A DNA stretch of 38,942 nt from a virus. The notes beneath the pieces were generated by a model. The model was not told the DNA's origin, did not search any database, and worked only from the letters and a program-made list of their open reading frames with translations. A program made the translations under genes and the position numbers. The stretch covers positions 764 through 39,705 of the IMG/VR virus record IMGVR_UViG_3300030085_005071; one strand, written 5' to 3'. Positions 1 through 38,942 of the stretch are shown in pieces; the first letter of the stretch is position 1; the number at the start of each line of letters is the position of its first letter.

Positions 1-2
1 AT

Positions 3-74
3 AATATTAAAAATATTGACATGATGAGACATAGCAATTATTTTAGAAATTTAACAAAAACAAAGGAAATATAA
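3..74 (+). CDS. 3' end of an upstream gene (partial, unknown)
   Basis: An open frame enters from the left edge and stops with TAA at 72-74, directly abutting the ATG at 75. Only about 23 C-terminal residues are visible, ending NYFRNLTKTKEI, and they carry no recognisable domain. The purine-rich AAAGGAA that serves as ribosome binding site for the helicase lies inside this frame, as is usual for tightly packed phage genes. The frame could also be open by chance because it is so short. Confidence 0.5.
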   Translation, partial: NIKNIDMMRHSNYFRNLTKTKEI

Positions 75-1451
75 ATGAACGAAGGAAACCACTATTTTTC
101 TAAATACGGAAAAGACTTTCAAGAAAAAGTATTCCAAGCTTTAATGACTGACAGACAATGGGCAAGTCAAATGATAGAAGTTATGAAATACGATTATTTT
201 GAACTAAAATATCTGCAATTTTTATGCGATAGATTATTTGGATACTATCAAAAATACAGAGATTTTCCTACACTTCCTTTGCTAGTAACAATTATTAAAG
301 ATGAGTTAACAGCAGGTGATGACATTATTCTTAGGGGGCAAGTAATAGAATACCTATCACGAATGAAGTCTTCACCTAATATTGGTGATCTTAAATTTGT
401 AAAAGAAAAATCTTTAGACTTTTGTAAAAAGCAAGCACTCCAGCAAGCACTTGAAGACAGTGTAAAAGCAATTAAGTCTGAGCAATATGAGTCTGTTCTT
501 AACATTATGAAGGAAGCAGTTTTTAAAGGTAATTCATCAACAATTGGTCATGACTTTTTTGAAGACCATGAAAGTCGTTTTCAACTTATTGATCGTGCTA
601 CATGCCCTACGGGTATTAGTCACTTAGACAAAAAAGATGTTTTAAATGGCGGTCTTGGTAGAGGAGAAATTGGAGTCGTAGTAGCCAATACAGGTGTTGG
701 AAAATCACATTACCTAGTTGCTATGGGTTCTGAAGCAATACGTAGAGGAAAAAATGTAGTTCATTATACATTTGAACTAACTGAAACAGCAGTAGGTATT
801 AGATACGATAGTAATTTATGCAAAATACCATCTTCAAATGTTATTCAAAATAAAGACAAAGTTATTCAAACTTATAAGGATAGTAGCTTTGGTAGACTAA
901 TAATTAAGCAATATCCAACAGGTAGCGCAAGCATCGTAACCCTAAGAAATCATCTAGAAAAACTAGCAATGAAAGATTTCAAACCGAGCTTAATCGTTAT
1001 CGATTATGCGGATATTATGCGATCTACACGAACTTACGATTCACTTAGACACGAACTAAAATTAGTATACGAAGAACTTAGGAACCTAGCAATGGAAATG
1101 AACATCCCAATCTGGACAGCATCACAGGCAAATAGAGACTCTGCTAAAGCTGAAGTTGTAGGGTTGGAAAATATGTCTGAGGCGTATGGCAAAGCCATGG
1201 TGGCAGATGTTGTTGTTTCACTTTCACGTAAGCCTATGGAAAAATCTACAGGAGCAGGTCGACTATTTGTAGCAAAAAATCGTGCAGGACGCGACGGGTT
1301 AATGTTTCCAATTAGAATTGATACATCCCGTTCGAAAATTGATGTTCTAGAAGACGTTGGTGAAATGTCGCTAACAGACGCCATCGAAGCCGCAAATGCT
1401 GGAACTAAAAATATGTTAAAATCAAAATGGAAAGAAATAACAGGAAAGTAA
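75..1451 (+). CDS. DnaB-like replicative DNA helicase
   Basis: This 458-residue protein is a RecA-fold hexameric helicase of the DnaB/T4 gp41 type, expected to unwind DNA ahead of the replication fork. The N-terminal ~150 residues are helical, as in the DnaB N-domain. The motor domain follows: Walker A ANTGVGKS at 204-211, the H1a motif YTFELTE at 231-237 with the catalytic Glu, Walker B LIVIDYAD at 306-313, and a TASQANRDS segment near 363 that fits motif H3. The length is typical and no intein is present. The start at 75 is supported by AAAGGAA eight bases upstream. It is followed after 13 bases by the ribonucleotide reductase gene, which has its own AAGGAG site, so the two are probably co-transcribed. 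The family assignment is firm; whether a loader or primase partner is encoded lies outside the window. Confidence 0.93.
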   Translation: MNEGNHYFSKYGKDFQEKVFQALMTDRQWASQMIEVMKYDYFELKYLQFLCDRLFGYYQKYRDFPTLPLLVTIIKDELTAGDDIILRGQVIEYLSRMKSSPNIGDLKFVKEKSLDFCKKQALQQALEDSVKAIKSEQYESVLNIMKEAVFKGNSSTIGHDFFEDHESRFQLIDRATCPTGISHLDKKDVLNGGLGRGEIGVVVANTGVGKSHYLVAMGSEAIRRGKNVVHYTFELTETAVGIRYDSNLCKIPSSNVIQNKDKVIQTYKDSSFGRLIIKQYPTGSASIVTLRNHLEKLAMKDFKPSLIVIDYADIMRSTRTYDSLRHELKLVYEELRNLAMEMNIPIWTASQANRDSAKAEVVGLENMSEAYGKAMVADVVVSLSRKPMEKSTGAGRLFVAKNRAGRDGLMFPIRIDTSRSKIDVLEDVGEMSLTDAIEAANAGTKNMLKSKWKEITGK

Positions 1452-1464
1452 TCAAGGAGAACTA

Positions 1465-3939
1465 ATGTACGATTATCAAAGAGTCTTTGAAGCCTCGCTA
1501 GAATATTTTAACGGTGACGAGCTAGCCGCATCGGTTTTTGCAGGTAAATATGCACTGCAAGATGAAAAAGGGAATTATTTGGAACTAACACCAGATGATA
1601 TGCATAGACGACTAGCAGGTCAGTTCGCAAGAATTGAAAGAAAATATCCTAATAACATGGTCTTGGAAGAGATCTATCAGTTATTTAAAGATTTTAAATA
1701 CGTGGTTCCGCAAGGATCACCAATGAGTGGTATAGGAAATGAAGCAAAAATTCAATCTTTATCGAACTGCTTTGTCATTGAATCCCCCGCTGATTCTTAC
1801 GCGGGCATTCTTAAGACAGATCAAGAGCAAGTGCAAATCATGAAAAGGAGGGGTGGAGTAGGTTTTGACATCTCCACAATCAGACCCAAGGGTATGATAA
1901 CCTCAAACGCTGCAAAAACAACTGATGGTATCGAGGTATTTCTGGACCGTTTCTCTAACTCATGTCGGGAAGTTGCACAAGGTGGAAGACGTGGAGCATT
2001 AATGCTGTCCATTTCAGTTCATCATCCACAAGTGATGGATTTTATCAAGATCAAGAGAGATCTAAAGAGAGTTACTGGTGCGAATATCTCAGTTAGGGTC
2101 ACCGATGAGTTTATGAACGCTGTCAAGGCAGAAGAAGAATATTGTTTAAGATGGCCAGTAGATTCAGAAAACCCGGTGATATCTGAGACTGCGAACGCAA
2201 CAGAAGTTTGGGATGCCCTTATTGAAGGTGCACATGCGTCTGCCGAACCCGGTGTTCTATTCTGGGATACTGCAAAACGCATGACCCCTTCTGACGCTTA
2301 CTCTGACGTTGGTTTTGGATCTGTTTCTACTAATCCGTGTGGTGAAATTATTCTGTCACCTTATGATTCTTGTCGACTTATGCTTATGAATTTGACTTCT
2401 TTTGTAAAAGATCCATGGACAGAAAGTGCTACTTTTAACTGGGGTGAATTTAGAAATAAAACACGTAAGGCACAAAGACTAATGGATGATATGATTGATC
2501 TAGAAATAGAACAGATTGACAAGATCTTATCTAAAATAGACAATGATCCGGAAAATGAGACAGTAAAGTATTACGAGAAAAATCTTTGGAAGACAATACG
2601 TAAAGTAGCTATTGACGGCCGTCGAACGGGTTTAGGTGTTACCGGCCTAGGCGATACAATTGCAATGTTAGGTCAAACGTACGGTTCTGACAAGAGTATC
2701 GAAACAGTTGAAGAAATATATAAATGGTTAACTTTAGCTTCATATGAAGAATCAATTCAGTTGGCAAAAGAAAGAGGCGCTTTTGAAGTTTTTAGTCACA
2801 GAAAAGAAAGAGGGCACCCTTACCTAGAAAGAGTTATTAGTGAATTAACACCAGAAGTTGTTGAAGATTATCGCACTTACGGTCGTCGTAACATTGCAAA
2901 CACTACTACTGCACCTGCCGGTTCAGTTTCTTGTCTCACGCAAACTACGTCAGGAATCGAACCTGCTTTCATGCTGTATTACAAGCGACGCAAGAAAGTA
3001 CAAAACGGTGAAGAAGTGATGTTTGTAGATGATCTTGGTGATAAGTGGACAGAGTTTATGGTGTATCACCACGGTTTCAAACAGTGGCTAGATGCTAACG
3101 GTGGTTCTTATGATGAAGATGATATACAGACTACTGCCAGACGTTCGCCTTATTACGGTGCAACTGCAAATGAAATTGATTGGCGTGCAAAAGTAAAACT
3201 CCAATCAGTGGCTCAAAAATGGATCTGTCATGCCATTTCAAATACCACAAATCTTCCTGCGGGTATTGATGTAGATACAGTGAAAGATATCTACATGCTT
3301 GGTTGGGAACTAGGGTGTAAGGGTGTAACAGTTTATCGGGACGGTTCTCGTTCAGGTGTATTAGTATCAACAGACGATAAGAAAGAAGAAAAACCTTTTG
3401 GTGAAAGGCATGCTCCTAAAAGACCTGACGAATTAGAATGTGATATATATCACACTTCAGTCAAAGGTCAAAAATGGGTCGTTCTTGTCGGACTCCTTGA
3501 AGGAAAGCCCTATGAGGTGATTGGCGGAGAAGCATCACAAATTGAAATACCACGTAAATTTAAAAAAGGCAGACTAAATAAGCGTACTTTTAAAACTACA
3601 AATTCAAAATATGACTTAACAATTGGTGAAGATGATCCTCTCTCAATTAAAGATGTAGTTAGTATGTTTGATAATGCAAATCATGCTGGATATACTCGAA
3701 CAATTAGTTTGGCACTACGTCACGGAGCACCAGTTCAATACTTAGTCGAACAAATGCAAAAAGATAAAGAAGCTGACCTGTTTAGTTTTTCAAAGGTTAT
3801 TGCCCGATGTCTTAAAAATTATATCGTAGACGGAACTACTGTTGACAAAACATGTCCCCATTGTGGTGCAGAAGGTAGTTTGGTATACCAGGAGGGGTGT
3901 GTCACATGCAAATCTTGCGGTTCATCAAAATGTGGCTAA
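1465..3939 (+). CDS. nrdJ: Adenosylcobalamin-dependent (class II) ribonucleotide reductase
   Basis: This 824-residue enzyme reduces ribonucleotides to deoxyribonucleotides through a thiyl radical. Visible hallmarks are LSNCF with the first redox Cys (C102), STNPCGEI with N290, C292 (thiyl radical site) and E294, and the partner Cys at C303. TTTAPAGSVS (near 485) and GCKGVTVYRDGSRSG near the end of the barrel are typical of B12-dependent NrdJ-type enzymes. The C-terminus is a Cys-rich tail with CPHCG, CVTC and CGSSKCG, which in this class holds the cysteines that regenerate the active site. No N-terminal ATP-cone is seen, and no small radical subunit follows, which supports class II over class I. 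Activity would depend on cobalamin supplied by the host or medium. It sits directly after the helicase with AAGGAG before its ATG. A similar sequence is often called simply ribonucleoside-diphosphate reductase. Confidence 0.92.
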   Translation: MYDYQRVFEASLEYFNGDELAASVFAGKYALQDEKGNYLELTPDDMHRRLAGQFARIERKYPNNMVLEEIYQLFKDFKYVVPQGSPMSGIGNEAKIQSLSNCFVIESPADSYAGILKTDQEQVQIMKRRGGVGFDISTIRPKGMITSNAAKTTDGIEVFLDRFSNSCREVAQGGRRGALMLSISVHHPQVMDFIKIKRDLKRVTGANISVRVTDEFMNAVKAEEEYCLRWPVDSENPVISETANATEVWDALIEGAHASAEPGVLFWDTAKRMTPSDAYSDVGFGSVSTNPCGEIILSPYDSCRLMLMNLTSFVKDPWTESATFNWGEFRNKTRKAQRLMDDMIDLEIEQIDKILSKIDNDPENETVKYYEKNLWKTIRKVAIDGRRTGLGVTGLGDTIAMLGQTYGSDKSIETVEEIYKWLTLASYEESIQLAKERGAFEVFSHRKERGHPYLERVISELTPEVVEDYRTYGRRNIANTTTAPAGSVSCLTQTTSGIEPAFMLYYKRRKKVQNGEEVMFVDDLGDKWTEFMVYHHGFKQWLDANGGSYDEDDIQTTARRSPYYGATANEIDWRAKVKLQSVAQKWICHAISNTTNLPAGIDVDTVKDIYMLGWELGCKGVTVYRDGSRSGVLVSTDDKKEEKPFGERHAPKRPDELECDIYHTSVKGQKWVVLVGLLEGKPYEVIGGEASQIEIPRKFKKGRLNKRTFKTTNSKYDLTIGEDDPLSIKDVVSMFDNANHAGYTRTISLALRHGAPVQYLVEQMQKDKEADLFSFSKVIARCLKNYIVDGTTVDKTCPHCGAEGSLVYQEGCVTCKSCGSSKCG

Positions 3940-3986
3940 AGCCATGTCCTTGCTGTGATTGTGACCCTTGTGACTGCCATTATTAA
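3930..3986 (+). CDS. Possible 18-residue Cys-rich mini-ORF overlapping the RNR stop
   Basis: An ATG at 3930 in the -1 frame relative to the reductase opens a short frame, MWLKPCPCCDCDPCDCHY, ending with TAA at 3984-3986. Six of 18 residues are Cys. It has no convincing ribosome binding site but could be read by translational coupling or by a -1 slip near the reductase stop at 3937-3939, which would replace the last residues of its Cys-rich tail with a longer one. Chance is a serious alternative because the frame is so short. Confidence 0.25.
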   Translation: MWLKPCPCCDCDPCDCHY

Positions 3987-4050
3987 TAAATTAAATAGAT
4001 TTTGAAAACGCTATTTTTTTTATATATTTATAATGGTTGCGGAGAAAAAT

Positions 4051-4917
4051 ATGAAAATTAAAAAAAGAGACTTACTTGTTTTGATTGAATCTTATGTAAA
4101 TGAACAAGCATTAGATTTAGAACTACCGACTAGTGATAAAACACCTGCATCAGAACAACAAATTAAAACTGCCATAAATGATTTAGCCTACTTTTATGAC
4201 AGAGCAAAAGATTTAAAAGTGTTTCTTCGTAATCAAATTTCAAGCCTGGAATCAAGTTTTGGTACTATACAGACAATGACGTTAGATAATATCGCATCAG
4301 TTAAGTCAGTCATGTCTAATCTTCCAGGTACAGAAGGTATGATGAATCAACTTGACTCAGCATTGGCAATTATGAAAAAAATAGATAGTGCTATTTCAGG
4401 TTTTGAGTCTTTATTTGCTTCACCTATTGATTCTAAAAAATGGGCAAAGGGAATTGTAGAAAAATACATGGTTAATCCAGAGAGGTTTGCAAATCAACCT
4501 GACATGTCTCGTTTATTAAATTCATTTCGTTTGTTAGGAGAATCGCTAGGTTTAATTGTTGACGCTTTCAAAGGTATGATAAGAATTTACAATAAATCAA
4601 CAATGCCCAACCCAAATACAAATAAAGATGAACCTAGTGGCTTGTTATTCTTATTTAACATGTTAATTTTACTTCCTAAGGCATTGCTTGATATTAACAT
4701 GCAGGAACAACTTTTAACAGAAAATATTTCATTTCTTAAAGAGGTATTTCCAGAGCATCCACAAGTATTAGGTTTAGTTAAATTAATGGAAGAATTGTTA
4801 AGAGCAAATCAGGAAGTAAAAAAACTAGGAAGTAGTCTATCTAATATTAGTTTTTCAAGCAATAGAGACGCTAAAACGCAAGAAAGATTTAATGATGATT
4901 ATGAGGTAGGATTTTAA
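4051..4917 (+). CDS. Virion-type protein with capsid-targeting-like N-terminus, unknown function
   Basis: A 288-residue protein of unknown function. I place the start at 4051, not at the in-frame ATG at 4033, because GGAG at 4040-4043 is correctly spaced only for 4051 and because the N-terminus then reads MKIKKRDLLVLIESYVNEQ. This is the short basic amphipathic peptide with L-I-E and V-N-E that recurs in many proteins of this window. The rest is predicted to be mostly alpha-helical, with long heptad-like stretches around residues 40-110 and a Leu-rich hydrophobic segment near 205-215 (LLFLFNMLILLPKALL) that could be buried or membrane-associated. The AT-rich leader holds TATAAT at 4029-4034, but it is very close to the start and lacks the -35 element seen elsewhere. 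A terminator follows the gene. Confidence 0.75.
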   Translation: MKIKKRDLLVLIESYVNEQALDLELPTSDKTPASEQQIKTAINDLAYFYDRAKDLKVFLRNQISSLESSFGTIQTMTLDNIASVKSVMSNLPGTEGMMNQLDSALAIMKKIDSAISGFESLFASPIDSKKWAKGIVEKYMVNPERFANQPDMSRLLNSFRLLGESLGLIVDAFKGMIRIYNKSTMPNPNTNKDEPSGLLFLFNMLILLPKALLDINMQEQLLTENISFLKEVFPEHPQVLGLVKLMEELLRANQEVKKLGSSLSNISFSSNRDAKTQERFNDDYEVGF

Positions 4918-4944
4918 AAATTAATCATTACTAGTCTAAAAACT

Positions 4945-4973
4945 AAAGAGAGGTGTAATAACCTCTCTTTTTT
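4945..4973 (+). terminator. Rho-independent terminator
   Basis: A perfect 10-bp stem (AAAGAGAGGT at 4945-4954 and ACCTCTCTTT at 4961-4970) with a six-base loop GTAATA is followed by a T run. It closes the transcript of the gene at 4051-4917. Its loop also contains part of the -35 element of the next promoter. Confidence 0.85.
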
Positions 4974-4981
4974 GTTATAAT
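4953..4981 (+). promoter_or_regulatory. Promoter of the nTGTAA-N17-TATAAT class, before the ClpP-like gene
   Basis: GTGTAA at 4953-4958 and TATAAT at 4976-4981 are separated by 17 bases, and TG at 4973-4974 gives an extended -10. The -35 element overlaps the loop and stem of the terminator. The same 13 bases TGTTATAATAAAA occur before the polymerase gene at 29088. Confidence 0.75.
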
Positions 4982-5012
4982 AAAAACATAAATAATTTAT
5001 AAAGGAGAAAAA

Positions 5013-5615
5013 ATGCTTTGGAAATATAACACGTCCCCGTTAGTTAAAGAATATGAATTACACATGCAACCGGTAATTGTGACAGTAAATAAATTTGATG
5101 AAGAAAGCGCAAAAGAGTTTAGAACTAAAATGGCCATGGCACATAACACCGGTCAAAAAGTTATCCCCATTGTTATTGATAGCTATGGTGGTCAGGTATA
5201 TTCGCTAATGTCAATGATTTCTACAATTAAGAATTCAGAATTGCCTATCGCAACAATTATTCAAGGTAAGGCAATGTCTTGCGGCGCTATTTTAGCATCG
5301 TTTGGAGAAGAAGGGCGTAGATTTATGGATCCTAATGCGACTATGATGATACATGATGTAAGTTCAGGCCAGCTAGGAAAAGTAGAAGAAGTAAAAGCAT
5401 CAGCGAAAGAGTCAGATCGATTAAATCAAATTGTTTATAAAATGATGGCACAGAATTGCGGTAAGGCAGATGACTATTTTCTTAAGTTAGTAGATAAGAA
5501 AAAACACGCTGACTGGTTTTTAGATGCAGCTGAAGCTAAAAAGCATGGTTTAGTTAATCACCTTCGTGTACCAAAAATTAGCATAAACTTGAATGTTAGT
5601 ATCGATCTTGAATAA
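5013..5615 (+). CDS. ClpP-like (S14 family) serine protease
   Basis: A 200-residue protein with the ClpP/crotonase fold. The catalytic triad is visible: S89 in GKAMSCGA, H114 in MMIHDV and D167 in HADWFLDAAEAKKHGLVN, which aligns well with the end of bacterial ClpP. The oxyanion region IDSYGGQV (55-62) is also conserved. The length matches ClpP and there is no large extension. In phages, proteases of this fold serve either as prohead maturation proteases or as ClpP-like degraders; the sequence alone does not decide. It has its own promoter and an AAAGGAG site, and lies next to a gene whose product carries a capsid-targeting-like tag, which makes a maturation role worth testing. Protease fold and triad are firm; the substrate is inference. 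Confidence 0.85.
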   Translation: MLWKYNTSPLVKEYELHMQPVIVTVNKFDEESAKEFRTKMAMAHNTGQKVIPIVIDSYGGQVYSLMSMISTIKNSELPIATIIQGKAMSCGAILASFGEEGRRFMDPNATMMIHDVSSGQLGKVEEVKASAKESDRLNQIVYKMMAQNCGKADDYFLKLVDKKKHADWFLDAAEAKKHGLVNHLRVPKISINLNVSIDLE

Positions 5616-5638
5616 TTATATATTATTTAGGAGATATT

Positions 5639-6100
5639 ATGGAAGATTATGTAGTCAAGTACATTGGTTGTACAAAAGCTTTATTATCATGGTTTCATGC
5701 TGCACACCACGTGACAAAAGGAAGTGGTTTTGCAGGTGATCATGTCAATCTTTACGGAGAAATATATAACGGAATTAATGAAGACTTTGACGCACTAGTT
5801 GAAAAATTTATTGTCGTTTGTGACACAGAAAAAGTTGCATGCCCACTCAATGCAACACTAGAATCTGTTCCCTTCTTAATGCAGTTTACCTCACCTGTTG
5901 ACTTAAATCCCGATGCAATAGCAGCTGTAGGATTACAATTTATGAGACATCATGTAGATCATTTAACTAAATTGTATCATCAACTTGAAAGTAAACGTTT
6001 GTTAACATTAGGGGCAGATGATTATTTAGCTGCAGCAGCTAATCAATATGAGAAATATGTATATTTACTCGGACAAAGAGTCAAGAGTGGGAGAGTTTAA
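5639..6100 (+). CDS. Dps/ferritin-like protein
   Basis: A 153-residue protein that resembles the Dps branch of the ferritin superfamily, whose members form shells that oxidise and store iron and may bind DNA. The segment HHVTKGSGFAGDH (23-35) matches the Dps HWNVKGxxFxxLH motif, and the following LYGEIY and DALVE (51-55) place an Asp and a Glu where the ferroxidase ligands lie, with one extra residue in between. The length is typical for Dps. An RBS (TTAGGAG) precedes the ATG, and its stop overlaps the start of the amidase by one base, so the two are translationally coupled. It may protect DNA or scavenge iron or peroxide. The fold assignment is a motif-level judgement and ferroxidase activity is unproven. 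Confidence 0.65.
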   Translation: MEDYVVKYIGCTKALLSWFHAAHHVTKGSGFAGDHVNLYGEIYNGINEDFDALVEKFIVVCDTEKVACPLNATLESVPFLMQFTSPVDLNPDAIAAVGLQFMRHHVDHLTKLYHQLESKRLLTLGADDYLAAAANQYEKYVYLLGQRVKSGRV

Positions 6101-6993
6101 TGGATAAAGTTTTTTATAATCAAAGTAGTGCAGCTAATCTAGGATGGAAACCTGACTGGTTTGGAGAGAATGAATTTGATGACGATTTAGTTTTGGCAAT
6201 TGCTGCTTGGCAGAAAAAGAATGGGCTTAAGGCAGATGGTCTATGCGGACCAGGTACATTTAGGAGAATATTTACTGAGAGACAAAGCGAGATTGATAAA
6301 TATGAACCTGATCTGATCAAAGATAAAGATGAGTCTTTTATTGTGCATCAAGGTAATTTTTTTCCTATCGATTGGCCAAAGGTAGTGTTGTGGTCAGAAG
6401 AAAAAGGCTATAAAGCAAGGAAAGGATATACTTCTTATTTTGAACCACGCGATATTAAAATGTTTGTTAATCACTGGGATGTCTGCCTAAACAGTAGATC
6501 TTGTTATAAAGTGTTAGACAAGCGCGGTTTAGCAGTACATTTTTTAATTGATAATGATGGAACAATATTTCAACTTCTAGATATGAATCATGCAGCTTAT
6601 CACGCCGGTAGCAAGAAACATAATCACAGCACCGTTGGTGTTGAAATATCAAATGCATATGATCCAAAATACCAGTCATGGTACGAGAAAAATGGTTTTG
6701 GTAGAAGACCTATCATGGAAGGGCAAGAAGTGCATGGTAAAGCTTTAGGTGATTTTACGGGATTCTATGATATTCAGCTCCAGGCTCTTAAAGCACTTTG
6801 GAAAGCTGTTCATGAGGCAACTGGTGTACCTCTGAAGTGCCCACTAGATAAAAATGGCAACACACTTAAGAAAGTATCAACTTCTGCTGCAGCAAACAGC
6901 TACAAAGGTTTTGTTAGCCATTATCATTTGACAAGTAGAAAAATTGATTGTGCCGGCTTAGACATTAGTGGCTTATTAAAAGAAATAAAATAA
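6100..6993 (+). CDS. N-acetylmuramoyl-L-alanine amidase with peptidoglycan-binding domain
   Basis: This 297-residue enzyme is expected to cut the amide bond between N-acetylmuramic acid and L-alanine in peptidoglycan. Residues ~8-60 resemble a PG_binding_1 repeat (LVLAIAAWQKKNGLKADGL followed by GPGTFRRI). The Amidase_2 (T7 lysozyme-like) domain follows at ~115-290, with zinc ligand candidates H125 (VNHWD), H276 (SHYHLTS) and C284 (KIDCAGLD), and the conserved AAYHAGSKKHNHSTVGVEIS segment around 165-184. No signal peptide or membrane segment is seen. It could be the lysis endolysin or a virion-associated enzyme; the absence of a nearby holin and its place just before the tail-fibre genes leave both open. 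Confidence 0.88.
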   Translation: MDKVFYNQSSAANLGWKPDWFGENEFDDDLVLAIAAWQKKNGLKADGLCGPGTFRRIFTERQSEIDKYEPDLIKDKDESFIVHQGNFFPIDWPKVVLWSEEKGYKARKGYTSYFEPRDIKMFVNHWDVCLNSRSCYKVLDKRGLAVHFLIDNDGTIFQLLDMNHAAYHAGSKKHNHSTVGVEISNAYDPKYQSWYEKNGFGRRPIMEGQEVHGKALGDFTGFYDIQLQALKALWKAVHEATGVPLKCPLDKNGNTLKKVSTSAAANSYKGFVSHYHLTSRKIDCAGLDISGLLKEIK

Positions 6994-7021
6994 TTTTTAA
7001 CACTTTGTTCTGTTAATATAT

Positions 7022-7078
7022 ACTTATAACATCATGCACTATCCAGTATCAGGTATATACCTGCATGGTGTTGTAAGT
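7022..7078 (+). promoter_or_regulatory. Strong RNA hairpin in the leader of the large fibre gene
   Basis: ACTTATAACATCATGCA (7022-7038) pairs with TGCATGGTGTTGTAAGT (7062-7078) as an uninterrupted 17-bp RNA stem containing two U-G wobbles. The wobbles are stable only in the + strand RNA, which points to an RNA element and not a DNA operator. The 23-base loop contains the palindrome GGTATATACC at 7052-7061. No U run follows immediately, so a simple terminator is not the best reading. It may stabilise or regulate the fibre mRNA. Confidence 0.6.
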
Positions 7079-7096
7079 TTTAGTTTAGTTTAGTTT
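7079..7096 (+). repeat. TTTAG tandem repeat before the fibre gene
   Basis: Three perfect TTTAG units (7079-7093) run into TTTGAG. They lie between the hairpin and the ATG at 7108, where a Shine-Dalgarno sequence would be expected but is absent. A U-rich unstructured leader of this kind could help ribosome binding through protein S1, or the repeat may be a chance low-complexity tract. Confidence 0.5.
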
Positions 7097-7107
7097 GAGT
7101 ATAGTTA

Positions 7108-10100
7108 ATGACAGCATTAAGAGTTAATGAGTCGTCAGGATCCTTAGGGTCATTGCAAATTGCTGACGGTTTTGGTGGGTTTTTATCAGGAAGCTTAAAA
7201 GCCGGGCCGAACATAACTATATCAAATGACGGGACAGGAAGCTTCGCAATAACAGCTAGTCTTTCTGCTGGAACTGCTATTGGTGAAGCTGAAGATGGAA
7301 CTTACGCTGACGGTCTTTTTACTGATTTCGCAATTGACACACCAATTGGAACTGCAGTGGACAGATTTAACGAAGTATTAAAAGCTCTCGCTCCTGCACC
7401 TGCACCTAACTTAGACGACATTAATTCTCTAAATACCGGGACTAACCTTTTCTTATCTTTTGGTACATCTAATGACCAATCATCTGAGACCCCATCGTAT
7501 ATTTCTGTTGCTGGCTCTGCTGGTGTAGGGTCTGCCGTCGACGTTAACGGTGCGTATAACGTAACTACTAGTAGTAACAATATTAGACTAGGTGCTTTTA
7601 ACGGTGACACACACGTGAGCGGCGTTTTAAACCCTGATGTTATTGCTAATAGTCAAGGCAACGGTGTACAGAATTATCCTGACTTTTCTTTTGGTGACAG
7701 TGAAGATGGTGTTTTGCGGTTAAACGTAAATGGAACAACGATAAAAGAGATAGACTTAACTGTTGCTTACATAGGTAGTGGCACGTCAGGATTAGGTACT
7801 GGTTCACATTTAGACAGTAATGGGTCAGGTTTTAATTTCTTTTCGCAACCGACAACAGGGACTTTTTCAAATGGGAACGCTTTTAATTCTTTCAGACATA
7901 GAACAGGACAGTTTGTTGTAGCTTCAGGTAGCCAAAGGCTAGGGTGGAATTACGCAAGAGTTTTACATGTTAGAAGCGGATCAACATCTACAACAAACTA
8001 TATTGAATGGGTTAACGATGACAATGAAGATGCACTCTCGCCCACAGGAAATTCAATTAGCTTTGAAGGTAGTGGAAGTGTACACCTGTCAGGTGTTGAG
8101 TATTTTAGAAGTGGTAGTGCTAAATATAAGACACGCGTGTCAAACGCATACAAATACGTCTATGATAATAACAACATAACATTTACGACTAGTAATAGTT
8201 CTGCTGAGTCTAGTAGTCCTTCCTTTACAATATCAGGACAATCAAAGCCAGTAATCGGTGTATCTGAAAATCATACTAAAGTTTTACACATAACTGGATC
8301 AGGTAATGTGACAGCAAATTACTTTATAAGCGGTGCTGTGACAGCAGGTGTCAACGTAACCCACCCTTTCAAGTCAAATCTGTCGAATGCTGCTCAGTCA
8401 ACAACTACTGGCATTCTAATGTACAACCTGTCTAATACGTCAACAAACACATCGGAGACTTTTAGAAGAGAAAATTTTAGAATAGTCTCTGGTGCTTATA
8501 ATACACAATCATCGTTGACAGACTCGGGTAATGTTTGGGATAGTACTGTCCATATGACAGCATCAAACGGTGCACACACAAACGGATTACAGTTCTATAA
8601 TAGGAGATTGTATTCTCCGACCAATACACTTAGATCTGGTGACTTCCGATCAACATCCGATGGTGGTAAATTAGATAACGCGCCAAATGAAAATCCTAAT
8701 TATTCTGGGGAATCCGGGCAGCGTACTTTTTACAGATGGTTTAGAAATACAACAGGATCTACTAAACACGATCTTAGTATCACAATTAACGGTTCGGGAA
8801 CAACTATTGTGCCAGCTGCAACCGCATTAAATAGTGGTAGAATTCGTGTATTTGTTAAGTTTCCAAATAATGGGACAAGAGAGACAGGTTGGTTAGACCT
8901 TGCATCAGAGTTTGTTTTAGACTCTTATTCTGATAATGCAGGTGCTCATACTGCCAACGGATCTTTAAGTTTTGATAATTCACTTAACGCTACAAATATT
9001 GTCACCTTAGGTACAGTCGGGGTTGCAAATAACGAGTATATAGGCATAAGAGTAGAAGCTGATGCAGGTTGGACAGGATATATCAGTCAAATTAGCGTAA
9101 CTTTTGGCGCGGGTACTGGAACAATCACAGCAATACCTGATCTGGACGACATAGACTGCAACGATGATGGTGTAGACTGCAACCTGTCATTTGGATCGTC
9201 TAAATCAGTGTCAGGTTATACAAATGTTGCTGCTTCGGCAGGAATAGGTAGCGCTGTCGACATAAACGGTTTGTACGAAACAGACTCAAACTCCAACAAT
9301 CTAAGACGTGCAGTGTTTGCACTTGACACAATTATTGAGGGAGACCTCAACGAAGACGTATCAGCTAACTCACCAGACTACGTTGCCAATGCTTTCTCAG
9401 ATGCAAATAGCGGCTCACTTGTCTTGGAAGTAAACGGTTTAGACTTACATACAGTTGAACTCACCGGTTCATATAATTTAGTTGGGACAGGAAACCCGGG
9501 TGCCGGCTCAGGAACTTCTTTCACGGGTAATAGCGGATTCTTTGATTTAAGTACATGGAAACCTGCAGAGTTTGACAATGATGTACCTTATTATTTAGAA
9601 ATACAAAGAACAGGTAAATACAGAGTACACACAGCTGATCAAAGAAATGGTTGGAATTATGCTAGAGTAAAGCATGTTGGATCTTGGGGTACAAGGGTAA
9701 CTAATTATGTTGAATGGGTCAATGATAATAATGCTGATGCACTTGCTCATGCTGGTACGTCGATATCTCAATTTGGAGATGACGACATATTTCATCTGAG
9801 TGGTGTAAAGTACTTTGTCAATCCAACTGGGAGTATACGTACGCGCATCAGTAACATTTATAAAAATGTATACTCAGACGCATCAGACGCTATTTCCCTA
9901 ACCAGTCTATCAAATGTCAGTGCGGTTTCTATTGTGCAGTCTGGAGTCGGCCTTTCAAGCACAAAAACAGAAAATGACGGTGCGTCACCACTCCAAACAT
10001 TAAATACAAATGCAAATTCTGAAACTGAAGTACTTCACGTAACTGGAACAATTCAGTTTAATCAGTCGACATCTTTAAGCGGTGCATTTACAAGCGTTTC

Positions 10101-10917
10101 AAGTTCTCCCCTACTTAATGCTGCGGGTGCATTTACATTTAAGCACCCGCTTAAGTCAAATCTAGTAGTACCAACACAAACTGCGACAAACCTTCTGGTC
10201 TTTACATCAAGCGACAATTCAAATGCTAACACGAATGAATATTTTAGTAGAGAAGATTACAGAATAGTAAGCGGTAATTACGCAGCGCAATCAGACATAA
10301 CAACTTCTGGTAACAGCTGGGATTCAACCATTTCAATCAACGACAACGGATCTCATCCTAATTTTGCGAAAGGGTTGATGGTTTTTGATGGATTGTTAAT
10401 TAGCCCTAAAAAAGGTGGTAACTCTGGAGACTTCAGAAATCATACTGAAGGTGGTGTTTTTGAGGGTCCAAATTCTAACGTGAACTATTCTTCATTGACA
10501 CATTCCACAAGAGAATATTATCGTGGGTTCTTAAATAACACTACTAATGATAGACCAAGTGTTCAGATAACACTGTATGGCGATGCAACATTGGTAGGCA
10601 TAACTGGTGATAATGCAGCTTCACTAGGCGCCAATAAAAATATTTTTGTAGAAGTAAAAATTCCTGGAGGTTCTAAAACAGGATGGTTAGACTTAGGTAA
10701 ACCTTCCGAGGGTGCCGGAAACACAAATGACGGTGATGGGTGTCTTAGTGGTGACTTAAATGCAAGTATTGGTACAGGTGGAACAACAAATGTATGCACA
10801 TTTAATGGATCCACTACCAACGGAACAACTTCTGGCGCTGAGTATTTTGCAATTAAAGTATCAGCACATGAAAACTGGACGGGCTATCTTACCCGAATAG
10901 CTGTGAGCTGGAGTTAG
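7108..10917 (+). CDS. Large tail-fibre-like structural protein with internal duplication
   Basis: A 1,269-residue secreted-style, Ser/Thr/Asn/Gly-rich protein without Cys-rich or catalytic motifs, consistent with a beta-rich phage fibre or baseplate appendage. After an N-terminal ~95 residues (with an APAPAPNLDDI linker), two halves of about 590 residues repeat each other. Matching segments include GWNYARVLHV / GWNYARVKHV, TNYIEWVNDDNEDAL / TNYVEWVNDNNADAL, HLSGVEYF / HLSGVKYF, FRIVSGAYNTQS / YRIVSGNYAAQS, and GWTGYISQISV / NWTGYLTRIAV at the end of each half. The ATG at 7108 has no Shine-Dalgarno sequence and follows a hairpin and a U-rich repeat. The next gene begins one base after the stop. 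Fibre-type role is inferred from composition, length and neighbours; receptor binding is not shown. Confidence 0.75.
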   Translation: MTALRVNESSGSLGSLQIADGFGGFLSGSLKAGPNITISNDGTGSFAITASLSAGTAIGEAEDGTYADGLFTDFAIDTPIGTAVDRFNEVLKALAPAPAPNLDDINSLNTGTNLFLSFGTSNDQSSETPSYISVAGSAGVGSAVDVNGAYNVTTSSNNIRLGAFNGDTHVSGVLNPDVIANSQGNGVQNYPDFSFGDSEDGVLRLNVNGTTIKEIDLTVAYIGSGTSGLGTGSHLDSNGSGFNFFSQPTTGTFSNGNAFNSFRHRTGQFVVASGSQRLGWNYARVLHVRSGSTSTTNYIEWVNDDNEDALSPTGNSISFEGSGSVHLSGVEYFRSGSAKYKTRVSNAYKYVYDNNNITFTTSNSSAESSSPSFTISGQSKPVIGVSENHTKVLHITGSGNVTANYFISGAVTAGVNVTHPFKSNLSNAAQSTTTGILMYNLSNTSTNTSETFRRENFRIVSGAYNTQSSLTDSGNVWDSTVHMTASNGAHTNGLQFYNRRLYSPTNTLRSGDFRSTSDGGKLDNAPNENPNYSGESGQRTFYRWFRNTTGSTKHDLSITINGSGTTIVPAATALNSGRIRVFVKFPNNGTRETGWLDLASEFVLDSYSDNAGAHTANGSLSFDNSLNATNIVTLGTVGVANNEYIGIRVEADAGWTGYISQISVTFGAGTGTITAIPDLDDIDCNDDGVDCNLSFGSSKSVSGYTNVAASAGIGSAVDINGLYETDSNSNNLRRAVFALDTIIEGDLNEDVSANSPDYVANAFSDANSGSLVLEVNGLDLHTVELTGSYNLVGTGNPGAGSGTSFTGNSGFFDLSTWKPAEFDNDVPYYLEIQRTGKYRVHTADQRNGWNYARVKHVGSWGTRVTNYVEWVNDNNADALAHAGTSISQFGDDDIFHLSGVKYFVNPTGSIRTRISNIYKNVYSDASDAISLTSLSNVSAVSIVQSGVGLSSTKTENDGASPLQTLNTNANSETEVLHVTGTIQFNQSTSLSGAFTSVSSSPLLNAAGAFTFKHPLKSNLVVPTQTATNLLVFTSSDNSNANTNEYFSREDYRIVSGNYAAQSDITTSGNSWDSTISINDNGSHPNFAKGLMVFDGLLISPKKGGNSGDFRNHTEGGVFEGPNSNVNYSSLTHSTREYYRGFLNNTTNDRPSVQITLYGDATLVGITGDNAASLGANKNIFVEVKIPGGSKTGWLDLGKPSEGAGNTNDGDGCLSGDLNASIGTGGTTNVCTFNGSTTNGTTSGAEYFAIKVSAHENWTGYLTRIAVSWS

Positions 10918-10918
10918 T

Positions 10919-12082
10919 ATGGCGGGTAAGAGTAATACTTCAGCAACGTTTTTCGCTCAGAAAAAGCTTTTAGGTAAGGCGCACACGTCAAACCTTAGAA
11001 CAGATGGTGAAGAATTAATTGGATCAAATATCCAATCTTCAACTAATCTTTTATTTGGAGAAACGATACCTAATAGTCCTACTAGAACACTAAATACAGT
11101 TCAGGGCGGTACTGTTGAATATATTCAATTTGTGTTAGAGGAAGTAACAGGTAACACTTACGACGCGAACGATACTGGAGGTGGCGCAGGTTCTGACTCA
11201 GGAGAATCTGGTCAAGACCCGGGGCCACACACTTATAAATTTAAACTCCCTAGTAATTACACTAGTATTAGTGCTAATCCCAATAAAGGAAACGGAGTTT
11301 TTGATAACAATAAAGTTGTTCATGAAACGCTAGGTGCACTCCAATTAGTTCCTCCTTTTTATTCGCAGGCAGCACCTAACCCTTATATCATTAAAATATA
11401 CAAAGATGATGGAGCAGGAGGTGTAGGAAGCGAAATTCCTTTGTTGGATAATATTGATTGGAATGTCGACGCTTATAACGGTATTTTGTTCTTGCAAGAT
11501 TACGATGCTAGTAAAATTCCGGCATTTGCCCGGGCATTTGCTTATGTTGGCAAAATGGCAAGCACAGTCATCTCAGAAGGTGGCGGTGGTGCCGGAACGC
11601 CAGGCGGCTCAGATACACAAGTACAGTTTAACGACGGTGGCTCTTTTGGTGGCGATGCTGACTTAACCTATAACAAAACTACAAATACGCTACAAACAGC
11701 AGGTTTTGTAACAGCTTCCCTAGGATTCTCCGGTTCCCTAACCCAATTGTCTGATGGGACGTCTTTTATTAAAGCCGGTTCGGGAATTAATGTCGCAAGT
11801 GCATCAAATGGATCGATTACAATTAAAGCTAATAAGGAAATGGTCTTTAATGAGTTACTAGGAGGTATTACTAGTGGCAACAACACACTTTTTACTCTCG
11901 CATCAACACCTTTTGCAAGTAATGAGATAAGTATATTTGTAAATGGACAACTCCAGACGCCCCCAGGTTTAACAACATTTCAAGATTATTCAGTTACCGG
12001 ATCTAACGTATTTTTTACATCCGGGTCAACGCCTGAGGAGGGCAGTTTAGTAATGGCTATTTATCAAAAGGTGGTATCATGA
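10919..12082 (+). CDS. Fibre/appendage structural protein
   Basis: A 387-residue phage structural protein. The middle holds GGSDTQVQFNDGG followed by DADLTYNKTTNTL (about 228-256), a stretch of the kind common in fibre proteins of marine phages, where it precedes beta-helical stem regions. The last ~75 residues (EISIFVNGQLQTPPG through VMAIYQK) resemble the C-terminus of the protein at 12475-14868, suggesting a shared tip or trimerisation module. GGAG inside the end of the upstream gene serves the ATG at 10919. Its stop overlaps the next ATG by four bases (ATGA), so translation is coupled. The exact structure it forms is not known. Confidence 0.7.
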   Translation: MAGKSNTSATFFAQKKLLGKAHTSNLRTDGEELIGSNIQSSTNLLFGETIPNSPTRTLNTVQGGTVEYIQFVLEEVTGNTYDANDTGGGAGSDSGESGQDPGPHTYKFKLPSNYTSISANPNKGNGVFDNNKVVHETLGALQLVPPFYSQAAPNPYIIKIYKDDGAGGVGSEIPLLDNIDWNVDAYNGILFLQDYDASKIPAFARAFAYVGKMASTVISEGGGGAGTPGGSDTQVQFNDGGSFGGDADLTYNKTTNTLQTAGFVTASLGFSGSLTQLSDGTSFIKAGSGINVASASNGSITIKANKEMVFNELLGGITSGNNTLFTLASTPFASNEISIFVNGQLQTPPGLTTFQDYSVTGSNVFFTSGSTPEEGSLVMAIYQKVVS

Positions 12083-12297
12083 CTTTTAAAACATCTGATA
12101 TCGCAATTGCTGCCTACTTAATGATGAAAGGAATGACTTTGGTTGATGCACGTCGATTGTCTAACGGAAGATTTCACTTTGAGTTTGATGACCCTAATGG
12201 AATGGGTAATAAATTTGCCATTGAATACGTGAATAGTGAATCAGCTAAATTTGACAGTCACATTAAAAATCTCAAGAATATTATTTTTAAAAACTAA
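12079..12297 (+). CDS. Small DUF5659-like protein
   Basis: A 72-residue protein with the pattern TSDIAIAAYLMMKGMTL at its start, then FHFEFDDP and a helical end. This resembles the small phage proteins grouped as DUF5659, which have no known function. The ATG overlaps the preceding stop (ATGA), and no separate promoter is needed. It sits between two structural genes, which suggests a virion or assembly role, but such small proteins also occur elsewhere in phage genomes. Confidence 0.65.
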   Translation: MTFKTSDIAIAAYLMMKGMTLVDARRLSNGRFHFEFDDPNGMGNKFAIEYVNSESAKFDSHIKNLKNIIFKN

Positions 12298-12361
12298 CCC
12301 TAATTTTAAGTATTAAAAGTGTTCAAAAAAAAGCATTTTTTTAGAAAAAACTAACGACAAA

Positions 12362-12390
12362 TTGAGTTAAGCGCAGATATATAGTATTAT
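12362..12390 (+). promoter_or_regulatory. Candidate promoter 1 of a tandem pair before the fibre gene
   Basis: TTGAGT (12362-12367), 17 bases and TATTAT (12385-12390) form a sigma70-like promoter. The ten bases TTGAGTTAAG recur exactly 52 bases downstream. It differs from the nTGTAA class seen elsewhere in the window. The 177-base gap holding the pair has no gene that I can support. Confidence 0.5.
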
Positions 12391-12413
12391 CAAACAATTC
12401 AAAGTCTGTCATG

Positions 12414-12440
12414 TTGAGTTAAGTTTAAAACTATTATAAA
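12414..12440 (+). promoter_or_regulatory. Candidate promoter 2 of a tandem pair before the fibre gene
   Basis: The second copy of TTGAGTTAAG (12414-12423) is followed by TATAAA at 12435-12440, a 15-base spacing from TTGAGT, which is short for sigma70. The repeat could instead be a protein-binding site. The gene start at 12475 has a good AAGGAG site. Confidence 0.4.
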
Positions 12441-12474
12441 AATGCTATAAACCATAACACAAGGAGAAAAAATT

Positions 12475-14868
12475 ATGGCTTCAAGAACACAAATGCGTTT
12501 ACAACAGTTAACAGGGTCATTTAGTAGCCTTAAAACAGAAGCGCAACAATACGTAACCCCAGCTGCAGCTGCAGCATTGACGGGATCAGATCTTCAAGAC
12601 GTCTTAGGCGCTTTTGGAGCTGCTTTAAATAGAATTCACGGTGCGGCATCAGACGAACCGTTTAACGCAACAGCTGGGCACTTTTTAAACTCAGCAACTA
12701 CTGACGGCGCTGACGACGCTGGTGCGATCAAACTTTCAGCAGCAAACGGTGGTATTGGTATCGCTTTTAATGACGCGAAAGACCTTTGGATTGAAGGTGG
12801 TCAGACAATGGTCGTTGCTAATCACGACACAGCTGATGCAATTAAGCTTCACGCTGACGCAGGAAGTTCACAAACAATCACTGTATTGAATGATGAAGGT
12901 ACGGCAGCCGCAGCAATCGCACTTACTGCAACAGCTGGTGGTGTTGATATCGACGCAGCAGCTGGTAAGGACGTTGCGATCAACGGTGGTCAAGTTATTC
13001 TTACTGGTTTGGATGACACAGCTAGCTCAATTTCATTAGTGACAGATAACGGAACATCTGAAACCATCACAGTTCAAGCACTATCAAGTGAGGCTGATGG
13101 AGCAATTACACTTCAATCACCTAGTGGTGGTATCTTATTAGACACTAACGCTGCTGGCAAGAAAATTCATTTGGATTCTGAAGGTTCTGTTGATATTGAT
13201 GCAGTTAAAGGACTTACAATCTCAAATGCTTCTGCTGCTGATGCTGACGATATGACAATTGAAGTAACAGGTGCAACTAATTCTAGTTTACATTTAGCAT
13301 CTTCGGGTACAGCTGCTGACGCATTAACAATCTCAACTTCAGCTGGTGGTATGGATATCACAGTTGCAGGTGCAGCTGCAGGTGAAGACTTAGATATTAC
13401 TGCTAATTCATCAGTTAACATTACATCGTCAGAAAATATTGCTGATTCTATCGTGATTACTGGTGGTGGTGGTGTTGATATCGTAACTCAAAATGATAAG
13501 GATCTAGATATTACTTCTGCTAACAATGTCAATATTGATGCCCAAGGTACTACTTCTGGTGACGGTGTTATTGTTACATTAGGTTCAGATACAGCTGACA
13601 CAATATTTAAAGTGTTGAACAACAGTGGTCAAGACGCTTTTATTGTTAACGGTGCAAAAAATGCTCAAGTTGAAGGTAACTTAACAGTAGCTGGTAACTT
13701 AGATATTAACGGAACGACAACAACAATCGACAGTGTTAACCTTACTGTACAAGATTCAATCATTGCATTAGGCGTTTCTGGATCTGATGAGGGTTATTCA
13801 ACAGTTGGTGATCGTGGTATTCTTTTTCCAAGAGGCACAGATGCTTCAGCAGTTGCAGGTTTTTGGTGGGATGGCTCTAGATTCCAATTAGCAACGTCTA
13901 AGACCGGTCCAAACTCTGGTTCTTTCCAGACAGTCGACGCTTACAACTCTTTAAAGCTTAATAAGATTGAATTTGATGATAACACAAACCACATTGCACA
14001 AAGCGGCGGTAATTTAACAGTCTCAGCTGATGCTAGCTTGGTATTAGACGTGGCTGCGAATATTGAACTTAATGCTGACGGCGGTATTGTAGAGTTTAAA
14101 GATGGAGCTGTGTCTATGGGTACTATTCAACACAATAGTGCTAATAAGACATTGATTGTATCTTCATCGGCCGATGATTCTATTACTCTTGAAGCACAGT
14201 CAGGTGAAGTTTTCATTAGTGATGATGCAGGCGGATCATCTGCTGGAATAAGTGTAGCTACTGCCAACGAGATTAAATTTGGACACACTGACCAGGGAAC
14301 ACACGATGTAGGGTTCTTGAATCTTAAAGATAACAACTTTTCAATTCTTTCTGCTTCTATAGGACTCCAAATCGACGCCGGTGCCACTCCTGGTCTTCTT
14401 AGACTTAAGAATGGCGCACAGAACGTTGGTTTTAAGGCTCCAGGTACTTTGTCGAATGGGTACGACATGCTCTTCCCGAATCCTGGCACCCCCCTATCTG
14501 CTACTGTTGGTAAGGTTTTAAAAGTTGCAAGTCAAGCTGGTAGTGATTTAACATTGGAATTTGCTGATCCAAATTCAGGCTTGGAAAAAGCAGTTCGTGT
14601 TATTACAGGATCTGCCGGTATCCCAGCTGGGACAGCGCTTTCAGTTGCAACAGCAGATATCACTGCAGGTGATCAGGTGACTAGTTTATCAACTGCAGGA
14701 TCACAGGGATCTACACTTGATGTTTTTGTCAACGGACAGCTTTTAGTTTCTGGTTCTGAAACAGAACGTGCTAACGGAGATAGAGATTACGTAATTTCTG
14801 CAGCACAAGCTCTTAAGTTTGCATTTGCACTTGAGGAAGACGACGTAGTTCAAGTAATTAAAAGATAA
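12475..14868 (+). CDS. Repetitive beta-helix-type fibre/structural protein
   Basis: A 797-residue protein rich in Ala, Asp, Ser, Thr and Gly. Residues ~60-420 are loose repeats that alternate ITV/SLV strands with VDIDA, MDITV, LDITA and similar, the signature of a beta-helical stem. The segment NLTVAGNLDINGTTTTIDSV followed by VQDSIIALG (about 402-440) is a familiar fibre motif of marine and cyanophage-like phages. The C-terminus (DVFVNGQLLVSGSE, then DYVIS and DDVVQVIKR) resembles that of the protein at 10919-12082. It has an AAGGAG site, two candidate promoters upstream and a terminator downstream, so it may be a single-gene, highly expressed unit. The identity as fibre, whisker or capsid decoration is not decided. 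Confidence 0.75.
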   Translation: MASRTQMRLQQLTGSFSSLKTEAQQYVTPAAAAALTGSDLQDVLGAFGAALNRIHGAASDEPFNATAGHFLNSATTDGADDAGAIKLSAANGGIGIAFNDAKDLWIEGGQTMVVANHDTADAIKLHADAGSSQTITVLNDEGTAAAAIALTATAGGVDIDAAAGKDVAINGGQVILTGLDDTASSISLVTDNGTSETITVQALSSEADGAITLQSPSGGILLDTNAAGKKIHLDSEGSVDIDAVKGLTISNASAADADDMTIEVTGATNSSLHLASSGTAADALTISTSAGGMDITVAGAAAGEDLDITANSSVNITSSENIADSIVITGGGGVDIVTQNDKDLDITSANNVNIDAQGTTSGDGVIVTLGSDTADTIFKVLNNSGQDAFIVNGAKNAQVEGNLTVAGNLDINGTTTTIDSVNLTVQDSIIALGVSGSDEGYSTVGDRGILFPRGTDASAVAGFWWDGSRFQLATSKTGPNSGSFQTVDAYNSLKLNKIEFDDNTNHIAQSGGNLTVSADASLVLDVAANIELNADGGIVEFKDGAVSMGTIQHNSANKTLIVSSSADDSITLEAQSGEVFISDDAGGSSAGISVATANEIKFGHTDQGTHDVGFLNLKDNNFSILSASIGLQIDAGATPGLLRLKNGAQNVGFKAPGTLSNGYDMLFPNPGTPLSATVGKVLKVASQAGSDLTLEFADPNSGLEKAVRVITGSAGIPAGTALSVATADITAGDQVTSLSTAGSQGSTLDVFVNGQLLVSGSETERANGDRDYVISAAQALKFAFALEEDDVVQVIKR

Positions 14869-14896
14869 TTAAGTTAGTTATTAGCTAATTAAATTA

Positions 14897-14927
14897 AGAG
14901 GGGTAGTTTAACTACCTCTCTTTTTTT
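14897..14927 (+). terminator. Rho-independent terminator
   Basis: AAGAGGGGTAG pairs with CTACCTCTCTT (one G-U pair) around the loop TTTAA (14907-14911), followed by seven T residues. It ends the transcript of the fibre gene at 12475-14868. The loop overlaps a -35-like element. Confidence 0.85.
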
Positions 14928-14934
14928 ATATTAT
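14906..14934 (+). promoter_or_regulatory. Promoter of the nTGTAA-like class in the terminator
   Basis: GTTTAA (14906-14911) and TATTAT (14929-14934) are 17 bases apart. The -35-like element deviates from GTGTAA at one base and lies in the terminator loop, the same nested arrangement as at 4953 and 20835. It would drive the run of small structural genes from 14960. Confidence 0.55.
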
Positions 14935-14959
14935 ATGCATACTTACTTAGGAGGAGAAG

Positions 14960-15301
14960 ATGATCCAAGAAAAGTTTAAAATTGCTACAAAACCTAATAT
15001 GACTGAACAAACTCTGTTTCAGATAACACAAATGAAAAATTTTGTTGACAACACTCTTAAACAAGCTGTTGCCAAAGATTTTAAAAGCGAAGAAGAAAAA
15101 ATCAAATATTTGCTTGATTCTCTTTACAATATCAGGGATTTTTGCTTGACTGTGACAAATGAAAATTCTTTAAGATTGAGACTACTCCAGCAATTTGAGG
15201 AAATTGAAAAAGAAATAGAAGTGGGAAACGACTTGCAAGAGCAAGAAGAAAAATCATTAGAGAATCTAGAAGAAGACTCGGAACAAAACCAGTTAAATTA
15301 A
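14960..15301 (+). CDS. Hypothetical helical protein
   Basis: A 113-residue protein I do not recognise. Residues ~15-95 are predicted helical and charged, and the last 25 residues are very acidic (many Glu, with LENLEEDSEQNQLN at the end). There is no signal peptide or membrane segment. An AGGAGGAG site precedes the ATG. It is first in a run of small genes that includes virion-type proteins, and the acidic helical character would suit an assembly chaperone, but this is a guess. Confidence 0.65.
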   Translation: MIQEKFKIATKPNMTEQTLFQITQMKNFVDNTLKQAVAKDFKSEEEKIKYLLDSLYNIRDFCLTVTNENSLRLRLLQQFEEIEKEIEVGNDLQEQEEKSLENLEEDSEQNQLN

Positions 15302-15320
15302 AAGATAAAAGGAATTGTAA

Positions 15321-15752
15321 ATGAAAGTATTACAAACTGCGAACCTGGGTAAAGGTTATTCGGGTATATCAGGAAGTATAAGATACCAACTTTTTGACAC
15401 GCTAGGATCGAGTGTGTTATCAGCGAGAAATACAGGGGTGTATGAGTTAGGTACTAGTACCGGTCTTTACGGCGTGCAACTAGACTTGTCTACACAGTTT
15501 AGTGGATCGATCGTGTGGTCTGTAGATGGAAACACACGAGTATACGCAACTGAAGAAGTAAAGATCGATCAAAAAATGGCGAGATATATCCATACAGGAA
15601 GGTGGCTTGTTGATGAGAATACAAATCAAATGGTCTTTTATCAGGATGATAATAACACAGAAATAGCCCGTTATGCACTATTTGATAGAAACGGAGTATC
15701 TTCGATTACTGAACTCTTTGAAAGGCGACTAATAGGTACAGGCAGCGTCTGA
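15321..15752 (+). CDS. Small virion-type protein
   Basis: A 143-residue protein. The N-terminal half reads like a small beta-sandwich found in phage appendages: GYSGISGSIRYQLFD, then GVYELGTSTGLYGV and FSGSIVWSVDG. The C-terminal half has VYATEEVKID and a more polar region ending in ERRLIGTGSV. AAAGGAA lies upstream of the ATG, and its stop overlaps the next start by one base. The composition and neighbours point to a neck, tail or fibre-associated structural protein, without a firm family. Confidence 0.65.
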   Translation: MKVLQTANLGKGYSGISGSIRYQLFDTLGSSVLSARNTGVYELGTSTGLYGVQLDLSTQFSGSIVWSVDGNTRVYATEEVKIDQKMARYIHTGRWLVDENTNQMVFYQDDNNTEIARYALFDRNGVSSITELFERRLIGTGSV

Positions 15753-16099
15753 TGCCTGGATTTACTGTAACAAGAGGATTAGGGCCTGGCGCAACACCGA
15801 CAAATTTAATTGTGAGAGGTTTCTTGGAAGTCATTCAAGAAACATTAATTAAACGAGGGCAATCATACAAAAAAGAAAAAATAAGAAGGTATGATCACGA
15901 AACAGAAACATACTACGATGAGTATAATATCGTTGTCCAATTAGTTGCTATTAATGGAAAAGAGCTATTTAATCCGATAATTAATAAAGTAAAACATCTA
16001 ATAAAAGATGAAAATGACATCAAGATCAAAGCTAGTCCTAAGAAGTTAACAATTCAAAGCCCAGAGATTAGTATAAATGTTAAAATTGTGGAGAAATAA
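15752..16099 (+). CDS. Hypothetical protein in structural run
   Basis: A 115-residue protein starting MPGFTVTRGLGPGATPTNLIVRG (given here only as its opening pattern of Gly/Pro turns), followed by a helical basic stretch (KRGQSYKKEKIRRYDHETE) and beta segments ending in ISINVKIVEK. No family is recognised. The ATG overlaps the previous stop (TGATG), so translation is coupled to the preceding virion-type gene, and the next gene begins two bases after its stop. A structural role is inferred from this coupling only. Confidence 0.65.
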   Translation: MPGFTVTRGLGPGATPTNLIVRGFLEVIQETLIKRGQSYKKEKIRRYDHETETYYDEYNIVVQLVAINGKELFNPIINKVKHLIKDENDIKIKASPKKLTIQSPEISINVKIVEK

Positions 16100-16101
16100 C
16101 A

Positions 16102-16593
16102 ATGTCAAAAATTAATCTAATGATTGACGAAGAAAACGAACTAACATTCCAAGTACAAATCGAAGGTACTCGACCCGGGACAGCAAAATGTCGCCTTATG
16201 CTAGAATCAAATAGCATGTCCCTTGCATTTGAAGGTCAAAGCTCTAACGATGAAGTTTCTGTCACATTACCACCCCTAGATCATATTTTAAAGGAAGGCG
16301 TTTACGACATGACTCTTGAAGTTGTCGTAGACGATCGATTTTTTGAACCTCTTAAATTGCAAGGTGAATTTGAGAAAAGGCTCAAGGTCACAGCAGAATC
16401 GGTTAAAGTTAAAACAAAGCCGAAAGTAAAAACATCTGCTTCGCTAGTAGAAGTTAAAAAGAAAGGTAGTAAAAGTGGAAATGTTAACGTCGTAAGAAAG
16501 ACTAGAAAGCAACCTATTTTGGAGTCAAATAGAAAAAAAGTTGTAACTGATCAAGATATCATGAACTTGATCAAAAAATTAACGGAGAAATAA
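16102..16593 (+). CDS. Phage structural protein, beta domain with basic tail
   Basis: A 163-residue protein. Residues 1-100 look like a small beta-barrel (LTFQVQIEGTRPGTAKCRL, SLAFEGQSS, VSVTLPPLD and MTLEVVVDDRFFEPLKL). I recognise this pattern from uncharacterised proteins of marine myoviruses, where it sits near head or scaffold genes. Residues ~108-150 are strongly basic (KVKTKPKVKT and more Lys/Arg), a possible nucleic-acid or acidic-partner contact, and the end is a short helix (DIMNLIKKLTEK). Its stop overlaps the next ATG by one base. The function is unknown. Confidence 0.65.
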   Translation: MSKINLMIDEENELTFQVQIEGTRPGTAKCRLMLESNSMSLAFEGQSSNDEVSVTLPPLDHILKEGVYDMTLEVVVDDRFFEPLKLQGEFEKRLKVTAESVKVKTKPKVKTSASLVEVKKKGSKSGNVNVVRKTRKQPILESNRKKVVTDQDIMNLIKKLTEK

Positions 16594-16814
16594 TGATAAA
16601 TTTATACATATTAACATCACTAATATATGCATATATCATCATGACTAATTTAGAAAATTTAAGACACACACCGATAAAAACAGACTTGAAAACAAGAAAT
16701 AAAACAAATGCAAAAATCAAGGAGTTGGAAGGTGATCTTAATTTGTTTTTCCTTTGGCCATGGCTTTTGATTAAAAAAATTAAAAATGAATATAACGCCA
16801 GAAAACAAGATTAA
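16593..16814 (+). CDS. Small membrane protein
   Basis: A 73-residue protein with a hydrophobic N-terminal helix (residues ~2-17, LYILTSLIYAYIIM) and a second short hydrophobic patch LFFLWPWLLI (about 51-60), separated by a basic polar segment. The ATG overlaps the preceding stop and GGAG lies nine bases upstream. It could sit in the inner membrane. Small membrane proteins near an amidase can be holins or spanin components, but this one is about 10 kb from the amidase and I see no specific holin motif. Confidence 0.6.
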   Translation: MINLYILTSLIYAYIIMTNLENLRHTPIKTDLKTRNKTNAKIKELEGDLNLFFLWPWLLIKKIKNEYNARKQD

Positions 16815-17520
16815 GATTTTAGAGTACAAATTAGCTTTTGAACGTGAAATATTAGTCAAGAAAGAGTTTGATGAGGGCAATAGTGATCTAAACTATCGCC
16901 TTTCTTTCTTTAGAGAGAAGCTAATAAAAAATAACAATGATAAAAAACAAGTTGAGAGCTTTGACAATTTTTTCATGCCCAAAGACAAAAACACCCAATG
17001 CAATAATGGCAGTAACGAAATAGAGATCCACAGAAATGCCCAGAAGTCATCTAAAAAAAGTGTTAATGTAGAAACATGGCTAAAGAAAGCTTATCGTCAG
17101 ATTGCAAAATTGACACATCCAGATATGTTAGTGGGTATTAAGTCCAGCAAGATAATTAATCAGTTCTTGAATTATTACAACATAGCTCAAAATGCGTATG
17201 AGAAAAATATTCCGGCTGACATAATTATGGTAGCTAGCGATCTAGAAGTCCCTATCGATAATGATATCATAAGCAGGGAAATTAAAAAATCTTTTGAGGA
17301 AAAGGTAAGATTAATTGATAGCACTATGAAGCAACTAGGATACCAATGGTATCAAGTACCTGAAGAAAATAGAGACGCAGAGTTTAAAAAAATTCTAACA
17401 ATCATGGGTTTTAAGTTTACAGATGCGCAGGTGAAAGAAGTGATTAAATCAAAAAAGCCTAATAGAAAAGTTGGTAAAAGACCCGAAAAATTTAGTGTAA
17501 AAAGAAGAAAATTAAATTAG
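16786..17520 (+). CDS. J-domain (DnaJ-like) protein
   Basis: A 244-residue protein with a J-domain core at about 95-145: helix AYRQIAKLTHPD with the diagnostic HPD at 111-113, then a helix that carries NIAQNAYE. J-domains stimulate the ATPase of DnaK-type chaperones, so the phage protein may recruit host DnaK for assembly or replication-complex remodelling. The N-terminal ~90 residues are helical and charged, and the C-terminal ~60 residues end in a basic tail (KKPNRKVGKRPEKFSVKRRK). The start is uncertain because it overlaps the previous gene by 29 bases and has no good Shine-Dalgarno site. No zinc-finger domain of canonical DnaJ is present. Confidence 0.75.
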   Translation: MNITPENKIKILEYKLAFEREILVKKEFDEGNSDLNYRLSFFREKLIKNNNDKKQVESFDNFFMPKDKNTQCNNGSNEIEIHRNAQKSSKKSVNVETWLKKAYRQIAKLTHPDMLVGIKSSKIINQFLNYYNIAQNAYEKNIPADIIMVASDLEVPIDNDIISREIKKSFEEKVRLIDSTMKQLGYQWYQVPEENRDAEFKKILTIMGFKFTDAQVKEVIKSKKPNRKVGKRPEKFSVKRRKLN

Positions 17521-17553
17521 TATTTATTGTTAACATTAACAAGAGATATACAC

Positions 17554-17961
17554 ATGTCACCCTACACACTATTACAAGAAGAACTGGGCAGAGACCCATG
17601 GAAGATTTTTGTCTGTTGCATTTTTTGCAATCTTACTAAGAGGCGGACTTCTGAACCCTTCTTTTGGAAATTTTTACAACGATGGCCTAATCCTAAGGCT
17701 GCATCGAGACTTAATGAAGCGGAATTAAAAACATTAATAGAGCCGCTGGGTTTAGTAGACCGCAGGACAAAAGCTTTAAAGCAGATGTCTATAGACTACC
17801 TTTCAAAAGACTGGAGAGATGACGCCACAAAACTATTTGGAATTGGCAAATATGGATCGGATGCATATAGGATCTTTGTCAAAGACGAGTGGAGAGAGGT
17901 GACACCCACAGATAGTGCACTTAAAAATTATAAAAAATGGATGGAGGAAACACATGCCTGA
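17554..17961 (+). CDS. MBD4-like HhH-GPD DNA glycosylase
   Basis: A 135-residue single-domain protein that matches the catalytic domain of the MBD4 family, which removes T or U from mismatches with G. Shared features are SPYTLLQEELGRDPWK at the start, FWKFLQRWPNP, LIEPLGLVDRR, the helix-hairpin-helix segment LFGIGKYGSDAYRIF (94-108), and REVTPTDSALKNY with the likely catalytic D120. I start at the ATG 17554 because homology begins there; an upstream TTG at 17527 would add nine residues without homology. The gene overlaps the next glycosylase by eight bases. The methyl-CpG-binding domain of eukaryotic MBD4 is absent. The expected role is repair of deaminated cytosine in phage DNA; exact substrate is inferred. 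Confidence 0.82.
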   Translation: MSPYTLLQEELGRDPWKIFVCCIFCNLTKRRTSEPFFWKFLQRWPNPKAASRLNEAELKTLIEPLGLVDRRTKALKQMSIDYLSKDWRDDATKLFGIGKYGSDAYRIFVKDEWREVTPTDSALKNYKKWMEETHA

Positions 17962-18763
17962 AGGACCAGAAGTAAGAATCACAACAGACTTTTTAAAATC
18001 TTTTGAAGATAAAGGATTGACAGGATTTACAGTACTGTCGGGAAGATATACTAAAAAAGGCGGAATACCCGGGAAAGAATCGTGTATTTTACCGGCTAAA
18101 TTAACTGAAGTTAATTGTAAGGGTAAATTTATTTACATGACTTTGACTGTAGAAAAAGAAACTTTCTATCTGTTCAGTACATTAGGTATGACTGGGATGT
18201 GGAGCGGTAAAAGAAGCAAGCACGCACGCTTTGTAATGTTCTTTGATGACGGATCTGAATTATATTACAATGACGTTAGAAATTTCGGCACACTAAAGTT
18301 TGTCAATGACAAGAAAGAGTTGGATAAAAAACTTAAGTCTTTAGGGCCTGATATTCTAACCACTGATATCGATCAAACAGGATACAAAAAGCGTTTCACC
18401 AGTAAACCTAATAAAACAATTGCAGAGTGTCTTATGAATCAATCTGTAGTATCTGGCGTAGGTAATTATTTAAAGGCAGAAATACTTTATTGCTCTAAAG
18501 TATCTCCCCATCGTAAAATCAAAGATATTGATGATAATGAGTGGAAAAGCTTACATGAAAACACATTAGTCCAGTCTAGAAGATCTTATAAGTTTGGTGG
18601 TGCAACAATTGCAACTTATAGGCAACCAAATGGCAAAGAAGGGTTGTACAATCGACGATTTGCTGTGTATAATCAAAAAAGTGATCCCGATGGTAGAACT
18701 GTGATCAAAGAACAAACAGCTGATAAGCGAACAACCCATTGGGTACCTGAAATTCAAAAGTAG
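17954..18763 (+). CDS. Fpg/Nei-family DNA glycosylase with a zinc-less finger
   Basis: A 269-residue enzyme of the Fpg/Nei family, which excises oxidised bases and nicks the abasic site. The start is set at 17954 because the mature protein must begin MPEGPE, where P2 is the nucleophile and E3 is catalytic, and because GGAGG lies just upstream. The helix-two-turn-helix segment MNQSVVSGVGNYLKAEIL (about 160-177) is well conserved. The C-terminal finger ends KRTTHWVPEIQ, retaining the key Arg, but the four zinc-binding Cys of bacterial Fpg are missing, as in NEIL1, plant Fpg and mimivirus Nei. It overlaps the upstream glycosylase gene by eight bases, so the two are probably made together. Substrate preference cannot be read from the sequence. 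Confidence 0.88.
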   Translation: MPEGPEVRITTDFLKSFEDKGLTGFTVLSGRYTKKGGIPGKESCILPAKLTEVNCKGKFIYMTLTVEKETFYLFSTLGMTGMWSGKRSKHARFVMFFDDGSELYYNDVRNFGTLKFVNDKKELDKKLKSLGPDILTTDIDQTGYKKRFTSKPNKTIAECLMNQSVVSGVGNYLKAEILYCSKVSPHRKIKDIDDNEWKSLHENTLVQSRRSYKFGGATIATYRQPNGKEGLYNRRFAVYNQKSDPDGRTVIKEQTADKRTTHWVPEIQK

Positions 18764-18771
18764 GAGTTAAT

Positions 18772-19020
18772 ATGACAGAAGAAACAACATTACAAAAATT
18801 CAAACTAGACGATAGTTCAATTGCACATATCGTCAAATTAATTCAATTAGGTTTTATTACAGGAACTGATATTGTTGATCATTTCAGAATGATACAGTTA
18901 ATTACTGACGATACAGGATTCTTACACCTCGATCCTGAGTACGAAGCAAATCAAAGTAGCAATATTGAAAAAATGTTGGCCCAGGCGTCAGAATCATCAC
19001 AAGCCACAGAGGAGGCTTAA
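18772..19020 (+). CDS. Small conserved phage protein, unknown
   Basis: An 82-residue protein. The core, SSIAHIVKLIQLGFITGTDIVDHFRMIQL, followed by a short LHLDPEYE segment, is a pattern I associate with uncharacterised small proteins of marine phages. The N-terminus is acidic and polar and the C-terminus (MLAQASESSQATEEA) is probably disordered. AGGAG precedes the ATG, and the dUTPase gene starts two bases after its stop. No function is suggested by the sequence. Confidence 0.65.
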   Translation: MTEETTLQKFKLDDSSIAHIVKLIQLGFITGTDIVDHFRMIQLITDDTGFLHLDPEYEANQSSNIEKMLAQASESSQATEEA

Positions 19021-19022
19021 TC

Positions 19023-19400
19023 ATGGACTGCAAACTTAAAGACATGTTTGATCTTAGGCTTTCATTTATGAAAGCAATGCAAGAAACAATACCGGGGTCA
19101 TATCCTCCGTTTCCAGTAGATATATCTGAAAAAGCATCTCAACAAGTTTGCAGAGATTTGGCACTTAAAGGTGTCGAAGAAATGTTTGAAGCACTACAAC
19201 ATCTTAAAAACTGGAAACCTCACCGCCAGACTGAAATAAAAGAAGATCTAGATCGTGAAGAATTCTTAGAAGAAGTTGTGGATGCTTTAAACTACTTTTT
19301 TGCTATGTTAATTGTCACTGGTTTTAGTGAAAAAGAGTTATTTGACGCATATATAAAAAAGGACGCAAAAATCAGAGATCGTCTAAAAGAAGGGTATTGA
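19023..19400 (+). CDS. dUTPase, all-alpha (dimeric, MazG-like) type
   Basis: A 125-residue protein with the all-alpha NTP pyrophosphatase pattern. Two acidic motifs that bind magnesium are visible: KGVEEMFEAL with E52, E53 and E56, and EEVVDALNYFF with E83, E84 and D87. The end (ELFDAYIKKDAKIRDRLKEGY) is typical of dimeric dUTPases. The reaction dUTP to dUMP plus pyrophosphate supplies the ThyX substrate and keeps uracil out of DNA. It shares one base with the next ATG (TGATG). A related dCTPase or MazG activity is possible, but the proximity of ThyX and a uracil-type glycosylase favours dUTPase. Confidence 0.78.
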   Translation: MDCKLKDMFDLRLSFMKAMQETIPGSYPPFPVDISEKASQQVCRDLALKGVEEMFEALQHLKNWKPHRQTEIKEDLDREEFLEEVVDALNYFFAMLIVTGFSEKELFDAYIKKDAKIRDRLKEGY

Positions 19401-19678
19401 TGAAAGCAAAAATAGTCTTTAATGGTAAAGAAACAGAGAAAAGCTTAGATAAGATCCAGGAACATGTTAATACAAAAGGCACGTTCTCTGGATCGATCGA
19501 TATTAGAAGGCTTAATCTTGACATAACTGATCCTAGTTTTGCATATTATTTTTCTAATGTAAATTCTTCAGAGTTTGATTATTATTTAAATATCTTTAAA
19601 AAAGAAAAAAACAATTTAAATAACAAAGAGGTGACCTTTGAAATTCAAACAAATGATGCAATTACAGCAGCAATATAA
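19400..19678 (+). CDS. Hypothetical protein between two NTP-pyrophosphatase genes
   Basis: A 92-residue protein starting MKAKIVFNGKETEKS. I start at the ATG 19400, which overlaps the previous stop by one base, and not at the TTG at 19397. The protein has a small alpha/beta pattern with GTFSGSIDIRRLNLDIT in the middle and no recognised motif. Its 3' end overlaps the next gene by about 41 bases, which is long for this window, so either the two are translationally coupled or one of the starts is misplaced. Confidence 0.6.
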   Translation: MKAKIVFNGKETEKSLDKIQEHVNTKGTFSGSIDIRRLNLDITDPSFAYYFSNVNSSEFDYYLNIFKKEKNNLNNKEVTFEIQTNDAITAAI

Positions 19679-20573
19679 TAATAAAATTGTTGGAAGATCA
19701 GATCAATTATCACAAGCCCTTAAAGAAAAAATCACACAAGATAACGTTTTGTGCGCACACGCAGAATTAAGCGCATTAGTAAATGCAACGCACTACAAAA
19801 ATCATCACACACATTCAGAGCCTTTAGCAAATAGAAGAACTGTGTTGTATGAAACTGTTGATGTTATTAGATACATGCTTGCAACTTTAAACACATGGGG
19901 CATAACATCCAAAGAGTTTGAAAATGCTTTTAATAAAAAAGACATATACCTTAATAAGCATCATGAATTACAACAGAAAAAGTGGGAAGGCCAACCAGTT
20001 GCGATTGTAGATATTGATGACGTCTTGGCAAACTTCCGCGCAGGTTTTTCTGAGTGGCTTCACAAGAAGTTTGATGTTGAAGCTGATGTAGATTCTAAGG
20101 AATATTACTTCATCACAGCACTGTCAAAGATCAATCTTAATTCTGAATCAGTTTTTAAAATGTTTCTTGATGACGAAGGTTTCGCAAAACTATCTGTCGA
20201 TACTGATAATTTAGAACTTTTGTGGCAGTTAAAACATAAAGGATACTGGATTCACCTTTTGACAGCACGCCCACAAGAAGAATTGCAGTGTCTGTATGAC
20301 ACGTATTTTTGGATCTGGCAACAAAGCATTCCTTGCGATGCAATCAGCTTTTCACCTGAAAAGTTTAGATGGTGTGCAAAATCAAGATATTACGATGCAG
20401 GTGCAATCAAATTTGCAATTGATGATGCTCCTAAACACGCTGAAGATTATGCTAAACACGGAATTAAATGTTTAGTACCACTTAAGCCTTATAATGAGCA
20501 CTTAAAGCATGAAAATATTTTTCACTTTAATAGTTATCATGAATCAATTAGTGCAATTAAGGAGATAGAATGA
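19638..20573 (+). CDS. MazG-like domain fused to HAD-type 5'-nucleotidase
   Basis: A 311-residue fusion. The N-terminal ~110 residues look like a second, more diverged all-alpha NTP pyrophosphatase: HAELSALVNATHY near 41, then YETVDVIRYMLATLNTWGIT (71-90) with E72 and D75 and AFNKKD at 97-102. From about 120 a haloacid dehalogenase fold begins: AIVDIDDVLANF with D125 and D127, LLTARP near 226 and FAIDDAPKHAEDYA near 264-277, as in deoxyribonucleotidases. It could remove phosphate from a nucleotide made by the first domain, or clear unwanted nucleotides. Translation starts at TTG 19638, served by GAGGTG at 19628-19633. The first domain has lost some acidic residues and may be structural only. 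Confidence 0.72.
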   Translation: MKFKQMMQLQQQYNNKIVGRSDQLSQALKEKITQDNVLCAHAELSALVNATHYKNHHTHSEPLANRRTVLYETVDVIRYMLATLNTWGITSKEFENAFNKKDIYLNKHHELQQKKWEGQPVAIVDIDDVLANFRAGFSEWLHKKFDVEADVDSKEYYFITALSKINLNSESVFKMFLDDEGFAKLSVDTDNLELLWQLKHKGYWIHLLTARPQEELQCLYDTYFWIWQQSIPCDAISFSPEKFRWCAKSRYYDAGAIKFAIDDAPKHAEDYAKHGIKCLVPLKPYNEHLKHENIFHFNSYHESISAIKEIE

Positions 20574-20800
20574 TAATATTTTTTATGACATTGTTGGCTT
20601 TTAGTCAAGAAACTGATAGAGAAATACGATATCAAAAAGAAACAGAGATTGATTTTGATGCGCTCGAACTAACTGGTGAAATGGTAAAACCCCAGGGTGC
20701 TTTAATTATTGAGAGAAGTGAAGTTAAGTTTAATCCTTTGATTGAGCTTAGATTAGACTTTGATCCGGAAATGGCGGCGTCTGTCACTTTAATCAAATAA
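20570..20800 (+). CDS. Small protein with hydrophobic N-terminus, unknown
   Basis: A 76-residue protein starting MIIFFMTLLAFSQE, a short hydrophobic leader that could be a signal peptide cut after the Ser or Gln, or a membrane anchor. The rest (REIRYQKETEIDFDALEL, VKPQGALIIERSEVKFNPLI and LRLDFDPEM) reminds me of small exported proteins encoded in deltaproteobacterial genomes, though I cannot confirm this. Its ATG overlaps the preceding stop (ATGA). A terminator follows, so it ends the operon that runs from the structural or glycosylase genes. It may act in the host envelope. Confidence 0.6.
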   Translation: MIIFFMTLLAFSQETDREIRYQKETEIDFDALELTGEMVKPQGALIIERSEVKFNPLIELRLDFDPEMAASVTLIK

Positions 20801-20824
20801 AAAATTAAAGAGTAAATAATTTTT

Positions 20825-20853
20825 AAGCGCTATTTTGTAATAGTGCTTTTTTT
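20825..20853 (+). terminator. Rho-independent terminator
   Basis: AAGCGCTATT (20825-20834) pairs with AATAGTGCTT (20839-20848, one G-U pair) around TTGT, followed by five T residues. It ends the operon before thyX. The loop and right arm hold the -35 element of the next promoter. Confidence 0.83.
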
Positions 20854-20863
20854 GTTGTATTAT
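20835..20863 (+). promoter_or_regulatory. Promoter of the nTGTAA class, before thyX
   Basis: TTGTAA (20835-20840) and TATTAT (20858-20863) are 17 bases apart, and the -35 element lies in the terminator loop. The gene start at 20898 has AAGGAG. Confidence 0.68.
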
Positions 20864-20897
20864 AGTAAAGTAAAAATTAATAAAACAAGGAGATTCT

Positions 20898-21881
20898 ATG
20901 CCACAAAATTTAGATTTAAAACCTGTTGACTTGCCAATGGAATTAAAGTTTGGACAAGAACCAAAAACAGATTTCTTTAATAATCTTGCACATCTTAAGG
21001 TAGAACTTATCGACGCGCCTACTAGGTCACAAGCACTCAACGTCGCTTGGCAATATGTCAAAGCAACCTGGGCTGATCATCACGATGACACAAATCCAGC
21101 AACTGCTTCTCTACGAGAGCAATCAGCAAACCTAGAGGACGTACTTTGTTTTCGTGCCCTTCCAACGCCTATGGAGTGTTTAGGTTTTACTTTTAAGCTA
21201 AGCGGTCTCTCTTTTCAAGAAGTGACCCACATCATTCGACACCGAGCCGGTTCTTTTGCAGCACAGTGCACCGGTGATCGAGATTTGCGTGATGATCCTG
21301 CTGTTATTCCTGAGGCAGTTCAGAATTCACCTGAGTTTTTGGCTAGATACAAAAGAATTGTTCGTGAATCAAAGCAACTCTATGCTGATATGACAGATTC
21401 AAAAGTTGTGTCAATGATGGATGCAAGAATGATTCTTCCAAAGGCAATGACATCATTCTATCTGATGCGACTTAATCTTAAAGATTTATTAGGTTTTATT
21501 GCACAGCGTCAAGACATGCAAATTCAACCTGCAGCTGATAATTTACTTGCCGCTTACATGGCGCGTGAAATTTTAAAGGTTTTACCTGAAGCATCAGCAC
21601 GTATCGATTTTAACAAGCCAGATATGCACTACATTAAAACGTTCCGCGTGCCTGATGGTAAAGGTGGTGAAACATCACGAGGTACAAATCTGTACTGGCC
21701 TGAACCTAAGAACGACAAGTTTGATTATCACCCTAACGATACAATTTATCAGTCACGTCGCGAGGACATCAACGGTACACACAACCCTGGTGGTGAAACA
21801 GTTTTCACAAAGCTTTGGAATGAAACATTATCAGAAATCGATGAGATTAAAAATAACTATAATGATTTCATGGGGAGGTAG
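20898..21881 (+). CDS. thyX: Flavin-dependent thymidylate synthase
   Basis: A 327-residue ThyX-family protein, which methylates dUMP to dTMP with methylenetetrahydrofolate, FAD and NADPH. The signature RHR is at 114-116 in THIIRHRAGSFAAQC, where the motif RHRx7S ends in Cys (C124) instead of Ser. Further ThyX features are ILPKAMTSFYLMRLNLKDL and FIAQRQDMQIQPAADNLLA (about 180-217), where the dUMP and flavin contacts lie. It is longer than the usual ~220-250 residues because of an N-terminal extension and a ~75-residue C-terminal part with YWPEPKNDKFDYHPND. It has its own promoter and AAGGAG. The fold and family are firm; activity with the Cys variant is plausible but untested. Confidence 0.88.
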   Translation: MPQNLDLKPVDLPMELKFGQEPKTDFFNNLAHLKVELIDAPTRSQALNVAWQYVKATWADHHDDTNPATASLREQSANLEDVLCFRALPTPMECLGFTFKLSGLSFQEVTHIIRHRAGSFAAQCTGDRDLRDDPAVIPEAVQNSPEFLARYKRIVRESKQLYADMTDSKVVSMMDARMILPKAMTSFYLMRLNLKDLLGFIAQRQDMQIQPAADNLLAAYMAREILKVLPEASARIDFNKPDMHYIKTFRVPDGKGGETSRGTNLYWPEPKNDKFDYHPNDTIYQSRREDINGTHNPGGETVFTKLWNETLSEIDEIKNNYNDFMGR

Positions 21882-21889
21882 TTTCCAAA

Positions 21890-22195
21890 ATGAACAATGA
21901 GGAAAACAATCCTTTCGTTGTCCTGTCTAATTTATTTGTTGAAAATCAAAGGCAGTTTAATGTAAAAGCGAAAGACTTACAAGGTAGAATCAAAGTACTT
22001 GAAAAAAAGCTGTCTAAATTAAATGCGCAATTGGAAAATGATATTTTTACTGCAGATTTAATTGCTTTATTAAGCGTGCAAGAAGAGGCAGCACTAATAT
22101 TAAACGTTGCAAAAGAATTAGAATTTCAACGAGATCAGATCTTTAATTCAGTAGAAACTTTAAAACAATCAAAAAGAGTAAAATTAAATAAGTAA
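21890..22195 (+). CDS. Hypothetical coiled-coil protein
   Basis: A 101-residue protein of mostly charged helices (DLQGRIKVLEKKLSKLNAQLEND, then LSVQEEAALILNVAKEL and a basic tail SKRVKLNK), consistent with a two-helix coiled coil. No domain is recognised. GGAGG overlaps the end of thyX and serves this ATG, so it is translated from the same message. The next gene starts after ten bases with AAGGAG. A partner role for ThyX or the transferase-like protein is possible only by position. Confidence 0.6.
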   Translation: MNNEENNPFVVLSNLFVENQRQFNVKAKDLQGRIKVLEKKLSKLNAQLENDIFTADLIALLSVQEEAALILNVAKELEFQRDQIFNSVETLKQSKRVKLNK

Positions 22196-22205
22196 GGAGA
22201 ACAAT

Positions 22206-22655
22206 ATGAGTTTTGGAAAAGTTTATTTAGCAAGTGGCTGGTTTTCACCAGAATGGCTAGAAGAGGTGGAGAATATTAAGTCAGTTTTTGACAAACACGG
22301 TGTGAGTTATTTCTCACCAAAAGATGAAAATCTGTGTGACAATGATGCAAATGAGTCAATGCAAGATCAGATCTTTAGCGGTAACATCAAACACTTGCAT
22401 GAGTGCGACTGGATGCTGTGCAACACACGAAATAAAGATATGGGAAGTATCTTTGAAGCGGGTTATATGAATTGCTTAGAAAAGCCAATTGTATATTTCT
22501 GTGACGGTCTTCCGCCAGGTGCACAATTTAATCTTATGCTAGCAGCTAGCGGTATCAAGGTTTGCAGATCGCTGGAAGACCTAGATGTTTATCTTGCACA
22601 GTGTAAAGTAACAGAAAGACTAGTTATCGATCGATATGTAGGCGAAATTGAGTAA
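22206..22655 (+). CDS. Nucleoside 2-deoxyribosyltransferase-like protein
   Basis: A 149-residue protein with the fold of the nucleoside 2-deoxyribosyltransferase family, which swaps bases on deoxyribose or, in relatives such as DNPH1, hydrolyses deoxynucleoside monophosphates. The N-terminus KVYLASGWFSPEW matches the YLAGPFF-like loop, and DMGSIFEAGYM holds D78 and the presumed nucleophile E84 at the family spacing of six. Then follows EKPIVYFCDG. It lies with thyX in one transcript, which suits salvage or clean-up of nucleotides. The substrate is not decided by sequence. Its stop codon overlaps the -35-like element of a downstream promoter. Confidence 0.78.
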   Translation: MSFGKVYLASGWFSPEWLEEVENIKSVFDKHGVSYFSPKDENLCDNDANESMQDQIFSGNIKHLHECDWMLCNTRNKDMGSIFEAGYMNCLEKPIVYFCDGLPPGAQFNLMLAASGIKVCRSLEDLDVYLAQCKVTERLVIDRYVGEIE

Positions 22656-22678
22656 ACCTTAAAATTAATCTAGATAAT
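22650..22678 (+). promoter_or_regulatory. Candidate promoter of the nTGTAA-like class
   Basis: GAGTAA (22650-22655, overlapping the stop codon of the upstream gene) and GATAAT (22673-22678) are 17 bases apart. Both boxes deviate from consensus by one base. Any transcript would meet a terminator within about 10 bases of its start, which suggests attenuation or a stabilising 5' hairpin. Confidence 0.45.
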
Positions 22679-22685
22679 ATGTGCG

Positions 22686-22714
22686 GGTCAGAATAATTAA
22701 TTCTGACCTTTTTA
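22686..22714 (+). terminator. Rho-independent terminator or leader hairpin
   Basis: GGTCAGAAT (22686-22694) and ATTCTGACC (22700-22708) form a perfect 9-bp stem with loop AATTA, followed by TTTTTATTTTTT. It ends the thyX transcript. It also lies just 18 bases before the next gene, so that gene must be read by read-through or from a promoter that includes the hairpin. Confidence 0.82.
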
Positions 22715-22731
22715 TTTTTTAGGAGAAAAGA

Positions 22732-23724
22732 ATGAGATTATCTAGAAGACAACTACGCCGACTTATTGAGTCAGCTTTACACGAACAAACTGCAAGAAAC
22801 CCAGCAGCAGATCTAGCCGGATCAGCAGACGGTTTAAGTGGCGGAGGAGAAGCCGGAAGCATAGGCAGTATAAATACTGGCCGCCGAAATTTGGCATTTC
22901 CCAAAACTTACACTTACAAAAACGACGGTTATACTTATGTGGTAAAAAATGACCAATGGCATGTTATCAAAGGAAAAAAGAAAGTGGCATCCAGTTTGAG
23001 CGACCTTGTTAATTTGAAGAATTATCCAGATTCAATTGAAAACCTAGATAGGGAGCACCCTGAAGCAAGAACCAGAGATGCTCAAGAACAAACCTTTTTA
23101 GCAGGTCTGGATGGTGGCAGCGAGCCTGGCGGTGAGCAAGCTGTTAAAAAGTTTGAAGAGGTTAAAAAGTCAAGCAAAAAAGTTTTACCAATACTGAAAA
23201 GTATAAATTCTAGAATAGAAAAAGTTGAAAAACAACTTCGCGCCAAAAGTGCACGAAACCAAATTAGCATGATCGATTTAGATAAGCTGGATAATCTTGT
23301 AGACGCGTTGGATGATTTAACTGAATTAGCAAATTTAACAATTTCAAATGCTGATCGTTCAACTGTAATTGATCCGGATCCTTTTTTAACCATGAATAAA
23401 AAATATATGCAGAAAATCCAACCTGCTGTAGAAGAAATGGAAAAGCTCACAACAACATCAGCAGAGCCGCCTCTCAAACAAGCATCACCTACTATAAAAG
23501 GCGCTACAGGAACTCAACTTAACAAGATATTGGCAGATATCCAAGAAGGTCTCTTTGACGCACTTAATGACATGAACGAAAAAGCCGAAGAGTTAAAAAA
23601 GATCCAGTCAGGAGGATCCTCAAATTCAGGCGGAAGCACATCAGGCAGCAGTCAAGTTGCAGTGCAAAGAGAAGGCCTCAGCCGTGGCGAACTATATCGA
23701 CGTCGCTACTGGGGAAGATACTAA
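22732..23724 (+). CDS. Virion-type protein with N-terminal targeting tag and shared C-terminal tail
   Basis: A 330-residue protein of unknown function. It begins MRLSRRQLRRLIESALHEQ, the capsid-targeting-like peptide with L-I-E and L-H-E, and AGGAG precedes the ATG. The region 25-55 is Gly/Ala-rich and probably flexible, residues ~60-90 form a short YTYKNDGYTYVV beta segment, ~130-300 are helical, and the end is a Ser/Gly linker followed by LSRGELYRRRYWGRY. That Arg/Tyr tail is repeated nearly base for base in the next gene. The two genes are adjacent but their middles are not clearly related. A packaged internal head protein is the best hypothesis; no enzyme motif is visible. Confidence 0.72.
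   Translation: MRLSRRQLRRLIESALHEQTARNPAADLAGSADGLSGGGEAGSIGSINTGRRNLAFPKTYTYKNDGYTYVVKNDQWHVIKGKKKVASSLSDLVNLKNYPDSIENLDREHPEARTRDAQEQTFLAGLDGGSEPGGEQAVKKFEEVKKSSKKVLPILKSINSRIEKVEKQLRAKSARNQISMIDLDKLDNLVDALDDLTELANLTISNADRSTVIDPDPFLTMNKKYMQKIQPAVEEMEKLTTTSAEPPLKQASPTIKGATGTQLNKILADIQEGLFDALNDMNEKAEELKKIQSGGSSNSGGSTSGSSQVAVQREGLSRGELYRRRYWGRY
23680..23724 (+). repeat. Copy 1 of a 45-bp repeat encoding the SRGELYRRRYWGRY tail
   Basis: This segment and 24988-25032 agree at 43 of 45 positions, including the stop codon region. The two differences are both at third codon positions. The repeat is richer in G+C than its surroundings. Confidence 0.85.
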
Positions 23725-23742
23725 CTTAAGGCTTGTGTTTTA

Positions 23743-25032
23743 ATGAGGTTAACAAAAAGACAATTAAGAAAGTTGATCAATGAGCAGTTTGGCCTTGATC
23801 CTGTAAGAGGGTTTAAGTCAATCCCGGATAAGCTTGAAACCGCGTATAACTTTTATGTTAAACATGGCCCATCCACATTTACCAAAGGGTATGAAGAAGC
23901 TAAGGAGATTGAGCAGGCCTTAAATAAAAAATTAGAAGTGCAGTTTGGTCTCTCAGCTGAAGAAGTAAAAGATAATACTTCTTCTGATAATGTCAAACTC
24001 ATGAAACCAAATGCTGCAGCTGAAGATTATAGCGCAGACGTGTCACCTGACGCCAAGCAATTATTGGATATTGACAAGAAGGCTGTTGAAAAATACAAGG
24101 GAAAATATAAGACTCATGAGCCTAGTGCAAGCAACAGCTACGATTACGTAGAATTAGGCGAAGACGGTATTCTTACATTTTACAATTCTTATCGATATAG
24201 ACAACCTTTAGAAGCCGGTAAAATAACAGTTCTTGACACTTCAGAAACTGCCTTGTCATGGTTAAATTGGTTCTCTAAAAATCAAGACAAGAAAATAACT
24301 AAAAAAGAAGTTGAACCTGAAGCTGCATCTACACCTGGTGCTTCCAAAGCTGCAGTTTCAAAAAAAGGCGGAAAGTACAACGCTAAAACAGAAGGCATCC
24401 AGAAAATCATTGATCCAAACGCGAAACACACCAAAGCAGACGGCCAATGGGGAAAGGGTACACAAAGAGCATGGGAAGAATACGTCAGCTCTAGTGAATT
24501 TGAGTTGGCAATGGGCAAGACTTATCCAAATGTTTCTGATGAAGAAACAATGAATATCATCGATGGATTACCTAAGAAAGCAACTATAGTCAAAAAATTA
24601 GGTTATAAAGCTAACACAAGCGGCGTGCTTTCTTTCTTGCAAGATGTCAGTGATGATGAAATAATCCGTACGGATATAAAACTAGGTGACGTAACTTCCG
24701 GTAGCGACAAGGCCGCGTTAGAGAAAGTAATTGACGGTTCAGAAATGCCTGACGATAAATTTATTGAGGATGTAGATGCTGATTTGTTTGGTGAGAAGCT
24801 GAAAGGTGAAAAGCCTAAGAATAAAGACCGCTTAATTAATAAACTAGCAGACGCTTACAGAGACCGCAGAGACGAAAAGCAAAAGAAGCGACTAGCTAAG
24901 AAAGTTAGAAGAATGCTCAAAGATGACCCAAAAGCTCTGGCAGCGTTTAACGCAGCAACAAAAAGTGTCGGCCTTGAGGAATCATTAAGCCGTGGCGAAC
25001 TATATCGCCGTCGCTACTGGGGAAGATATTAA
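23743..25032 (+). CDS. Virion-type protein with targeting tag, PG-binding-like domain and shared tail
   Basis: A 429-residue protein of unknown function. The N-terminus MRLTKRQLRKLINEQF is the targeting-like tag with I-N-E. Residues ~215-250 (GIQKIIDPNAKHTKADGQWG, then KGTQRAWEEYV) resemble a peptidoglycan-binding (PG_binding_1) repeat in which DGxwGxxTxxA is the hallmark. The last ~70 residues are basic and helical and the protein ends EESLSRGELYRRRYWGRY, the same tail as the upstream gene. No Shine-Dalgarno site is obvious before the ATG at 23743, which follows the previous stop by 18 bases. Its stop converges on a minus-strand gene. The architecture suggests a packaged virion protein that could contact the cell wall. 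Confidence 0.72.
   Translation: MRLTKRQLRKLINEQFGLDPVRGFKSIPDKLETAYNFYVKHGPSTFTKGYEEAKEIEQALNKKLEVQFGLSAEEVKDNTSSDNVKLMKPNAAAEDYSADVSPDAKQLLDIDKKAVEKYKGKYKTHEPSASNSYDYVELGEDGILTFYNSYRYRQPLEAGKITVLDTSETALSWLNWFSKNQDKKITKKEVEPEAASTPGASKAAVSKKGGKYNAKTEGIQKIIDPNAKHTKADGQWGKGTQRAWEEYVSSSEFELAMGKTYPNVSDEETMNIIDGLPKKATIVKKLGYKANTSGVLSFLQDVSDDEIIRTDIKLGDVTSGSDKAALEKVIDGSEMPDDKFIEDVDADLFGEKLKGEKPKNKDRLINKLADAYRDRRDEKQKKRLAKKVRRMLKDDPKALAAFNAATKSVGLEESLSRGELYRRRYWGRY
24988..25032 (+). repeat. Copy 2 of the 45-bp repeat encoding the SRGELYRRRYWGRY tail
   Basis: This is the 3' end of the second tagged gene and matches 23680-23724 at 43 of 45 positions. Outside the repeat the two genes show no obvious DNA similarity. 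Confidence 0.85.
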
Positions 25033-25042
25033 AATATCTTTT
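25023..25042. terminator. Possible bidirectional terminator between convergent genes
   Basis: AAGATA (25023-25028) and TATCTT (25035-25040) flank TTAAAA, with two more T residues on the + strand. It lies where the plus-strand gene ending at 25032 meets the minus-strand gene ending at 25048. The stem is short and AT-rich, so the call is weak. Confidence 0.3.
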
Positions 25043-25047
25043 AAATA

Positions 25048-26166
25048 TTAACGTAATTGACGACGTATACTGTTTCTAATTAATCTTCTAATATTTGATT
25101 CATTAAGACGGTATACGTTTTCATTTTTAGGTTCTTTACTCGCTGCTTTTGCGGTTGTTCTTTTAAGGGCAGTACCACCTTTTTGTGCATCCTGTAGATG
25201 TGTTGTGGTGTAAATAAAGTCTTGGTTCGAGGTCACGTCATCTGTAAGATCCTTGATTGTCTTTTTCATCTCAGGGCTTATATTAGCACCAGTGACTGGT
25301 ACATTGCGAGCCACACCTTTTGCTTTATCTGAGAACATGGCTGTAATTGTTTGACGACCAACCACACCATCTTTTGATAATTTGTTTTTCTCCTGGAATT
25401 CCTCAACCGCTTCTTTTGTCTTAGGCCCAAACTTCCCGTCAACGTCAGCGCCTAATTTCATTTGAACAGCCATAACTTGCATCTTTTTTTCATTTGTACT
25501 AGCGTTCATCCCTTGCTTGAGCATCGCTCCTGACTTACCTGCTAGGGTATCTTTAAATAGATCCTTGCCACTGACGTTCTGATCATCAATGCCTGGGACG
25601 TCTCTAAATTTTATATCCCATATTGGATCAACTTTGCTGTGAGGAACAACTTTTTGTTTTACTCTTTTTCTGACTACGGCCTGACCACCTTTTCCAACTG
25701 TCCCTTTATAGTCCGGGTCACTTGTTGTTCTTTTTGTTGCAAGAAATGTACCGTCTTTAGTATTTGCTTTCTCAATCGCTTCTGGGTCTCTGGCATATAT
25801 TTGTGCTTTCTCTAATTCTTTTTCCTTAGCTTTTCCTGAATAGTAATTTGCACGTCTTTTCTCTGCACGTTTAACGATTTGATCGATCATAGACGTCACA
25901 GCGTCAACACGTCCTTTTTCAATTAAAGATTTGATTATATTAGCAACACTACCAACAAATAAGCGCGTGTCGTTTGATATGCGTTTATCATCCTTGAAAA
26001 GTTTTACTAATTTTCCATATTCTTTTTCAAAACCTTCTACACCTTTTTCTTCTAATGCGATATCTTGAATTCTAACAACTAACGCGTTATTTTGATCTGC
26101 TTGTCCGTAATTGTCTGGATCGTTTAGCAGCTTATCGAGTGCTTGCCTATTTTGTCTTCTACTCAT
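25048..26166 (-). CDS. Virion-type protein with PG-binding domain and C-terminal targeting-like tag
   Basis: A 372-residue protein and the only gene I support on the minus strand. Residues ~240-285 form a PG_binding_1 repeat (VQMKLGADVDGKFGPKTKEA, then VEEFQEKNKLSKDG and VVGRQTI). The N-terminal ~150 residues are helical and charged, followed by a basic Lys/Arg-rich linker. The C-terminus is YRLNESNIRRLIRNSIRRQLR (352-372), which looks like the targeting peptide of its neighbours placed at the opposite end, with L-N-E at 354-356 as a possible cleavage site. AGGAG precedes the start. Its orientation sets it apart from all other genes here and suggests insertion or separate regulation. Function is not known. 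Confidence 0.75.
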   Translation of the reverse strand: MSRRQNRQALDKLLNDPDNYGQADQNNALVVRIQDIALEEKGVEGFEKEYGKLVKLFKDDKRISNDTRLFVGSVANIIKSLIEKGRVDAVTSMIDQIVKRAEKRRANYYSGKAKEKELEKAQIYARDPEAIEKANTKDGTFLATKRTTSDPDYKGTVGKGGQAVVRKRVKQKVVPHSKVDPIWDIKFRDVPGIDDQNVSGKDLFKDTLAGKSGAMLKQGMNASTNEKKMQVMAVQMKLGADVDGKFGPKTKEAVEEFQEKNKLSKDGVVGRQTITAMFSDKAKGVARNVPVTGANISPEMKKTIKDLTDDVTSNQDFIYTTTHLQDAQKGGTALKRTTAKAASKEPKNENVYRLNESNIRRLIRNSIRRQLR

Positions 26167-26180
26167 GAAGGTCTCCTATT

Positions 26181-26211
26181 TTGTATATAAATATACAATA
26201 ATTTGTGTAAA
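26181..26211 (-). promoter_or_regulatory. Inverted repeat and candidate promoter in the divergent gap
   Basis: TTGTATA (26181-26187) and TATACAA (26192-26198) form a perfect 7-bp inverted repeat around TAAA. On the minus strand TTTACA (26211-26206), 16 bases and TATATA (26189-26184) would fit a promoter for the minus-strand gene, with the repeat as an operator over it, but the leader would be very short. On the plus strand a GTGTAA lies at 26205-26210, followed 17 bases later by only a weak TACTTT. Confidence 0.35.
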
Positions 26212-26252
26212 AATTTAAAATGTTAAGTACTTTTAATAAAAAGGAGTGATTG

Positions 26253-27245
26253 ATGAAAAGAGTTTTTATAACAGGTGAGCGTGGTTTTATTGGAACAAAC
26301 TTGGTAAAACGTGCCAAGCTGCATGGCTTTGAATTCGTGTCAGGTGTGCATGATATAAACGAAGATGCAGCTTTCGTATCTCAGCACACAACAGAAAAAG
26401 GTGAACCTTGTATCCATCGAAATGACGAAACTGCATGGCTAAAGTTTTTTGAGGTCAATGATATTAATTATGTCATTCACAATGCTGCGGTTGTTGGAAC
26501 AGATGTTGTTGCTTTAAATGCCAAAGAATCAACACTCACTAATGTGCAGGGTACTTTTAATATCTGCCGTGCTGCAAATAAATTAGGCATTCCTGTTTGT
26601 TATATGGGAACCACAGTTATTTATGATACGCCTAAATATCAAGAAACTGCTATCGTTGAGAATTCAGATCGAGGACCTAGTACTTTTTACGGCTGTCAGA
26701 AGCTATCAGGTGAGGAAATTGTTAAGTCACACTGTGATAATTGGATGATTGTCCGTCCTCTCTTTGCATACGGTGGTGAAGGTGACATGAATTCTTTAAT
26801 TGCAAAAACGATTTATGCAAAACTTAACGGTGTACCTAAGGTAAAAATGTTCCTTGATCCCACAAAGTTTAAGGACTACTTGCACGTTAATGACTACTGC
26901 GATGGTGTTTTTACTTGCATGAGCAGAAAAGAGTATTGGAATGATGATTATAATATCGCAGCAGAAACTCCTCTAGTCACTGGCGAGATCATTAAGCTGA
27001 TGGACGAAGTATGCGGCCAGAGTTTCGCAGATACAATAGAATGGCTGCCACAAACAGAATATATGGGTAATCATATCTTGTCATCAGAAAAAGCTAGGAA
27101 TATAACTGGTTGGACACCAAAAATATCGTTAGCTGAAGGAATCCGCATGTCTTTTGAAAGTATCCTTAAGTCAGAAGGTTATAATCCTCTGCGTCATCTT
27201 GAAGAAGCAGAAGAACGAGGTGTTGACTTAACGGAATACTTCTGA
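26253..27245 (+). CDS. NAD-dependent epimerase/dehydratase (extended SDR family)
   Basis: A 330-residue extended short-chain dehydrogenase/reductase with a Rossmann fold. The dinucleotide motif is FITGERGFIGTNL near the start, the active-site pair is YGCQK (Tyr and Lys) about residue 150, and later segments (FKDYLHVNDYCDGVF, then ISLAEGIRMSFE at the end) are typical of sugar-nucleotide epimerases such as UDP-glucose 4-epimerase or GDP-fucose synthase relatives. It may modify host surface sugars, supply a virion glycan or support a DNA modification, none of which the sequence decides. The start is the ATG at 26253 with AAGGAG six bases upstream; a TTG at 26250 is in frame but too close. Its stop shares one base with the next ATG. 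Confidence 0.87.
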   Translation: MKRVFITGERGFIGTNLVKRAKLHGFEFVSGVHDINEDAAFVSQHTTEKGEPCIHRNDETAWLKFFEVNDINYVIHNAAVVGTDVVALNAKESTLTNVQGTFNICRAANKLGIPVCYMGTTVIYDTPKYQETAIVENSDRGPSTFYGCQKLSGEEIVKSHCDNWMIVRPLFAYGGEGDMNSLIAKTIYAKLNGVPKVKMFLDPTKFKDYLHVNDYCDGVFTCMSRKEYWNDDYNIAAETPLVTGEIIKLMDEVCGQSFADTIEWLPQTEYMGNHILSSEKARNITGWTPKISLAEGIRMSFESILKSEGYNPLRHLEEAEERGVDLTEYF

Positions 27246-27457
27246 TGGATGAGTTGCACGTAGGCGATTTAATTGAAACACTCTCTTATAAGGGCATGTC
27301 TATATATGGAATTGTTCTATCGTCAGTGAATCGATTCCACTACGAAGAGGTCAGAATTTTAACAGGGTCTAGAATAATGGCAGTTGTCTACGACGGTAAC
27401 AAAGGCGGAATTAAATTAATTCAAAGGATCAATAATGAAAAAAGAACTACAAGATAA
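27245..27457 (+). CDS. Small hypothetical protein
   Basis: A 70-residue protein, probably a small beta-barrel (HVGDLIETLSYKGMSIYGIV, then YEEVRILTGSRIMAVVYD). No family is recognised. The ATG overlaps the epimerase stop by one base and its 3' end overlaps the next gene by 23 bases, so it is translated as part of a coupled set. Confidence 0.62.
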   Translation: MDELHVGDLIETLSYKGMSIYGIVLSSVNRFHYEEVRILTGSRIMAVVYDGNKGGIKLIQRINNEKRTTR

Positions 27458-27839
27458 GCTGTTTGAAAAGTACCCAAAGATCTTTAAGCAGCGCGAGTTA
27501 GACAGGGCTGTGACCGCGATGTGTTATGGTATCTCTTGCGGTGACGGTTGGTACGTGCTGATCGATGAAATGTGTGGAAATATTCAAAATCGCATTGAGA
27601 ACGTAAACAGGGGTAAACCTCCTGAAGAACATATCGACTGTCAGGCAACTCAAGTAAAAGAGAAGTGGGGCGGCCTACGTTTTTATGTTCAAGGTAGCGA
27701 TGATTTTATTGATGGAATTATTGACTTAGCAGAATCGATGTCTTATCGAATCTGTTCTGAATGTGGTAATCAATCTATACCTCAAAAAAAACGTGGGTGG
27801 ATATATACATTGTGTGATAATTGCAGGATTAATCAATAA
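27435..27839 (+). CDS. Conserved phage/bacterial protein with C-terminal zinc-ribbon-like Cys pairs
   Basis: A 134-residue protein with a pattern that recurs in uncharacterised phage and bacterial proteins: LFEKYPKIF at the start, GDGWYVLIDEMCGNI, QVKEKWGGLRFYVQG near the middle, then a C-terminal CSECG and LCDNC pair with GWIYT between them. The two Cys pairs could bind one zinc. AAGGA precedes the ATG, inside the end of the preceding gene. It ends the epimerase operon. The function is unknown. Confidence 0.68.
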   Translation: MKKELQDKLFEKYPKIFKQRELDRAVTAMCYGISCGDGWYVLIDEMCGNIQNRIENVNRGKPPEEHIDCQATQVKEKWGGLRFYVQGSDDFIDGIIDLAESMSYRICSECGNQSIPQKKRGWIYTLCDNCRINQ

Positions 27840-27863
27840 TTATAATCAGTATAAGGGTTAATT

Positions 27864-29060
27864 ATGAAAATAACTAGAAAGCAATTAATGTTTTTAATAG
27901 AACATAGTCTTAAGGGCGGAATTGATCCGATTCCTGGACGTGAAGGCTACAATGCTATCGTACAAGGCATGAACGCGATCACAAAAGAAAAAGTTAAGAA
28001 ATCAATAGCACAGTCGTTAGAGGATTATTCAAATTTTGCTTTTGACGGCACTGACAGACCTAATGTGTTTGGTGTCGCTTATGATGATTATGACACTACA
28101 AAAGGTGTTCAAGCAAAAGATATGAGAAGAGTATCAAAGAAAATCTGGAACGACAATGCTGATCATGAATTTTTTAGGAATAACGTTGCTAAACTACATC
28201 AAACTGCGTATGCTCATTCTCGCGATGCGTCCAGTCTTGGTATTGACCCCAGATACTTATCAGGTGGAGGCACAACAGAGCTTTCTTGTTGGTCACTTTT
28301 AACACAAAACCCGTTTAAGCCCCAAGTGAGCGAACTAGTTGAAGCGCAATTAGCAACAAATAGCTTTTATTTAGTTTTAGACGGTAGAGTTACATGGTGT
28401 GGTAATTTTGACGCTTTTACAGAACAATTATCTGCAAAACAAAGAAGTCAAGACAGTAAGTCTTTGGAAAGCGCAAAGAAAAGCACAGTTTCTTCCGGAC
28501 TACCTAAAAGGCCTGGTGGTGTGCAACTCGCTAGGAAAAACCCAGTCTGGCAATCATGGGATGATGCTTATGACGAAGAGGGTAAATATAATCCTGATTT
28601 TGAGCCGGCACTCTTAGACCCGGGAGAAATAGACTGGGAGAAAAGTTTCCAAAATACTCCTATTATTTTAGATAGAGAAGATTTTGAAAGTATACGCGGG
28701 ACGCAAGCTGCAGGTGAATTTGGATTTAAATCACAAGAAACAATCATAGATAATTGGTCTATTAACAATGTTTTATTGATTCTGGATAGCAATACAGGTT
28801 TTGCCGGCAAAGAGAATATAGAAGATCATATATATGATTTAAGAGAAAATGATGAGTATGATATTTTAAAAATGCTAGGTAAAATAAAATGGATTAACAA
28901 AAAACAAAATCTCAAAGTAAACGTCGCCGATCTCTCTCAGTCTAGATATTTAACTGATCAAGAAGTTCAACAAATTATTACGGGACTCACTAATATGTAC
29001 AAAACAAAACCAGCAGTAGTGACAAATCCTTTCGCACACTTGCAAGATAAAGACAAATAA
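27864..29060 (+). CDS. Virion-type protein with N-terminal targeting tag, unknown function
   Basis: A 398-residue protein that begins MKITRKQLMFLIEHSL, the targeting-like tag with L-I-E. The rest is not recognised. It contains TELSCWSLLTQNPF near 135 and VLDGRVTWCGNF near 172, and an acidic middle region (DDAYDEEGKYNPDFEPALLD). There is no membrane segment. The ATG is preceded by a weak AGGG; TATAAT at 27841-27846 could be a -10 box but has no clear -35. It stands alone between the epimerase operon and the polymerase. Membership of the proposed packaged protein set rests on the tag only. Confidence 0.7.
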   Translation: MKITRKQLMFLIEHSLKGGIDPIPGREGYNAIVQGMNAITKEKVKKSIAQSLEDYSNFAFDGTDRPNVFGVAYDDYDTTKGVQAKDMRRVSKKIWNDNADHEFFRNNVAKLHQTAYAHSRDASSLGIDPRYLSGGGTTELSCWSLLTQNPFKPQVSELVEAQLATNSFYLVLDGRVTWCGNFDAFTEQLSAKQRSQDSKSLESAKKSTVSSGLPKRPGGVQLARKNPVWQSWDDAYDEEGKYNPDFEPALLDPGEIDWEKSFQNTPIILDREDFESIRGTQAAGEFGFKSQETIIDNWSINNVLLILDSNTGFAGKENIEDHIYDLRENDEYDILKMLGKIKWINKKQNLKVNVADLSQSRYLTDQEVQQIITGLTNMYKTKPAVVTNPFAHLQDKDK

Positions 29061-29067
29061 GAAAAAA

Positions 29068-29096
29068 GTGTAATCTTAGGCTCCTTGTGTTATAAT
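29068..29096 (+). promoter_or_regulatory. Promoter of the nTGTAA class, before the polymerase gene
   Basis: GTGTAA (29068-29073) and TATAAT (29091-29096) are 17 bases apart, and TG at 29088-29089 gives an extended -10. The boxes and the following AAAA match the promoter at 4953-4981. Confidence 0.76.
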
Positions 29097-29115
29097 AAAA
29101 TAAAAACACAAGGAG
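29081..29115 (+). promoter_or_regulatory. Perfect inverted repeat covering the -10 box and ribosome binding site
   Basis: CTCCTTGTGTT (29081-29091) and AACACAAGGAG (29105-29115) are perfect complements, with a 13-base spacer. The right arm contains the Shine-Dalgarno sequence of the polymerase gene and the spacer contains most of the -10 box. In an RNA read through from upstream the site would be sequestered, while an RNA started at the local promoter (near 29103) would lack the left arm and be free. It could also be a DNA operator. Confidence 0.7.
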
Positions 29116-29124
29116 TTTTCTTAT

Positions 29125-32100
29125 ATGGACATCAAGTTAATTACACCACCCGATCGTTTTGTAGGTTTTCACGGTCATACAGGCTTTTCTGTCTTTGACG
29201 GCTTAGGTTATCCGTCTGACCATATTGACTTTGTACTTAAAAACGGCATGGACGCTTGGGCACTGACTGATCACGGTAACGGTTCTGGTCTCGCTCACGC
29301 CTACAAGCATGCAGAAAAGGTAAAGAAGAAAGGACACAAGTTCCGTCAAATTTATGGTTGTGAGTTTTATTTCGTGCCTTCCCTCAAGGACTGGCGTGCT
29401 GATTACGAACAATCAAAGATCGATCGTGCCAATGCCAAGCTTAAAGCACTTAAAGAGGAGGAAGAAGGTGGTCATATCATCGAGAACGAAGAAGAAACAA
29501 AGTCTTTTGATCTAGGTAAAGACGAATGGAAACGACGTTATCATCTGGTAGTTACTGCACAAAACCGTGAAGGTTTAGGCAATCTATTCACACTAATTAA
29601 ACGTGCATATACTGACGGCTTCTATAGATATCCTCGCATTGACTTTGATCTGCTAAAACAGTATGGTAAAGGACTTAATGTATCTACTGCTTGTCTAGGT
29701 GGTATATTTTCTAATCGTATTATGCGCGGTAATGCACTTAAAATGAGTGACGAGAAAATACAACAAGAACTGACATATTTATCTGAGCGTTTTGTTGATG
29801 CTGTAGGTGAGGATAACTTCTATCTTGAAATACAGTTTAACAGGCTCAAGCAACAACACCTTGTAAATCATCACTTGCTGCGTCATTCACAGCAAACTGG
29901 TTTGCAGCTTATCGCCACACCGGATTCACACTATTATTCACCTGATAAATGGGAGGCAAGAGAGCTTTATAAAAAATTAGGGTGGATGGGTAATGACCCA
30001 AGTCCGTTACCAGAGTTTGAAGATCTTAAATGTGAACTATATCCAAAAAATGCTGGACAAATGTGGGATGAATTTACACGACATTATGAAGAATACAAAG
30101 ACACATACGAAGGTTTCGAAGAAAAAATTAAAGAGTCTATTGAAATTACACACGATATTGCATGGGAAAAGTGCGAAGACTGTTGGATTGATACTTCTGT
30201 TAAGCTTCCCGATTTCAACAACCCTAATCAGACTGCTTTCCAACAGCTTGCGCAAAAAGTTAAAAAAGCGCTTGTTGAGGAAGGACTTAATGAAAAACCT
30301 GAGTATGTTGAAAGAGCAAAGCACGAACTCGAAGATATCAAATTCCTCGGATTCGAAAACTACTTCTTAGTAATGTATGAGGTGTTCCACAAAGCTGCTG
30401 ACCACACACTGTTCGGAGCAGCTCGTGGTTCTGGTGGCGGATCACTTGTAAATTACTTGTTAGGAATCACGCAGGTCGACCCGCTTAAATACGACTTGCT
30501 GTGGGAGCGTTTTCTTGGTCGACACAGGACGTCCTGGCCCGATATCGACTCTGACGCTGGTGATCGTGACGCACTAATTAATGCAGCACGTGAATTATAC
30601 GGTGATGAGGCGGTTATTCCTGTTTCAAACTTTAACACACTCAAGCTTAAATCACTTGTAAAAGATATTGCTAAGTTCTATGGCGTCGACTTTGGTGAAG
30701 TAAATAAAATGACCGGTCCCCTCCAAGACGAAGTGATGTCACAAGCTCGTGATGAAAATACCGAGAAGTCTGTGTTTGTGCTCAAGCACGAAGATTGTAT
30801 GACATACTCAAAAGGTTATCGTGAGTTTATGGAAAAATATCCAAAAGTTAAGGATCACATCGAAGCTCTGTTTATGCAAAACCGTTCGATAGGTCGACAC
30901 GCAGGTGGTGTCATCATTGGCCCGCCCCAAGCATTAGAACAATCAATGCCGATTATTGGTGTTCGAGGCGAGCTACAAACTCCTTGGACAGAAGGTATGA
31001 ACTTTCGCAATCTTGAAGACAACGGCTTTATTAAGTTTGACTTCTTAGGCTTGACGCTACTCAAAGACGTAGAAAACTGCATCCGTCGTATTATTACACG
31101 TGAAACAGGCACTGAACCTACATTCCTCGAAATACGTGACTGGTTTGACAAACATCTCAACTGTCGTTATGTTGAACAAGATGATGAAGAGGTATGGAAG
31201 CATGTGTATCATCAGCGCCGCAAGACAGGTGTGTTTCAATTCACTGCAGAAGGTGCGCGTCGATTCTGCGAAGATGCCAAACCAACAACGATTATTGAGT
31301 TAGCCGCATTGACTGCGATATATCGACCTGGTCCACTTCGTGCCAATGTGCATAAGAAATATGTGAAAGATAAGCTCCGCGCTGATGAAATACATTATGC
31401 ACACCCTATCATTAAAGATATTCTTGGCCCTACGTTTGGTCACGTTACTTTCCAAGAACAGTTCATGCTTCTTGCGCAAAAGCTTGGTGGTTTCACTCCT
31501 GCTGAATCTGATAAGCTGCGTAAAACTCTTGTTAAGAAGTCTCTTGATACGATGGGCAAGAAAGGTGATGAACGTGAAGCTGCTCGTGTCAAGTTTGTAA
31601 CAGGCGCAAAAGAAATAAATGGTGTGCCTGAGCATGTATCACAAGAGTTGTGGGAACGTATCGAGTTCTTCTCTGTATACGGTTTCAATAAGTCGCATGC
31701 TGTCGCTTATGCTATTGGTTCTTACTACGCTGCTTGGCTTCACACATATTATGAAACAGACTGGTTAGGTACTATTCTCGAATCAGAAAACAATAATCCA
31801 AATGCACTATCAAAAGCAATCGCTGAAATCAAAGAAATGGGTTATCGTATTGAATTACCGGATGTAAATGAATCAGGTACATACTGGCAGTGGTCCGAAA
31901 ACAAGCAAGCATTTATCCCACCGCTGACTTCTATCAAGGGTGTAGGTAAAACTGCTGTTGTTGAAATCATGAAAAACAGACCATATTCATCAGTCGCTGA
32001 CATGTTATTTGATGAAAGCGGTAAGTGGCGCCACTCTAAACTCAATAAAACCGGTTTTGCTTCTCTGTGTCAAGTTGAGGCTTTTAACGGTCTGCAAGAA

Positions 32101-32643
32101 ATGTGGGACGGTACAATAGATAATCACAAGCAACTTTATAATATCATTATTGATAATTACTCTGATCTCAAGAAAAGCAAGTGGGGCATGACTATTCGTA
32201 AAGCAAAGAAAGAAAATGCGCCTGATATCTTACCTATCCTTATTGAACAGAACAAAGATATCGAAGACTGGGGTCGCATTGACAAGTTAACAATGTACCA
32301 AGATCTTTGTTCGGCTACACGTGATGATCTTGCCTTTCCAGATGATATGATGGAAAAGATCCGTTCAGCCGGTGTCAAGTCAGTGCTTAACATGCTGCCT
32401 GGCGAAAAATGTATCGCTTGGTGTTGTATCGTTGACATGATTAAAAAGACAACCAAGAACAAAAAGACTTTTTATCGTCTTAAGATAACAGACTATGAAA
32501 ATAATACAGGTTGGTTGCGCATGTGGGGTGAAAAACCTGAAACAATGGTGCCGTATTCAATCTGGTTAACAGACGCGTCAAATGATCCTAACTGGGGTGC
32601 TAGCACAAGTTCAAGAAAAGTCAGACCTTTAGTGACAGACTGA
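29125..32643 (+). CDS. dnaE: DNA polymerase III alpha subunit (C-family, DnaE-type)
   Basis: A 1,172-residue C-family DNA polymerase, the replicative type of bacteria. The N-terminal PHP domain keeps its metal-binding set: FHGHTGFS with H16 and H18, TDHGN, GCEFYF, RYHLVVTA and TPDSHYYS. The polymerase active site has PDIDSDAGDRD with D473 and D475, and KFDFLGL with D639. The end has a helix-hairpin-helix (TSIKGVGKTAV) and an OB-fold-like segment (AWCCIVDMIKKTTKNKKTF). The length is close to that of bacterial DnaE and there is no intein. With intact PHP ligands it may carry its own proofreading exonuclease. It has a dedicated promoter, an inverted repeat and AAGGAG. A separate clamp or loader is not in the window. 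Confidence 0.93.
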   Translation: MDIKLITPPDRFVGFHGHTGFSVFDGLGYPSDHIDFVLKNGMDAWALTDHGNGSGLAHAYKHAEKVKKKGHKFRQIYGCEFYFVPSLKDWRADYEQSKIDRANAKLKALKEEEEGGHIIENEEETKSFDLGKDEWKRRYHLVVTAQNREGLGNLFTLIKRAYTDGFYRYPRIDFDLLKQYGKGLNVSTACLGGIFSNRIMRGNALKMSDEKIQQELTYLSERFVDAVGEDNFYLEIQFNRLKQQHLVNHHLLRHSQQTGLQLIATPDSHYYSPDKWEARELYKKLGWMGNDPSPLPEFEDLKCELYPKNAGQMWDEFTRHYEEYKDTYEGFEEKIKESIEITHDIAWEKCEDCWIDTSVKLPDFNNPNQTAFQQLAQKVKKALVEEGLNEKPEYVERAKHELEDIKFLGFENYFLVMYEVFHKAADHTLFGAARGSGGGSLVNYLLGITQVDPLKYDLLWERFLGRHRTSWPDIDSDAGDRDALINAARELYGDEAVIPVSNFNTLKLKSLVKDIAKFYGVDFGEVNKMTGPLQDEVMSQARDENTEKSVFVLKHEDCMTYSKGYREFMEKYPKVKDHIEALFMQNRSIGRHAGGVIIGPPQALEQSMPIIGVRGELQTPWTEGMNFRNLEDNGFIKFDFLGLTLLKDVENCIRRIITRETGTEPTFLEIRDWFDKHLNCRYVEQDDEEVWKHVYHQRRKTGVFQFTAEGARRFCEDAKPTTIIELAALTAIYRPGPLRANVHKKYVKDKLRADEIHYAHPIIKDILGPTFGHVTFQEQFMLLAQKLGGFTPAESDKLRKTLVKKSLDTMGKKGDEREAARVKFVTGAKEINGVPEHVSQELWERIEFFSVYGFNKSHAVAYAIGSYYAAWLHTYYETDWLGTILESENNNPNALSKAIAEIKEMGYRIELPDVNESGTYWQWSENKQAFIPPLTSIKGVGKTAVVEIMKNRPYSSVADMLFDESGKWRHSKLNKTGFASLCQVEAFNGLQEMWDGTIDNHKQLYNIIIDNYSDLKKSKWGMTIRKAKKENAPDILPILIEQNKDIEDWGRIDKLTMYQDLCSATRDDLAFPDDMMEKIRSAGVKSVLNMLPGEKCIAWCCIVDMIKKTTKNKKTFYRLKITDYENNTGWLRMWGEKPETMVPYSIWLTDASNDPNWGASTSSRKVRPLVTD

Positions 32644-32672
32644 ATATATATAATATATTTGTGAGGTCAATG

Positions 32673-33767
32673 ATGAGTTTTAATTTTAAACAATACGTTC
32701 GAGAGTTACTGATGGAGCAGACAAGGGTAAATATGTCTGGTTCAGGTACAGCTTCATCTAGAGGAGGATCTGTTGACACCTCAAACTACGAAGAAAACCC
32801 GCAAGGTTCTGGAGTATATCGTTCTATTACTGGAAAAGATCCTTATGCATACAGCATTGTTAGTCAGAATGCAAATAAAATTGTGATAAAAATCGAAGAT
32901 GCCCCATCTGGTAGATCATCGGCAATCGGTAGAACCTTTAATATTACAAAAAATAATCTTGACGATCCAAACGTGCAACTGCTTTATTCTTCTCTTGTCT
33001 CACTAGGAGCGATAAGAAACCGACTATCAGGTGATGAAGCGTCACTTAAGACAGGATCGAAAACAGCAGAAATTCTAATAGTAGGTGATCAGTTTAATTC
33101 GATTAATCACTTTAAAGAGCAACACAATAGAATTAAGTCACTAGGACACGAATTAAGAGCTTCTACTTTAACAAGAGTTGAACCTCCGTCAGAGTTAAAC
33201 TCTCTGATTGACGCCGACTTAACTGGGGCAATATCAACAAAAATAGAAAAGATTGTTGCAGGGATTGAAAAGTTCTCCGGAATCCAAGTTGTGTCAATGA
33301 CTCTTGAGATCTTAAATTATCAAGAGCTCATGATAAAATACATGGGGAAAAAAGACGAAATCCATTATGTTCACAGTGAATTTCAAACTGATGATACAAT
33401 ACAACTCTGTGGAGAGCTTAACGAAATGATACAATCACCCCCGGATAATACAACTGGCGAATCAATGGAAGTAATTGTCGACCCTACTGCCGAACCAGTT
33501 GGAGAAACGTTCCAGGCAATTCCAGGAGAGAGCGATGCAGGGACAATGCCAGGTGATACCGGTGAATGCGTACTAGGTTTCTCGCTAGATAATGTTCTCA
33601 GGTTTGAACAAGGAGATTTAAACTTTCTCGAACCGGTTGAATATTGTCCAACACGAGAACAAGGCCTTTACACTTTAAACGGCCGGACTTATGTGATAGC
33701 TGTGGAAGGCGATGATTATGAAGGTGACTATGATAAACCAGTTTTCAAAACTGAAGGGAGACAGTAA
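32673..33767 (+). CDS. Virion-type protein with a diverged targeting tag, unknown function
   Basis: A 364-residue protein. I place the start at the second of two tandem ATGs (32673) because GAGG at 32663-32666 is best spaced for it; a GTG at 32661 and ATG at 32670 are alternatives. The N-terminus MSFNFKQYVRELLMEQ is like the tag of its neighbours but less basic, and it keeps the L-x-E tripeptide (L-M-E). Residues ~20-45 are Ser/Gly-rich, the middle contains KTAEILIVGDQFNSINHFKE (about 125-145), which may be part of a small alpha/beta domain with a hydrolase-like GDQ, and the last third is acidic. No function is recognised. It opens a run of four tagged genes that follow one another closely. 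Confidence 0.7.
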   Translation: MSFNFKQYVRELLMEQTRVNMSGSGTASSRGGSVDTSNYEENPQGSGVYRSITGKDPYAYSIVSQNANKIVIKIEDAPSGRSSAIGRTFNITKNNLDDPNVQLLYSSLVSLGAIRNRLSGDEASLKTGSKTAEILIVGDQFNSINHFKEQHNRIKSLGHELRASTLTRVEPPSELNSLIDADLTGAISTKIEKIVAGIEKFSGIQVVSMTLEILNYQELMIKYMGKKDEIHYVHSEFQTDDTIQLCGELNEMIQSPPDNTTGESMEVIVDPTAEPVGETFQAIPGESDAGTMPGDTGECVLGFSLDNVLRFEQGDLNFLEPVEYCPTREQGLYTLNGRTYVIAVEGDDYEGDYDKPVFKTEGRQ

Positions 33768-33769
33768 CA

Positions 33770-34618
33770 GTGAGGCTGACACGTAGGCAATTAAGATATC
33801 TAATAAAGGAAGCAGCACAAAATCCATATGGGTTGGCAGAAGACCATGCATTAATCAATAATTGGCTGCCAGGTAACACACACGGTATTTTTATTTTGTT
33901 TGATGCTAAAAAAGCCTTGTCGGAGATACGAGATATTAATGACAACAACGATACGAGTGTTAATTTTTATTATCCAATACTAGAAAATATAAAAGGGTTG
34001 ATACAAATAGATCAAATGCTTGATAACCGCAGAAACCCTTATGGTGCGTATCAAGTAAGTTATTCAACAGCAGCACCCGGTTACGGCCCATTAATGTATG
34101 ACTTAGTAATGTCAGTTGTGCCTGGGGGGATTTACCCAGACAGGCGAAGTGTATCAAAGTCTGCCAGAAAAGTTTGGAAGTATTACGCTGATAATCGACC
34201 TGACGTCGTAAAAAGCTATATTGATGATTTTTCTGATCCAAAAACAGATTATGAATATGACGATGGTACAAGACATGGTGGTACGGATGTCGAAGAGTAT
34301 GAGCGATTTAATATACCTTTTGAACCGTCCAGAAGTTTTGGAAATAAAAATTTACCTCCTGTAGCATATTTAAACATGGTATATTCAATACCTGGAGCAG
34401 ACGTTAATCAAAACAAAGAAGCCAACTTAATGGAAGACAATTACAACCTTTTTTTAAAAATAGTTGATAGTTTAGAAGTAAAATCAGACGCAATGAAATA
34501 TTATAAGAAAAATAGGACGAATCATCCTATTGAGTCAGTTAAAGCTTTAACAGGCTTGTCTCTCGCAGGTTTACGCCAGCGTTACTTTGGGACTCATTAC
34601 GGTGGACCGGAGAGCTAG
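33770..34618 (+). CDS. Virion-type protein with N-terminal targeting tag, GTG start
   Basis: A 282-residue protein that starts with GTG at 33770, supported by GGGAG nine bases upstream. The N-terminus (M)RLTRRQLRYLIKEAAQNP is the targeting tag with I-K-E. The rest has no family that I recognise; it includes YGLAEDHALINNWLPGN, GIFILFDAKKALSEIRD, and PGGIYPDRRSVSKSARK near 125-140. The gene lies two bases after the previous stop and five bases before the next start, so it belongs to the same transcript. Its proposed role is in the packaged set. Confidence 0.7.
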   Translation: MRLTRRQLRYLIKEAAQNPYGLAEDHALINNWLPGNTHGIFILFDAKKALSEIRDINDNNDTSVNFYYPILENIKGLIQIDQMLDNRRNPYGAYQVSYSTAAPGYGPLMYDLVMSVVPGGIYPDRRSVSKSARKVWKYYADNRPDVVKSYIDDFSDPKTDYEYDDGTRHGGTDVEEYERFNIPFEPSRSFGNKNLPPVAYLNMVYSIPGADVNQNKEANLMEDNYNLFLKIVDSLEVKSDAMKYYKKNRTNHPIESVKALTGLSLAGLRQRYFGTHYGGPES

Positions 34619-34622
34619 AAAT

Positions 34623-37025
34623 ATGAAAATAACACGCAAGCAATTATCTTTAATTATTGAAAACTACTTAAAACAACCCCAGCTTCTTTTTGAGATAAAG
34701 AAAAAAGCTTTTAGTCAGTTCATACAACAAGGACTAATATCTCAGCAAGAGTTCAACATGCTTGTCTTTAATAGAGACTGGGTGCCTCCGTTTAATGATC
34801 CCATCATGGCACAGATACTTTTTAACACGCTAAAGGCAGAACAAGGCCACAGTGTTAACGATGTAAAAGCAATAGGTGAAGATACAATAAACAAAATTAT
34901 CGACAATGCTAGAAATGTGCACAACTCAAGCAAAGGATTTGAGGATGCAAAAGCAGATTTTCTTCCTGCTAGGCTAGTCAGAGGAACTTCCAACGAGTAC
35001 GTTGATATCCTACCGATGATAGACGTTCAAAATCCAAACAACACAACAGCAACCTATGATGACGTAGTAAAGTACCTAGAAAATGCACCAGGCATAGACA
35101 AGAGAGGTGATCACTTAACTGAAGTTATTCGCAAAGGATTAAGCGGAGACACTACAGAATTTGAAGTAATCAATGATCCAACTGGCAGATCTGGTAAGAA
35201 CAGGGTAGGTCAATACTTTGTTGCATATCCTAAAACGTACAAAGGATCGATTGCACTTGGAAGGATGGGTCCTGATTTTCGATATTATAATCCAAACAAA
35301 CCTGATGAAAGAGCAGCCTTAGGTGACATGACCTGGTGCACGACTGTTGATGGTACTGGCAATATGTTTCTTAACTATCATCGAAACATGAATTTACATA
35401 TGTACTATCTTACCCTTCTTGTTAGTTATTACCCACACGACGTTTACAGAAAATTCTGTTTAAGTTTTACAAAAGACAAAGAAGGTAATGTACAGTTGCA
35501 CGAAGACGGTCATGCAACTGTCAACGGTGATAATAAACCGGCCAGTAAAGACACCATAATATCTCAGATAGGGGTGAGGCTTTACAATATTATCGAAAAC
35601 GATGTAAGAAAAGCTAGTAGAGCTGTAATAAATCCGATAAAATACTTGAAGTCGATTAACTTAGAACAATATCAAGCCATGAGGGCAGCCAATCAAGAAG
35701 GTCAAGATCTAGATTTATTTCTCTCCGAAGCAGGTCAAATTGCTAAGCATACTGAAAATGATCAAATAATCCAAGACATGATAAAAGATCCGGATACCAG
35801 AATTAGTGGGTTAGGTTTAACGCATATCAACTCTGTAGAAGGAACTAAATTTGCCCTCCAGCACCACGGCATGGATAGAATCATAAGAATGAGCGCTCCG
35901 CTGGCTCCTGAAATGGTCGAAGAGATTTACAGGGCAGATAAGGAAAAAAACAATGGAAGGTCTTCGTCGTTTGTTCTTTACCACCTTTTAAAAAGAACTT
36001 ATAAATTGTATGATCCCGGGACACCGATGACAAGAATCAGTGATCAAATGCTAGAAGAGATTGTTGATGATGTACTAGCTGATAATTTTATATACGGACA
36101 GCAGGAATTCGGATCCGAAAGAGCTCAGCAATTCGAACCAGGAACTATCTATCGTAACTTAATACACCAACCTAATTTGACAACTGAACATATGTATAGA
36201 ATCTATGACAGCTTCAGCAAACAAAGAAGTGTAAATACTAAAGGTGACATGATAGCTATTTTAATTAGTCTAAAGAATTGCCCAAAAGAATTGTTCGATA
36301 AAGAGTTGACAACAAAACTGACAGTCAAAATGAGAAACACACACGGTCTGTTTAGAACACCTGTAAATGAATTAGGTGAAAACCGAGACACAGTAGGGGT
36401 ATTTGCAAGACAACTAGTAGGTCAGGCAGGTAAAGACTTTTTGTCTAAGCTTACGCCAGAGTCTACAGAAAATCTCATTCAAGCGTTGGCTGATACACGT
36501 GTCGATCCAACGTACACTATGCTTGGTAATTTTGATCTCAACCCAATTGTTCCTATTAAAGTTTTTGAAAGAGCACTAGAAATGGAAGGAGATCTAGACG
36601 TAATGCCTAGTGTGTCAGACAGAATGGCGTACGGAGACAAGGTGCAGAGGATGGCAGAGCATATAAGTATTTTTGTTCATCCTAAAAAGGTTAACTACCT
36701 AGACGAAATATACGGCGACACCTTCATGGAAATTGATTACCCACTTAGCGACATGCCGGGTGGAAGATCTTCTGAATTTAACAAGATCTGGAACAAAGTT
36801 TATGGTGACATCGATGATGTAGGTGAATACCTATCTGAGATTGTTGCTTATATGCAGGAATACGAAGATGAGCCTGAAGATGATGTACAATTTTTCAACG
36901 ATAGTATCTTGAAACTATATAAAATCATAAATTACGTCTACGAAGGAAAGCGCCTGTGGCAGGATTACACTCAAAAGACAGGTTTAGAATTCCCGTATAG
37001 ATTTAAAGACATGTTAGATTTTTAG
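34623..37025 (+). CDS. Large virion-type protein with targeting tag and helical repeats
   Basis: An 800-residue protein. The ATG at 34623, ten bases after GGAG, gives MKITRKQLSLIIENYL, the targeting tag with I-I-E; the longer ORF from 34587 overlaps the upstream gene. Around W238-C239 is a conserved-looking segment GDMTWCTTVDGTG, and LHMYYLTLLVSYY follows. I have seen WC-centred segments like this in uncharacterised proteins of large marine phages, but no activity is known to me. From about 380 the protein is a string of helical pairs (for instance PDTRISGLGLTHINS, then CPKELFDKELTTKL), like an alpha-solenoid. It is the largest of the tagged proteins and a good candidate for an injected effector. 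Confidence 0.72.
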   Translation: MKITRKQLSLIIENYLKQPQLLFEIKKKAFSQFIQQGLISQQEFNMLVFNRDWVPPFNDPIMAQILFNTLKAEQGHSVNDVKAIGEDTINKIIDNARNVHNSSKGFEDAKADFLPARLVRGTSNEYVDILPMIDVQNPNNTTATYDDVVKYLENAPGIDKRGDHLTEVIRKGLSGDTTEFEVINDPTGRSGKNRVGQYFVAYPKTYKGSIALGRMGPDFRYYNPNKPDERAALGDMTWCTTVDGTGNMFLNYHRNMNLHMYYLTLLVSYYPHDVYRKFCLSFTKDKEGNVQLHEDGHATVNGDNKPASKDTIISQIGVRLYNIIENDVRKASRAVINPIKYLKSINLEQYQAMRAANQEGQDLDLFLSEAGQIAKHTENDQIIQDMIKDPDTRISGLGLTHINSVEGTKFALQHHGMDRIIRMSAPLAPEMVEEIYRADKEKNNGRSSSFVLYHLLKRTYKLYDPGTPMTRISDQMLEEIVDDVLADNFIYGQQEFGSERAQQFEPGTIYRNLIHQPNLTTEHMYRIYDSFSKQRSVNTKGDMIAILISLKNCPKELFDKELTTKLTVKMRNTHGLFRTPVNELGENRDTVGVFARQLVGQAGKDFLSKLTPESTENLIQALADTRVDPTYTMLGNFDLNPIVPIKVFERALEMEGDLDVMPSVSDRMAYGDKVQRMAEHISIFVHPKKVNYLDEIYGDTFMEIDYPLSDMPGGRSSEFNKIWNKVYGDIDDVGEYLSEIVAYMQEYEDEPEDDVQFFNDSILKLYKIINYVYEGKRLWQDYTQKTGLEFPYRFKDMLDF

Positions 37026-37035
37026 CGAGGACTAA

Positions 37036-37920
37036 ATGAAATTATCTAAACTTAAATTAAGAAAAATAATTGAAGCCGCTTTGTTGAATGAAGGGCGCAT
37101 GTCCAAGTCAGAAAGAGAATTAATTCGTTTGCAAGTAGAAATCGAACTGGGCGAAGAGTTTGAATTGTTAGCAGCGCAAGCTAAAGATCTAGAAGATTAC
37201 AACAGAATGGATGCAATATTTCAACAACAGGTCAGGGAAGAAACACAAAAGAGAATTGCTGCAAGGGAAGAAGGCATGGCTGACCCACCCATTCAGTCGT
37301 TAAAAGTTAAAATTAACTCTCTTAAAAATAGACCTAGGTACGCTGATCCGGACGCTAAAAAGTCTTTTGAAGACCAATTCCAGCAAACGACAAGCCAAGA
37401 GATAGTTCCAGTTTCGCCGCGATCAACTAATCATCCTAGTGTAGAAATGACACCTGAAGAAGATGACAACACAATCGATGTTACAAATATGTCATTGAGT
37501 CGGCGAGACCTTCTTAAAGGTATGATGGCAGGTACAGCAGCTGCGGGAATAGCAGGTGCATTTGATCCGTTTGTTTCTACAAGTGAATCAGATGTTGATG
37601 AATTACTCAGAGTCGCTGAAGAACATTTAGCAGATTTACCTGATACGTTAGCCGATGCTTTTAAACTGAAATACGACGGGTTAGACCCAACAATGGAATT
37701 CGAATTTGTGTCGATACTTGGGGACGCAGGAATAAAGTATGTGATTAAAAAAGAAGGATCAAAATATATCATCGAGCAATACTTTAAACTCTCTAAAGAG
37801 CCTGGATATAAATTAGTTAAAAAAGAAGTTCTTAAAAAAGGAGCTGACGGTGTTTCCAATATCAGAGAATTTGTTGCTGATCTTTACTTTTGGATTAGAG
37901 GAACACCACCAACTTATTAA
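37036..37920 (+). CDS. Virion-type protein with targeting tag and an internal Tat-like segment
   Basis: A 294-residue protein. The N-terminus MKLSKLKLRKIIEAALLNE is the targeting tag, with I-I-E and L-N-E. Residues ~20-150 are charged and helical. At 155-161 the sequence SRRDLLK, followed by a hydrophobic Ala/Gly stretch (163-176), has the form of a twin-arginine signal, but it is internal. An ATG at 37489 (M152) stands directly before it, though without a good ribosome binding site. The last ~110 residues form a compact-looking alpha/beta part (EFVSILGDAGIKYVIKKEG). No function is recognised. It ends a close run of four tagged genes. Confidence 0.7.
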   Translation: MKLSKLKLRKIIEAALLNEGRMSKSERELIRLQVEIELGEEFELLAAQAKDLEDYNRMDAIFQQQVREETQKRIAAREEGMADPPIQSLKVKINSLKNRPRYADPDAKKSFEDQFQQTTSQEIVPVSPRSTNHPSVEMTPEEDDNTIDVTNMSLSRRDLLKGMMAGTAAAGIAGAFDPFVSTSESDVDELLRVAEEHLADLPDTLADAFKLKYDGLDPTMEFEFVSILGDAGIKYVIKKEGSKYIIEQYFKLSKEPGYKLVKKEVLKKGADGVSNIREFVADLYFWIRGTPPTY

Positions 37921-37949
37921 ATGTAAAAATAATTGCATGTGTGTATAAT
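37921..37949 (+). promoter_or_regulatory. Promoter of the nTGTAA class, before the kinase-like gene
   Basis: ATGTAA (37921-37926, immediately after the stop of the preceding gene) and TATAAT (37944-37949) are 17 bases apart. A GAGG site lies before the ATG at 37971. Confidence 0.68.
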
Positions 37950-37970
37950 ATTATTCAAATGAGGTAATAA

Positions 37971-38882
37971 ATGACACACAGCACACCAATTGACTATATT
38001 TTTATCGAAGGTCCAGATTGCTCCGGAAAAACAACCCTTTATGAAATGATTCATAAAGAAACTGGCTACAAATGGAATATCCAAGATCGATCAGCACTTT
38101 CTATGCTTATACACGCTCGCTACTATGGCCGTGATACTTTTAATCACATCGAGCAGTTAAAACGTGAACTACATAATCTTAATAATCAATTAATTATTTG
38201 TCTACCTAAATGGAAAGTAATTGTTGATCGTTTTCAAAAACGTGGTGATCCAATTCAAAATATTCACAGCCTCCAAAAAATTTATAATCTTTTTCAAGAA
38301 GCAGCTGATGAATTTGGAAACTATCCTAATGTAACAGTTATTGGCAAGGTCGTAGATCAACAGTTGGTAAAAGGATTAGTTAACAGGTACCATGAAATAG
38401 AAAATGATTCCATGTTCAACCTCAGCAACGCAGCAACACAAATGGCTGCCCTTAAAAGCGGTAATGAAGTGTTAGGTCTTAATTTTGTTCATTACGACAC
38501 CGGTGATTTCTCAGATGTAAATAAGTCAATGTTAAGTTATCATAAAGAAAAAAAATATTATCAAAAAATTGAATGTGCTGTTTTTGACAAGATTAAAGCA
38601 GAAATGCGAGGTGAGAATGAATACGAAAGACAAGAAGGTCTGGACTCGAGACGATATATTTACACTGATAATTCTTGTATTAGTCTTGCTCATTTTTTAG
38701 TTCGTGACGGTCATATGGATGCAAAGTTCTTTTTGCGATCATCGAATGTAAAAGACACATTAACATATGACTTAAACTTTATAAAACATTTAACAGCTGA
38801 AGTATTTCGCTATTTTAAGTGCGACAGACAAGGCAATTATTGCAAAATAGAAGTAAAAATTAACTCAGGACATGTAATTTAA
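37971..38882 (+). CDS. P-loop nucleotide kinase-like domain fused to a thymidylate-synthase-like domain
   Basis: A 303-residue protein with two parts. The N-terminal ~140 residues have a thymidylate-kinase-like fold: FIEGPDCSGKTT with the P-loop at 14-21, QDRSAL and IICLPKWKVIVDRF. The C-terminal part contains FFLRSSNVKDTLTYDLNFI with R256 and S257, which resembles the RSxD/N phosphate- and nucleotide-binding region of ThyA-type synthases and dCMP hydroxymethylases, but the catalytic Cys segment is not evident. It may phosphorylate dTMP or act on a modified pyrimidine. The ThyA-like assignment is tentative, as it rests on one short motif. It has its own promoter, and the next gene follows with AAAGGAG. 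Confidence 0.6.
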   Translation: MTHSTPIDYIFIEGPDCSGKTTLYEMIHKETGYKWNIQDRSALSMLIHARYYGRDTFNHIEQLKRELHNLNNQLIICLPKWKVIVDRFQKRGDPIQNIHSLQKIYNLFQEAADEFGNYPNVTVIGKVVDQQLVKGLVNRYHEIENDSMFNLSNAATQMAALKSGNEVLGLNFVHYDTGDFSDVNKSMLSYHKEKKYYQKIECAVFDKIKAEMRGENEYERQEGLDSRRYIYTDNSCISLAHFLVRDGHMDAKFFLRSSNVKDTLTYDLNFIKHLTAEVFRYFKCDRQGNYCKIEVKINSGHVI

Positions 38883-38892
38883 AGGAGAAAAA

Positions 38893-38942
38893 ATGGACGT
38901 CAATAAATTAATTCCAGTAACAGAAAACTCTTTAAAAGATTT
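38893..38942 (+). CDS. 5' end of the next gene (partial)
   Basis: An ATG at 38893 follows an excellent AAAGGAG and opens a frame that reaches the right edge: MDVNKLIPVTENSLKD. Only 16 complete codons are present and no function can be read. It starts 10 bases after the kinase-like gene, so it is probably in the same operon. Confidence 0.6.
   Translation, partial: MDVNKLIPVTENSLKD

Follow-up and report, generated by a model that had tools for sequence, protein, structure and literature searches.

A hairpin wrapped round the promoter of a phage DNA polymerase gene and its probable role in silencing read-through RNA

The dnaE gene of the virus studied here is preceded by a promoter that lies within a hairpin, and we consider it likely, from the sequence, its computed folds and its relatives, that this hairpin silences RNA read through from upstream, by occlusion of the Shine-Dalgarno (SD) sequence and probably also by partial termination. 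The window, by which we mean the whole stretch of viral DNA that was analysed (38,942 nucleotides, positions 764 to 39,705 of IMG/VR record IMGVR_UViG_3300030085_005071), contains the features collected in Table 1. According to the proposed mechanism, a polymerase running in from the upstream gene would make RNA that contains both arms of the hairpin. In such RNA the SD would be paired, no polymerase protein would be produced from it, and the hairpin together with its U-tract would probably end a part of the read-through transcripts. RNA begun at the local promoter would be without the left arm; it would not terminate at this place, its SD would not be hidden, and it would be translated. The outcome would be that DnaE synthesis is tied to its own promoter, whichever gene lies upstream.

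Table 1. Features of the dnaE upstream region and of a second terminator-promoter overlap (positions in the window)
Feature	Position	Strand	Remarks
-35 box GTGTAA	29068-29073	+	Promoter class GTGTAA-N17-TATAAT, 17-nt spacer; conservation among relatives starts here
-10 box TATAAT	29091-29096	+	First base in left arm, remainder in hairpin loop
Predicted transcription start	29103	+	Inferred, 7 nt past the -10 box; in the loop, beyond the left arm
Left arm	29078-29091	+	Perfect part 29081-29091; inside promoter spacer
Right arm	29105-29118	+	Holds the SD
SD of dnaE, AAGGAG	29110-29115	+	Pairs with CTCCTT in read-through RNA; inside right arm
T-rich TTTTCTTAT	29116-29124	+	Candidate terminator U-tract and SD-to-ATG spacer, 3' of the stem
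dnaE, phage DNA polymerase III alpha subunit, 1172 aa	29125-32643	+	Pfam PF07733, PF17657, PF02811, PF14579
Upstream co-directional gene, 398 aa	27864-29060	+	Stop codon 7 nt before the -35 box; putative source of read-through RNA
Terminator AAAGAGAGGT-gtaata-ACCTCTCTTT-TTTG	4945-4981	+	Lies over -35 box GTGTAA (4953-4958; inner stem and loop); -10 box TATAAT (4976-4981) after it

The promoter assignment was examined by pattern counts. In the window's own 76.7-kb record the pattern GTGTAA-N17-TATAAT has three exact matches, all on the coding strand and one of them probably intragenic. It was found in the records of 13 of the 14 relatives, where the spacer is almost always 17 nt and the matches of a record lie on a single strand, while the reversed pattern, taken as control, gave 2 matches. 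Most of the matches stand directly 5' of an SD and a start codon. Taken together, the counts, the spacing, the strand bias and the placement before genes suggest that these phages have a class of promoters with this pattern, to which that of dnaE belongs, and we infer that the pattern functions as a promoter in them. At dnaE, TGT precedes TATAAT, with its TG one base before the hexamer (extended -10). The preceding operon, too, has a GTGTAA on its upstream side (about 26204), where the -10 box is poor. The preliminary description had placed the promoter in such a way that local RNA would be without the left arm; the -35 box and its spacing are right for this, with a predicted start near 29103.

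The hairpin is formed by a perfect 11-bp inverted repeat, whose arms CTCCTTGTGTT (29081-29091) and AACACAAGGAG (29105-29115) enclose a loop of 13 nt. Five of the 11 perfect pairs are G-C, and outwards to 29078-29118 the stem gains one A-U and two G-U pairs, which brings it to 14 pairs when G·U is counted. The repeat had been reported earlier as covering the SD, with the -10 box starting in its left arm; both points are correct to the base, since the left arm ends with the first base of TATAAT, and most of the box is in the loop. A computed fold of 29061-29130 gave -19.6 kcal/mol (z = -4.7), a value as low as which was reached by none of 200 dinucleotide shuffles. No other perfect inverted repeat in the 38.9-kb window reaches 11 bp around a loop of 3-20 nt (Markov sequences contain 0.15 such repeats on average), and the stem score of this one was reached in none of 2000 randomizations with the left and right flanks shuffled (p = 0.0005). 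When Rfam leader families were searched, the best matches were far under the gathering score. A genome-wide repeated motif was also considered and rejected: apart from the two arms, ACACAAGGAG has a single exact occurrence, in front of the gene at 12475, which is chance level.

It can be seen from the computed ensembles that the SD is unpaired with a probability of 0.00 in read-through RNA versus 0.45 in RNA starting at 29103, the SD of local RNA thus being only partly open in the model. Because TTTTCTTAT follows the stem, termination has to be weighed beside SD occlusion. A spacer that follows GGAG is as a rule rich in A (49% on average), and at least five T among the first eight bases are found in 2 of 36 spacers of this genome. 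The tail score of the hairpin is 3.32 or 4.84 depending on the choice of stem end (the higher value with GGAG as the end), where the other intergenic terminators of the window score 4.2-5.4. As a terminator the window hairpin is middling, with a long loop and an interrupted tail; since the U-tract is interrupted and the loop has 13 nt, termination may be weak. Between 26250 and 29125 a scan revealed no other convincing terminator, the only other match (27659-27684) being intragenic and weaker. On present sequence evidence we consider SD occlusion the stronger of the two effects in this window, with a probable contribution from termination.

Close relatives of the window were then compared. The window clade comprises six members, the window and five phages whose dnaE is 91-94% identical to that of the window; identity to the dnaE of named phages is only about 25-30%. 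A pattern scan with GTAATCTTAAACTYCYT over viral contigs returned 29 stretches, and the element was present in only 5 of them, all already known as window-clade relatives. Further scans for close relatives left the window clade at six members and enlarged the clade of phage L051 only a little. Within the window clade upstream conservation begins exactly at the -35 box: mean pairwise identity is 0.94 in the initial ten promoter bases, but 0.25-0.27 at 20-60 nt before the promoter. The genes upstream of dnaE are unrelated among the members, one pair excepted, and the 398-aa gene of the window, for which no Pfam or PHROG family was found, is exchanged for other genes in most close relatives. Conservation that starts at -35 while the upstream genes differ indicates that promoter, hairpin and gene travel as a unit. 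Since the upstream neighbour is so often exchanged, it is plausible that the independence of dnaE serves to insulate the dosage of polymerase against such exchanges.

Pairing of the arms is also maintained in these relatives. In an anchored alignment of the six sequences, 92.7% of the positions of a 16-pair stem are standard pairs, versus 42-55% in slid versions of the alignment. Two pairs are changed on both sides, and three one-sided changes give G-U-type pairs. The number of sequences is small, and the shuffle control is only moderately exceeded: 13 of 500 shuffles reach the covariation score and 75 of 500 reach the count of doubly changed pairs. Covariation of the arms in related phages had been named as a check in the preliminary description; most of the arm changes observed preserve pairing, in support of its proposal. 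All six members have the SD inside the stem, with an unpaired probability of 0.00-0.20 in the long RNA versus 0.25-0.45 in the local RNA, and all combine this with the T-rich tail, although the U-tracts are poorer in L003 and L006.

A wider search yielded 80 dnaE loci. The same promoter is found at many of them, and a strong hairpin surrounds the -10 box in ten phages beyond the window clade (L051, L052, L053, L054, L060, L061, L074, L077, L092 and L105). The hairpin of L051, for example, reads CCTCACATTT-TATAAT-AAGTGTGAGG-TTTCTTTTTT and that of L053 reads CCTCATGTTT-TATAAT-AAACATGAGG. Arm sequences are unrelated between lineages, yet complementary within each; between L051 and L053 both arms are altered jointly, from CCTCACA/TGTGAGG to CCTCATG/CATGAGG. 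On the DnaE tree the trait of a -10 box in the loop needs six changes and occupies at least four separate parts. After similar sequences had been collapsed, stem scores of 20 or more were found at 12 of 31 dnaE promoters (0.12 expected), compared with 4 of the 99 promoters elsewhere (0.78 expected), a difference with a Fisher p of about 5e-6. Many dnaE relatives, such as L063, L067 and L089, have the same promoter without such a hairpin. A hairpin with the -10 box in its loop is preferentially a dnaE feature, though not a universal one.

In the ten phages beyond the window clade T-rich sequence follows the stem on its 3' side and the SD is located past the hairpin, and in the distant cases where it was computed the accessibility of the SD is alike in long and short RNA. 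With these properties the distant hairpins look like intrinsic terminators that carry the next promoter in their loop. Hairpins that cover the SD and have no T-run were found at dnaE of L094 and L096, at an orf in L124 and at the thymidylate kinase-like gene (tmk) of L002; the comparison of T-runs between the classes is partly circular, because the T-run helped to assign them, while the stem-score enrichment is not. In the wider family termination appears to be the commoner form, and a T-run with the SD outside the hairpin in most distant relatives suggests that the shared function is the silencing of read-through. The earlier proposal that read-through RNA alone forms the hairpin and hides the SD is supported for the window, but as an account of the arrangement it is incomplete, since most other dnaE relatives with the -10 box in a hairpin loop would terminate instead.

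Some further structures were observed at dnaE loci. Upstream of dnaE in L113 and L114, stems of 14-15 bp enclose the SD and the ATG with a long inner loop (e.g. CGGGTTCCTTCC...GGAAGGAACCCGATG), and translational control is possible there. At the dnaE promoters of L094, L096 and L124 separate strong terminators end right at the -35 box, their T-run merging into TTGTGTAA. The dnaE frames of L077, L112, L195 and other loci are interrupted or unusually long, which suggests inteins or introns.

Related arrangements also occur at other genes. The terminator-promoter overlap at 4945-4981 of the window precedes the gene of the head maturation protease at 5013, and a similar overlap is seen at 20825-20863 (TTGTAA, TATTAT). 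In L138 and L150, 3-kb loci with other GTGTAA promoters, stems like GTGCGCAGG-tgtaa-CCTGCGCAC hold the -35 box in or near the loop. The hairpins of L124 and L002 outside dnaE, which cover the SD and have the -10 box in the loop, lie at position 1368 (a 152-aa orf) and position 9067, respectively; at the thymidylate kinase-like gene of the window (37971), with a promoter at 37921, no such hairpin was detected. Elsewhere in the window an endolysin-like gene on the minus strand (25048-26166) stands alone amid plus-strand genes, and a second endolysin-like gene is located at 6100-6993.

The structure might instead serve chiefly to end transcription of the upstream operon, as an intrinsic terminator overlaid on the dnaE promoter to save space, with the SD in its arm being incidental. 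The clear terminators, with the SD outside, of most distant dnaE relatives that have the -10 box in the loop speak for such a reading, as do the overlaps of terminators with the -35 box at 4945 and 20825, the lack of any other convincing terminator between 26250 and dnaE and a tail score which, with the stem ended at GGAG, is comparable to those of other terminators. We nevertheless think it unlikely, though it is the alternative to be taken most seriously. The SD has been kept within the stem in six of six window-clade members, and the left arm opposite the SD is the best conserved half, while the interrupted tail, the long loop and the poorer U-tracts of L003 and L006 weigh against it; moreover, the hairpins without a T-run at dnaE of L094 and L096, and also in L124 and at tmk of L002, cover the SD.

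Two alternatives invoke a bound protein. A DNA operator blocking the -10 box, which the preliminary description had offered as its alternative, would require a dimeric protein, perhaps DnaE, that binds the palindrome and represses the promoter. The palindrome does overlap the spacer and the -10 box, and the T4 polymerase gp43 is known to be autogenously controlled, though at the RNA level (PMC3014915). However, the arms are unrelated across lineages despite a conserved promoter and gene, several changes yield G-U pairs, which are meaningless in DNA, the T-run is on the 3' side only and the spacing between the arms ranges from 4 to more than 12 nt, so that an operator seems very improbable. Slightly more improbable still is an autogenous translational control like that of T4 gp43, in which a phage protein, for instance DnaE, would bind the hairpin in the RNA. 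It would suit a polymerase gene whose SD is covered by a hairpin, and it is in line with the long stems that span SD and start codon at dnaE of L113 and L114, but the local transcript would be without the left arm, and neither loop nor stem sequence is conserved across lineages. A hairpin that silences read-through RNA remains the preferred reading.

More tentatively, and with rather less confidence than in the function at the window itself, we propose that the promoter-in-hairpin module insulates the polymerase gene in a way that keeps fold and position while the arm sequences turn over completely. Its output would switch between termination and SD occlusion, and the window clade would be an intermediate that does both with one helix. 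If this is true, the promoter-in-hairpin switch described for a small number of T4 genes also serves an essential gene of replication in unrelated phages, and a gene can be made independent of upstream sequence by termination or by SD occlusion interchangeably. This would be relevant to genes at module boundaries whose neighbours are often exchanged, as at dnaE here. A -10 box within a hairpin loop would provide a searchable signature for self-insulated genes, and also a compact design for insulated promoters.

Several known systems bear a likeness to this arrangement. With an intrinsic terminator overlapping a promoter it shares a GC-containing stem, a T-run after it and a co-directional upstream gene. 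It differs from an ordinary intrinsic terminator in that the -10 box of the next gene is in the loop, for which reason RNA from that promoter cannot terminate at the hairpin, and in that the right arm in the window clade is also the SD. A literature search on promoters inside terminator loops found nothing relevant; its coverage was limited and it is no proof of absence. The ESAS elements of Cluster K mycobacteriophages likewise have inverted repeats just 5' of start codons, beside a motif that contains the SD, and no function was assigned to them in the describing paper (PMC3203893). The arms of ESAS follow one consensus over many genes per genome, whereas the arms described here have no common sequence and the arrangement occurs preferentially at dnaE. 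The translational operator of T4 and RB69 gp43 also belongs to a DNA polymerase gene and is an RNA hairpin near its start (PMC3014915). That hairpin lies about 40 bases upstream, has a conserved loop and needs gp43, whereas the stem described here covers the SD and has a promoter inside.

The closest likeness in working is to T4 gene e, where experiments have established that a hairpin contains a late promoter in its loop, the SD being hidden in the early long RNA and the late RNA being without the left arm (PMC3014915). Further hairpins with an internal late promoter are those of I-TevI, segB and Aeh1 mobE (PMC2988022). We recomputed T4 e, with its promoter TATAAATA in the loop, and obtained an unpaired probability of the SD of 0.00 in the long RNA and of 0.27 or 0.74 in the short RNA. 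The window element, by analogy, appears to resemble T4 e, I-TevI, segB and mobE in its working, which does not imply common descent: as at gene e, the promoter is within the hairpin, the SD is predicted to be paired in read-through RNA and the left arm would be absent from local RNA. Unlike gene e, the gene concerned here is that of a replicative DNA polymerase, its promoter is of the type GTGTAA-N17-TATAAT with a -35 box, and a T-rich tail follows the stem; moreover, the relatives of the window seem to swap SD occlusion for termination at the same position.
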